A stretch of DNA of 64,000 bases. Origin: Gemmatimonadota bacterium (lineage in GTDB: Bacteria > Latescibacterota > UBA2968 > GCA-2709665). Below the pieces are notes generated by a model. The model saw nothing but the letters and a program-made list of their open reading frames with translations, was not told the origin of the DNA and did no database searches. The DNA lies in NCBI GenBank assembly GCA_028877215.1, contig JAPPFJ010000024.1, forward strand, positions 110,989-174,988. Reading direction: 5' to 3'. Position numbers and translations under genes: made by a program. Shown here in pieces: positions 1 through 64,000 of this stretch (its first letter is position 1; each line of letters starts with the position of its first letter).

Positions 1-45
1 AATATCGGAGACTTCATCGGGGCGAATCTGCAAGTTCATCGCCAT
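1..45 (-). CDS. atpA: ATP synthase F1 subunit alpha, N-terminus (partial)
   Basis: Reverse complement of 1-45 reads MAMNLQIRPDEVSDI, AtpA-like N-terminus, directly downstream of atpH. Confidence 0.8.
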   Translation of the reverse strand, partial: MAMNLQIRPDEVSDI

Positions 46-64
46 AAGTGTCTACACCTCGGTT

Positions 65-138
65 GTCAGCCCGTTTAAAAAGCCCATCCGGTCTGCGGCC
101 GCCTCGTCTGCAGAGCAGCTTTCTCAACGGACTGCTAT
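65..138. repeat. Short dispersed TIR element, family A, internally deleted copy
   Basis: AGCCCGTTTAAAAAGCCCATCCGG ... CAGAGCAGCTTTCTCAACGGACTGCT; same ends as 6844-6991 and 47186-47330. Confidence 0.75.
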
Positions 139-680
139 GATAAACCCGAAACCAGCCTCTGGCGCATCCGGTTCAACTGGGCTTCGAGGGTTGCGTCGAA
201 TACGTGGTCGCCCATCCTGGTTACAAAGCCCGCTCTGAGTCCCCGGTCGATCTCGACGTCCAGACGTACCTGCTTTCCGGACCAGGCCGACAACCGCTGC
301 GCGAGCCTTGCCTGCTGGTCCTGAGAGAGTTCCTGCGCCGACCGTACGTGTGCGGTGATCAGACCCCGTTGCTCGTCCAGGAGCATCAGAAACGCCCGAA
401 TAATCCCGTCGAGACCCCGTTCGCGCCGTTTGTCGCACAGCAGCAGCAGGAAATTCAGGGTGAGGTCCCCGATCCGGCCGGAAAAAAGCCTCCGGACCGC
501 CGCCCGCTTCTGTTCCGGGTAAATCAGAGGGTCACTGAGAAAGGCGCGCAGGTCTTCCGATTCCCGGATCAGGTTCAGAAGGCCCTCCAGGTCCTCGCGC
601 ACCCGGTCCAGCGCGTCCCGCTCTTCGGCCGCCTGGATGAGCGCCCTGGCATAACGCATTGCGACGGGGGTTTCGTTCAA
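135..680 (-). CDS. atpH: ATP synthase F1 subunit delta
   Basis: 181-aa ORF with AtpH/OSCP features (VAMRYARALIQAAEE..., C-terminal AGFVTRMGDHVFDATLEAQLNRMRQRL); position between atpF and atpA. Confidence 0.93.
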   Translation of the reverse strand: MNETPVAMRYARALIQAAEERDALDRVREDLEGLLNLIRESEDLRAFLSDPLIYPEQKRAAVRRLFSGRIGDLTLNFLLLLCDKRRERGLDGIIRAFLMLLDEQRGLITAHVRSAQELSQDQQARLAQRLSAWSGKQVRLDVEIDRGLRAGFVTRMGDHVFDATLEAQLNRMRQRLVSGLS

Positions 681-695
681 GCTCCGCTCCGGAAA

Positions 696-1193
696 TCAGT
701 TTTGTCCATTGTCAGGAATGCTTTCGATGAATTCGTCGACAAGCTTCCTGTTCCTGGCGTTGTCCAGGTTCTCGTCCAACACCTTGCCGGCGGCTTCGAT
801 GGCCAGGCCGGCGGCGTGCGTGCGAAGTTCCTGGATCGCCTGCTCCTTTTCCTGCCGAATCGTTCGCCGGGCCTGCTCCAGCATCTGCCGGGACTCGTCC
901 GACGCGCGTTGACGCACCTCCTGGGCTGCACGCTCGGCCGCCTCCCGTCCTTCCGAGATGGCCTGTCTCGCCTCTGCCTGGGCCTGCTCCATGGCGCGCC
1001 GGTTTTCTTCAGCCGCACTCTGGGCTTCCTCCCGGGCCTTCTCCGCTTGGTTCAGGGAATCCCGAATACGCCTTTCGCGTTCGTCCAGCATGGCCAGAAG
1101 CGGTTTCCAGGCGACCGCCCTGAGAACAAGGAGCAGCAGGACGAAGGTAACGATGGTCCAGAACATCAGACCGGTATCGACATTCAGCAACAT
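696..1193 (-). CDS. atpF: ATP synthase F0 subunit b
   Basis: N-terminal TM plus long charged helix; operon context. Confidence 0.93.
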   Translation of the reverse strand: MLLNVDTGLMFWTIVTFVLLLLVLRAVAWKPLLAMLDERERRIRDSLNQAEKAREEAQSAAEENRRAMEQAQAEARQAISEGREAAERAAQEVRQRASDESRQMLEQARRTIRQEKEQAIQELRTHAAGLAIEAAGKVLDENLDNARNRKLVDEFIESIPDNGQN

Positions 1194-1234
1194 ACCCGTT
1201 CCTCTGGTTTAGACGTCCTCAACGGTATGCGTTC

Positions 1235-1486
1235 TCAGCCGCCTTTTGTCGCCAGAAGGAAGCAGACCACCTGCCCGAAGAGGGCCACACCCTCTATGAA
1301 GGCCGCGGTAATGATCATGGAAGTCCGGATATCGCCGGCTGCTTCGGGCTGCCGTGCGGTGCCCTCCACGGCCATGCCAGCCAGACGTCCGATACCAATT
1401 CCGGCGCCGATCGTTACGAGCCCCGCGCCAATGCCGGCGGACAGATAACCGTATGCTTCAGCCGCCACGGATGCCACGTCTGCCAC
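1235..1486 (-). CDS. atpE: ATP synthase F0 subunit c
   Basis: Two-TM proteolipid with GAGIGIG...ARQPEA and IEGVALFG. Confidence 0.96.
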   Translation of the reverse strand: MADVASVAAEAYGYLSAGIGAGLVTIGAGIGIGRLAGMAVEGTARQPEAAGDIRTSMIITAAFIEGVALFGQVVCFLLATKGG

Positions 1487-1509
1487 AATACACCTCCTCC
1501 GCTAGGAAG

Positions 1510-1680
1510 TTAAGAAGCTGTCTTAAAATTCCCAGCGGTCTTCGCGCGGCTGCAAAAGCGCCGGTCGGCGTTGGTCAAATCCACCCGTATAGACAAATAT
1601 GGGCGAATTTTCCCGCCTTGACCGCCACTTTTTCGCTCGCGCTCGGGAACTCACCGGTAATTTTAAAACAACTTCCAAGG
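1510..1680. repeat. Short dispersed TIR element, family B, near full length
   Basis: TTAAGAAGCTGTCTTAAAATT ... GCTCGGGAACTCACCGGTAATTTTAAAACAACTTC. Confidence 0.85.
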
Positions 1681-1705
1681 GTTTATAATGCAACGTTTCC
1701 AACGA

Positions 1706-2506
1706 TCAGTGATCCTGATGCACCGCCATCCCGATGAAGACGGCGGACAACATGGTGAAGATATACGCCTGAACCAATGCCACGAAGATTTCGAGCAGGT
1801 AAATCGCCAGCGCGAACAGTACGGACACGGGCGCGACGGCATACGACTTGAACATGAAGATCAGCCCCAGCAACGCCAGGATGATCACGTGTCCGGCAGT
1901 CAAATTGGCAAAGAGACGAATACAGAGGGCGAACGGCTTGGCAACCAGTCCGATGAGCTCGATCGGGATCATCAGAAGCGTGATCGGCAGGGGCAGTCCG
2001 TGGGGGACCAGTCCCTTGAAATAACCCAGAAAGCCGTTGTGAAGAATGCCGCCCATCTGAATGACGAGAAAGGCGCAGATCGCCAGCCCGGCGGTTACGC
2101 TCACGTTACCGGTGGCGGTCGCGCCATAGGGTACGAGGCCCAGCAGATTGCAGGTCAGGATGAAGAAGAATACGGTAAAAAGAAAGGGGAGAAACCGTCC
2201 GGCTTCCTTTGCTCCGATGTTGGGAACGGCGACTTCATCCCGGATAAAAACGACGACCGATTCCAGAAGATTCGCAAATCCGGTGGGTACCAGGCCGCGA
2301 CGCCGGGTTGTTCTTATGAAGACCCACATGAGAAACCCCGCCGCAATCCACATCATAACCACGTGCCGGGTAATGGACACGTCGACGCCGAACAGCTCGA
2401 AACGGGGTATTTCGACGTGAAGAAAGGGCAGGTGGAGCTCTGAAGAATCGAGCAGATGCTCCATGATGTAGTCTTTTTTGCCTTCCGCGGCGCTTTCCGA
2501 AGCCAT
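1706..2506 (-). CDS. atpB: ATP synthase F0 subunit a
   Basis: AtpB signature SLCIRLFANLTAGH-like (ALCIRLFANLTAGHVI). Confidence 0.96.
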   Translation of the reverse strand: MASESAAEGKKDYIMEHLLDSSELHLPFLHVEIPRFELFGVDVSITRHVVMMWIAAGFLMWVFIRTTRRRGLVPTGFANLLESVVVFIRDEVAVPNIGAKEAGRFLPFLFTVFFFILTCNLLGLVPYGATATGNVSVTAGLAICAFLVIQMGGILHNGFLGYFKGLVPHGLPLPITLLMIPIELIGLVAKPFALCIRLFANLTAGHVIILALLGLIFMFKSYAVAPVSVLFALAIYLLEIFVALVQAYIFTMLSAVFIGMAVHQDH

Positions 2507-2510
2507 TGAA

Positions 2511-2915
2511 TCAAACCCCTTCTTGCGAAGCCCGCCGAACCGCGGCGCGTTTCACAAAGAACCGGATTTCCAGAATCTGAAAAAGCAGATAGGACAGAAA
2601 CAGAGAGAAAACCAGACCGTAAACCGATAGCGCCGTGAATTTGATCAGCAGCACCAGCCCGACGCAGACGACCAGCATCCGAACGACCATTCCGCCCAAC
2701 AGCGCCTTCAGAAAGACCGGATGCGTCCGGTCGAACGACCAGATGGCCGAGAGCCCCCCGGCCAGCGCGTTCAGTGCGCCGATCCCAAACCCGACGGCCA
2801 CCGCCCGGACCATGTCAACACCCCAGTAGACGTATAGCGGGTATCCGCCCAGAAAAGCCGCCGCGATCAGGATAGCCCCGACCTGTCTGGCAAATCGGAG
2901 GAATTCGGTTCCCAC
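2511..2915 (-). CDS. atpI: ATP synthase subunit I-like membrane protein
   Basis: 4-TM small protein immediately upstream of atpB. Confidence 0.65.
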   Translation of the reverse strand: MGTEFLRFARQVGAILIAAAFLGGYPLYVYWGVDMVRAVAVGFGIGALNALAGGLSAIWSFDRTHPVFLKALLGGMVVRMLVVCVGLVLLIKFTALSVYGLVFSLFLSYLLFQILEIRFFVKRAAVRRASQEGV

Positions 2916-2932
2916 GTCTCATCTCCCCACGG

Positions 2933-3184
2933 CTATTGGCGTTCCTGCTTTTCGCGTTCTTGGAGTCGCATTGCCGTTCTGTACAGATTCAGGAAACCGA
3001 CGGCGATTCCCAGAGCCAATCCCGCCAACATCAGGTACGGGGCCGTGCCGAGTTTGCCGTCCAGCCATTTTCCGGCAAAAAGACAGAGAATGAAAGACGC
3101 CGCAAACTCGATTCCCAGGTTCAGATAGGGACCGGCTTTCCGATAGGCTGCAGCCAGACCCGGCTGTTTTTTCTCCTCCGCCAT
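2933..3184 (-). CDS. atpZ: AtpZ/AtpI family protein
   Basis: 83-aa two-TM protein with FILCLFAGKWLDGKLGTAPYLMLAGLALGIAVGFLNLYR, AtpZ-like. Confidence 0.8.
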   Translation of the reverse strand: MAEEKKQPGLAAAYRKAGPYLNLGIEFAASFILCLFAGKWLDGKLGTAPYLMLAGLALGIAVGFLNLYRTAMRLQEREKQERQ

Positions 3185-3251
3185 CGATCAACGTGATGGG
3201 TTAGGTAGGGCGTGGAGTTCAATCCTCCCCTGGGTGCAAGCACAGGGGCGC

Positions 3252-4700
3252 TTAAGTACCAATGAGATTGTCTACCGTCTGCCTGGCCAGTTCCAGAAAC
3301 CGTGACGGTGCGAGGCCGATATACAGGGTTGCAAGGGACGTCAACACGAGCGCGGTTCGTGCGAGCGCCGGAAACGTCCCCACCGGCTTTTCGTCGGCTG
3401 GATGTCTCATATACATGCTGACGACGACCCCGAGATAGAAATAGACGGAAATCAGGCTGTTGAGCACGCCGATTATGGTGAGCGAGACCAGGCCGGCATC
3501 GATCGCCGCGCGGAATATGTAGAACTTCCCGAAGAATCCTGCAGTAGGCGGCAGACCCGCAAGCGAGAGCATAAACAGCGTCATCGTCAGCCCGAGGGCC
3601 GGATGTTTGAAACCCAGCCCCGCGTAATCCGTTATGTCGAGGTTCTCTTCGCCTTTCCGCGCAACCAGAATCACGACTGCGAAGGCGCCAATGTTCATAA
3701 AGGTATAGGCAAGCAGATAGAACAGCGCGGCCGAAATCCCCTTGCCGCTGGCCGCGGTGAGCGCAACCAGCACGTAACCGGCGTGGGCGACGCTGGAATA
3801 GGCCAGCATACGCTTGATGCTGCGTTGCCCCAGCGCGCTCAGGTTTCCGACGGTCATGGTCAGCGCGGCCAGGATCCAGAGCACCGCCGTCCACTCCGTC
3901 TTCAACGATTCCAGAGAAACCATCAGCACGCGCAGGAATGCAACGAAGGCCGCCGCCTTGGGCCCGGCCGAGAGAAAGGCGGTCACCGACGCGGGCGCGC
4001 CTTCGTAGACGTCGGGCGCCCACATATGGAACGGAACCGCCGCCACCTTGAACGCGAAGCCCACGACCAGCAAGACCATACCGGCATACAGCATCAGCCC
4101 GCCGCCGTCAACGCGCCGCACAATCATTGCGCCTACCTGCTGCAGGCTGGTGGAGCCGGTCGAACCGTAAATCAGGGCAATCCCGTAAAGCAGAAACCCG
4201 GTTGCGAAAGCGCCCAGCAAAAGGTATTTCAGAGAGGCTTCATTGGAGAGGGAGCGCGAACTGAGGAATCCAACCAGGATATAGAGCGACAGAGACATCA
4301 GCTCCAGCCCCAGGAAGATAACGATCAGGTCCGTCCCCGCGGCCATGAGCATCATGCCCAGGGTGGCCGTCAGCAGCAGGAGATAATACTCACTTCGGCT
4401 GCCCTGTTCCCGCCTGAGGTAACCCGTGGAGACAAAAATGGTCAGCGCCGTGCCAACCGTAAATATGATGTTGGAAAAGAGCGCAAAGTTGTCCAGCGCG
4501 AGCATCCCGCCGAAGGCCTGCTCGGACCGCCCCCAGAGTCCCGCGCAGGAGACCGCCGCCAGGCCCGTTCCGACAATGGCCGCGTATGCCGCTGCCTCCC
4601 CCCGATTTGCCGGTCGGACAATGTCGATGCACAGGATCAGCAGCGCACTACCCGCGACGATCAGCGAGGGAACGAGTACAATCCAGTTCAGGTCAGGCAA
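3252..4700 (-). CDS. nuoN: NADH-quinone oxidoreductase subunit N
   Basis: 482-aa antiporter-like subunit with KRMLAYSSVAHAGY and LAGLPPTAGFFGKFYIF. Confidence 0.93.
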   Translation of the reverse strand: MPDLNWIVLVPSLIVAGSALLILCIDIVRPANRGEAAAYAAIVGTGLAAVSCAGLWGRSEQAFGGMLALDNFALFSNIIFTVGTALTIFVSTGYLRREQGSRSEYYLLLLTATLGMMLMAAGTDLIVIFLGLELMSLSLYILVGFLSSRSLSNEASLKYLLLGAFATGFLLYGIALIYGSTGSTSLQQVGAMIVRRVDGGGLMLYAGMVLLVVGFAFKVAAVPFHMWAPDVYEGAPASVTAFLSAGPKAAAFVAFLRVLMVSLESLKTEWTAVLWILAALTMTVGNLSALGQRSIKRMLAYSSVAHAGYVLVALTAASGKGISAALFYLLAYTFMNIGAFAVVILVARKGEENLDITDYAGLGFKHPALGLTMTLFMLSLAGLPPTAGFFGKFYIFRAAIDAGLVSLTIIGVLNSLISVYFYLGVVVSMYMRHPADEKPVGTFPALARTALVLTSLATLYIGLAPSRFLELARQTVDNLIGT

Positions 4701-4735
4701 CGCAGTGGTCCTCGGTGAAAATTATTAGCGGCATT

Positions 4736-4764
4736 AATTAACGGGGATGCGTTAAAAAAGTCAA
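4736..4764 (-). promoter_or_regulatory. Sigma70-like promoter upstream of nuoN (TTGACT-N17-TTAATT)
   Basis: -35 at 4759-4764, -10 at 4736-4741, 36 bp upstream of nuoN ATG. Confidence 0.6.
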
Positions 4765-4889
4765 GCCTAAAGTTCGAAATTGGCGCGCAGGCACGATATT
4801 GCGGGATGAGACAGCTAATTTGTGGAACAGAAAATTTACATAAATAACGGTGTTTATGTTACTTACGTAACACTTAGGCTTTCCGGACG

Positions 4890-6578
4890 TCAGAAGCAGA
4901 AGATCATGAATGCGGCGAGAAAGACTGTCACGACCAACACGGCAGTACCCGTTGTCCAGGATCGACCCAGAATGCCCTGGGGACCGTGGTATTGACGGCA
5001 GCCGGAAACGGCTGCCGCGACCAGCGCCTTTCCGCCCTCGAGGATCGACTTTCCGGCGTAACCACCCGACCGCGCCATTACCCGGACGATACCGGGAAGC
5101 AGCCGTCGATAAACCCAGTCGGTATCCAGGTTTACGGACCGGTGTACGGCCGGGTAAATTCCGGTACGCTTCAATACAAGGAAGGCCAGGGCGGAAAAAA
5201 ACAACAATTGGAACTGCGTAACCAGGTGGCTCGCCGTATAGGGTTCGTAATTCACTTCGTAGGGCAGAATCCCGTAGAGTAGTTTCGGAATGATTCCTAT
5301 CAGGACGCAAATTGCGGCTGCTGCGCCCATTGCGATGCGCATGTTCAGAGGCGCCTCCCTGCAGCGAATTCCCGAATCTGCGGAGAAGAAGGCAAGGTAG
5401 GGGATCCTGATGCCTGTATAGAGCATCACGCCCGCCGAAGCGAACAACAACGCCAGCCAGGTCAGGACGTAGTGTCCATCGGCCACCGCCCCAAGGATAA
5501 ACGATTTGCTAACAAAGCCGTTGAAGAACGGGACGGCCGAAATCGACGCCGCGCCGATGATGCAGAAAACCGCCGTCAGAGGCATGGACCGGTAAAGCCC
5601 GCCCAGTTCCGATGCCCTGGCCGTACCAGTACGAAAAAGCACTGCACCCATCGTCATAAACAGCAAGGCTTTGTAGATGACGTGGGTGACGGCGTGGGCG
5701 GCCGTTCCGTTCAGGGCCATCTGCGTCCCGATCCCGACTCCGACGACCATGAATCCCAGCTGGATGTTCAGGCTATAGGCCAGCACCCGCCTGAGGTCGT
5801 TTTCCATGACCGCGTAAAACATGGGAAACACGGTCATCGCGGCGCCAATCGGGATCAGGATTTCCGTACCGGGAAAGCCCCGGGCAAGCGCGTAGACCGC
5901 CAGCTTGGTTGTGAAAGCGCTCAGGAACACGGTCCCGGTTACCGTCGCCTCCGGATAGGCGTCAGACAGCCAGTTGTGGAGCAGGGGAAACGCGCATTTG
6001 ATCCCAAAAGCAATGAAGACGAGCGTCGTGCCCAGACCGTTCAGTCCCAACGCTTCAAATGCGATAGACCCCGTCTCACGCGAATGGATCAGAATGCCCG
6101 CCAGCAGAATCATGCCCGAGCAGACCTGCACGATCAGATAGCGCATGCCGGCGGCATAGGCGCGGTTGGTTCGGCGGCTCCAGATCAGGAATACGGAAGA
6201 AATCGCCGACAGTTCCCAGAAGACGAACAGGGTAATCAGATCGCCCGCGAAGAGGGCGCCGACGGCGCTGCCCGCATAGAACAGGCCCGCGACGTGCTGC
6301 GTGTTGTCCTTCACGTGGAGCGCATAGATGACGTTCAGCAGGGCGGCGATATGGAAGATATAGCCGAAGACAAGGCTGAGGCCGTCGATGCGCACCAGCG
6401 TAAGGGAATAGTCGAAGATTCCGATCCTGCAGTATTCCCCCGGGTTTAGCCCGAGCAGATGGGCAAGCCCGGCAACCGGAAGCAGCAGCATATAGGCCGA
6501 CTGCAGGCGCCCGCGCAGCATCGGTATCAGCAGCGACCCGATAATCAGGATCAGCGCCGGCGGCAACTGGTCAATCAT
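4890..6578 (-). CDS. Proton-conducting antiporter-like membrane subunit (MrpD/NuoL family)
   Basis: 562-aa polytopic ORF with ENDLRRVLAYSLNIQLGFMVVG and FFNGFVSKSFI; follows Mrp genes. Confidence 0.85.
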   Translation of the reverse strand: MIDQLPPALILIIGSLLIPMLRGRLQSAYMLLLPVAGLAHLLGLNPGEYCRIGIFDYSLTLVRIDGLSLVFGYIFHIAALLNVIYALHVKDNTQHVAGLFYAGSAVGALFAGDLITLFVFWELSAISSVFLIWSRRTNRAYAAGMRYLIVQVCSGMILLAGILIHSRETGSIAFEALGLNGLGTTLVFIAFGIKCAFPLLHNWLSDAYPEATVTGTVFLSAFTTKLAVYALARGFPGTEILIPIGAAMTVFPMFYAVMENDLRRVLAYSLNIQLGFMVVGVGIGTQMALNGTAAHAVTHVIYKALLFMTMGAVLFRTGTARASELGGLYRSMPLTAVFCIIGAASISAVPFFNGFVSKSFILGAVADGHYVLTWLALLFASAGVMLYTGIRIPYLAFFSADSGIRCREAPLNMRIAMGAAAAICVLIGIIPKLLYGILPYEVNYEPYTASHLVTQFQLLFFSALAFLVLKRTGIYPAVHRSVNLDTDWVYRRLLPGIVRVMARSGGYAGKSILEGGKALVAAAVSGCRQYHGPQGILGRSWTTGTAVLVVTVFLAAFMIFCF

Positions 6579-6816
6579 AATAGTCTTCCTTGCGTCCGAG
6601 AATCACGCGCAACCCTCTGGCTGCCAGCACGAACACCACACAGGCGGCAAACCCGTACCACGCATGAAACCCGATCCACTCCTCGACCTCAAAATGGCCG
6701 TATTTTTCCAGGAAGAGATCTACCGCCAGCAGCAGGACGCAGACCGCGTAGAGCGCCATGAGGATTTTCTTTGAGTTGCCCGGTTTGTCCGGCCGGCTTT
6801 TCTCTTTTTCGTCCAT
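6571..6816 (-). CDS. Small two-TM protein associated with the Mrp cluster
   Basis: 81-aa ORF from ATG at 6816, overlapping the start of the next antiporter gene. Confidence 0.7.
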   Translation of the reverse strand: MDEKEKSRPDKPGNSKKILMALYAVCVLLLAVDLFLEKYGHFEVEEWIGFHAWYGFAACVVFVLAARGLRVILGRKEDYYD

Positions 6817-6843
6817 GGTCTCTTCCGTCAGGGATGGGCTAAC

Positions 6844-6991
6844 AGCCCGTTGAAAAAGTCCATCCGGGCTGCGGCCGAAATACCGCGTTGCGCTCCCTCG
6901 CCGAATCGCAGGATGGGACTCGGTTGCGCGCCTTGTCTTCGGCCACAATGGTTCGGCCTCGCCTGCAGAGCGACTTTATCAACGGACTGCT
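6844..6991. repeat. Short dispersed TIR element, family A
   Basis: AGCCCGTTGAAAAAGTCCATCCGG ... CTGCAGAGCGACTTTATCAACGGACTGCT. Confidence 0.85.
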
Positions 6992-8445
6992 ATGGGCGCC
7001 AGAAGCCGGTAGACGTCGTCGGCGAAGAAGAAGAGCGCCAGACATCCCAGCGCCGTCAGGCACAGGGGTACCACGCAGAACGCCGGGGCTTCCCGCACAG
7101 GAGATGGATCGGCGGGCACGGTGGCGGGTGTCGCGAAAAAAGCGCGTGCGACGACCGGCATCAGGTACGCGACGTTCAGGAGCGAGCTGACGATCAACAC
7201 GCCCACGAGGATTGTCCGGTCCGCATCCGCGGCGCCCAGCGCCAGGTACCACTTGCTCCACGAACCGCCGAGCGGGGGCAGGCCGATCACGCTCAGCGAT
7301 CCGACAAAAAAGGCGAACATGGTAATCGGCATTGTCTTGCCTATGCCCGCCATGTCGCTGATTTCCGTCTTGTGTGCGGCCACCATGATAGCGCCGGCGC
7401 AGAAGAACAGCGTGATCTTACCGAAGGCGTGCATCGCGATATGCATGGAGCCGCCAATAATGCCCCAGGAATTGGCAAGAGCCGCGCCGAGTACCACGTA
7501 GGACAACTGGCTGACCGTGGAATAGGCGAGACGCGCCTTGAGATTGTCTTTGGTCAATGCGACCAGGGACGCGATCAACAGCGTTGCCGCGGCGACGTAG
7601 GCCAGCCACAGGCTCACGCCGGTGTTTGCGAGCAGATCGATGCCAAAGATGTAGACCACAATCTTCATCACCGTAAACACGCCGGCTTTGACGACGGCCA
7701 CGGCGTGCAGCAGCGCGCTCACGGGCGTCGGCGCAACCATTGCCGCGGGCAGCCAGCGGTGAAAGGGCATCAGCGCCGCCTTGCCGGTCCCGAATGCATA
7801 TAGCGCCAGCAGTATGCCCACCACGGCCGGGCTCGCCTTGCCCGCAAGGATCCCGCCGGGTTCGAATTCCAGGGTGCCCGTCAGGTGCCACGTCCACACC
7901 ACTGCCAGCAGCATCAGCCCGACCGAGGTGCCGAGCAGTATGCCCATATAGATCCTGCCCGACCGGAGCGCTTCCTCCGTCCGATGGTGGGTGACCAGCG
8001 GATAGGTTGACAGGGTCAGTAGTTCGTAGAAGATGAACAGCGTGAACATATTCCGGGCGAATGCAACGCCCAGGGCGCCCGTAATGGCCACCGCAAAGAA
8101 GACGTAAAAGCCGGTCTGGCCGGGTTCGTCGTGACCGCGCATGTAACCGATGGAATACAGAGACGTCAGGATCCAGAGCCCCGAGGCGATCAGCCCGAAA
8201 AGCATGCCCAGAGGTTCGACTTCAAAGGCAAATGCAAGGCCCGGCATCACCTCGAGAATCTCAATACCGGGTCTCGAACCCGACAGAACCGCCGGAACCA
8301 AAGAGAGCACGACGCAAAACAGTACGCCGCCGGTCGCCAGCGTGGCAGCCTCACGGAGATTGGGCCTCTGTCCGAGAAGACCGATGAGCGGCGCGCCCAG
8401 CAGAGGCAGCACAACGGCGAGCAGCGTGGCATTCGAAGCGGTCAT
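6979..8445 (-). CDS. Monovalent cation/H+ antiporter subunit D-like protein
   Basis: Polytopic antiporter-like subunit; ATG at 8445 overlaps the stop of the upstream gene (ATGA); track start 8544 rejected. Confidence 0.9.
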   Translation of the reverse strand: MTASNATLLAVVLPLLGAPLIGLLGQRPNLREAATLATGGVLFCVVLSLVPAVLSGSRPGIEILEVMPGLAFAFEVEPLGMLFGLIASGLWILTSLYSIGYMRGHDEPGQTGFYVFFAVAITGALGVAFARNMFTLFIFYELLTLSTYPLVTHHRTEEALRSGRIYMGILLGTSVGLMLLAVVWTWHLTGTLEFEPGGILAGKASPAVVGILLALYAFGTGKAALMPFHRWLPAAMVAPTPVSALLHAVAVVKAGVFTVMKIVVYIFGIDLLANTGVSLWLAYVAAATLLIASLVALTKDNLKARLAYSTVSQLSYVVLGAALANSWGIIGGSMHIAMHAFGKITLFFCAGAIMVAAHKTEISDMAGIGKTMPITMFAFFVGSLSVIGLPPLGGSWSKWYLALGAADADRTILVGVLIVSSLLNVAYLMPVVARAFFATPATVPADPSPVREAPAFCVVPLCLTALGCLALFFFADDVYRLLAPIAVR

Positions 8446-9959
8446 GGGGCGATTCCCATCAGCCATCCGGCGGCCTGCCGGGCAACGCCCACGGTGAGGG
8501 ACGTCGAAATCCCGAAATAGAAAGTGGCCGCAATCAGGATCCACATCGGGATATGCATCAGCAGCGGCGCCTCGTCCCTGCCGGCCGGAACGGGTGGCTT
8601 TCGGAAATAGGCGACTTCAACCACGCGCCATACGTAGACGACCGCCAGCAGGGAACCCAGCAGGACCAGAACCGCTACCGGCCACCAGCCCTTTTCCAGG
8701 GCAGCCAGAACCAGGTACCACTTGCTGATGAAGCCCACCGTGAGAGGCACGCCGATCAGGCTGAGCCCGCCGAGGACAAAGGCGGCCATGGTCAACGGCA
8801 TGCGCCGTCCGAGCCCGTGCATATCGTCGAGATTCACGGAGCCCACGCGGAGGGCAATACAGCCCATGCCCAGAAACAGGGCGCCCTTCATCACGGCGTG
8901 ATTGAATAGATGGACGATTCCCGCCGTCAGGCCGTTCAACGACCCCGGCCCGAACCGGACGTCCGGTCCGGCGCCGATGACCGACACAAGACCGACGCCC
9001 AGCGTCATGTATCCGATCTGAGCGACGCTGGACCAGGCGAGCATGCGCTTGATGTTGGTCTGGAAGATGGCGACCGTGGAGGCCGCGAAGACAGCAAGGA
9101 GCGAGAGTGGCAACAGAACGGCGTGCAATCCGACCGTATCGAATGCGAATCGGGGTCCGAATACGGTGAAGACGAAACGCAGGAGCACGTAGACGGAGAC
9201 CTTGGTCGCCGTTGCCGCAAGAAAGGCCGTCACCATGGATGGCGCGTAACAATACGCGTTGGGCAGCCACATATGTAATGGAAACAGGGCCAGTTTCAGA
9301 CAGAGGCCGACGCCGAGAAACGCGAACGCCGCCAGCACTGTCCTGGTGTCCAGGACCGGACCCAGGCGAACCGCGAGGTCCGCCATGTTCAGGGTTCCCG
9401 TCGCCATATAGAGGAGGCCCACGCCGATCAGAATGAACGTCGCCCCGACGGTTCCCAATACCAGGTATTGGTAGGCGGCCGTCAGGGCGCGGCGGTCGCC
9501 GCCAAGGCTGATCAGTGCATACGTGGAAAGGGAGGAAATCTCGAGAAAGACGAACAGGTTGAACGCGTCTCCGGTGATGGCGATGCCGAGGAGGCCCGTC
9601 AGGCACAGGAGATATGCCGCGTAAAACAGGTAGTGACGGTCGTGCGGGATTTCACGGGCCGCGCTGTGAGGCGCGTAGACCAGTACAACGGCGCCTATGG
9701 AAGCCACCAGGAGCAATATGAACGCGTTGACCGCATCGATCCGATACTCGATCCCCCAGGGTGCGCTCCAGCTCCCCATCGCGTATGAGATTGTACCGGC
9801 ATCCAAGACCCTTATGAGCAGCAGCGCGGCGATCCCCAGCGCCGCCCATACGACAGCCGTGGTGAAGGCCCAGACCAGCATCCTTCGCCTCAGCAACAGG
9901 CAGACCGGTGCGGCAATGAGGGGAAGGACGATCTGCAGAGCGGGCAAATGGTCGGACAT
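8442..9959 (-). CDS. mnhD: Monovalent cation/H+ antiporter subunit D
   Basis: 505-aa MrpD-like ORF (NIKRMLAWSSVAQIGYM; PLTVGFISKWYL). Confidence 0.92.
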   Translation of the reverse strand: MSDHLPALQIVLPLIAAPVCLLLRRRMLVWAFTTAVVWAALGIAALLLIRVLDAGTISYAMGSWSAPWGIEYRIDAVNAFILLLVASIGAVVLVYAPHSAAREIPHDRHYLFYAAYLLCLTGLLGIAITGDAFNLFVFLEISSLSTYALISLGGDRRALTAAYQYLVLGTVGATFILIGVGLLYMATGTLNMADLAVRLGPVLDTRTVLAAFAFLGVGLCLKLALFPLHMWLPNAYCYAPSMVTAFLAATATKVSVYVLLRFVFTVFGPRFAFDTVGLHAVLLPLSLLAVFAASTVAIFQTNIKRMLAWSSVAQIGYMTLGVGLVSVIGAGPDVRFGPGSLNGLTAGIVHLFNHAVMKGALFLGMGCIALRVGSVNLDDMHGLGRRMPLTMAAFVLGGLSLIGVPLTVGFISKWYLVLAALEKGWWPVAVLVLLGSLLAVVYVWRVVEVAYFRKPPVPAGRDEAPLLMHIPMWILIAATFYFGISTSLTVGVARQAAGWLMGIAP

Positions 9960-10318
9960 CAGGGTGCCTCCTCACCCTGACGGTAGATATCCTGCTCTTC
10001 TATTGTGCCGTAGGCTTCCCGTATCCGCACCACCAGCGCCAACCCCAACGACGTCGTGGCGATACCCACCACGATCGCCGTGAGAATGAGTACGTGCGGC
10101 AGCGGATTCGAATAGCTCTGCACCCCCTCCGCGATGATCGGCGCGCTACCGCCGGAGACCTTGCCCAGGCTGATGTAGAACAGGAAGACCGACGTCTGAA
10201 AGATATTCAGGCCGATCAGTTTCTTGACCAGGTTGCCGCTGGCGATCACCGCGTAGAAACCGATCATCATCAGGACGATGACGATCCAGTAGTTGAACAG
10301 ACCCGGGAGCGCGGTCAT
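9959..10318 (-). CDS. mnhC: Monovalent cation/H+ antiporter subunit C (NuoK-like)
   Basis: 119-aa NuoK-like protein (HVLILTAIVVGIATTSLGLALVVRI). Confidence 0.9.
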   Translation of the reverse strand: MTALPGLFNYWIVIVLMMIGFYAVIASGNLVKKLIGLNIFQTSVFLFYISLGKVSGGSAPIIAEGVQSYSNPLPHVLILTAIVVGIATTSLGLALVVRIREAYGTIEEQDIYRQGEEAP

Positions 10319-10734
10319 GATCGCGCCCTGCCGGCAAACGCGAAGAAGACTCCGATAATCACCGAAGCCACGGTGATTCCCACGCCCAGTTCGATCAGGA
10401 GAATTCCCAGATGCTGACCGCCCACCGGATCGGCTCCAAGCACGCCGTAGTCCAGGTAGCGGCCGCCCTTCAATATTCCCGCGACCCCGGTAACGGCATA
10501 CAGGAGCAGGCCCAGGGCAATGACAATTTCCACGATGCCGGGCCTGACCACCCGCTTTGCCTCGTCCAGGCCGAAAATCAGCGTGTACAGCACGAACCCC
10601 GCCGCAAAGATCACACCCGCCTGGAACCCGCCCCCGGGCCCGAAATCGCCGTGAAACTGGACGTAAAGCGCAAACAGAAGGATCAGCGGGATGAACAGCT
10701 TGGCGATGACCCTGGGTATGATCTGGTGTTTCAC
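10315..10734 (-). CDS. mnhB: MnhB-type antiporter subunit
   Basis: FHGDFGPGGGFQAGVIFAAGFVLY signature; GTG start at 10734 fits translational coupling. Confidence 0.88.
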   Translation of the reverse strand: MKHQIIPRVIAKLFIPLILLFALYVQFHGDFGPGGGFQAGVIFAAGFVLYTLIFGLDEAKRVVRPGIVEIVIALGLLLYAVTGVAGILKGGRYLDYGVLGADPVGGQHLGILLIELGVGITVASVIIGVFFAFAGRARS

Positions 10735-11300
10735 CGCTCTTCCTCCCGCTCGCGGCCTGGCCGTGACCCCTTCAGCAGCAGCAACACCCCGACGCCCGCG
10801 CAAAAGATCACCGTGGTCTCACCGAGCGTATCGTATCCCCGGTAGCTGGCAAGGACGGAAGTCACGATATTTTCAACGTCGACGCGCTTTGCCGACCCAT
10901 CGGCGTGGGGCACGGAATCCTTGAGGTATTCCGGCGCAATATGGGTATGGACCGGCGCTTCGGCGTCGCCGAACCCCGGCATGTCCAGCGTCCCGTAGAT
11001 CAGGACCGCGCCCGTCGCCAGGACCACGAGAAGAGGAAGCGGCGACGGTCGGGAAGGCCTCTTCTCCACCCGGGTTGTCAGCAGGAGAGTCCCGAGAAGC
11101 AGCACGGTCGAGATGCCCGCCCCCACGGCGGCCTCGGTAAACGCCACGTCGACGGCGTCCATCACGGTAAACAACCCCGCGGAAAGCAGGCTGAAGATCC
11201 CGGCCAGGATCACGGAGGCGAGCAGATTGCGGATGAGGACGACGGCGACGGCGGTGGCGACCAGGAACGCCAGCAGAACAGCGTCGATGAGTTCGATCAT
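10731..11300 (-). CDS. DUF4040/MnhA C-terminal-like antiporter subunit (MbhD/E-like)
   Basis: 189-aa; SLLSAGLFTVMDAVDVAFTEAAVGAGISTVLLLGTLL motif. Confidence 0.85.
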   Translation of the reverse strand: MIELIDAVLLAFLVATAVAVVLIRNLLASVILAGIFSLLSAGLFTVMDAVDVAFTEAAVGAGISTVLLLGTLLLTTRVEKRPSRPSPLPLLVVLATGAVLIYGTLDMPGFGDAEAPVHTHIAPEYLKDSVPHADGSAKRVDVENIVTSVLASYRGYDTLGETTVIFCAGVGVLLLLKGSRPGREREEER

Positions 11301-11614
11301 GGTTGGCGGCTATCCTCGTGACAGAGCGGCTTCAATCCGGAGGTAAAAGCGGCCTTTGCAACCGCGTGGGTCGATGCCGGGCCGGTCAAAAAGATCAGCA
11401 GGAGGACCAGAAACAGCTTGACGGTGACCATGCTGAGACCGCCCTGCAGCATCAGCCCGACAAGCAAAAGCCCGGCGCCGAACGTATCCGTAATTCCGGC
11501 GCCGTGCATGCGGCTGTAAAAATCGGGAAGTCTGATCAGCCCGATACCGCCCACGATGCAGAAGAAAGACCCCAGGAGCAGGCATGCCCAGCTGGCGACG
11601 TCGTTGACCATCAT
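11297..11614 (-). CDS. mnhG: Monovalent cation/H+ antiporter subunit G
   Basis: MnhG motif GLIRLPDFYSRMHGAGITDTFGAGLLL. Confidence 0.92.
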   Translation of the reverse strand: MMVNDVASWACLLLGSFFCIVGGIGLIRLPDFYSRMHGAGITDTFGAGLLLVGLMLQGGLSMVTVKLFLVLLLIFLTGPASTHAVAKAAFTSGLKPLCHEDSRQP

Positions 11615-11898
11615 CCGGTGGACTCTCCGTTCTCACCGTCAGCTGCACCGAAACTGCCGTACTGAACAAACTTGAGTACGGCAAACGTTCCGATGAAGTT
11701 CAACAGGACGTAGATCAGCGCCAGGTCGAGAAAATCCGGCCTGCCGGTAAGAAAGCCCAGCACCGCGATCAGGAGGATCATCTTGGTGCCGAACATATTC
11801 GCGGCGAGGATACGGTCGTAAACCGTCGGACCCGCGAACGCCCGAATCAGAGCCAGAACCATTGTAATCAGGACCGCCGCCATCGCCGATGCAAACAT
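11611..11898 (-). CDS. mnhF: Monovalent cation/H+ antiporter subunit F
   Basis: AFAGPTVYDRILAANMFGTK motif; ATG at 11898 (track ORF start 12468 too far upstream). Confidence 0.9.
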   Translation of the reverse strand: MFASAMAAVLITMVLALIRAFAGPTVYDRILAANMFGTKMILLIAVLGFLTGRPDFLDLALIYVLLNFIGTFAVLKFVQYGSFGAADGENGESTG

Positions 11899-12383
11899 CA
11901 GGACTCTCCCTCCAGTGCCGTGACGCGGCGATCCATCCCGCCGTCCGCGAGTTCCTCCGCGCTTTCGCGCGAGAGCGCGTGCACCAGCACGACGTCGTCT
12001 TCCACGTCCACCGACACGGTCCCTGGAGTCAGTGTGATCGAGTTGGCGTAGATGACCTTCCCGAGCGCGGTTCTCTGGGTTGCCCGGGTACGAATCAGGG
12101 TGGGGCTGACCGGCAGCCGCGGATTCAGTATTCGCAATGCCACGTCGATATTGGACCGGAAGATGGCAAGCAGCAGCCAGGGAACGTACAGGATTGCGCG
12201 GCCGGCCAGGTGGATGGGATGCCCCTCGGAATCGACGATACGCATTCGCCGGACGATGCCGACCACCGCCAGACACGAGACGATTCCCAGAACGAGAACC
12301 AGCGTTCGTTCGATGGTGTAATGGCCCGACCAGAGCAGCCATACACCGAACAACGTAACGCCAAGACTCAGCAGAATTCTCAA
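11898..12383 (-). CDS. mnhE: Monovalent cation/H+ antiporter subunit E
   Basis: 161-aa; NSITLTPGTVSVDVEDDVVLVHAL motif. Confidence 0.92.
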   Translation of the reverse strand: MRILLSLGVTLFGVWLLWSGHYTIERTLVLVLGIVSCLAVVGIVRRMRIVDSEGHPIHLAGRAILYVPWLLLAIFRSNIDVALRILNPRLPVSPTLIRTRATQRTALGKVIYANSITLTPGTVSVDVEDDVVLVHALSRESAEELADGGMDRRVTALEGES

Positions 12384-12498
12384 ACCCGGTTCCCTCCGAT
12401 CCCGTCCTGTCCCGGCACTGACCCGCCACTCGGAAATTCATTTCAAGGACAGAACACCAGCCGCGCAACGGCGGACCGCGCCCGATGTCCGGTTCGAT

Positions 12499-14019
12499 CT
12501 ATCTGATCTGCTCATCTTTACGAACCGTCGCGTAGAGTTCGTTCAGGCTTTCGATCTGCCGGATGCGCACCTGTTCGATCACGAGCTTTGCGGACAATTC
12601 GGTCTTTTTCAGAAAGGCGCCCGGGTACAGGCCGATCCAGAACATCAGGATCACCAGCGGCGTCATAATGAACCATTCGCGCAGGGACAGGTCCTGCAGC
12701 TTGCGGTTGCGTTCGTCTTTCACCTCTCCCCACACCACGCGCTGGAACATCCACAGCATGTACACGGCGGCAAGGACGACACCCGACGCGGCTATGATGC
12801 CATACACCATGTTTGCCTTAAAGGCTCCGAGAAGGATCAGAAACTCGCCCACAAATCCGTTCAGCCCTGGAAGTCCGATGGAGGAGAGCGTTGCAATCAA
12901 AAAGAAGGTGGCGAATACCGGAATGGTTTTGGCCAGTCCGCCATAATCGGCAATCAGCCGCGTATGCCTTCGTTCGTATATCATGCCCACGATCAGAAAC
13001 AGCGCTCCCGTTGAAAGTCCGTGGTTCACCATCTGGATGATTCCACCCTGCATACCCTGAGCGTTCATGGCGAAAATACCCAGGACCACGAATCCCAGGT
13101 GGCTCACACTCGAATAAGCCACCAGTTTTTTGATATCCGTCTGTACCATTGCGACCAGAGCGCCGTACACGATGCCGACCACGGAGAGCGCCATGATGTA
13201 CGGCGTGAAGTACAACGCCGCCAGCGGGAACAGCGGCAGACAGAACCGGATCAGCCCGTAGGTCCCCATCTTGAGCAGAACCCCCGCCAGGATGACGCTG
13301 CCCGCCGTTGGCGCCTCGACGTGCGCGTCCGGCAACCAGGTATGAAGCGGGAACAGCGGGACCTTTATGGCGAAACTCAGGAAGAACGCCAGGAAGAGCC
13401 AGTGCTGTTGCGGGTGCAGATAGGTCATCTTCTGAAGAACCATGAGATCGAAGGTGCCGTATTGCAGACCGAGATAGACAATCGCCACGAGCATCAACAG
13501 GCTGCCCGCCAGGGTAAAGAGCACGAACTTCACCGCCGCATAGATCCGGCGTTCGCCGCCCCAGACGCCGATCAACAGAACCATCGGAATCAGCATGGCC
13601 TCCCAGAACACGTAGAAGAGGAACAGGTCAAGGGCGCAGAATACCCCTATCATCCCCGTTTCCAGCAGAAGCATCGAGGCCATGTACTCCCGCACACGGG
13701 ACGTGATCGACGACCATGATGCGAGAATCGCCAGGAAGGTGAGCAGGGTGGTCACCAGTACCAGCAACAGGCTGATTCCGTCGATCCCAACGAAATACGA
13801 GATCCCGAACTGGCCCACCCACTCTGCCTTTTCCACAAACTGCATACCGGGAACGCCCGCTCTGAATTCGACGTACAGCAAAACGGACAGCAGCAGGTTC
13901 ACAAATGCCACGGCCAGAGCGAAAGCGCGGCTGAATCCGTCCCGGCCGCGACCGAACAGCAGGACCAGCACGCCGCCAATCAACGGTATGAAGATCAGGC
14001 TTGTTAGGAGTCCGGGCAT
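12499..14019 (-). CDS. nuoM: NADH-quinone oxidoreductase subunit M
   Basis: 506-aa; FYVFWEAMLIPMVLLIGVWGGERR, DIKKLVAYSSVSHLGFV. Confidence 0.96.
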   Translation of the reverse strand: MPGLLTSLIFIPLIGGVLVLLFGRGRDGFSRAFALAVAFVNLLLSVLLYVEFRAGVPGMQFVEKAEWVGQFGISYFVGIDGISLLLVLVTTLLTFLAILASWSSITSRVREYMASMLLLETGMIGVFCALDLFLFYVFWEAMLIPMVLLIGVWGGERRIYAAVKFVLFTLAGSLLMLVAIVYLGLQYGTFDLMVLQKMTYLHPQQHWLFLAFFLSFAIKVPLFPLHTWLPDAHVEAPTAGSVILAGVLLKMGTYGLIRFCLPLFPLAALYFTPYIMALSVVGIVYGALVAMVQTDIKKLVAYSSVSHLGFVVLGIFAMNAQGMQGGIIQMVNHGLSTGALFLIVGMIYERRHTRLIADYGGLAKTIPVFATFFLIATLSSIGLPGLNGFVGEFLILLGAFKANMVYGIIAASGVVLAAVYMLWMFQRVVWGEVKDERNRKLQDLSLREWFIMTPLVILMFWIGLYPGAFLKKTELSAKLVIEQVRIRQIESLNELYATVRKDEQIR

Positions 14020-14031
14020 GTGTTCAATTCC

Positions 14032-15891
14032 TTAATTCTCGGACACATAGTAAATCACCGCGACCACGCCAAGCACCATCCAGAGCGCATAGGTAGGCGC
14101 GTTACCCGACTGGAAGCGGGTAACGACCCAGCCGGCGCCTTTCACCAGCAGGCCCAGCCCGTTCGCGATCCCATCCACCACGATTGAATCGATAACGCGC
14201 GCCAGTACCAGCGAAAGCCGATGAATCGGCCGCACGATGAAGGCGTGGTAAATCTCGTCGACGTACCACTTGCGAGTCAGCAGCCCGTGAAGGGAATTGG
14301 AGGACGCCACTCCCAGCCGGCCCGTTCTGTGCATCCGGTATGCAATCCCGATTCCGAGCAGACCCGCAAGGACGGAAATCCCCACCAGCATCCCACCGGA
14401 CAATCCTCCCGATGCAGTATGACGGGCCGCGCCTGCCGTATCGCTCAGGAATACATCGATCCAGCCCTGACCCGGTGGAACGCCCACGAATCCGACGACG
14501 GCCGAACCCAGCGCCAGAACGACCAGCGGGACGGTCATGTTATGCGGGGACTCGTGAGCGTGGTCGTACAGTTGCCGGTCCCGGGGTTGTCCATGGAACG
14601 TCATCAGGATCAGCCGGAACATATAAAAAGCCGTAAGGACAGCCCCCACGACGCCGAGAGCCCAGATCGCCAGGTTTCCGGAGCGGTACGCACTCACCAG
14701 GATTTCGTCCTTGCTCCAGAAGCCGGCCAGCGGCGGAATTCCCGCGATGGCGAGCGCGCCGATCCAGAACGTAACGCCGGTGACCCGCATCCTGCCCAGC
14801 AGCCCCCCCATCTTCCGCATATCCAGTTCGTCCTGCATCGCGTGCATCACACTGCCCGCCGCCAGAAACATCAGACCCTTGAAGAAAGCGTGCGTGAACA
14901 GGTGGAAGATCCCGGCGGTATATGCGCCCACCCCCACGCCAATGAACATGTACCCCAGCTGGCTGACCGTTGAATAGGCAAGCACCCGCTTGATGTCAGT
15001 ATTCACCAGCGCGATGGTCGCGGCCAGCAACGCCGTGGCGACGCCGACCCAGGCCACTACGGCGCCGGCGGTGGGCGCGAGCGTATACAGCACATTCGAG
15101 CGGGCGACCATATAGATCCCCGCCGTGACCATCGTGGCCGCATGAATCAGGGAACTCACGGGCGTGGGCCCTTCCATCGCATCGGGCAGCCAGACGTAAA
15201 GCGGAAACTGCGCCGACTTCCCGCAGGCGCCCACGAAAAGCAGCAGCGCAATCGCCGTCGCGACCCCCGTGGACAACATCAGGGGCGCCTTTTCGAATAC
15301 CTCGGTGTACTGCACCGTGCCCAGATAACTCACCATCAAAAAAATCCCGAGCAGGAAACCGAAATCCCCGATCCGGTTCACGATGAACGCCTTCTTGCCG
15401 GCGTCGGAAGCGGACTTCCGCTCGTACCAGAAGCCGATGAGGAGATATGAACACAATCCCACGCCTTCCCACCCCACGAACATCAGCAGATAATTGTTCG
15501 CGAGCACCAGAACCAGCATCGAAAAAACAAAAAGGTTCAGGTATGCGAAGAATCTGGCAAACCCCGGGTCGTTGCGCATGTATCCGATAGAATACACATG
15601 GATCAGAAACGAGATGGTCGTCACCGTCACGATCATGACCGTTGACAATGCATCGACCTGGAACCCCACCGAGGCTTTGAACGACCCCGCCGCAATCCAC
15701 GCGTACACGTCTTCGTTCAATTCTCCTCCGCCCATCACCCAGAACAGAACGCGCAGTGACAGAATCCAGGAGAGACCGACGGCCGCGGCGCCGATGTATC
15801 CGGACGCCTCCCGAAGCCGGTACCCGAACAAACCGTTGACGGCCGCGCCGGCAAGCGGAAAGAGAATGATCAGAATGACTGCGGTCAGCAT
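14032..15891 (-). CDS. nuoL: NADH-quinone oxidoreductase subunit L
   Basis: Long antiporter-like subunit with GWEGVGLCSYLLIGFWYER; likely start MLTAVILII. Confidence 0.96.
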   Translation of the reverse strand: MLTAVILIILFPLAGAAVNGLFGYRLREASGYIGAAAVGLSWILSLRVLFWVMGGGELNEDVYAWIAAGSFKASVGFQVDALSTVMIVTVTTISFLIHVYSIGYMRNDPGFARFFAYLNLFVFSMLVLVLANNYLLMFVGWEGVGLCSYLLIGFWYERKSASDAGKKAFIVNRIGDFGFLLGIFLMVSYLGTVQYTEVFEKAPLMLSTGVATAIALLLFVGACGKSAQFPLYVWLPDAMEGPTPVSSLIHAATMVTAGIYMVARSNVLYTLAPTAGAVVAWVGVATALLAATIALVNTDIKRVLAYSTVSQLGYMFIGVGVGAYTAGIFHLFTHAFFKGLMFLAAGSVMHAMQDELDMRKMGGLLGRMRVTGVTFWIGALAIAGIPPLAGFWSKDEILVSAYRSGNLAIWALGVVGAVLTAFYMFRLILMTFHGQPRDRQLYDHAHESPHNMTVPLVVLALGSAVVGFVGVPPGQGWIDVFLSDTAGAARHTASGGLSGGMLVGISVLAGLLGIGIAYRMHRTGRLGVASSNSLHGLLTRKWYVDEIYHAFIVRPIHRLSLVLARVIDSIVVDGIANGLGLLVKGAGWVVTRFQSGNAPTYALWMVLGVVAVIYYVSEN

Positions 15892-15943
15892 TTTCAATTC
15901 CACACAAATCAACAGACAGGGTAAAACGCAACGCCGTCCCGGA

Positions 15944-16249
15944 TTACCATTTCAACAGATTCACGTCACCCACGTCCAAAGTCTGCCTGTTCCTGTAAAG
16001 CGCAATGATGATCGCCAGTCCGACCGCCACTTCGGCAGCGGACACCGCCATCACGAAAAACACGAACACCTGCCCGGAACCCGAACCCATATAGCGCGCC
16101 ATCGTCACAAACAGGAGATTGACCGCGTTCAGCATCAGTTCGATGCACATGAAGATTACGATTGCATTGCGACGAATCAACACGCCCGTCACACCGATGG
16201 CGAACAGCATCGCGCTCAATATCAGGTAATAGGTAACCGGAACTGCCAT
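15944..16249 (-). CDS. nuoK: NADH-quinone oxidoreductase subunit K
   Basis: 101-aa; [15 protein letters not shown] motif. Confidence 0.96.
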
Positions 16250-16569
16250 CTCGATCTCACTGTTCCTATTTAATTCAAATACTCAGATCTTACATGGATG
16301 AACAGGATGAACAGGATAGGAATCCAAAGGCTGTCGTACACCCTATTCCTGGCTGTGACGAAGAGTCCGTCTAAGGTGCTCCACACAGAGTTGCGCCGAA
16401 CATCCCGATCACACGTCAGCAGATGCTTTCGGTGAACTCTACACTATAACCGTTGAAATACAGGCAATGATTAAACGTCGCCACCCGATTTTGTGAACTA
16501 TTCATGATGTTAAGAATCTATCACGAATTTGCGGAGAAAACGAAAAACGAACGTTCGCGCCCGGACGAA

Positions 16570-17106
16570 TCAGGGCGCTTGCCTGGATTGGTTACCTCCG
16601 CTTTCCCGGTCCCCTTTCACCATGACCATCACGCCGATCAGAGCGACCAGCAGAATCAGGGACACCACCTCGAAAGGAAACAGATACCTGGTATACAGCA
16701 TTTTGCCGATGGCGTTGATGTTGTCGGTAAACAGCGGCGCGTCGCCGGATGCGGGCGTGCCGACCCAACGCCGTCCTGCCATGAAGCCCAGTTGCGCCAC
16801 CAGAGCCGCCGCCAGCAGGACAACGGCGACGCGTCGATATTTGCCCGCGACGCGCTCGAGGGTGTCGGAATGACCCAGGTTCAGAAGCATGATTACGAAC
16901 AGGAAGAGTACCATGATTGCGCCGGCGTACACGATAATCTGGACCACCGCCAGGAAATACGCATTCAGCAAAACAAAAAGCCCTGCCAAGGCGAAGAACG
17001 CAGCCACCAGAGACAGGGCGCTGTAGACCGGATTTCGAAACGCGACGAGGAGCACTGCCGCAACCAGCGCGATTGCGGCAAAAACGAAAAAGAAGATTTG
17101 CTCCAT
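16570..17106 (-). CDS. nuoJ: NADH-quinone oxidoreductase subunit J
   Basis: MEQIFFFVFAAIAL...; IIVYAGAIMVLFLFVIMLLNL motif; ATG at 17106. Confidence 0.95.
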   Translation of the reverse strand: MEQIFFFVFAAIALVAAVLLVAFRNPVYSALSLVAAFFALAGLFVLLNAYFLAVVQIIVYAGAIMVLFLFVIMLLNLGHSDTLERVAGKYRRVAVVLLAAALVAQLGFMAGRRWVGTPASGDAPLFTDNINAIGKMLYTRYLFPFEVVSLILLVALIGVMVMVKGDRESGGNQSRQAP

Positions 17107-17138
17107 TATCCCTCCCGCAGGGCGCCGCTCGGTGTCAC

Positions 17139-18179
17139 TCAGTTCGTTAGTGTCAGATATAGACCGGTCAAGAAGACGTTCAGAAGCGCCAGCGGCAGCA
17201 GCACCTTCCACCCCAGCCACATCACCTGATCGTACCGGAAGCGCGGAAGGGTCCAGCGTACCCACAGGAACAGGAACATGAAGAATCCGGTCTTGACCAG
17301 AAACGCGAGCACCTTGAGCAGGCTGGCGCCAAGCGAGGTACTTCCGGGATCCACCAGCCAGGGCATATGCCAGCCGCCGAAGAACAGCGTGGCGATAACG
17401 GCCGACGCCGTGATCATATGGGCATACTCGGCCATGAAGAACATGGCGAACTTCATACTGCTGTACTCGGCGTGATATCCGGCCACCAGTTCCTGTTCGG
17501 ATTCCGGCAGATCGAACGGCAACCGGTTGCTCTCGGCGAATGCGGCCGCGGTGAACAACACGAACCCGAGCGGCTGCGTGAATACGTTCCATCCAGGCAG
17601 GAAACCGAACAACGTCCGTTCCGACTGCTGCCTGACGATTTCATCCAGTTGCAACGTGCCCGCGGCCATCAGCACGCCGATCAACGACAGCCCGAGCGCC
17701 AGTTCGTAGCTGATCATCTGCGCGGACGCCCGCAGCCCGCCCAGGAGCGCATATTTGTTGTTGGACGCCCAACCGCCAAGCACCACGCCGTAGACCCCCA
17801 GAGACGCCAGTGCAAGGAGATAGAGGACGCCAATATTCACGTCCGCGATCTGCAGCCGGATCTCGCGGCCCCACAGGGTAATGGAGTCACCGAACGGCAC
17901 GATGGCGAAACCCATGAGTGCGGGAACGAGAATGGCGGGCGGCGCGGCCAGATAGACGAAGCGGTTCACGTGCCGGGGGATCACGTCTTCCTTGAAGAGA
18001 AACTTGAGACCGTCGGCAATCGGCTGGAGCAATCCCCACGGCCCCACCCGGTTCGGCCCCAGACGGTTCTGGATATATGCGCTGATCTTCCGTTCCGCCA
18101 GTACGAGATAGGCGACCGCGCCCATGAGCCCGCCGAATACCACAACGATCTTGACTGTACTTTCAATGGCGAAGTCCAT
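17139..18179 (-). CDS. nuoH: NADH-quinone oxidoreductase subunit H
   Basis: RLGPNRVGPWGLLQPIADGLKFLFKED signature. Confidence 0.97.
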   Translation of the reverse strand: MDFAIESTVKIVVVFGGLMGAVAYLVLAERKISAYIQNRLGPNRVGPWGLLQPIADGLKFLFKEDVIPRHVNRFVYLAAPPAILVPALMGFAIVPFGDSITLWGREIRLQIADVNIGVLYLLALASLGVYGVVLGGWASNNKYALLGGLRASAQMISYELALGLSLIGVLMAAGTLQLDEIVRQQSERTLFGFLPGWNVFTQPLGFVLFTAAAFAESNRLPFDLPESEQELVAGYHAEYSSMKFAMFFMAEYAHMITASAVIATLFFGGWHMPWLVDPGSTSLGASLLKVLAFLVKTGFFMFLFLWVRWTLPRFRYDQVMWLGWKVLLPLALLNVFLTGLYLTLTN

Positions 18180-18193
18180 AAGTGCGCCCGGTG

Positions 18194-19810
18194 TTACGTC
18201 CCCGATGCCTCGATCTCAATGAGCGGTCGGCCCTCATCACCGATAACGTCGTAGTCCATCCCTCTGAAAGCCGCGATGGCATTCGACATGTCGGCCATGA
18301 CCTCTTCGACCCCGGTCTGCGCAGCCTCGCCCCCCATCACACGGTTGACGTCGCGCAGGATCTCCCAGTCGGGCCGCGCGTCGCCCGCTGGCGCCAGGCC
18401 CTGTCTTATACGCTGCACCCGTCCGTCGACGTTTGTAAACGTGCCGTCCTTCTCGATAAAGGCCGCACCGGGAAGGATCACGTCCGCCATCGCCGTCCAA
18501 TCGTGGGTCAGAACATCCTGAACGACCAGGAATTCCAAAGATGAGAGCGCCGCCTGTTCCTCATCGGACAACGATTCCAGTGGATCGCCGCCCACCAGGT
18601 AGAGTCCCCGAATCCGTCCATCGGCCACGCCGCGCCAGATCTCGGAGGTATCGACCGGAGACAACCCCAGACCCTCGAGTACGGTCCGCACGCCGCGTGC
18701 GTTCGGAGACTTGTCGGCGTGAATGGTGAAACCGCCCTTGAACACCACGTCGCCTTCGTCGCTGACGCGGTTACGTACCGCGACGGGGCCTCCGGCCAGC
18801 CCGCTCCGGAAGAGGCTTCCGAACAGGTAATGCTCTTCGTTGGTGAGGCAGGCCGATGCAATACCGGCCACGGCATTCTCGCCGTAACCCGTACGAATGC
18901 GTTCGAACCCTGCCCTTGCCGCCTCCAGCGCGGCCTCCCACAACGCCAGTTCCTGTTCCTCGCCTCTTCCCAACATCGGAAACAGAAGCCGGTCGTCGCC
19001 GTGTACATAACCCCATCCGTGGCGGCCGTCGTCACACATCCAGTACTCGTTCACGTCCGGATTCTGACGCGGCACGAGCCGGTAGATCCGTTCATTGTTG
19101 TAATCGGCCCTGATGTTGCAGCCCGCGCTGCATCCGGGGCAGATGGTGTCAACCGACTTCAGAAACCATACACGCTGCTTGAATAGGAACGACTTGTCCA
19201 GTAGCGCACCCACCGGGCAGATATCCACCGTATTGCCGGAAAGGCGATTATCCATCCGCGCCCCCGGGAAGACGTCGATCTCGTTATGGACGCCCCTGTT
19301 GAAATACCCGAGTTCGCCGGTGCCGGAAATCTCGTCGCAGAACCGGATACAGCGGGTACACCGGATGCACCGGTCGGAATACAGCAACACGTGCCGGCCG
19401 ACGTCTTTCTTGGGCTGTACCAGCTTCTTCTCGTGATACCGGCTCCTGTCGGATCCGTAGGTATAGCTGTAATCCTGAAGTTCGCACTCTCCGGACTGAT
19501 CGCAAACGGGACAGTCCAGCGGATGGTTCACCAGCAGGAACTCCATTACCGCATTCTGGTTTTCCTTGACGACGTCGGACTGCGTATTCACAACCATACC
19601 CTCGGCAGGCATGGCGGAGCAGGAAGGTCCAAGGCTGCTTCGGCCGCCCACCTCCATCTCCACAAGGCACATGCGGCAGTTTGCCGGCGCGCTCAGCCCC
19701 GGGTGGTAGCAATAGTGCGGAACGTATATTCCGTTATCGATCGCCGTCTGGAGCACGTTCTTTCCGGGGACGATCTCGATTTCACTGCCATCTATGGTAA
19801 ATGTCGACAT
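18194..19810 (-). CDS. nuoG: NADH-quinone oxidoreductase subunit G (short form)
   Basis: 2Fe-2S N-terminus, CPVCDQSGECELQ, CIRCTRCIRFC, CPGCSAGC; ATG at 19810. Confidence 0.94.
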   Translation of the reverse strand: MSTFTIDGSEIEIVPGKNVLQTAIDNGIYVPHYCYHPGLSAPANCRMCLVEMEVGGRSSLGPSCSAMPAEGMVVNTQSDVVKENQNAVMEFLLVNHPLDCPVCDQSGECELQDYSYTYGSDRSRYHEKKLVQPKKDVGRHVLLYSDRCIRCTRCIRFCDEISGTGELGYFNRGVHNEIDVFPGARMDNRLSGNTVDICPVGALLDKSFLFKQRVWFLKSVDTICPGCSAGCNIRADYNNERIYRLVPRQNPDVNEYWMCDDGRHGWGYVHGDDRLLFPMLGRGEEQELALWEAALEAARAGFERIRTGYGENAVAGIASACLTNEEHYLFGSLFRSGLAGGPVAVRNRVSDEGDVVFKGGFTIHADKSPNARGVRTVLEGLGLSPVDTSEIWRGVADGRIRGLYLVGGDPLESLSDEEQAALSSLEFLVVQDVLTHDWTAMADVILPGAAFIEKDGTFTNVDGRVQRIRQGLAPAGDARPDWEILRDVNRVMGGEAAQTGVEEVMADMSNAIAAFRGMDYDVIGDEGRPLIEIEASGT

Positions 19811-19863
19811 TGTTGTCTGCCCTCGAACCCGAATGGCCTTGTCCTGCGAACGGGGCGTCGTCC

Positions 19864-21153
19864 TTACTTGATGTGGGCTTCGAACTCGTCGCGGAACGTT
19901 TGAACGAATCCGTGGATCGGATTTGCAAATGCCCCGCCGAAACCGCATATGGTTGTCAACCTCGAGGGCGGGCACAAAAACGGCCCGACGTTATGGGCAA
20001 CGTCGAGCAGGGTATCCAAGTCGCCCGGTTTCCCGAGACCGTTTTCGATTCGCCACACGATGTCTCGCGCCCAGGGACATCCTTCGCGGCACGGCGTGCA
20101 CTGACCACAGGACTCGTGCGCGAAGAAGACCATGAAATTCAACAACGCATCCACCATGCAGGTTGTTTCGTCCATCACGATGATCCCGCCCGTGCCGAAC
20201 ATACCCTGGAATTCGCCGCCGCCCGGCGCCAGAAAGTTCGACGGGTCCATCACAATATCGATCTGGTCGGGTGTCATCGGAGGCGTTGAGGCCCCGCCTG
20301 GAATCACGGCTTTCAGTTCACGTCCGTCGCGTACGCCGCCCGCGAAATCCTCGATGATCTGGCGCATCGTGAACGCGCCGGTTTCCAGTTCGAACATCCC
20401 CGGCTTGTTCACGTGCCCGCTGACACAGAATATGAACGTGCCCGGAAACCGTTCGCTGCCGATTCCCCTGAACCAGTCCGCGCCCCGGTTCACGATATGA
20501 GGTACGTAGGAAAGCGTCTGGACGTTATTCACCGTGGTGGGCCGTTCGAAAACACCCTGCTGGGCGGGAAACGGAGGCTTTGAACGCGGCTCGGCGCGGT
20601 TTCCGTTAAGGGACTGGATCAGGCCCATTTCCTCGCCACAGATATATGCGCCGGCGCCGGGGTGGACGTAGACCTCCAGATCGTAGCCGGACCCCAGAAT
20701 GTCCCGGCCGATGTACCCCGCGGCCCGCGCCTCGGCAATCGCCTGTTCCACGATCTTCCTCGCCTCGAACATTTCGCCGCGGATATAGACGTATGCCACG
20801 CTCACCCGCATCGCGTACGACGCGATGATGGTACCTTCGAGCATCTGATGCGGATCCTGCTCCATCAGGTGCCGGTCCTTGAACGTGCCCGGTTCGCTTT
20901 CGTCGGCGTTGACACAGAGATAGCTGGGCTCTTTGGGCTCTTTCGGCATGAAACCCCATTTCACGCCTGCCGGAAACCATGCGCCTCCCCGTCCCGCCAG
21001 CGCCGCCTCCCGCACCTCGTCGATCACCTCGTCCTGCGACATTCCAAAGGCCTTTTCAATGGCGCTGTATCCGCCATGGGCCCTGTACACGTCGATTTTC
21101 TGGAGGCCTTCGATACCGAAGCGTTCGGTGATGATTTTATATTCTTCGGGCAT
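19864..21153 (-). CDS. nuoF: NADH-quinone oxidoreductase subunit F
   Basis: GRGGAWFPAGVKW, FAHESCGQCTPCREG; ATG at 21153. Confidence 0.97.
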   Translation of the reverse strand: MPEEYKIITERFGIEGLQKIDVYRAHGGYSAIEKAFGMSQDEVIDEVREAALAGRGGAWFPAGVKWGFMPKEPKEPSYLCVNADESEPGTFKDRHLMEQDPHQMLEGTIIASYAMRVSVAYVYIRGEMFEARKIVEQAIAEARAAGYIGRDILGSGYDLEVYVHPGAGAYICGEEMGLIQSLNGNRAEPRSKPPFPAQQGVFERPTTVNNVQTLSYVPHIVNRGADWFRGIGSERFPGTFIFCVSGHVNKPGMFELETGAFTMRQIIEDFAGGVRDGRELKAVIPGGASTPPMTPDQIDIVMDPSNFLAPGGGEFQGMFGTGGIIVMDETTCMVDALLNFMVFFAHESCGQCTPCREGCPWARDIVWRIENGLGKPGDLDTLLDVAHNVGPFLCPPSRLTTICGFGGAFANPIHGFVQTFRDEFEAHIK

Positions 21154-21173
21154 ATCCGGTCGACCGTTCTGTG

Positions 21174-21653
21174 TCACTCGCACCCGTCAAGGAGACGGTC
21201 CATCTTCTCCCGCGTCACATCGCGATGCAGTTCCTCGTTGATGAGTACCGCGGGCGCCCCCTCGCACGCCGCGATGCACTCCACCTTGGCGAGGGTAAAC
21301 CTCCGGTCCCCGGTGGTTTCGCCCACGTCGATTTTCAGCTTTTCCTTGAGATGCTTCGTGATTTCCCCCGCCCCGCAAAGCGCGCAGGACAGCGTTCCGC
21401 ACACGTGAATGACGTATTTGCCCACGGGCCCCTTGTGGAACATGGGATAGAAGCTCATTACGCCTGCCGCGTGGGCGGGCGGGATACCCAGAAGCTCCGC
21501 GACGTACCTCAGGCCTTCGAGCGAGATATACCCCCACTCCTTCTGCGCAAGGTGTAGAACCGGAAGGATTGCCGCTTTGCGCCACTCCGGAGGATAGTGC
21601 GTGATCAACTCCTCGCACTTCTCCCGCGTCTTTTCAGACAGTGCGATCGCCAT
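21174..21653 (-). CDS. nuoE: NADH-quinone oxidoreductase subunit E
   Basis: HVCGTLSCALCGAGE ... VECIAACEGAPAVLINEE (thioredoxin-like 2Fe-2S). Confidence 0.96.
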   Translation of the reverse strand: MAIALSEKTREKCEELITHYPPEWRKAAILPVLHLAQKEWGYISLEGLRYVAELLGIPPAHAAGVMSFYPMFHKGPVGKYVIHVCGTLSCALCGAGEITKHLKEKLKIDVGETTGDRRFTLAKVECIAACEGAPAVLINEELHRDVTREKMDRLLDGCE

Positions 21654-21692
21654 TTTTGTGGACCCGTGAATATCATGCCGCGGTCGGGACTG

Positions 21693-23465
21693 CTAACGAT
21701 CCAACTCTCCCGCGATGACGTTAATGCTTCCCAGAATGGCCACGACGTCGGCCACCATATGCCCGTTCGCCAGTTGCGGGAAACACTGGTAATTCATGAA
21801 TGACGGTGGCCTTACCCGGAGCCGGTAGGCGGCCCCGCTTCCGTCGCTGACAATATAGAAGCCCAGTTCCCCATTCGGACTCTCCGTAGCCACGTAGATC
21901 TCTCCGGGAGGCGGCGCGATTCCGTGATCGTCCATCGTTACCTTGAAGTGGTGGATCAGCGATTCCATGCCGGTATACACGTCGTCCTTCTCAGGAAGAA
22001 TGACTTTGGCGTCGTCGACCTTGACGGCCCCTCCGGGCAGGTTGTTCACCGCCTGTTCGACGATCCGGATGCTCTGGTTCAATTCCTCCATCCGGACGAG
22101 GTAGCGGTCGTACACATCTCCCTTTTCGCCCACGGGAACCTCGAAGTCATACTCCTCGTATCCCAGATAGGGTTCGGCCTTCCGCAAATCGTAGTTCACG
22201 CCCGACCCGCGCGCCATCGGCCCCGTCATGTTCCACGCGATGGCGTCTTCGGCCGAAATCACGCCGATTCCCTTGGTACGGTCGATCCAGATCCTGTTTC
22301 GGGTCAGCAGCCTGTCCACCTCCCCTGCCGCCCTGGGGAATTGCGCCGTGAAATCCGTTACCAGTTCGTGGAAATTGTCAGGCACGTCCCAGCCCAGACC
22401 TCCGACCCGCGTATAACTCGTGGTCAAACGGGTCCCGGTGACGGCCTCGAAGATATCGTAAAGGCGTTCACGTTGTTCGAAGGTGTACAGGAACACCGTC
22501 ATTGCGCCGATATCCAGCGCGTGCGTGCCCAGCCAGACCATATGGTCCGCGATGCGCGAAAGCTCCGACAGGATGACGCGGATTACCGTGGCGCGCGGCG
22601 GGATTTCCAGGCCCATCAGTTCTTCCACCGTCATCGCAAAACCAATGTTATTGCACAACGGCGAAAGGTAGTTCATCCGGTCGGTTACCGTGACCCACTG
22701 GTTGTAGGTATGGTGTTCACCCAGTTTTTCAAAGCCGGTATGCAGGTAGCCGATGTCCGGAATGCACCTGGAGATGCGCTCGCCTTCCAGTTCGAGCGTG
22801 AGCCGAAGCGTACCATGGGTTGCCGGATGCTGGGGTCCGAGATTCAGGACCATGCGTTCCGATGCCAGCGGATCGCTGTCGGGCGGATCATCGCCCTCGA
22901 AGGGATTGCCCTCGAACCCGGGATCTTCCGGCGCGATGACGTCCCGTTCTCCGCGGCCGTTTACCGGGTAGTCTTTTCTCAGCGGATGGTATTTGAAATT
23001 CACCGGCATCAATATGCGCCGTAAATCCGGATGTCCCTCGAACCGGATGCCGAACATATCGTAGGCTTCACGCTCCGGCCACTCGGCCCCCTTCCACAAG
23101 CCACACGCGGACGGGATGCAGCAGGTTTCTTCATCCACTTTCGCCCTGAGCCTGAACCGGTGGTTGTGAAGGTGGGAGTATAGATGATAGACCACGTTGA
23201 ACCGGGTGCCCGGATGCGGTCCCGGATACTCGGAATAATCGACCGCTGTCACATCCGACAGACGGTCGTACGCCAGGTCCGGATCGTCCCGCAGAAAGGC
23301 CAGCATATCCGATACCCGGTCCGCCTCGCAGACCGCCGTCCAGTCGCCTCGAAAATCCGAAACATCGAGGACGTCTTCGCCGAACCGTTCCTCCAGCTTT
23401 CTCGAAGTCAGGTTACCGACCTCCATCTCAGCCACCGGTGTCCCGCTTTTCTTTTCCAGGGCCAT
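21693..23465 (-). CDS. nuoCD: NADH-quinone oxidoreductase subunit C/D fusion
   Basis: NuoC-like N-terminus ([25 protein letters not shown]) followed by NuoD ([15 protein letters not shown]). Confidence 0.95.
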
Positions 23466-23518
23466 GCGTTCGCCCAATCGTCACTCGTTAAACGTCAATT
23501 CCTCTGTCGCTTCCGTCT

Positions 23519-23884
23519 TCAGTCCCAATCCAGGCCGCCCTTCCGCCACACGTACGCGAGCCCGAGAACCAGGACACCGAGGAACACCGCCATTTCCGTA
23601 AAAACAAAGCTCCCCTGAGCCAGCAGATCCTTGAAAACGACGGCCCAGGGGTATAGAAAGACGACTTCGATATCGAAGACGATAAACAGCATCGCCACAA
23701 CGTAAAACTTGACTGAGAACCGCAGTCTGGCGTCGCCCACGGGGGGAACGCCCGACTCGTACGGCGATAATTTAACCGGGTTGGGACGGCGGGGTCCGAA
23801 CAGATGCGTAATGATTAAGCTGACGGCGGCGAACCCGACGGCCACTGCCATCAGAATGACAATCGGAAGATAATCGACCAGCAT
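23519..23884 (-). CDS. nuoA: NADH-quinone oxidoreductase subunit A
   Basis: 121-aa; YESGVPPVGDARLRFSVKFYVVAMLFIVFDIEVVFLYPWAV. Confidence 0.97.
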   Translation of the reverse strand: MLVDYLPIVILMAVAVGFAAVSLIITHLFGPRRPNPVKLSPYESGVPPVGDARLRFSVKFYVVAMLFIVFDIEVVFLYPWAVVFKDLLAQGSFVFTEMAVFLGVLVLGLAYVWRKGGLDWD

Positions 23885-23963
23885 CGTGCGCCTGGACCTC
23901 CCACGTACTCAAGAAGCGGTTCCGGAATGGCATTCATTCCGAGGACCGCTTTTCGGCGGTGAA

Positions 23964-23992
23964 AGTATATCACAAGGAGTACCAAAAGTCAA
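23964..23992 (-). promoter_or_regulatory. Sigma70-like promoter for the nuoA operon (TTGACT-N17-TATACT)
   Basis: -35 at 23987-23992, -10 at 23964-23969, upstream of nuoA. Confidence 0.7.
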
Positions 23993-24143
23993 GGTATTCC
24001 CATCGTCATAGAAAGCCCCGCTCACCGGGAGATAAATCGGTTGTACCGGGAGCGGTTCCCACCTCCGTGCCACTGGAGAATTCGGGCGGATACGACGGGT
24101 TGCGGATGGATGAATATCTGTTGACACAGCCTGTAATGTCGTT

Positions 24144-24197
24144 CATATTTTCGCGCGCGCTCGGGAACTCACCGGTAATTTTAAAACAGCTTCTTAC
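24144..24197. repeat. Short dispersed TIR element, family B, half copy
   Basis: TATTTTCGCGCGCGCTCGGGAACTCACCGGTAATTTTAAAACAGCTTCTTA matches one end only. Confidence 0.8.
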
Positions 24198-24209
24198 GAG
24201 TGACTCGGT

Positions 24210-24788
24210 ATGTTTCGCAGGATTATTTCCATGTTAAACGCAAAGCCCCCGCCTCCTCCTTCGCCGCAGCTGGAAATGCAGCGGGATACGCTGCAGGACC
24301 TGCCGGAAATCACGGTCCCCGAAGGGTATGGCCTGCGAACCTACCGATCGGGCGACGAAGCCGGCTGGTGCGCGATCATGGAAGGTAACGTGGGCCGCGA
24401 CTGGACTCCTGAACTATGTCGTGAGAAACTCATTAACGATCCCCGCTTTCACCCCGAAAGCCTCTATTTCGCCACCATCGATTCCCGGCTCGTGGGTTCC
24501 GCGTGCGCCTGGAGCCGGGATCTGACCGAGCGGATTGTCGGGGAAGTGCATATGGTTGCCGTACTTGAAGACCAGCGCGGGAAAGGCCTGGGACACCTTG
24601 TCAACGCGGCCGTTCTCCACCGGCTCAGGGATCTGGGCTATCGCCAGGCCCACCTGCTGACCGACGACTGGCGCATCCCGGCCATCAAGAGCTATCTCAC
24701 CGCCGGATTCCGGCCCCTGCACACCCACGACGGTCACGCCAAACGGTGGTCGGACGTTTTTGCCCGACTCGGAATCGAGAGCGGGTGA
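24210..24788 (+). CDS. GNAT family N-acetyltransferase
   Basis: EVHMVAVLEDQRGKGLGHLVNAAVLHRLRDLGYRQAHLLTDDWRIPAIKSYLTAGF. Confidence 0.88.
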   Translation: MFRRIISMLNAKPPPPPSPQLEMQRDTLQDLPEITVPEGYGLRTYRSGDEAGWCAIMEGNVGRDWTPELCREKLINDPRFHPESLYFATIDSRLVGSACAWSRDLTERIVGEVHMVAVLEDQRGKGLGHLVNAAVLHRLRDLGYRQAHLLTDDWRIPAIKSYLTAGFRPLHTHDGHAKRWSDVFARLGIESG

Positions 24789-24896
24789 TTGGACAATGGC
24801 GACGGGGTCCCGCTGAGATTGCCCGTCGGGACGACGCAGCCGGCATGCCTCGCGCCAGTCCCCGAACCGGGGTCAACATCGCGACAGGAGTCGAAA

Positions 24897-25964
24897 ATGA
24901 AAGCCGCCATTCTCCACAGACCGCTGACCCGTGTATCGGTTGAAGATGTGGATATCGCGTCGCCTCGCGAAGGTGAAGTACTTCTGAATATCGTCGGCGC
25001 CGGGGTCTGCCACAGCGACTATCACTTCGTTGACGGACACGTCGCGCCTCGCGCGCTTCCCTGGGTTATGGGACACGAAGGCGCGGGGGTCGTCCGCGAA
25101 GTCGGCCCCGGGGTGACTGGTGTTCGCAATGGCGACAAGATCATACTCTCGCTCGATGCAATGTGCGGCCACTGCCGGACTTGCAGCCAGGGAAGCCCGG
25201 CGCTCTGCGAAACACATCAGGGCGAAGTACCGAGTCGCATCTCCAGCCACGGGAAGGTCTATTTTCACAACAGGCCCACCTATACCGAACAATCCATCGT
25301 ATCTGCGGATGCGTGCGTCAGGGTGCCGGACGACACGGACCTCAGGAAAGCGTGCCTGATCAGCTGCGCCGTGATCACGGGTATCGGCGCCGTGGTGAAT
25401 CGCGCAAAAGTGGAAGCGGGCGCCGCAATGGCCGTATTCGGCTGCGGTGGCGTGGGCCTCAATGTCATCCAGGGCGGCGTCCTCGCATCGGCGGGAAAGA
25501 TCATCGCCGTGGACAAGGTGCCCTACAAACTGGAGTTGGCGGAACAGTTCGGCGCCACGCATTTCGTCAACGCCGACACGGAAGATCCCGTTCAGCGGAT
25601 CGTGGAGATCACCGGCGGCGGCGTGGACTATGCGTTTGAAGTCGTCGGTTTTCCGGCGCTGGTCAGGCAGGCGTTTGCATCGGTCCGCGCCAGCGGGACC
25701 GCGGTTGTGGTGGGGGTGCAGCCAGCCGGGCAGGATATTTCCGTCGACGGCGATGATCTCTTGCGGGACCGCGCCGTGATGGGTTCCTGGCACGGCGCCG
25801 CCCGCGCCCGGGTGGATTTCCTCTGGATTCTGGATCTCTATCGACAGGGAAAGGTCAAGCTGGACGAGCTGATATCCCGCTATCGCCCTCTGGATGAGAT
25901 CAATGAGGCATTCGAAGATATGCTCCAGGGGAAAGTCGCGCGGACGGTGCTGGTTTTCGATTGA
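24897..25964 (+). CDS. Zinc-dependent alcohol dehydrogenase (MDR family)
   Basis: GAGVCHSDYH, MGHEGAGVV, CGHCRTCSQGSPALC structural zinc motif; start MKAAILHRPL. Confidence 0.9.
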   Translation: MKAAILHRPLTRVSVEDVDIASPREGEVLLNIVGAGVCHSDYHFVDGHVAPRALPWVMGHEGAGVVREVGPGVTGVRNGDKIILSLDAMCGHCRTCSQGSPALCETHQGEVPSRISSHGKVYFHNRPTYTEQSIVSADACVRVPDDTDLRKACLISCAVITGIGAVVNRAKVEAGAAMAVFGCGGVGLNVIQGGVLASAGKIIAVDKVPYKLELAEQFGATHFVNADTEDPVQRIVEITGGGVDYAFEVVGFPALVRQAFASVRASGTAVVVGVQPAGQDISVDGDDLLRDRAVMGSWHGAARARVDFLWILDLYRQGKVKLDELISRYRPLDEINEAFEDMLQGKVARTVLVFD

Positions 25965-26037
25965 GGATGCAGTCAGACGACGTCTTCGCTATCGGATTCG
26001 GGTCGATGAATTCTTCGCAACGGTCCAGGACCTCCCG

Positions 26038-26928
26038 ATGGAGACGGGACGTTCGTCATCGACAGGACAGAGGAGAGACGGCTTGTCTTCATCAGATGCC
26101 CTGACCCTGCCAACCGTTCAGTTCGGACGATACCGGATCAGCCGGCTCATAATGGGTGACAATCCGATCTATGGATATTCACACTTCAATCAGCTGCTCT
26201 CGGAACATCAGAAGGAAGCCAATACATCCGATCAGGTGATCGCGACCCTTCGCCGCGCCAGGGAAGTGGGCATAAACGCCTGGCAGAATACGTTGACCGA
26301 ACGATCCGCTGCCGACCTGCGGCGATACCGAGAAGCGGGAGGTGCGATCCATTACTTCTGTCTCAGCGGGGGCGACAACTGGTACGACAATCCCTCGCTG
26401 ATAGATGAAGCCGCCACGCATGAACCCATCGGAATGGCACCCCATGGAAGCGGTGTCGCCGGGCGGTGCCTTAAGGAGAATCGCCTCGGGCATCTTCAGG
26501 ATATCCTCAAGCGCATTCGAAACACCGGTGCGATGGTCGGTCTGTCGGTACATAATCCCCGTATCATCGATATTGCCGAAGAGGAAGATTGGGACATCGA
26601 CTATTACATGACCGCCCTGTACTATCTTGAGGGCGCACAGGAGGAATTCGCGCAGAAATTCGGCTATCCGCCCCTCGGTGAAATCTATCTCCGCGAACAC
26701 CGCGACCGTATGTGCAGGATTATCAGGAATACCGCTAAACCCTGTATTGTCTTCAAAGTCCTCGCGGCCGGCCGCTCCATCGGTTCGAGAAACCGGATTC
26801 GGGATGAATTCGCATTTGCCCTCGATAATATCAAGGCAAACGACGTCCTTCTTGTTGGGATGTATCAGAAATTCAACGATCAACTTGGCGAAAATGCGGC
26901 TATGATCGCGGAATTGTGCAGGGGATAG
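26038..26928 (+). CDS. Conserved hypothetical protein (possibly TIM-barrel)
   Basis: 296-aa ORF from METGRSS..., long uninterrupted ORF colinear with adh; no confident family recognised. Confidence 0.6.
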   Translation: METGRSSSTGQRRDGLSSSDALTLPTVQFGRYRISRLIMGDNPIYGYSHFNQLLSEHQKEANTSDQVIATLRRAREVGINAWQNTLTERSAADLRRYREAGGAIHYFCLSGGDNWYDNPSLIDEAATHEPIGMAPHGSGVAGRCLKENRLGHLQDILKRIRNTGAMVGLSVHNPRIIDIAEEEDWDIDYYMTALYYLEGAQEEFAQKFGYPPLGEIYLREHRDRMCRIIRNTAKPCIVFKVLAAGRSIGSRNRIRDEFAFALDNIKANDVLLVGMYQKFNDQLGENAAMIAELCRG

Positions 26929-27167
26929 TCGCGTGTACGCGGAAGCAGATGACAGACTACGTGCGTGCAATGCGACGCCAAGATTGAATGCTGGTAAATC
27001 TGATGAGTGTCAATCGCAAGACGACAGGCAATGGCCTAAAGGCGGAAATAACGGATCGAACGTTGTTTCGGTGGGTTTCAAGCGGATCGGGTTCGGTTTT
27101 CGTCCTGGCGCGGCTAAGCAAAGCGAAGACAATCTAGCGCAAGAAATACCCAAATCTGCCGTTCATA

Positions 27168-27196
27168 TTGAATGTCAAGCCCATTGTGACTATAAT
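27168..27196 (+). promoter_or_regulatory. Sigma70-like promoter (TTGAAT-N17-TATAAT) upstream of the hypothetical/DUF1828 pair
   Basis: -35 at 27168, -10 TATAAT at 27191-27196. Confidence 0.55.
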
Positions 27197-27344
27197 AGAG
27201 ACAATATGGTCATAATGGGATTTGCATTGCTGCGTTGATACGTTGTTGATCGCTCGACCTGTAGGAAATTCCCGATGAACACGACTTTTTACAAAATCGG
27301 TCTCAGTTTAATCTGTGTCTTTAGGTACAAGTGTCCAATTCTAA

Positions 27345-27770
27345 TTGATGGATTTGAGAGTTTACGCGAGTCAAACCCTCATGTATAGAGTCGGCACTGA
27401 CCGCTTTATTCAAACTGGATTAGAGATTCGACCCATTGCTATAGTTAGTTTCACGACATCGGACCGATCTCCAATCGATTTCTCGGTCATTCTGGCTGTT
27501 CGAGTTCCGGGGTCAAACCAACTCTTTCGCCTCCGGCGCTACAACGGAAAAAGCCAAGAACATTCGAACCGCATCGAAGGCGTGAAATTCTATGACTTTC
27601 ACATTCACGTCGCTACGGAGAGGTATCAGGAACTCGGAACCAGGGAGGATGCGTACGCCGATCCAACCGACCGTTACGGTGACTATCAGGGTGCCCTTCG
27701 TTGTCTGATAGCCGATGCGAATCTTGAGGTGCCGCCGGACCTTCAGGTAGACCTTTTTGAGGAGGTGTAG
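27345..27770 (+). CDS. Conserved hypothetical protein (DUF6978-like, tentative), partner of DUF1828 gene
   Basis: 141-aa; RLRRYNGKSQEHSNRIEGVKFYDFHIHVATERYQELG...; 3-bp gap to next gene. Confidence 0.65.
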   Translation: MMDLRVYASQTLMYRVGTDRFIQTGLEIRPIAIVSFTTSDRSPIDFSVILAVRVPGSNQLFRLRRYNGKSQEHSNRIEGVKFYDFHIHVATERYQELGTREDAYADPTDRYGDYQGALRCLIADANLEVPPDLQVDLFEEV

Positions 27771-27773
27771 GCA

Positions 27774-28550
27774 ATGTCCATTGAGACCATAGAGCGAGAC
27801 TTTCACCAGAAGGTTTCGGCTCAGATTCGGCTTGCTGCTGAGGGTGTCGAACGCTTCCGTGTATTCACCCCGTTCATGTTCGACGACGGCGATCACCTTG
27901 ACATCGTTTTAAGGAAGGATGGCGCGCGCTGGGTGCTCTCAGATGAGGCGCATACGTACATGCATCTCACTTACGACGTCGATGAGAAGGATCTCCATGG
28001 CGGCACACGCCAAAAAATCATCTCCAATACACTGTCCATGTTTCAGATCGAGGATCACGATGGAGAATTGATACTCGACGTACCGGAGGAGCGTTATGGT
28101 GACGCACTTTATTCGTTCGTTCAGGGCCTACTAAAGATATCTGATGTCGCGTACCTATCCCGGGAACGGGTTCGTTCTACATTTATGGAAGATTTTCGTG
28201 AGGTGATGACTGGTGCCGTCCCGGAAGATCGCAGGAGTTTTGACTGGTGCGATCCTGAACGGGATCCTCAGGGTATGTATACCGTGGACTGTCGAGTCAA
28301 CGGTTTACAGCGGCCGTTGTTCGTCCATGCGCTTGCCAGTGACGGCAGGACCCGCGACGCAACGATTGCGCTTCTTCAATTCGAACGCTGGGATATTCCT
28401 TTTCGTTCACTCGCCATATTCGAAGACCAAGAGTCCATCAATCGTAAAGTGCTGGCCCGCTTCAGTGACGTCTGCGAGAAGCAATTCTCTAGCCTAACTG
28501 CAAACCAGGAGAGGATAATGCGGTTTCTGAATGAGAGCATTTTTGAATGA
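27774..28550 (+). CDS. DUF1828 (plus DUF1829-like C-terminus) domain protein
   Basis: 258-aa; RFRVFTPFMFDDGDHLDIVLRKDGARWVLSDEAHTYMHL resembles DUF1828. Confidence 0.7.
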   Translation: MSIETIERDFHQKVSAQIRLAAEGVERFRVFTPFMFDDGDHLDIVLRKDGARWVLSDEAHTYMHLTYDVDEKDLHGGTRQKIISNTLSMFQIEDHDGELILDVPEERYGDALYSFVQGLLKISDVAYLSRERVRSTFMEDFREVMTGAVPEDRRSFDWCDPERDPQGMYTVDCRVNGLQRPLFVHALASDGRTRDATIALLQFERWDIPFRSLAIFEDQESINRKVLARFSDVCEKQFSSLTANQERIMRFLNESIFE

Positions 28551-28932
28551 ACTCAAACGTGCGCCGATGGCACATGCAGACTGGCGCTATTAGATTGGAC
28601 TGTAGGCTCAGTACCCTTCCTCCCGTGCCCCCACGTACCCTGTGGCGCCATTTCGGAAATGACGGTTCACAGGGTTGCGATTGGTAATAATTCCTTTAAA
28701 TTTCCTATAGGGCATTTTTGTTGTTAAGGTCTGTCTCTTTGTCATTGGCTTCAGATACATGACTTGCCCTCCCGGGTACTGCAACGCGGGTTTCTTTTCG
28801 TTTCAGTAACTCAAGAAATCCACTCGTGACCTTCTATTTTGAGGCGTCGCAGACGGGCGCTGTCCCGAGTCCTCTGAAGAATGCCTGTGGAACCGGTATG
28901 CGAAGAACTTCAGCAGGGAGGACTGAATTGTC

Positions 28933-29280
28933 ATGGATCTGGACATCAGTTGGGAGCGGAAGGACGGAGTCCTGATCGCTGTGGTCGCGGGTCGGATCGA
29001 TGGCAACAATGCCGATGTTCTCCAGGATACTCTGGAGTTTGGAATCGGTCCGGAAGACCGTGCTTTGATTCTGGATTTCGAGCGGGTCACTTTCATCAGC
29101 AGCGCGGGCCTTCGCGTTGGTGTGATCATCGCCTGGAAATTCAAGGACCCCGGAATGCAATTCGGTGTCTGCACCCTCGCCGATCCTGTCCGGCACGTTA
29201 TCACAGTCAGCGGTTTCGATCAGATTATTGACATCTTCGAGTCGCAGGCGGAGGCCATAGAGACGTTCAGGTGTAATTGA
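28933..29280 (+). CDS. STAS domain protein / anti-anti-sigma factor-like
   Basis: 115-aa with VTFISSAGLRVGVI (STAS phospho-Ser region). Confidence 0.9.
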   Translation: MDLDISWERKDGVLIAVVAGRIDGNNADVLQDTLEFGIGPEDRALILDFERVTFISSAGLRVGVIIAWKFKDPGMQFGVCTLADPVRHVITVSGFDQIIDIFESQAEAIETFRCN

Positions 29281-29349
29281 GTTCCAACCCGCCTGCTTTC
29301 CATTCACCTGTGAAACGGAAGACCTACCTAACCGAATCGGAGTACCGAA

Positions 29350-29622
29350 ATGAACAGCAATGAAGAAAAAATCGGATCGATGCAAAGCGCGGTGGATATG
29401 GAGATCGTTGGGGACAACATTTCGGACATCGCTGAATTCACGGTTGAAAAATACGAATTCAGGATTGACAGCACCCTCTCACCGGAGGCACGCGAGAAAG
29501 CGGTCGCCGCTATTGAGGAAGCTCTGTGGAAGCGGGTTGCGGAGTTGAATTTGCTGCGCAAGCAGTATCTGGCAGGGTTGTTCAGTTTGGCCGACGAGAC
29601 GCTGGGCGAGATTGTCGATTAG
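29350..29622 (+). CDS. Hypothetical protein
   Basis: 90-aa ORF between the STAS and permease genes; no family recognised. Confidence 0.55.
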   Translation: MNSNEEKIGSMQSAVDMEIVGDNISDIAEFTVEKYEFRIDSTLSPEAREKAVAAIEEALWKRVAELNLLRKQYLAGLFSLADETLGEIVD

Positions 29623-30107
29623 AGGCAACAACGCTTGTTTCGCTCATGTCAGATGTATCTGAAGCGTTCGGTGAGTCTTGATTTAACCTCATTCGGAAAA
29701 AACAGCAACGCGGCGACGCAATCAAATCCTCCGAAACGGGGTGTTATCGACCTATGGAGTGTCGTTTTTTCCTTTCACGTCCAGTGACCTGGTGTATCCT
29801 GGTAATCCGCCGTCTAATCGCCTTTATTTACAAGCACATATTCGAATTAACGTCCCCGAAGACTTACGAATCAAGGTTAACCTCAGCCGGCAAGATCATG
29901 CCGGATATGTGTCAGGGAGGATGAATTCGGAGGTCGGAACCGTCGGTCTTTGAATCAAGAGAAGCCCTTTTTAATTTCCGATTTACGGGCAGCCCGCGTG
30001 CTGTGGGCACGCGGGCGACCTGCAAAGGATTTTAATAGGGCTTTTTCGTTTTGTATCTTGAGGCAGATTCACCCGACTCCGCGGACACAGAATGGGAGGC
30101 GCATCAG

Positions 30108-31850
30108 ATGCCAGCCCCTGAAAGCGAAAGAATCCGCTACGAGCGCGACGAGAGATGTCCCTGGCCATTGGCCTTCAGTGTGGGCATTCAGGGTCTCGTG
30201 ATCGTACTGGCGCCGACGGTGTTGATTGTGGCCATCACGGTTCTTGCCGCCGGCCAGGATCAACGCTTCATGTCGTGGGCTGTGTTCGCAGCACTTATCC
30301 TTACCGGAGTTGCCACCGCTTTGCAGGCGGCCAGAATCGGCAGGGTGGGCGGCGGCCATCTGCTCATCACGGGCGTAACTCCTAACTTCATCGCCGTCTC
30401 GATCCTGGCGCTTGAGGAGGGCGGTCCCGCATTGCTGGCGGGTCTCATGGTCGTCTCCTCGTTTTTCTACGTCGCAGTGGGAGCCTGGCTGCCGCTGCTG
30501 CGCCGTATCATAACGCCGGTTGTCTCAGGTACCGTGCAGATGCTTATTGCGGCCATGGTCCTGCCTTTCGCCCTCGATCGGCTGAAAGACGTACCGGACG
30601 GCGCATCCGGTGCGGCGGGTCCGTGTGTGGCGGCGGTGACCCTGGTCGTTTCGACAATGCTGATTCTGCGCGCGCCCAGGTCCTGGCGGCCGTGGTCTCT
30701 TCTGGCGGGAATAGCCGCCGGCTGTGCGGCAGCCGCGCCGTTCGGGCTCTACGATTTCGCGCGATTGAGCGGTTCATTGTGGGTTGGAGTCCCCGACAGC
30801 GGATTTCCGGGACTGGACCTGACGCTCAACGCAGGTTTTTGGGCATTGCTGCCCATGTTTCTCATTGTGACCCTGGTACAAGCCATCAAGGGCATCAGCG
30901 ACGGCGTGGTGGCGCAACGTGTGGCGCTGAACAAGCCCCGGGCGACCGATTTCCGATTGATCCAGGGGTCGCTCTATGCCAACGGCGCGGGCATCCTGAT
31001 GTCCGGAATCGCCGGAACGCCGCCTACGAGCACCTACTCATCGTTCACGACGTCACTCATCAATCTCACGGGAGTGTCCGCCCGCACCGTTGGATATGCA
31101 ATGGGCGGCCTTCTGGTGATCCTGGCTTTCTTCCCCAAGGTAACGGGTGTCCTGCTCACAATTCCCGGGCCGGTTATGGGAGGCTTTCTTCTGTTCGCCC
31201 TCGGCATGTTTTTCGTCGAAGGAATACAGACCCTGTCCCGCGCCGGCCTGGACCTGCAGCACGCCATCGTGGCGGGGCTGGCGTTTTCCATCGGACTCGG
31301 TATGCAGCACCGGAATATCCTGGAGGACCTCCTGGGAAATCCCTGGGGCGCATTGCTCGGCAACGGGATGACCATCGGCACGGCGACGGCGATCGGGCTG
31401 ACGGCGTTCCTTGAACTGACCAGTCCACGCCGCCGGCGCCTGGAGGGCCGGCTGGATATATCCGAACTTCCCCGTATCGACGCGTTTCTTAGGGAGATTG
31501 CAGACGGGATGGGCTGGGACGCCGCCGCGACCGGGCGGTTGCGCTCCGCGGGCGAGGAGACGCTGGCGAGTCTGCTGGAGCCGGAAAACGAGATTTCTAC
31601 GGACCACGTGCCGCGCCTGATCGTCGGTGCCCGCAAAGAGGGTGAAGCCGTGGAACTGGAATTCGTAGCGGTTTCTGACGAAGAGAACCTGGAAGATCGT
31701 CTCACTTTTCTCGACGAACAGGCGGAGACACCTGACGAAGGCGAGATATCGTTTCGCATACTACGGCATTACGCATCGTCGGTCCGGCACCAGAAGTACC
31801 ACGGCATGGACATTGTTACCGTGCGGGTGACCCGGAAGGCAGGTTCTTGA
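30108..31850 (+). CDS. Nucleobase (NCS2/xanthine-uracil)-type permease with C-terminal degenerate HATPase/RsbW-like domain
   Basis: Polytopic N-terminal ~430 aa (SLC23-like), soluble C-terminus ISELPRIDAFLREIADGMGWDAAATGRLRSAGEETLASLL...GEISFRILRHYASSVRHQKYHGMDIVTVRV. Confidence 0.75.
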   Translation: MPAPESERIRYERDERCPWPLAFSVGIQGLVIVLAPTVLIVAITVLAAGQDQRFMSWAVFAALILTGVATALQAARIGRVGGGHLLITGVTPNFIAVSILALEEGGPALLAGLMVVSSFFYVAVGAWLPLLRRIITPVVSGTVQMLIAAMVLPFALDRLKDVPDGASGAAGPCVAAVTLVVSTMLILRAPRSWRPWSLLAGIAAGCAAAAPFGLYDFARLSGSLWVGVPDSGFPGLDLTLNAGFWALLPMFLIVTLVQAIKGISDGVVAQRVALNKPRATDFRLIQGSLYANGAGILMSGIAGTPPTSTYSSFTTSLINLTGVSARTVGYAMGGLLVILAFFPKVTGVLLTIPGPVMGGFLLFALGMFFVEGIQTLSRAGLDLQHAIVAGLAFSIGLGMQHRNILEDLLGNPWGALLGNGMTIGTATAIGLTAFLELTSPRRRRLEGRLDISELPRIDAFLREIADGMGWDAAATGRLRSAGEETLASLLEPENEISTDHVPRLIVGARKEGEAVELEFVAVSDEENLEDRLTFLDEQAETPDEGEISFRILRHYASSVRHQKYHGMDIVTVRVTRKAGS

Positions 31851-31874
31851 AGAAGTGAATCGGCGTCCACATGG

Positions 31875-32729
31875 TCAGGAATTCCCGGGACGGGACACCA
31901 GTTGCGCCCGGTATTCCTCGACCAAAGCGGCGGCTCCCGCGCGGATGAACCCCAATTCCGACGTTGCTTCGTAAAACGCAGCTCCCCTGCGGGCCCAGTC
32001 GCCCGCGGCGGCGGAACTCCACGGCATGGTGCCGAAGGCCACACCGTGCTTTTTGCAGCGTTTCAGTACGTCTTCCATCGGACCACGCACCTCGGGGTGA
32101 TCGAAATCGCCCGGGTGTCCGAACTCGATGGAGGTGTCCCCCGGCCCCACAAAGCACATGTCGACCCCTGGCAGGCTCAGTATCTCCTCGGCGTTCCGAT
32201 AACCCCTGACCGTTTCCAGATGGACCACCAGTGTGGTTTCCTGGTCCTGTTCGTCCATCCATCCCCGCCAGTCCACAACCTCCCTGTAGTCGCTGTTTCC
32301 CCAGCCCGGCGCCACGGCGCGGGTCCCCGCCGGGGGAAATTTAAGGTAACTGAGCAAGCGCTCGACCTGCTCCTGGGTTTCCGTACGGGGCAGCTGGATT
32401 CCAACCACGCCGGCTTCCAGCAGCTTTGAGACCTCCTGGCGCTCCAGCTGGGGCGTTTTGGCGATGACGGGCATGCCGTTGTCGCGGGCCGAGAGAATGG
32501 TGTCGGCCAGGTCCTGCAGGTCGAAGAGGCTGTGCTCGTACTCGATGTAGAGGAAGTCGAACCCGGCGTGCCGGAACATCTTGACGAGGGACGGATGGGC
32601 GTACGCCTCCAGCGTCGCTCCGATCAACACGTCGCCTCTGTTCAGCCGGGCTTTAAGGTGGCGTCCCGGACCTCCTTCCGGGTACCACGGATTGTCTATT
32701 CCCTTACTGCTGTCTGAGAGCGGCGGCAT
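31875..32729 (-). CDS. HpcH/HpaI aldolase family protein
   Basis: FDFLYIEYEHSLFDLQDLADTILSARDNGMPVIAKTP; GVVGIQLPRTETQEQVERLL; FVGPGDTSIEFG. Confidence 0.9.
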   Translation of the reverse strand: MPPLSDSSKGIDNPWYPEGGPGRHLKARLNRGDVLIGATLEAYAHPSLVKMFRHAGFDFLYIEYEHSLFDLQDLADTILSARDNGMPVIAKTPQLERQEVSKLLEAGVVGIQLPRTETQEQVERLLSYLKFPPAGTRAVAPGWGNSDYREVVDWRGWMDEQDQETTLVVHLETVRGYRNAEEILSLPGVDMCFVGPGDTSIEFGHPGDFDHPEVRGPMEDVLKRCKKHGVAFGTMPWSSAAAGDWARRGAAFYEATSELGFIRAGAAALVEEYRAQLVSRPGNS

Positions 32730-32754
32730 GGGGGTCTCCTGATTTCAAGTCCGC

Positions 32755-33438
32755 TCATACGCGGATCCTTGAGATCGATATATGGCCGTCGAAACAGGTG
32801 TCGATGTCACTTCCGGGTTGCCGTGGCCGGTCCTGGTAGATACCAGTGTACCGAAAGGCGTCGCCGGTTCGCGCGTACGTCATCAGGTTGGGACTGGTGT
32901 CCACGTGAGCTTGCCTTGTTTCCAGACGGACCCCGTCGTGTTCGGGATGCGGCAGATTGACATTCAGAAAACACCCGGCCTGAAGCGTCTTGCTCAGCAG
33001 CCTGCCCAGAACAGGTTGAATCCGTTTGGCTGCAAGACGCCAGTCGATCGACCGGTCTTTCGCTCTATAGTGTGACAGGGCAATGGCCTTATATCCGAGA
33101 ATGGCCGCCTCCCTGGCCGCGGCCACGGTCCCGGAATCGTAGACATCCACTCCGAGATTGCTTCCGTTGTTGATCCCGGAGAGCAGCCAGTCGCCATCGG
33201 ATGCAAGTTGGCTCAAAGCCAGGCGAGTACAGTCGGCAGGCGTGCCCCAGACCCTGAACCGTTCTTCCGTCAGCTTATCGACCCGAACGGGTTTGTCGGT
33301 TGTCAATGTATGTCCGACACCCGACTGCGGTTGTGCAGGTGCGACAACCACGACCTCGCCCCGCCGGGACGCCAGCCGAACCAGCGTGTTGATGCCATCT
33401 GCTTCAATGCCGTCGTCGTTCGTAACGATCAGTTTCAA
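32755..33438 (-). CDS. surE: 5'/3'-nucleotidase SurE
   Basis: KLIVTNDDGIEADGINTL; VVAPAQPQSGVGHTLT; GINNGSNLGVDVYDSGTVAAAREAAI. Confidence 0.95.
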   Translation of the reverse strand: MKLIVTNDDGIEADGINTLVRLASRRGEVVVVAPAQPQSGVGHTLTTDKPVRVDKLTEERFRVWGTPADCTRLALSQLASDGDWLLSGINNGSNLGVDVYDSGTVAAAREAAILGYKAIALSHYRAKDRSIDWRLAAKRIQPVLGRLLSKTLQAGCFLNVNLPHPEHDGVRLETRQAHVDTSPNLMTYARTGDAFRYTGIYQDRPRQPGSDIDTCFDGHISISRIRV

Positions 33439-33459
33439 CTTGCGCTCCCCGTCAGACAG

Positions 33460-34065
33460 TCATTGCGAAGTCGCCCGCTTCGCTCCCGATTCGGTCCGGC
33501 CCGCCTGGCGCAGCGGTTTCTTCAACAGGCGGCCCCAGTAACTGTCATACGGGTGGACGACCCGCACCCGTTCTTCGGCCCGGTAGACAGGCCGTCCTTC
33601 ATTCGCCCATCTGAATATTGACCCTTCGAGATTGTAGACTTCGGTAAAACCCGTCTTCATCAGAAATTCGGCGAGTTCGGAGGAACGGTATCCTACGGAA
33701 CAGTACACGACGATGCGACGGTTCGCGGGTACGCCCCGGAGAATTCTCATCGCCTCGTCCTTCGAGCTGGCAGCCCTGGCGCCCTGGAGATGGCTGACAG
33801 CATATTCCTCCGGTTTTCGTACGTCCAGCAGAATGAGATCTTCCTGCTTCGGCGACTCGTCGAGCCACGACTGCAGCGTATCGGTCGGGACATGGGCGAC
33901 CGCGGGAAACCTCGTGCGAATCATATTGAGCGTGGTTTTCCACGAATTCGCGCTGTCTTCGGCTCTTTCCTGTGCTATCGAGGAACGAGGCGAGCAGGAA
34001 AGGATGCCGGCAAACATCAACAAGAGCAGGCGAGGTATAAAAGAAGGACTGAAGGGGAACGCCAT
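33460..34065 (-). CDS. Exported rhodanese-like domain protein
   Basis: Signal peptide-like N-terminus; ILLDVRKPEEYAVSHLQGA and active-site loop YCSVGYRSSELA. Confidence 0.9.
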   Translation of the reverse strand: MAFPFSPSFIPRLLLLMFAGILSCSPRSSIAQERAEDSANSWKTTLNMIRTRFPAVAHVPTDTLQSWLDESPKQEDLILLDVRKPEEYAVSHLQGARAASSKDEAMRILRGVPANRRIVVYCSVGYRSSELAEFLMKTGFTEVYNLEGSIFRWANEGRPVYRAEERVRVVHPYDSYWGRLLKKPLRQAGRTESGAKRATSQ

Positions 34066-34070
34066 TGGAT

Positions 34071-35117
34071 TCAGATTAGCGAATGAATCTCGAGGAATTC
34101 GCGCATCGCCTCGACGCATTCCGCGGGTTGTTCCAATTGCAGGAGGTGGGTCGTTTCAGGGAGGAAATCGTAGTCGACGGTGACGATATCGCTGAGATCG
34201 AGCGTCGGCAGATAGGAAAAAGGAAGAGTGGGATCTGCGCCGATGACCTTCAGTGGGCAACGGAATTTCGGAAAGTCAACGAGCACGGCAAACGTGGCGG
34301 CGTAGTCGACGATCTGCGCTTCGTATTCCCGGGGACACCTGAGTTCGAAACCTTGCCCGTTCGAGCATCTGCGAAGGGTCGTTCTCGCCACAAGCTCGAA
34401 GACGCCCGGCACAACGCGCTGGAAGGTCGGCAGGTAGGGGAGTACGTCCGCGAATTCCTGCCTGGCTTCGAAATGGTTCGCGCGGCGCCGCGTCATTGCG
34501 GCTACGCGTTCAGCCGCGGCATCGAATTCTTCGTAACTGGCTCCGTGCTTGCACAGTGGAGGGTCGAACAGAACGCATGCGGAGAATCCGCTGCCTCTGG
34601 CGGACGAGAGTAGCGTGGTCAGGGCGGAAACCGAATGGAATACGCCTATTCTCGGTTTTTTTTCGAATTGCCGGTCGATTGCTTCGAGAATACGGTCGTG
34701 ATCATTGACGAACGTCGGGACGCTATGTTCATGAATGGAACTGACCGGGTTCCAGCCGTGGTTCCTGAGGTCGTAGACCATCACGTCGAAATCGTCCGTC
34801 AGCAGAGACCAGAACGGATAATAGAGATCGATCGCGAGACCGTTGCCATGACTCAATACGAGACGTGGACCCTCAGGGTTTCCATGACGCCGCAACGTGA
34901 TGCGGGTGTTGTCGTCCACGAGGACGTCAATCGTGGCATGCGGCTCGGGGATTTCCCATATCGTTTCCGGGCGCGTGGACAAATGGCAGATCTCTCCAGG
35001 AAATCGTTTCAACGATGCGGTGGCCGCGGGATCTGACGGCGCCGCATTGAATTCCCTTAGAAGCTGTTTTAAAATTACCGGTGAGTTCCCGAGCGCGAGC
35101 GAAAATGTGGCGGCCAA
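34071..35117 (-). CDS. Alpha/beta hydrolase fold protein
   Basis: GNPEGPRLVLSHGNGLAIDLYYPFWSLLTDDFDVMVYDLRNHGWN; start uncertain because the N-terminus lies in a dispersed repeat. Confidence 0.8.
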   Translation of the reverse strand: MAATFSLALGNSPVILKQLLREFNAAPSDPAATASLKRFPGEICHLSTRPETIWEIPEPHATIDVLVDDNTRITLRRHGNPEGPRLVLSHGNGLAIDLYYPFWSLLTDDFDVMVYDLRNHGWNPVSSIHEHSVPTFVNDHDRILEAIDRQFEKKPRIGVFHSVSALTTLLSSARGSGFSACVLFDPPLCKHGASYEEFDAAAERVAAMTRRRANHFEARQEFADVLPYLPTFQRVVPGVFELVARTTLRRCSNGQGFELRCPREYEAQIVDYAATFAVLVDFPKFRCPLKVIGADPTLPFSYLPTLDLSDIVTVDYDFLPETTHLLQLEQPAECVEAMREFLEIHSLI

Positions 35118-35225
35118 GGCGGGTGAAGCTGCCCATATCTAAGGATACGGGTGGCTTTGACCAACGCGGGCCGACGCTTTTGCAGCCGCGCGAAGACCGC
35201 TGGGAGTTTTAAAACAGCTTCTTAA
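35057..35225. repeat. Short dispersed TIR element, family B, full length (opposite orientation)
   Basis: TTAGAAGCTGTTTTAAAATTACCGGTGAGTTCCCGAGCGCGAGC ... GGGAGTTTTAAAACAGCTTCTTAA. Confidence 0.88.
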
Positions 35226-35233
35226 ATTCAATG

Positions 35234-35259
35234 TGGCCCCGGATTGGAATCCGGGGCCA
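35234..35259. terminator. Perfect 12-bp hairpin downstream of ACP gene (TGGCCCCGGATT-GG-AATCCGGGGCCA)
   Basis: Inverted repeat seen directly; no strong T-run, so terminator role tentative. Confidence 0.5.
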
Positions 35260-35297
35260 GTCGTCAATCAGTGAACGCGCTCCAGTTGGGAATCGTC

Positions 35298-35537
35298 TCA
35301 CCCTGCATTCAGGCGATCGACCAGTTCCCGGACGCTCTTGACCTCTCCACAATCTTCAAGAGAAAATTTTACATCGAATTCCTGCGCGACCAGTTTCGCG
35401 AACGCCACGAGGTCTACGGACGAGATACCAGCCTCCATGAGGCTGATATTCAGATCATCCGGCAGGGCGATCGGCTGGCCGTCCACTTCGAGATTTTCCG
35501 CGATGAGCTTTCTGAGACGATCTTCCGTTGAAGCCAT
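35298..35537 (-). CDS. Free-standing acyl carrier protein
   Basis: 79-aa with EAGISSVDLVAFAKLVAQEFDV (phosphopantetheine Ser motif). Confidence 0.88.
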   Translation of the reverse strand: MASTEDRLRKLIAENLEVDGQPIALPDDLNISLMEAGISSVDLVAFAKLVAQEFDVKFSLEDCGEVKSVRELVDRLNAG

Positions 35538-35627
35538 AGCTGCGACCCTTTCATATAGGTAATCGGTTTGAACGGACCGGTAAGATAGCGATCATCGGAT
35601 GTCAAGTCAACAGGTTTTGTTGCTGGC

Positions 35628-36674
35628 TTATGTAGAACGGTTGTTCGCTTCGATCCAGTGACGGCGGCGCTGGAACGGATAGGACGGGAGCGAGATGCGG
35701 CGACGGGATTCGCCCGCGAACAACCCCTTGAACGAAACCGCTTGTCCCGTCTCGAAAACACGCGCGAACGCCTCCGTGATACCGCCGTCATTTGCGTCCG
35801 TGTTTTCGTCTGCTGCAAATCCCAGGCTGTCAATCACATCCGGCGCCTCGCCGCCCTTCGAGATGGTCGGCCAGGCTTGAACGATTTCGGGACCGGGCAA
35901 TGCCGCGGGGCCGATCCCCACGACAACCTGTACGCCCAGCTCGGCCAACGTGTCGATGCAATTTCGGAACGGCACCGGCTCATCGACCTGGCGTTGCCAG
36001 TACTCCGCATCCCCGGCCTCGTCAGATGTAATCAACCTCCCGGTGACGTGGCTGATCAGGTCGACCGAAGGCGTTTTGGCCGTGACGTCCAGGGATCCGT
36101 TGGCGGCGCGGGCGGCCGAAAACCCCAATCCCTCCTCCAGGCTGAAGACCCCCGCGGCCTGTGCTGCCGCAAGCTCGCCGGTGTCTCGTCCAACGACCAC
36201 GTTCGGCCGGATTCCCACGCTGGACCATAGCGCCGTAAGCGCGCATTCCAGCGCATAGGCGGTCGGCTGCGCCCACGCGGGATCGTCCAGCAGGCCCTCC
36301 GATCCGGCGCGCCCGAACACAATGTCCAGGAGCGAGTCGCCCCGAATTTCGCCAAAGGCCACCTCGCAGCGATCCAGTACCGCACGAACCACGGGCTCCG
36401 TTTCGTACAGCGCCAGGACCACGTCGGCACGATGGCGGGCATCTCCGGAATATGCGAATGCAACCTTGCCAGCCGCCGCCCGGCCCGGCGATCCGGCAGC
36501 TTCCGCCACCGTCTTCAGGCCGTCCCGCAACGACCGGGCGTCGCTGAAAACCACGCCCGCCCTGTAGTCCAGATGGCTCCGGCATGTCCCCGCGGTCCAG
36601 GCCATATCCGCGAGCACGTCCTGCAGCGCTTCTTCGGAAGCCGTCTCTGCAGCCCTGTCGTCGAGCCAGTCGAC
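35628..36674 (-). pseudogene. Degenerate PKS acyltransferase domain, in frame with and downstream of the PKS amber codon
   Basis: Same frame as PKS ORF; homologous to AT of module 1 up to KGLFAGESRRRISLPSYPFQRRRHWIE but GHSxG replaced by GRDTG. Confidence 0.75.
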
Positions 36675-39600
36675 CTACCGCCCCGCCAGGTCAATCAGCG
36701 CGCCACCCGCCTTCCCGGAAAGCGGAAGGAAACGCGTCTTCCGCGGTTGACACACGTTGTTCTCCGGGACCGCCAGGTCCGCGATCGGCTCCGGCAGTGA
36801 TACGTCGACGAAGCGTGCGGCGCCCGCGGGGACGAGGTTCGCATCATTGCGTGAAGCGTCCTCCGATGCGTAACCTTCCACCACGACGTGGGCGTTCGTG
36901 CCCGAAACGCCGAAGGCGCTCACCCCTGCTCGCGGCGGTCGATCGGTGTTGGCCGGCCAGTCGGTGTTAGCCGACACCACGCGCACCGGCAGGCTGTCCC
37001 AGTCCACGTGCGGGCTCGGTTCGCTGAAATGCAGGTTCCGGGGAATCACACCGCGTTTCATCGCCAGGACGGTTTTGACAAGGCTCGCAACCCCCGCAGC
37101 GGGCTCGAGATGGCCGATGTTGGTCTTCACCGAACCCACCAGCAACGGCCGTTCGGCGTCACGTTCCCTGCCGTAGACCGCCGCCGCGGCGTGAATCTCG
37201 ATCGGGTCGCCGAACCCCGATCCAGCCCCGTGCGCCTCCAGATAATCCACCTCCGAAGGGTCGACGTTCCCGCGCGCAAGGGCGGACTCGATGACCCGCT
37301 CCTGCGCGGGGCCGTTCGGGACAGTCGGGCCGGCGCTCGCTCCGTTCTGGTTCACCGCCGAACCGCGAATAACGCCCCAGATGCGGTCACCGTCGGCCTC
37401 GGCCCGGCCAAGCCGTTTGAGAACGACCATACCACAGCCTTCGGCTCGCACGAATCCGTCCGCGGATGCATCGAATGCCCTGCACCGCCCGCTTGGCGAC
37501 AACATCCCCAAATCTGCCATTTCTCTCGTCAGATCAGGCGAAAGAGCGGCGTGGGAGCCTCCAACAAGCGCCATGTCCACTTCGCCCGCCCGCAGGGCAG
37601 CGACCGCGTAATGTACCGCAACAAGTGATGACGCACAGTTGAGCTCCACCGGGATTGTGGGGCCCTCCAGTCCCAGTACGAAGGAAAGACGTCCGACGGC
37701 CATGCTGGCGGCGGTATTCAGATAGCTGACACCGTAGTCATCGCTGGACATCAGAGCCCGGTATTCGCTGGTGGAAATACCCGCATACACTCCCGTGAGG
37801 GTGCCCCGCAACCGATCCGGATCCATCCCCGCGTCCTCAAGCGCCTGCCAGCTCGTTTCCAGCAGCATCCGCTGACGAGGATCCATCGTGCGCGCTTCGA
37901 TCGGCGTAATCCGAAAGAACCTCGAGTCGAATCGATCGATCTCATCCACGAATCCGCCCTGCCGGTACGCGGCGTACTCGACAGGAAGGTCTTTGGCGAA
38001 GCCGCCCCAGGCACCGGAGTCCCCGCGTCCGTCCGTCACCGCGTCTTCGCCCGCTTCGAGGCCGCGCCAGAATGCGTCGAGATCGGGTGCGCCGGGGAAC
38101 CGGCACGCCATACCCACGATCGCAATGCCGTCTTCCTCCTTTTCCTGTCGCACGACCGGCTGAGGCTCCGGCTCGGGTTCTTCCTCGGCGACCGGTTCAC
38201 CGCTGACCTCGCCCAGCTCTCCTGCCAGATGACGCGCGAGACTGGCGATGTCCGGGTAGTCGAATACCACGGTATTGGGTACGACGTACTGGTCGGCAAA
38301 TGCCCGGTTCAGGCGGTTTCGCAGCTCTACGGCCATAAGCGAGTCCATACCGAGATCGAAAAATCCCACCGAAGGCTCCGGCGCCGCAGGAAGCCTGAGC
38401 ACCGCCTGCACCTCCTGCTGCAGGAACGACACGAGCAACTCCTCCGGCGCCGCGGGGGCTCCACGCAGCCGGGACATCAGGTCCTCAGGAGACGCAGCCG
38501 TGCCGGCCTCGTCATCCGTTGTCGCGGAAAGCAGATCATCGAGAAAGGGCGGGCGGTCCTGGACAGCCTCCTCGAACACGGACCAGTCCATCGACATCAC
38601 TACCGAATTCGTAACGTCCTGGCGTACTAACTGGTCGAACGCCCGCATACCCTGCTGCGGGGTGAACCAGCGCCCGCCGAGCGCCGACCGCTGCCGGTCG
38701 ATCCGTTCCCGCTGTTCCGCGGCCTCGCCGATTTCCGACCACGCCCCCCAGGCGATGGCCTGTCCGGGGAGTCCCAGCGCGCGGCGATGACCGGCGAGCT
38801 GATCCAGAAACGCGTTTGCCGAAGCGTGGTTCGCCTGGCCGGGATTTCCCATGACGCCGACCCGGCTGGAGAACAACACGAACATATCCAGATCGCGGTC
38901 CGCCGTTGCCCGATGCAGGTGCCAGGCGCCGAGGACCTTCGGCCAGAGCACCGTTTCGAATCGGTCCCAGGTCTGGTTGGTCAGTGCGCCGTCGGAGAGC
39001 ACACCCACGCTGTGGATCACGCCTCCGAGCGGTGGGAGTGTCGCATCCATCCTCTCAAGCATCTCGTCAATTGCGGCGGCGTCCGTGACGTCCGCCAGTT
39101 CTACCTGCACCGTAGCGCCGCCGTCACGCAGCCTGCGAATCGCTTCCTCGGCCTCGTCATCGGGCGCCCGGCGTCCGTTCAACACGATGGCGCCTGCGCC
39201 GCGGTCTGCCAGCCAGGCCGCGACGGCGCATCCGATTCCGCCCAGACCACCCGTAACGAGATAGGTCCGGTCCTGGCGCAACCTGCCGTTCTGCACGGGC
39301 GGCGTTGTTACGACGATTTTCCCGAGGTGGCGTGCGGCGCGCATGAAGCTCAGGGCGGCTCCGGCCTCGGCGAGCGGCCACCTGCTGTGGGTAATCGCTT
39401 TGAGTTCTCCGGACGAAAGGCGAGCCATTACATCCCGGAGGACCCTTCCCACCCATTCGGGGTCGGTCTTTTTCATCACGTCCAGTTCAAGGATGTGGTA
39501 AGGCACGTCCGGGCGCACCGCGGCCATCTCGTCCTCGCTCAGAATGTCCCGTCTGGCCATTTCCACGAAGCGTCCGCCGCGCCTGAGGCAGGAAAGGCTC

Positions 39601-42600
39601 GCATCGATGAAGCCTTCTCCGGTAAGGCTGTTCAGTACCACGTCCACACCCTCGCCGTCCGTGGCCTCCAGGATTTCCCGGCCGAAGTTCGTCGTGCGGC
39701 TGTCGAAAATGTGTTTCACCCCCAGCGATCGGAGATACGCTTGCTTGGGCGCGCTGGCGGTGGCGAAGACCTCCGCTCCCGCGGCCTGCACCAGCTGGAT
39801 GGCAGCCAGTCCGACGCCGCCTGCCCCCGCGTGAATCAGAACCCGTTCGCCGGCCTCAAGACCGGAGAACTCGAATGACAACGCCGCGGACACGAACGCG
39901 CTCGGTACCGTGGCAAGTCCGGAGACCGAGTATCCCGATGGCGCGGGCGCCACCAGTTGCTCGTGCGTGACCATCTGCTGACCGAATGCACCGAAACCCA
40001 ATCCGACCACGTGGTCGCCCACCGAAACGGTTGATACTTCGGCGCCGACCTCGAGGACGTGGCCGCACATTTCCCTGCCAAGGTTTCCCTCTTCGATAAA
40101 GCCGAGCGACCGAAAGACATCCCAGAAATTGAGCCCGGCCGCTTCCACCTCAACGCGAACTTCCCACGGCTCGAGAGACCGTGCGGGCAGCGGGAGGACC
40201 TGCGGCCGGTCGAATACGCCGGTCGGATCCGGAGCCAGCACCCAATCCGACGCCTCGGGAAGCGACAGCCGCTCCCCTTCGGTTCCGGCCTGAACCAGGC
40301 GCGCCACCTGACGGCGGCCGGACCGATACGCGATGTGATTTTCGGAATCCGGATAGAGAAGCTCGTTCGCGAGATCGGGCGCGGGCGCCATCTCGCCCGG
40401 GTCCAGGTCGATCATCCGCGGCTGGAGATCAGCCGCTTCACGGGCTACGGCCTTGCCGAAGCCCCACAGCGTTGCGCCGACGAGTTCTCCGCCCCGCTCG
40501 CGTTCCAGTACCTGGGCGCCCCGTGTGATCAGCCAGACTCCGTTTTCCGGAACGACGTCGGCGTCGGCGATGCCCTGCACGAGCGCCAGCGCGCTCGCGC
40601 CCGCCCGCTTCACGTCCTCCGCCATCTCCCGGGTTGTGGCCTGTTCCCCGTGGCCGTCCAGTCCCGCGAGATGCACGACGCCGCGCAGCGGCACTCCGTC
40701 AGGCAGATCTGTCAGAAGCGCGGACCAGGACTCTCGACAATCTGTTTCCACGCTGGCGTTGAAGACACCCGCGACGTCGCCCGCGGGCTCTTTGTCGTCC
40801 CGCGTTTCTCTGCCGGCAAGCATGACTGTCTGGTCCCGCGCGGCCAATTCGGCTGCCATTCTCGACGCGGAACCTCCCTGGTCCGCGGCCAGAACCCAGA
40901 CGCCGGGAGCCTCGGCCACTTTCGCCGGACCCTGCGCCACGATGACACCCTTGTCGAGCGTCCGGGACGTGTCGGACTCGTCCGCCCCCAGGACTTCAAC
41001 GCCTTCGAATCCTGCTCCGCCCAGGGCATAGCGCCAGACCGGGGGACCGGCGAGGGCGTGGTGGGGACGGTAGTCGTCGGCGAACCGCCACCAGCCGTCC
41101 AGCTGTCCGAAGGTCAGGTCCATCCATCCCAGCCCGCTGAGGTTTTCGAGTGCGATCAGGTGCCCTGACGGCGCGAGAAGGTCCCGGCAGTGGGCCAGCG
41201 TCTCGCTCAGGTACCGCGTCGCGTGCAGCACGTTGGATGCGATCAGCAGGTCGTAACCGTGGGCGTCGAAGCCCTGCTCAACCGGGTCCTTTTCGATATC
41301 CAGCGGACGGTACTCGATGCAGCCGCCGCCGTCGCCGAACCTCGCTTCCGCCTCGGAAAAGAAGCCCGCGGAGATATCCGTATACATGTAGTCGAACTGC
41401 CCATCGGGAAGTTCCGGAAGTACGGAAGCGGTCGCCGATCCGGTTCCCGCTCCGACCTCGATGACTCTCAGGCGCCGGCCTTCGGGCAACGCAGCCACCA
41501 GCGCCCGGACCGCATCCGCCAGCATCCGGTTCGCAGCGCGTGCGACCGGCGCCTTCAGATACAGATCGGCCGCTGTCGGTTCACCGCTGCTGAACAGAAG
41601 TGTCAGCGGATCTTCACGACCGCGAAGCACCTCCGCCAGGGCGTTGCCGGAACGCCTGAACAGGCCGGTCTCGATCTGGCCGTCGGGGTGCAGGTCGACC
41701 ATGCGTGAAGCGAACTCCTCGAGGTCGGCTGGCAGGCCTTCGGGGAGCGGATCACCAGGCCCCACGACCACAGTAAATCCGTCGCCCGCTTCCTCCACGA
41801 CCCCCGACCTGGCGAGCATCTCGAACAGCCGCCGAAAGAGGCGGCTGTGCTCCGGAAGGACGTCCAATTCGTCCCGCAACACCTCCGGATCGACGGTTTC
41901 TCCTGCCTGCCGCCGCCACCCCAGCTCTTCCAGCGTCGCGAGCGCGCGGGACCGCGACCACCGTTCCAGGTCCGCCAGCAAGGCGTCCCGGTCATCGGGA
42001 TCGACTCCGGCGTCCCTGAGATATCCGGCGAACGTCTGTGACCCTGACGCGACGGTCGCCGGGGTCGGGAAGAAACCCGCGGACGTTATTCCGGCAGGAA
42101 GGTCGCAATCGCGCCAGACGACCTCGTACAGGAGGTCTTTGACGCCTTCGACCGCGGCGAGCAGCGCTTCCTGCGTGGCCCGTTTTACCGTGTACCCGCT
42201 CAGGCGGCCAAGATGCGCACCGTTCGGGTCGTAAATGTCAATCTCACCGCTGAGCACCTCAGGGGGCTCACCGGCCGCGGCTTCCGCCTCGCTGGATGCT
42301 TCGCTGAGCCGCACGTGACAAACAACCCGGTCCGGCAGCGTTCCCGCCAGCCAGAGCCGCTCCCACGCGAACGGCAGATACGCGGCTCCGCCCTCATTGC
42401 CTGCCAGATTGCGCGCCGCGCCCACAACCTGGAAGCAGCCGTCCAGTACGAGCGGATGGACATCCAGACCATGCCCTGAAAGCGACTCCGGAAGAGACAC
42501 CTCGCCCAGCGCCTCGCCCGGACGCGACCAGACCCTGCCAAGCGTACGGAAGAACGGTCCGAGGTCGACGCCGGTACTCGCCCTGTGGCGGTAGTAGTCC

Positions 42601-45600
42601 GTCACGTCCATGGGCGAAAGCAGGTTCTTCACGCTTTCGAGATCGATTCGCCCGACAGGATCGGGAGCCGGAGCTCCCGGCGCAAGAACGCCCTCCACGT
42701 GGACGGTCCAGTCTCCTTCGCCGCCTCTGCTGAAGATCTGGACACCGCGCGGTGAACCCGGTTCGCGGGTATCGAGCCCGACCTGCATCCTCCTGCCCGC
42801 TTCACCCGCGCCGTCTTCGTCCTCTTCGAAAACCAGGGCATTGTGCAACTGGAAGTTCTCCACGACCACGGGACCTGCTTCCTCAAGGCGAGACGCGGCA
42901 CAGGCCATCGCGCCGTAGAGCGCGCCGGGCGCGACGATCCTGCCGAATACCTTGTGATCGTTCAACCAGGCCGGGTCCGACGGAAACACTTCCGTCTCGA
43001 AGGTAACCTCTCCACGCGCGGATTCGTGCCGGACGCCAAGCAGCGGATGGCCGGCTCCGCCGGCCCGTCGTCTCGGAGGCTGGATCCAGTGTCGACGGCG
43101 CTGAAACGGATAGCTGGGCAGAGAGACCCGTCGGCGGTTCTCCCCCGCGAAGAGCCCGGCGAAGCCAACCGGGAGTCCCGCCTCGTATGCCTCTGCCACT
43201 GCCGCTACGAAACCATCGGCATTCCGGGCCTCCGCAGCGCCGTCCGAAGGCGGGCAGAGGCTGGACAGCACCACCGGCGCCGGTGTTTCCGGCGATTCCG
43301 GCCAGGACGCGGCCGCCAACGGAGCGAGTACAGACCGCGGACCGATCTCCAGCACCACGTCGACGCCCTGATCCGCCAGCGTCTTCACGCCCTGGGCGAA
43401 CGCCACCGCCTCCCGTGCGTGCCTGCGCCAATAAGCGCCGCCCTGAGTCTGCCCCGGTTCTACGGCCAGCCCCGTCAGGTTGCTGACAACGGTAAGTGAG
43501 GGAGACCGGATCTCCAGGCTGTTGAGGAAGCTCTCCAGTTCGTCAAGAATGGGCTCAACGAGGGCGCTGTGGAACGCCTTGGTCGTGTTCAACCGCCTGA
43601 CTCTCACGCCTGCCGTGGCGAATTGATTCGAGATCGCCTCGATGCCCGCTGTTGGACCACTGACAACCTGGTGGGTACCGTTGTAGCCCGAGATGCTCAA
43701 CCCGGCATCCTGAGATGTCGCGTTCACGACTTCCTCGACGCGATCGGCGGGCGCAAATACGGCGGCCATGCTTCCCGGTTCCATCTTCGACATCAACGCG
43801 CCGCGTACCGCTGCGAACCGCATTCCGTCCTCCAGGCTGAATACCCCCGCCGCCTGCGACGCCGCGAGTTCCCCGATGCTGTGTCCCAGAACGACGTCGG
43901 GACGGATACCGACGCTCGACCAGAGCGCCGTCAGCGCGCATTCCAGCGCGTAGAGAGCCGGTTGCTCCCAGGCCGTGTCGCCGAGTTCCCCCTCGCTTCC
44001 GACGTTTCCGAACATCACGTCCAGCAGCGAGGCTCCCCGTTCTTCAAGAATCACCGCCTCGCAGCGGTCCATCACCGCCCTCGCGACCGGCTCGGTCTCG
44101 TACAGTCCCCGTCCCATGCCTGCCCACTGGCTCCCCTGTCCCGTGTAGGCGAACGCCACTCGGGCGCGGGTCCGCGAGAAGGAGCCCAGGTTTCCCTCCC
44201 GGACTTCCCCAAGCCGATTTCGCAACGATTCAAAGTCCTGGAAGACGACGCCGGCGCGGTGGTCGAAGTGGCTCCGGCCCACGCCCGCGGTCCAGGCCAT
44301 GTCCGCCAGTATCTCACTTTCGTCGGAGGAGATTTCGTCAGCGCCTTCCCCCAGCCGCGAGAGGTAACGCCCGGCAAGATCGCACAGCGCACCATCGGAT
44401 TTTCCCGATAGCGGAAGCAGGCGGACCCGGCGCGGTTGGACTTTCCGTTCCGCGATCGGGAGATCCCCCACCGCTGCCGGCAGTGAGACCGCCACGGGCA
44501 TCGCGGCACCGGCAGTCCCTGGTATTCCGGCGGCGTCCGGCGCACGGTATTCCTCCATTACGATATGGGCGTTGGTCCCGGATATGCCGAAGGAGTTAAC
44601 ACCGGCGAGTCGGGTACTCCCCGGACGGCGCGGCCAGTCCATCATCGACGACGTCACCCGCAGGGGCAGCCGGTCCCAGTCCACGCTCGGATTGGGATCC
44701 CGGAAGTGGAGGTGCTTCGGGATCACGCCCCGATTCAGTACGAGTGCGGTCTTGATCACACCTGCTACGCCGGCGGCCGACTCCAGGTGGCCGATATTGG
44801 TTTTCACGGATCCGATGAGGAGCGGCCGGTCGGTCTTTCGTCCACGCCCGTAGACACTCGCCACGGCATCGATCTCGATAGGGTCGCCGACGGTGGTTCC
44901 CGTCCCGTGCGCCTCGAGGTAATCCACGTCCAGCGGGGAGACGCCGCCCTCGGACAATGCGGTTTCGATCACCTCTTCGAGCGCAGGCGTGTTCGGCACC
45001 GTCAGCCCCGTGCTGGCCCCGCCATGGTTCACCGCCGAGCCCCGGATGACCGCCCAGATCCGGTCCCCGTCCGCCTCAGCCTCGCTCAGCCGCTTCAGCA
45101 CGACGACCCCGCAGCCCTCGCCGCGCACGTAGCCGTTTGCCGAGGCGTCAAAGGTCTTGCATTGCCCGTCCGGAGACAGCATCATCGCCTCCGCGCGCAA
45201 TTCGTAGATGCGACCGTTCAGTATCGCCTGCACGCCGCCGGCGATGGCCAGATCGGCTTTGCCCTGCTGCAGGTCCGCCACTGCGTCATTGACCGATACC
45301 ATGGACGACGCGCACGCGGCGTCGACCGCCTTGGCCGGACCCCTGAGCCCCAGTACGAACGAGACCCGGCCGCTGGCGCCGTTCAGGTTCGTGCCGCTGA
45401 GGGCATAGAGACAGCCGGCAGCTTCGGCGGGCTTGATCGAGTCCACCACCAGCATTCGGTATTCGTCGTTGCTGATCCCCGTGTAAACGCCCGTGCGGGT
45501 CTCTCTCAACCCCTCCGGATCGATTCCGGCGTCTTCAAGCGCCTCCCAGCTCGTCTCCAGCATCATTCGCTGTTGCGGATCCAGAAACTCCGCTTCCACG

Positions 45601-45908
45601 GGCGAAATCCGGAAAAAGGCGTCGTCGAAGAGGTCGATGTCGTCGACGAACGCGCCGAAACGGCAACCCTCACTCTGCCCTGCGTTTTCGGCGAAGATCT
45701 GCCCCCAGCGGCCTGTCCCGGAGCCCGGGACACCCTCACCCACGGCATTCCCGCCGGCTTCGAGCAATCGCCAGAATGAAGCGATGTCCGCCGCGCCGGG
45801 GAATCGACACGCCATGCCCACGATTGCTATCGGCTGCACGGACCCGGAACTCGTGCTCCGGTCGTCCGGGTTCCCCAGGGATTCAATGTGCCCATCTGCT
45901 TCCATCAT
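36675..45908 (-). CDS. Type I polyketide synthase, KS-AT-DH-cMT-ER-KR-ACP-KS
   Basis: KS1 (VDAACASS, EAHGTGT, NIGHLE), AT (GQGSQ, GHSIGE, KAFH), DH (HKVFGRIVAPGA), cMT (VIEVGAGTGSAT), ER (HAGAGGVGLAAIQ), KR (TYLVTGGLGGIG), ACP (LGMDSLMAVELRN), KS2 (ELNCASS). Confidence 0.95.
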   Translation of the reverse strand: MMEADGHIESLGNPDDRSTSSGSVQPIAIVGMACRFPGAADIASFWRLLEAGGNAVGEGVPGSGTGRWGQIFAENAGQSEGCRFGAFVDDIDLFDDAFFRISPVEAEFLDPQQRMMLETSWEALEDAGIDPEGLRETRTGVYTGISNDEYRMLVVDSIKPAEAAGCLYALSGTNLNGASGRVSFVLGLRGPAKAVDAACASSMVSVNDAVADLQQGKADLAIAGGVQAILNGRIYELRAEAMMLSPDGQCKTFDASANGYVRGEGCGVVVLKRLSEAEADGDRIWAVIRGSAVNHGGASTGLTVPNTPALEEVIETALSEGGVSPLDVDYLEAHGTGTTVGDPIEIDAVASVYGRGRKTDRPLLIGSVKTNIGHLESAAGVAGVIKTALVLNRGVIPKHLHFRDPNPSVDWDRLPLRVTSSMMDWPRRPGSTRLAGVNSFGISGTNAHIVMEEYRAPDAAGIPGTAGAAMPVAVSLPAAVGDLPIAERKVQPRRVRLLPLSGKSDGALCDLAGRYLSRLGEGADEISSDESEILADMAWTAGVGRSHFDHRAGVVFQDFESLRNRLGEVREGNLGSFSRTRARVAFAYTGQGSQWAGMGRGLYETEPVARAVMDRCEAVILEERGASLLDVMFGNVGSEGELGDTAWEQPALYALECALTALWSSVGIRPDVVLGHSIGELAASQAAGVFSLEDGMRFAAVRGALMSKMEPGSMAAVFAPADRVEEVVNATSQDAGLSISGYNGTHQVVSGPTAGIEAISNQFATAGVRVRRLNTTKAFHSALVEPILDELESFLNSLEIRSPSLTVVSNLTGLAVEPGQTQGGAYWRRHAREAVAFAQGVKTLADQGVDVVLEIGPRSVLAPLAAASWPESPETPAPVVLSSLCPPSDGAAEARNADGFVAAVAEAYEAGLPVGFAGLFAGENRRRVSLPSYPFQRRRHWIQPPRRRAGGAGHPLLGVRHESARGEVTFETEVFPSDPAWLNDHKVFGRIVAPGALYGAMACAASRLEEAGPVVVENFQLHNALVFEEDEDGAGEAGRRMQVGLDTREPGSPRGVQIFSRGGEGDWTVHVEGVLAPGAPAPDPVGRIDLESVKNLLSPMDVTDYYRHRASTGVDLGPFFRTLGRVWSRPGEALGEVSLPESLSGHGLDVHPLVLDGCFQVVGAARNLAGNEGGAAYLPFAWERLWLAGTLPDRVVCHVRLSEASSEAEAAAGEPPEVLSGEIDIYDPNGAHLGRLSGYTVKRATQEALLAAVEGVKDLLYEVVWRDCDLPAGITSAGFFPTPATVASGSQTFAGYLRDAGVDPDDRDALLADLERWSRSRALATLEELGWRRQAGETVDPEVLRDELDVLPEHSRLFRRLFEMLARSGVVEEAGDGFTVVVGPGDPLPEGLPADLEEFASRMVDLHPDGQIETGLFRRSGNALAEVLRGREDPLTLLFSSGEPTAADLYLKAPVARAANRMLADAVRALVAALPEGRRLRVIEVGAGTGSATASVLPELPDGQFDYMYTDISAGFFSEAEARFGDGGGCIEYRPLDIEKDPVEQGFDAHGYDLLIASNVLHATRYLSETLAHCRDLLAPSGHLIALENLSGLGWMDLTFGQLDGWWRFADDYRPHHALAGPPVWRYALGGAGFEGVEVLGADESDTSRTLDKGVIVAQGPAKVAEAPGVWVLAADQGGSASRMAAELAARDQTVMLAGRETRDDKEPAGDVAGVFNASVETDCRESWSALLTDLPDGVPLRGVVHLAGLDGHGEQATTREMAEDVKRAGASALALVQGIADADVVPENGVWLITRGAQVLERERGGELVGATLWGFGKAVAREAADLQPRMIDLDPGEMAPAPDLANELLYPDSENHIAYRSGRRQVARLVQAGTEGERLSLPEASDWVLAPDPTGVFDRPQVLPLPARSLEPWEVRVEVEAAGLNFWDVFRSLGFIEEGNLGREMCGHVLEVGAEVSTVSVGDHVVGLGFGAFGQQMVTHEQLVAPAPSGYSVSGLATVPSAFVSAALSFEFSGLEAGERVLIHAGAGGVGLAAIQLVQAAGAEVFATASAPKQAYLRSLGVKHIFDSRTTNFGREILEATDGEGVDVVLNSLTGEGFIDASLSCLRRGGRFVEMARRDILSEDEMAAVRPDVPYHILELDVMKKTDPEWVGRVLRDVMARLSSGELKAITHSRWPLAEAGAALSFMRAARHLGKIVVTTPPVQNGRLRQDRTYLVTGGLGGIGCAVAAWLADRGAGAIVLNGRRAPDDEAEEAIRRLRDGGATVQVELADVTDAAAIDEMLERMDATLPPLGGVIHSVGVLSDGALTNQTWDRFETVLWPKVLGAWHLHRATADRDLDMFVLFSSRVGVMGNPGQANHASANAFLDQLAGHRRALGLPGQAIAWGAWSEIGEAAEQRERIDRQRSALGGRWFTPQQGMRAFDQLVRQDVTNSVVMSMDWSVFEEAVQDRPPFLDDLLSATTDDEAGTAASPEDLMSRLRGAPAAPEELLVSFLQQEVQAVLRLPAAPEPSVGFFDLGMDSLMAVELRNRLNRAFADQYVVPNTVVFDYPDIASLARHLAGELGEVSGEPVAEEEPEPEPQPVVRQEKEEDGIAIVGMACRFPGAPDLDAFWRGLEAGEDAVTDGRGDSGAWGGFAKDLPVEYAAYRQGGFVDEIDRFDSRFFRITPIEARTMDPRQRMLLETSWQALEDAGMDPDRLRGTLTGVYAGISTSEYRALMSSDDYGVSYLNTAASMAVGRLSFVLGLEGPTIPVELNCASSLVAVHYAVAALRAGEVDMALVGGSHAALSPDLTREMADLGMLSPSGRCRAFDASADGFVRAEGCGMVVLKRLGRAEADGDRIWGVIRGSAVNQNGASAGPTVPNGPAQERVIESALARGNVDPSEVDYLEAHGAGSGFGDPIEIHAAAAVYGRERDAERPLLVGSVKTNIGHLEPAAGVASLVKTVLAMKRGVIPRNLHFSEPSPHVDWDSLPVRVVSANTDWPANTDRPPRAGVSAFGVSGTNAHVVVEGYASEDASRNDANLVPAGAARFVDVSLPEPIADLAVPENNVCQPRKTRFLPLSGKAGGALIDLAGR

Positions 45909-46006
45909 GTACTTCTCCTATTTTGCGGACTTCGCCGAATCCGAACCGGTCATCTGCCAACCCGTGTATGTGCCGAACGGGATTTGCATCGCAGGCGGCG
46001 GGATAT

Positions 46007-46798
46007 TCAATTGCCCTGATTTCGCTCAAGCGTTTCCAGCCAGCGATACCCGTAAGTCGGGATATTGTCTGACGGGGGCGTTACGCCGCTCGGGAACATG
46101 CTGAATCGCACCACGCGTAATCGGTAGCTAAAGCCGTGCACCGGCTTGAAGCCAACGATTTCACTTGGGAACGGGGCTCCGTTGACAACTTTGCAGTAGA
46201 TGGATCGATTGTCGTTGCAATGCACCCGGCCCGGCCCAACTGCGATTATTTCTTCGTCCGTGCCCGTCGCCTCGTTCCTTGCGACGATTTCATCCAGCAC
46301 ATGGCGGCCATCGCCATATTTGTTTACATTCAAGGTATAGTAAAAACCCGCTTCGTATTCGAAATTCGTGATGATGTCGTTGTATGGAACACCGTCAACC
46401 AGCAGGCAGAAGTCATCCGAGTCTGAGCACGTAACCCGCGTAGGTCCGACAAGCAACGTCGCCGGAGTGGACGGCGCGCGGGCTTTTTCAAGTTGCTCCA
46501 GAAGGCGATATGCGTACCGGCCTGCATCCTGAGGCGGTTCGTTTCCATTCCAGGGGTCGTATTTCCCGATCCTCAGACGGTAGGTGTAGCCGGGTTCGTA
46601 GTTGAAGCCATCGATCCCGTCGTAAAACAACGACCCGTCAACCACCATGCATGTCTGCTCGCCGACGCCGTAGCACCTGGCCAGGGTCGGACCCACGGTA
46701 ACTTCAATGATCTCGATATAACCCGGTCCGACCGCGTCTTTACACGCTGAGGATGCCAGGGTCAGAACGAGGGGAAGAACAAGCTTTCCGGATCGCAT
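46007..46798 (-). CDS. Putative lipoprotein with three DUF4377-like repeats
   Basis: ATG at 46798; three repeats of V.C....-C..V.G..Y..I..F.YE.G..Y.L.V.KY. Confidence 0.65.
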   Translation of the reverse strand: MRSGKLVLPLVLTLASSACKDAVGPGYIEIIEVTVGPTLARCYGVGEQTCMVVDGSLFYDGIDGFNYEPGYTYRLRIGKYDPWNGNEPPQDAGRYAYRLLEQLEKARAPSTPATLLVGPTRVTCSDSDDFCLLVDGVPYNDIITNFEYEAGFYYTLNVNKYGDGRHVLDEIVARNEATGTDEEIIAVGPGRVHCNDNRSIYCKVVNGAPFPSEIVGFKPVHGFSYRLRVVRFSMFPSGVTPPSDNIPTYGYRWLETLERNQGN

Positions 46799-47185
46799 AT
46801 GGACCTCCTTCAACGGGTTACACAACCTGTTGCGTTGTTCCCGGCATTTGAAGAACATCGACTCAACCGGCGGGTGAGCCCTGTCGAACAATCAAGCCCT
46901 TTGTACGCCGGCGGGTCAGTTCTGAAGTTGACAATGCCGTCGCGTCCGTTGTAACTTTAATATATAACAAAAGTTGCGGATTTTACAATGGCAGGTGGCG
47001 ACCGCCCGGATCACCGGCGCATCCTGAATTCTTCCAATGAGCCGATGTCGGCGTGCTGGCGCCGGACGTCGGACAACTGCCAGACTGGGGCGGGGTGGTC
47101 GGCATGTCATTGGCAATGCGACGAATTCCAGAAGCGATTTTTGTCCCGATCGGCCGTCTTCAGGGTCCCGCCCTGATCGTCTGAC

Positions 47186-47330
47186 AGTCCGTTGATAAAG
47201 TCGCTCTGCAGGCGAGGCCGAAGACAAGGCGCGCAACCGGGTCCCATCGGGCGATTCGGCGAGGGCGCGCAATGCAGGTTTTCGACCGCAAGGGCCGGCC
47301 GTAGTCCGGATGGGCTTTTTCAACGGGCTG
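47186..47330. repeat. Short dispersed TIR element, family A (opposite orientation)
   Basis: AGTCCGTTGATAAAGTCGCTCTGCAGG ... CCGGATGGGCTTTTTCAACGGGCTG. Confidence 0.85.
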
Positions 47331-47346
47331 CCAAGGGAGATAGACG

Positions 47347-64000: not shown

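What the first reader, a model, noticed from the sequence alone, without database searches (positions are those of the whole stretch)
28933..31850. Possible partner-switching control of a nucleobase permease
A STAS protein, a 90-aa unknown and an SLC23/NCS2-like permease are colinear. The permease carries a C-terminal domain resembling RsbW-type HATPase folds (helix GRLRSAGEETLASLL, terminal strand GEISFRILRHYASSVRHQKYHGMDIVTVRV) but with degenerate N and G boxes. STAS and RsbW-like proteins are classic antagonist pairs; linking one to a UraA-fold transporter (which is related to STAS-bearing SLC26) suggests a transport-coupled signalling switch.
Basis: partly seen in the sequence, partly recalled or inferred. 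Interest (0 to 1): 0.7.

Follow-up and report, generated by a model that had tools for sequence, protein, structure and literature searches.

The report
Transporter with dead anti-sigma-kinase domain
Bacteria that appear to live in sponges carry many copies of an unusual membrane transporter whose tail is a former signalling kinase that has lost its ATP site, and the gene often sits next to the polyketide (fatty-acid-like) synthase genes typical of sponge bacteria, which suggests a protein-controlled transporter for that pathway.

Summary
The three genes are real and under purifying selection. The permease (start ATG 30108) has an SLC23/NCS2 fold, and its C-terminal ~135 aa is predicted to adopt the RsbW/SpoIIAB anti-sigma-kinase fold (Z 16.2, 2.0 Å to B. 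subtilis RsbW). The N, G1 and G2 boxes are lost in 53 of 53 relatives, yet the domain is more conserved than the membrane part.

Two parts of the interpretation do not hold as written. 'Nucleobase' is doubtful: the substrate-binding Glu (UapA TM8) is Lys in 50/58 relatives and in all 30 PKS-linked ones. The STAS gene is not an obligate partner: within 6 kb it occurs only in this genus. STAS plus the 90-aa protein is its own cassette, sometimes fused, elsewhere next to a SwfA-type synthase.

The dominant context is a PKS cluster: 44 of 81 loci, from several phyla, carry PKS, hydrolase or PPTase genes. A published fosmid has permease (best hit SupE), STAS, 92-aa protein and SwfA in a row. Most likely this is a SupE-type transporter with an ATP-dead RsbW-like docking domain. 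STAS binding is plausible, not shown.

The parts
28933..29280 (+). STAS-domain protein (115 aa), SpoIIAA/RsbV type with FISSAGLR phosphosite-like motif
   Evidence: PF01740 1.3e-15; TIGR00377 above cutoff; PDB best 1auz SpoIIAA 2.1e-7; Ser56/Ser57 invariant in 9 homologues
29350..29622 (+). 90-aa protein of unknown function, the STAS companion; same size and position as the published POR_0546-like ORF19
   Evidence: Homologues directly downstream of STAS in five other genomes and fused C-terminally to STAS in seven of eight further genomes examined; published analogue PMC3908369
29945..30062 (+). Hairpin with U tract between the 90-aa gene and the permease: terminator or leader
   Evidence: MFE -59.2 kcal/mol, z -6.5; conserved in two congeneric genomes; single copy in the genome; no Rfam match
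30108..31850 (+). SupE-like permease with C-terminal RsbW-like domain (580 aa)
   Evidence: PF00860; AlphaFold2 model pLDDT 85, pTM 0.80
30108..31430 (+). SLC23/NCS2-fold membrane domain (residues 1-441); Lys261 at the UapA TM8 Glu position
   Evidence: VIA Z 42.2 to UapA 5i6c, 40.0 to UraA 8oo1; residue counts
31431..31832 (+). RsbW-like GHKL domain with lost ATP site (residues 442-575)
   Evidence: Foldseek PDB: ranks 1-19 are all RsbW/SpoIIAB/UsfX entries; VIA Z 16.2 to 6m37_C; PF13581 1.3e-5 in a paralogue; motif counts
34071..35117 (-). Alpha/beta hydrolase conserved next to the permease in 35 of 81 loci
   Evidence: Neighbour clustering; PF12697 1.4e-12
36675..45908 (-). Type I PKS, KS-AT-DH-MT-ER-KR-ACP-KS
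   Evidence: Pfam domains; PKS cluster near the permease in 37 of 81 loci
35628..36617 (-). AT-containing continuation of the PKS, same frame, separated by one in-frame stop
   Evidence: PF00698 2.8e-22; translation across the stop

Best explanation
The permease is a member of the SupE family: an SLC23/NCS2-fold secondary transporter fused to a cytosolic domain descended from an RsbW-type anti-sigma kinase. Shown (by prediction and comparison): the fold, the loss of the ATP site, the strong constraint on the domain, and the linkage to type I PKS clusters in several phyla. Inferred: the domain is a pseudokinase-like docking module at the place where SLC26/SulP transporters carry a STAS domain, and it gates or positions the transporter by binding a partner protein, most plausibly a STAS protein. 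In this genus the adjacent STAS plus 90-aa cassette is the likeliest such partner. Any phosphorylation of that STAS would have to come from another kinase; the genome has two intact HATPase_c_2 proteins. Inferred: the substrate is not a classical nucleobase, and the Glu-to-Lys change suggests an anion related to the linked PKS pathway.
For: Fold: (ranks 1-19 are anti-sigma kinases; Z 16.2 against RsbW; histidine-kinase-type GHKL domains are at Z 7.5 or less). Homology: PF13581 at 1.3e-5 in a paralogue and hhalign E 1.2e-4, probability 54%, with the phylum's own RsbW-like proteins. Dead ATP site: N-box Asn, G1 DxG and G2 GxG absent in 53/53, while E484, E518, D530, R553 and H561 are invariant. 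Constraint: 30% of domain columns conserved at 90% or more, against 18% in the membrane part, and 63% in the last helix to beta5. PKS linkage: 44 of 81 loci. Glu to Lys at the UapA TM8 Glu in 50/58 and in all 30 PKS-linked proteins. Published permease-STAS-92 aa-SwfA row (PMC3908369). STAS cassette next to the permease in all four congeneric genomes.
Against: Only 3 of 80 fetched permease loci have a close STAS homologue nearby, and only 8 of 49 permease-bearing genomes reached through the fetched loci hold the 90-aa companion at all. The cassette persists where the permease is broken (L042). A hairpin with a U tract lies between the cassette and the permease. The helix-1 position that I align with the SpoIIAB Arg20 partner contact (recalled from memory) is Arg in only 23/53. 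Substrate and direction of transport are untested.
Confidence: 0.5

Rival explanations
1. The C-terminal domain does not bind STAS proteins; it is a repurposed dimerisation or ligand-sensing domain, and the polar residues filling the former ATP pocket bind something else.
For: Invariant or nearly invariant polar residues replace the ATP motifs (E484, E518, N527, D530, E546, S548, R553, H561, Y564, D568). Nearly all fused genes have no STAS gene beside them.
Against: The closest structural matches are specifically the STAS-binding anti-sigma kinases, but a shared fold does not prove function.
Confidence: 0.3
2. STAS and the 90-aa protein are an independent regulatory cassette of sponge-symbiont PKS/FAS clusters, neighbours of the permease in this genus by cluster assembly and not because they interact.
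For: The cassette lies beside SwfA-like synthases in other genomes. It is intact where the permease is broken. A hairpin separates the units.
Against: The same three kinds of protein are neighbours in a second, differently ordered locus (PMC3908369). All 9 surveyed genomes with the 90-aa gene also have the permease, against 25 of 60 overall (p 1.4e-4, not corrected for phylogeny).
Confidence: 0.4
3. Active partner switching: the permease domain is a working kinase that phosphorylates the STAS protein.
For: Fold and the invariant N-box Glu484.
Against: N-box Asn, G1 Asp-x-Gly and G2 Gly-x-Gly are absent in 53/53 sequences.
Confidence: 0.03
4. An ordinary nucleobase transporter with a decaying tail of no function.
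For: The membrane part matches PF00860 and the UraA/UapA fold.
Against: The tail is more conserved than the membrane part and is under purifying selection; the binding-site residues are changed.
Confidence: 0.03

Closest known systems
SupE permease of the sponge-symbiont sup PKS cluster (ABE03914), and ORF17 of fosmid pPS11G3 (PMC3908369)
   Same: Permease near a sponge-symbiont type I PKS; ORF17 has a 115-aa STAS and a 92-aa protein beside it, as here
   Different: The paper read here does not describe an RsbW-like domain; the sequences could not be fetched, so homology to SupE rests on the published best hit of ORF17 and on context
NCS2/SLC23 nucleobase transporters (UraA, UapA, XanQ)
   Same: Fold of residues 8-441, Z 40-42
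   Different: TM8 Glu replaced by Lys, TM10 Gln-Asn-x-Gly absent, extra C-terminal domain
RsbW/SpoIIAB/UsfX anti-sigma serine kinases
   Same: Fold and topology of the C-terminal domain
   Different: No ATP motifs; fused to a transporter instead of being soluble
SLC26/SulP transporters with C-terminal STAS
   Same: Related membrane fold and a cytosolic signalling-type domain at the C-terminus (general knowledge)
   Different: Here the C-terminal domain is RsbW-like, the partner fold of STAS, not STAS itself

Membership tests
RsbW-type GHKL domain (fold) | beta-alpha-alpha-beta-beta-alpha-alpha-beta-beta topology matching solved anti-sigma kinases | tested here: met
   (predicted model)
RsbW-type serine kinase (enzyme) | N box E-x3-N, G1 DxGxG, G2 GxGL | tested here: not met
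   Glu kept; the Asn, the DxG and the GxG are absent in 53/53
RsbW-type serine kinase (enzyme) | Binds and phosphorylates a STAS partner | not testable with these tools
   No co-folding or biochemistry available
NCS2/SLC23 permease (fold) | UraA/UapA membrane fold, PF00860 | tested here: met
NCS2 nucleobase:cation symporter (function) | TM8 Glu and TM10 Gln/Glu-Asn-x-Gly substrate motif | tested here: not met
   Lys261 in 50/58; TM10 motif not present; TIGR00801 and TIGR03173 below their curated cutoffs
STAS anti-sigma-antagonist | PF01740 and conserved Ser before Ala-Gly-Leu | tested here: met
Partner-switching module | STAS and GHKL genes conserved together | tested here: not met
   Adjacent in this genus only among the 80 fetched loci; one further published locus
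sup PKS cluster (SupA/SupE) | Single-module type I PKS with MT domain, SupE-type permease nearby | tested here: inconclusive
   Domain order and linkage fit what I recall of SupA; no reference SupA or SupE sequence was available

The most novel reading that the evidence does not exclude
A mirrored SulP design: an SLC23-fold transporter family, spread over several phyla of sponge symbionts, uses an ATP-dead anti-sigma-kinase domain as a receptor for a separate STAS protein, so that a signalling switch built for sigma factors gates export or import in the symbionts' methyl-branched fatty-acid (Sup/Swf) pathway.
Probability: 0.25. Interest if true: 0.8.

Novelty: new variant of a known kind. Interest (0 to 1): 0.55.

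Why it matters
SupE has been in print as a plain 'permease' beside some of the most abundant PKS genes in sponge microbiomes. Recognising a conserved pseudo-anti-sigma-kinase tail and a charge-swapped binding site turns it into a testable regulated transporter. It also widens the range of proteins that RsbW-like domains are fused to, and gives a concrete handle on how sup/swf products or precursors may cross the membrane.

Tried and rejected
Single-sequence searches of the C-terminal domain against Pfam and PDB gave nothing useful, nor did its profile against PDB sequences; it took paralogues and the fold. The full-length fold search listed only transporter hits, which is why the domain was folded alone. 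A STAS in contig 33 near a permease paralogue proved to be part of a SulP transporter. TAG stops flagged inside some relatives' permease matches did not fall inside the aligned coding part, except in L014/L042, which is broken. No Rfam family matches the intergenic hairpin. 'of' with locus ids is not accepted, so co-occurrence in other phyla was tested by handles instead. Literature searches for a described transporter-RsbW or GHKL fusion found none in the held library.

Full report
Observation. The three colinear genes exist where reported. STAS: 28933-29280, PF01740 1.3e-15. The 90-aa ORF: 29350-29622, no family match. The permease frame starts at 30051, but homologues point to ATG 30108, giving 580 aa. 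Against congeneric genomes dN/dS is 0.09-0.28 for the genes compared, so they are functional genes. The gap between the 90-aa gene and the permease is about 486 bases and contains a single-copy hairpin with a U tract (MFE -59.2 kcal/mol, z -6.5). It is conserved in the two congeneric genomes with an intact permease, so one operon is not shown.

The permease C-terminus. AlphaFold2 of the full protein on 58 relatives gives pLDDT 85 and pTM 0.80, with a beta-alpha-alpha-beta-beta-alpha-alpha-beta-beta tail. The tail folded alone (pLDDT 79) has its 19 best Foldseek matches among RsbW, SpoIIAB and UsfX chains. VIA-align gives Z 16.2, 2.0 Å over 112 residues, to B. subtilis RsbW; histidine-kinase ATPase domains are at Z 7.5 or less. 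Sequence support is independent but weaker: PF13581 at 1.3e-5 in one paralogue, and hhalign E 1.2e-4, probability 54%, with the phylum's own RsbW-like proteins.

ATP site. In 53 sequences the N-box Asn is Ser/Thr/Cys/Ile, no G1 DxG and no G2 GxG remain, but Glu484 is invariant, as are E518, D530, R553 and H561. The domain is more conserved than the membrane part (30% against 18% of columns at 90% or more; 63% in the last helix to beta5). This is a repurposed domain, not a decaying one.

The membrane part. It matches UapA (Z 42.2) and UraA (Z 40.0), with SLC26 transporters among the next matches. In the alignment to UapA, Lys261 sits at the TM8 Glu of the 'CECIGD' stretch, which I know as a xanthine ligand; it is Lys in 50 of 58 and in all 30 PKS-linked proteins. 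The TM10 Gln-Asn-x-Gly motif is gone. Curated NCS2 cutoffs are not reached. A nucleobase substrate is therefore doubtful, and an anionic one is a reasonable guess.

Distribution. A scan of one genome per species found 531 relatives. The 80 best come from MAGs filed under Latescibacterota, Gemmatimonadota, Chloroflexota, Acidobacteriota, Binatota, Actinobacteriota, Dadabacteria and others. Many carry isolate codes that I recognise as sponge-microbiome series (RHO, COS and IRC fit sponges named in PMC8163846); this was not checked record by record. Nearly all complete frames are fused. In the window's phylum 24 of 64 genomes have it. In one Dehalococcoidia-centred class sample 32 of 294 have it, most of them with 2-6 copies.

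Context. Of 81 loci (window included), 44 hold a PKS, an alpha/beta hydrolase or a PPTase near the permease, and 18 hold a DUF1330 gene. In the window the hydrolase (34071-35117) and a type I PKS (36675-45908, KS-AT-DH-MT-ER-KR-ACP-KS, plus an AT part at 35628-36617) lie downstream on the minus strand. This fits the sup cluster of sponge symbionts. Della Sala et al. 2013 (PMC3908369) list, on fosmid pPS11G3, a 557-aa permease whose best hit is SupE, then a 115-aa anti-anti-sigma factor, then a 92-aa protein, then SwfA. So a trio of this kind is already in print; the passages read there call the first gene only a permease.

The STAS partner question. Within 6 kb of the permease a close STAS homologue occurs only in the same genus. 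STAS and the 90-aa protein form their own cassette: side by side upstream of a SwfA-like synthase in five other genomes, and as one fused protein in seven of eight further genomes examined. One congener (L042) has an intact cassette but a permease without its N-terminus and with an internal TAG. All nine surveyed genomes with the 90-aa gene do have the permease, but phylogeny and shared habitat confound this. STAS docking onto the permease tail is thus the natural hypothesis from the fold, with supportive but not decisive gene-neighbour evidence.

Mechanism. I commit to a SupE-type secondary transporter whose ATP-dead RsbW-like tail is a protein-docking regulator in a PKS-linked pathway (0.5). 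The weakest steps are the identity of the docking partner and the substrate.

Noticed in passing
window 36675-36677 (minus strand): A single in-frame stop splits the PKS between its second KS and the following AT; the frame continues beyond it. Nonsense change, assembly error or real gene end not resolved.
   Followed up: partly
L042 (JAGWBX010000004.1) around 4780-6423; L014: In a congeneric genome the permease lacks its N-terminus and has an in-frame TAG, while STAS and the 90-aa gene are intact.
   Followed up: partly
window 29945-30062: Strong single-copy hairpin ending in a U tract, conserved in the genus, no Rfam match: terminator or leader.
   Followed up: partly
L046, L048, L049, L051 directly upstream of the permease; own contig 33 near the paralogue (L122): Peripla_BP_6-type (LivJ-like) binding proteins recur beside the permease genes.
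   Followed up: no
L068, L071, L073, L076, L083 and others: A second group of these permeases is followed by a ~95-aa DUF1330 gene instead of PKS genes.
   Followed up: partly
G008:C104, G012:C66, G014:C168: An intact HATPase_c_2 gene lies about 7-8 kb from a fused permease in three genomes of one genus.
   Followed up: no
L133, L134, L135, L136: Two or three STAS copies precede the 90-aa gene and a SwfA-like synthase; in L134 one copy looks frame-broken.
   Followed up: no
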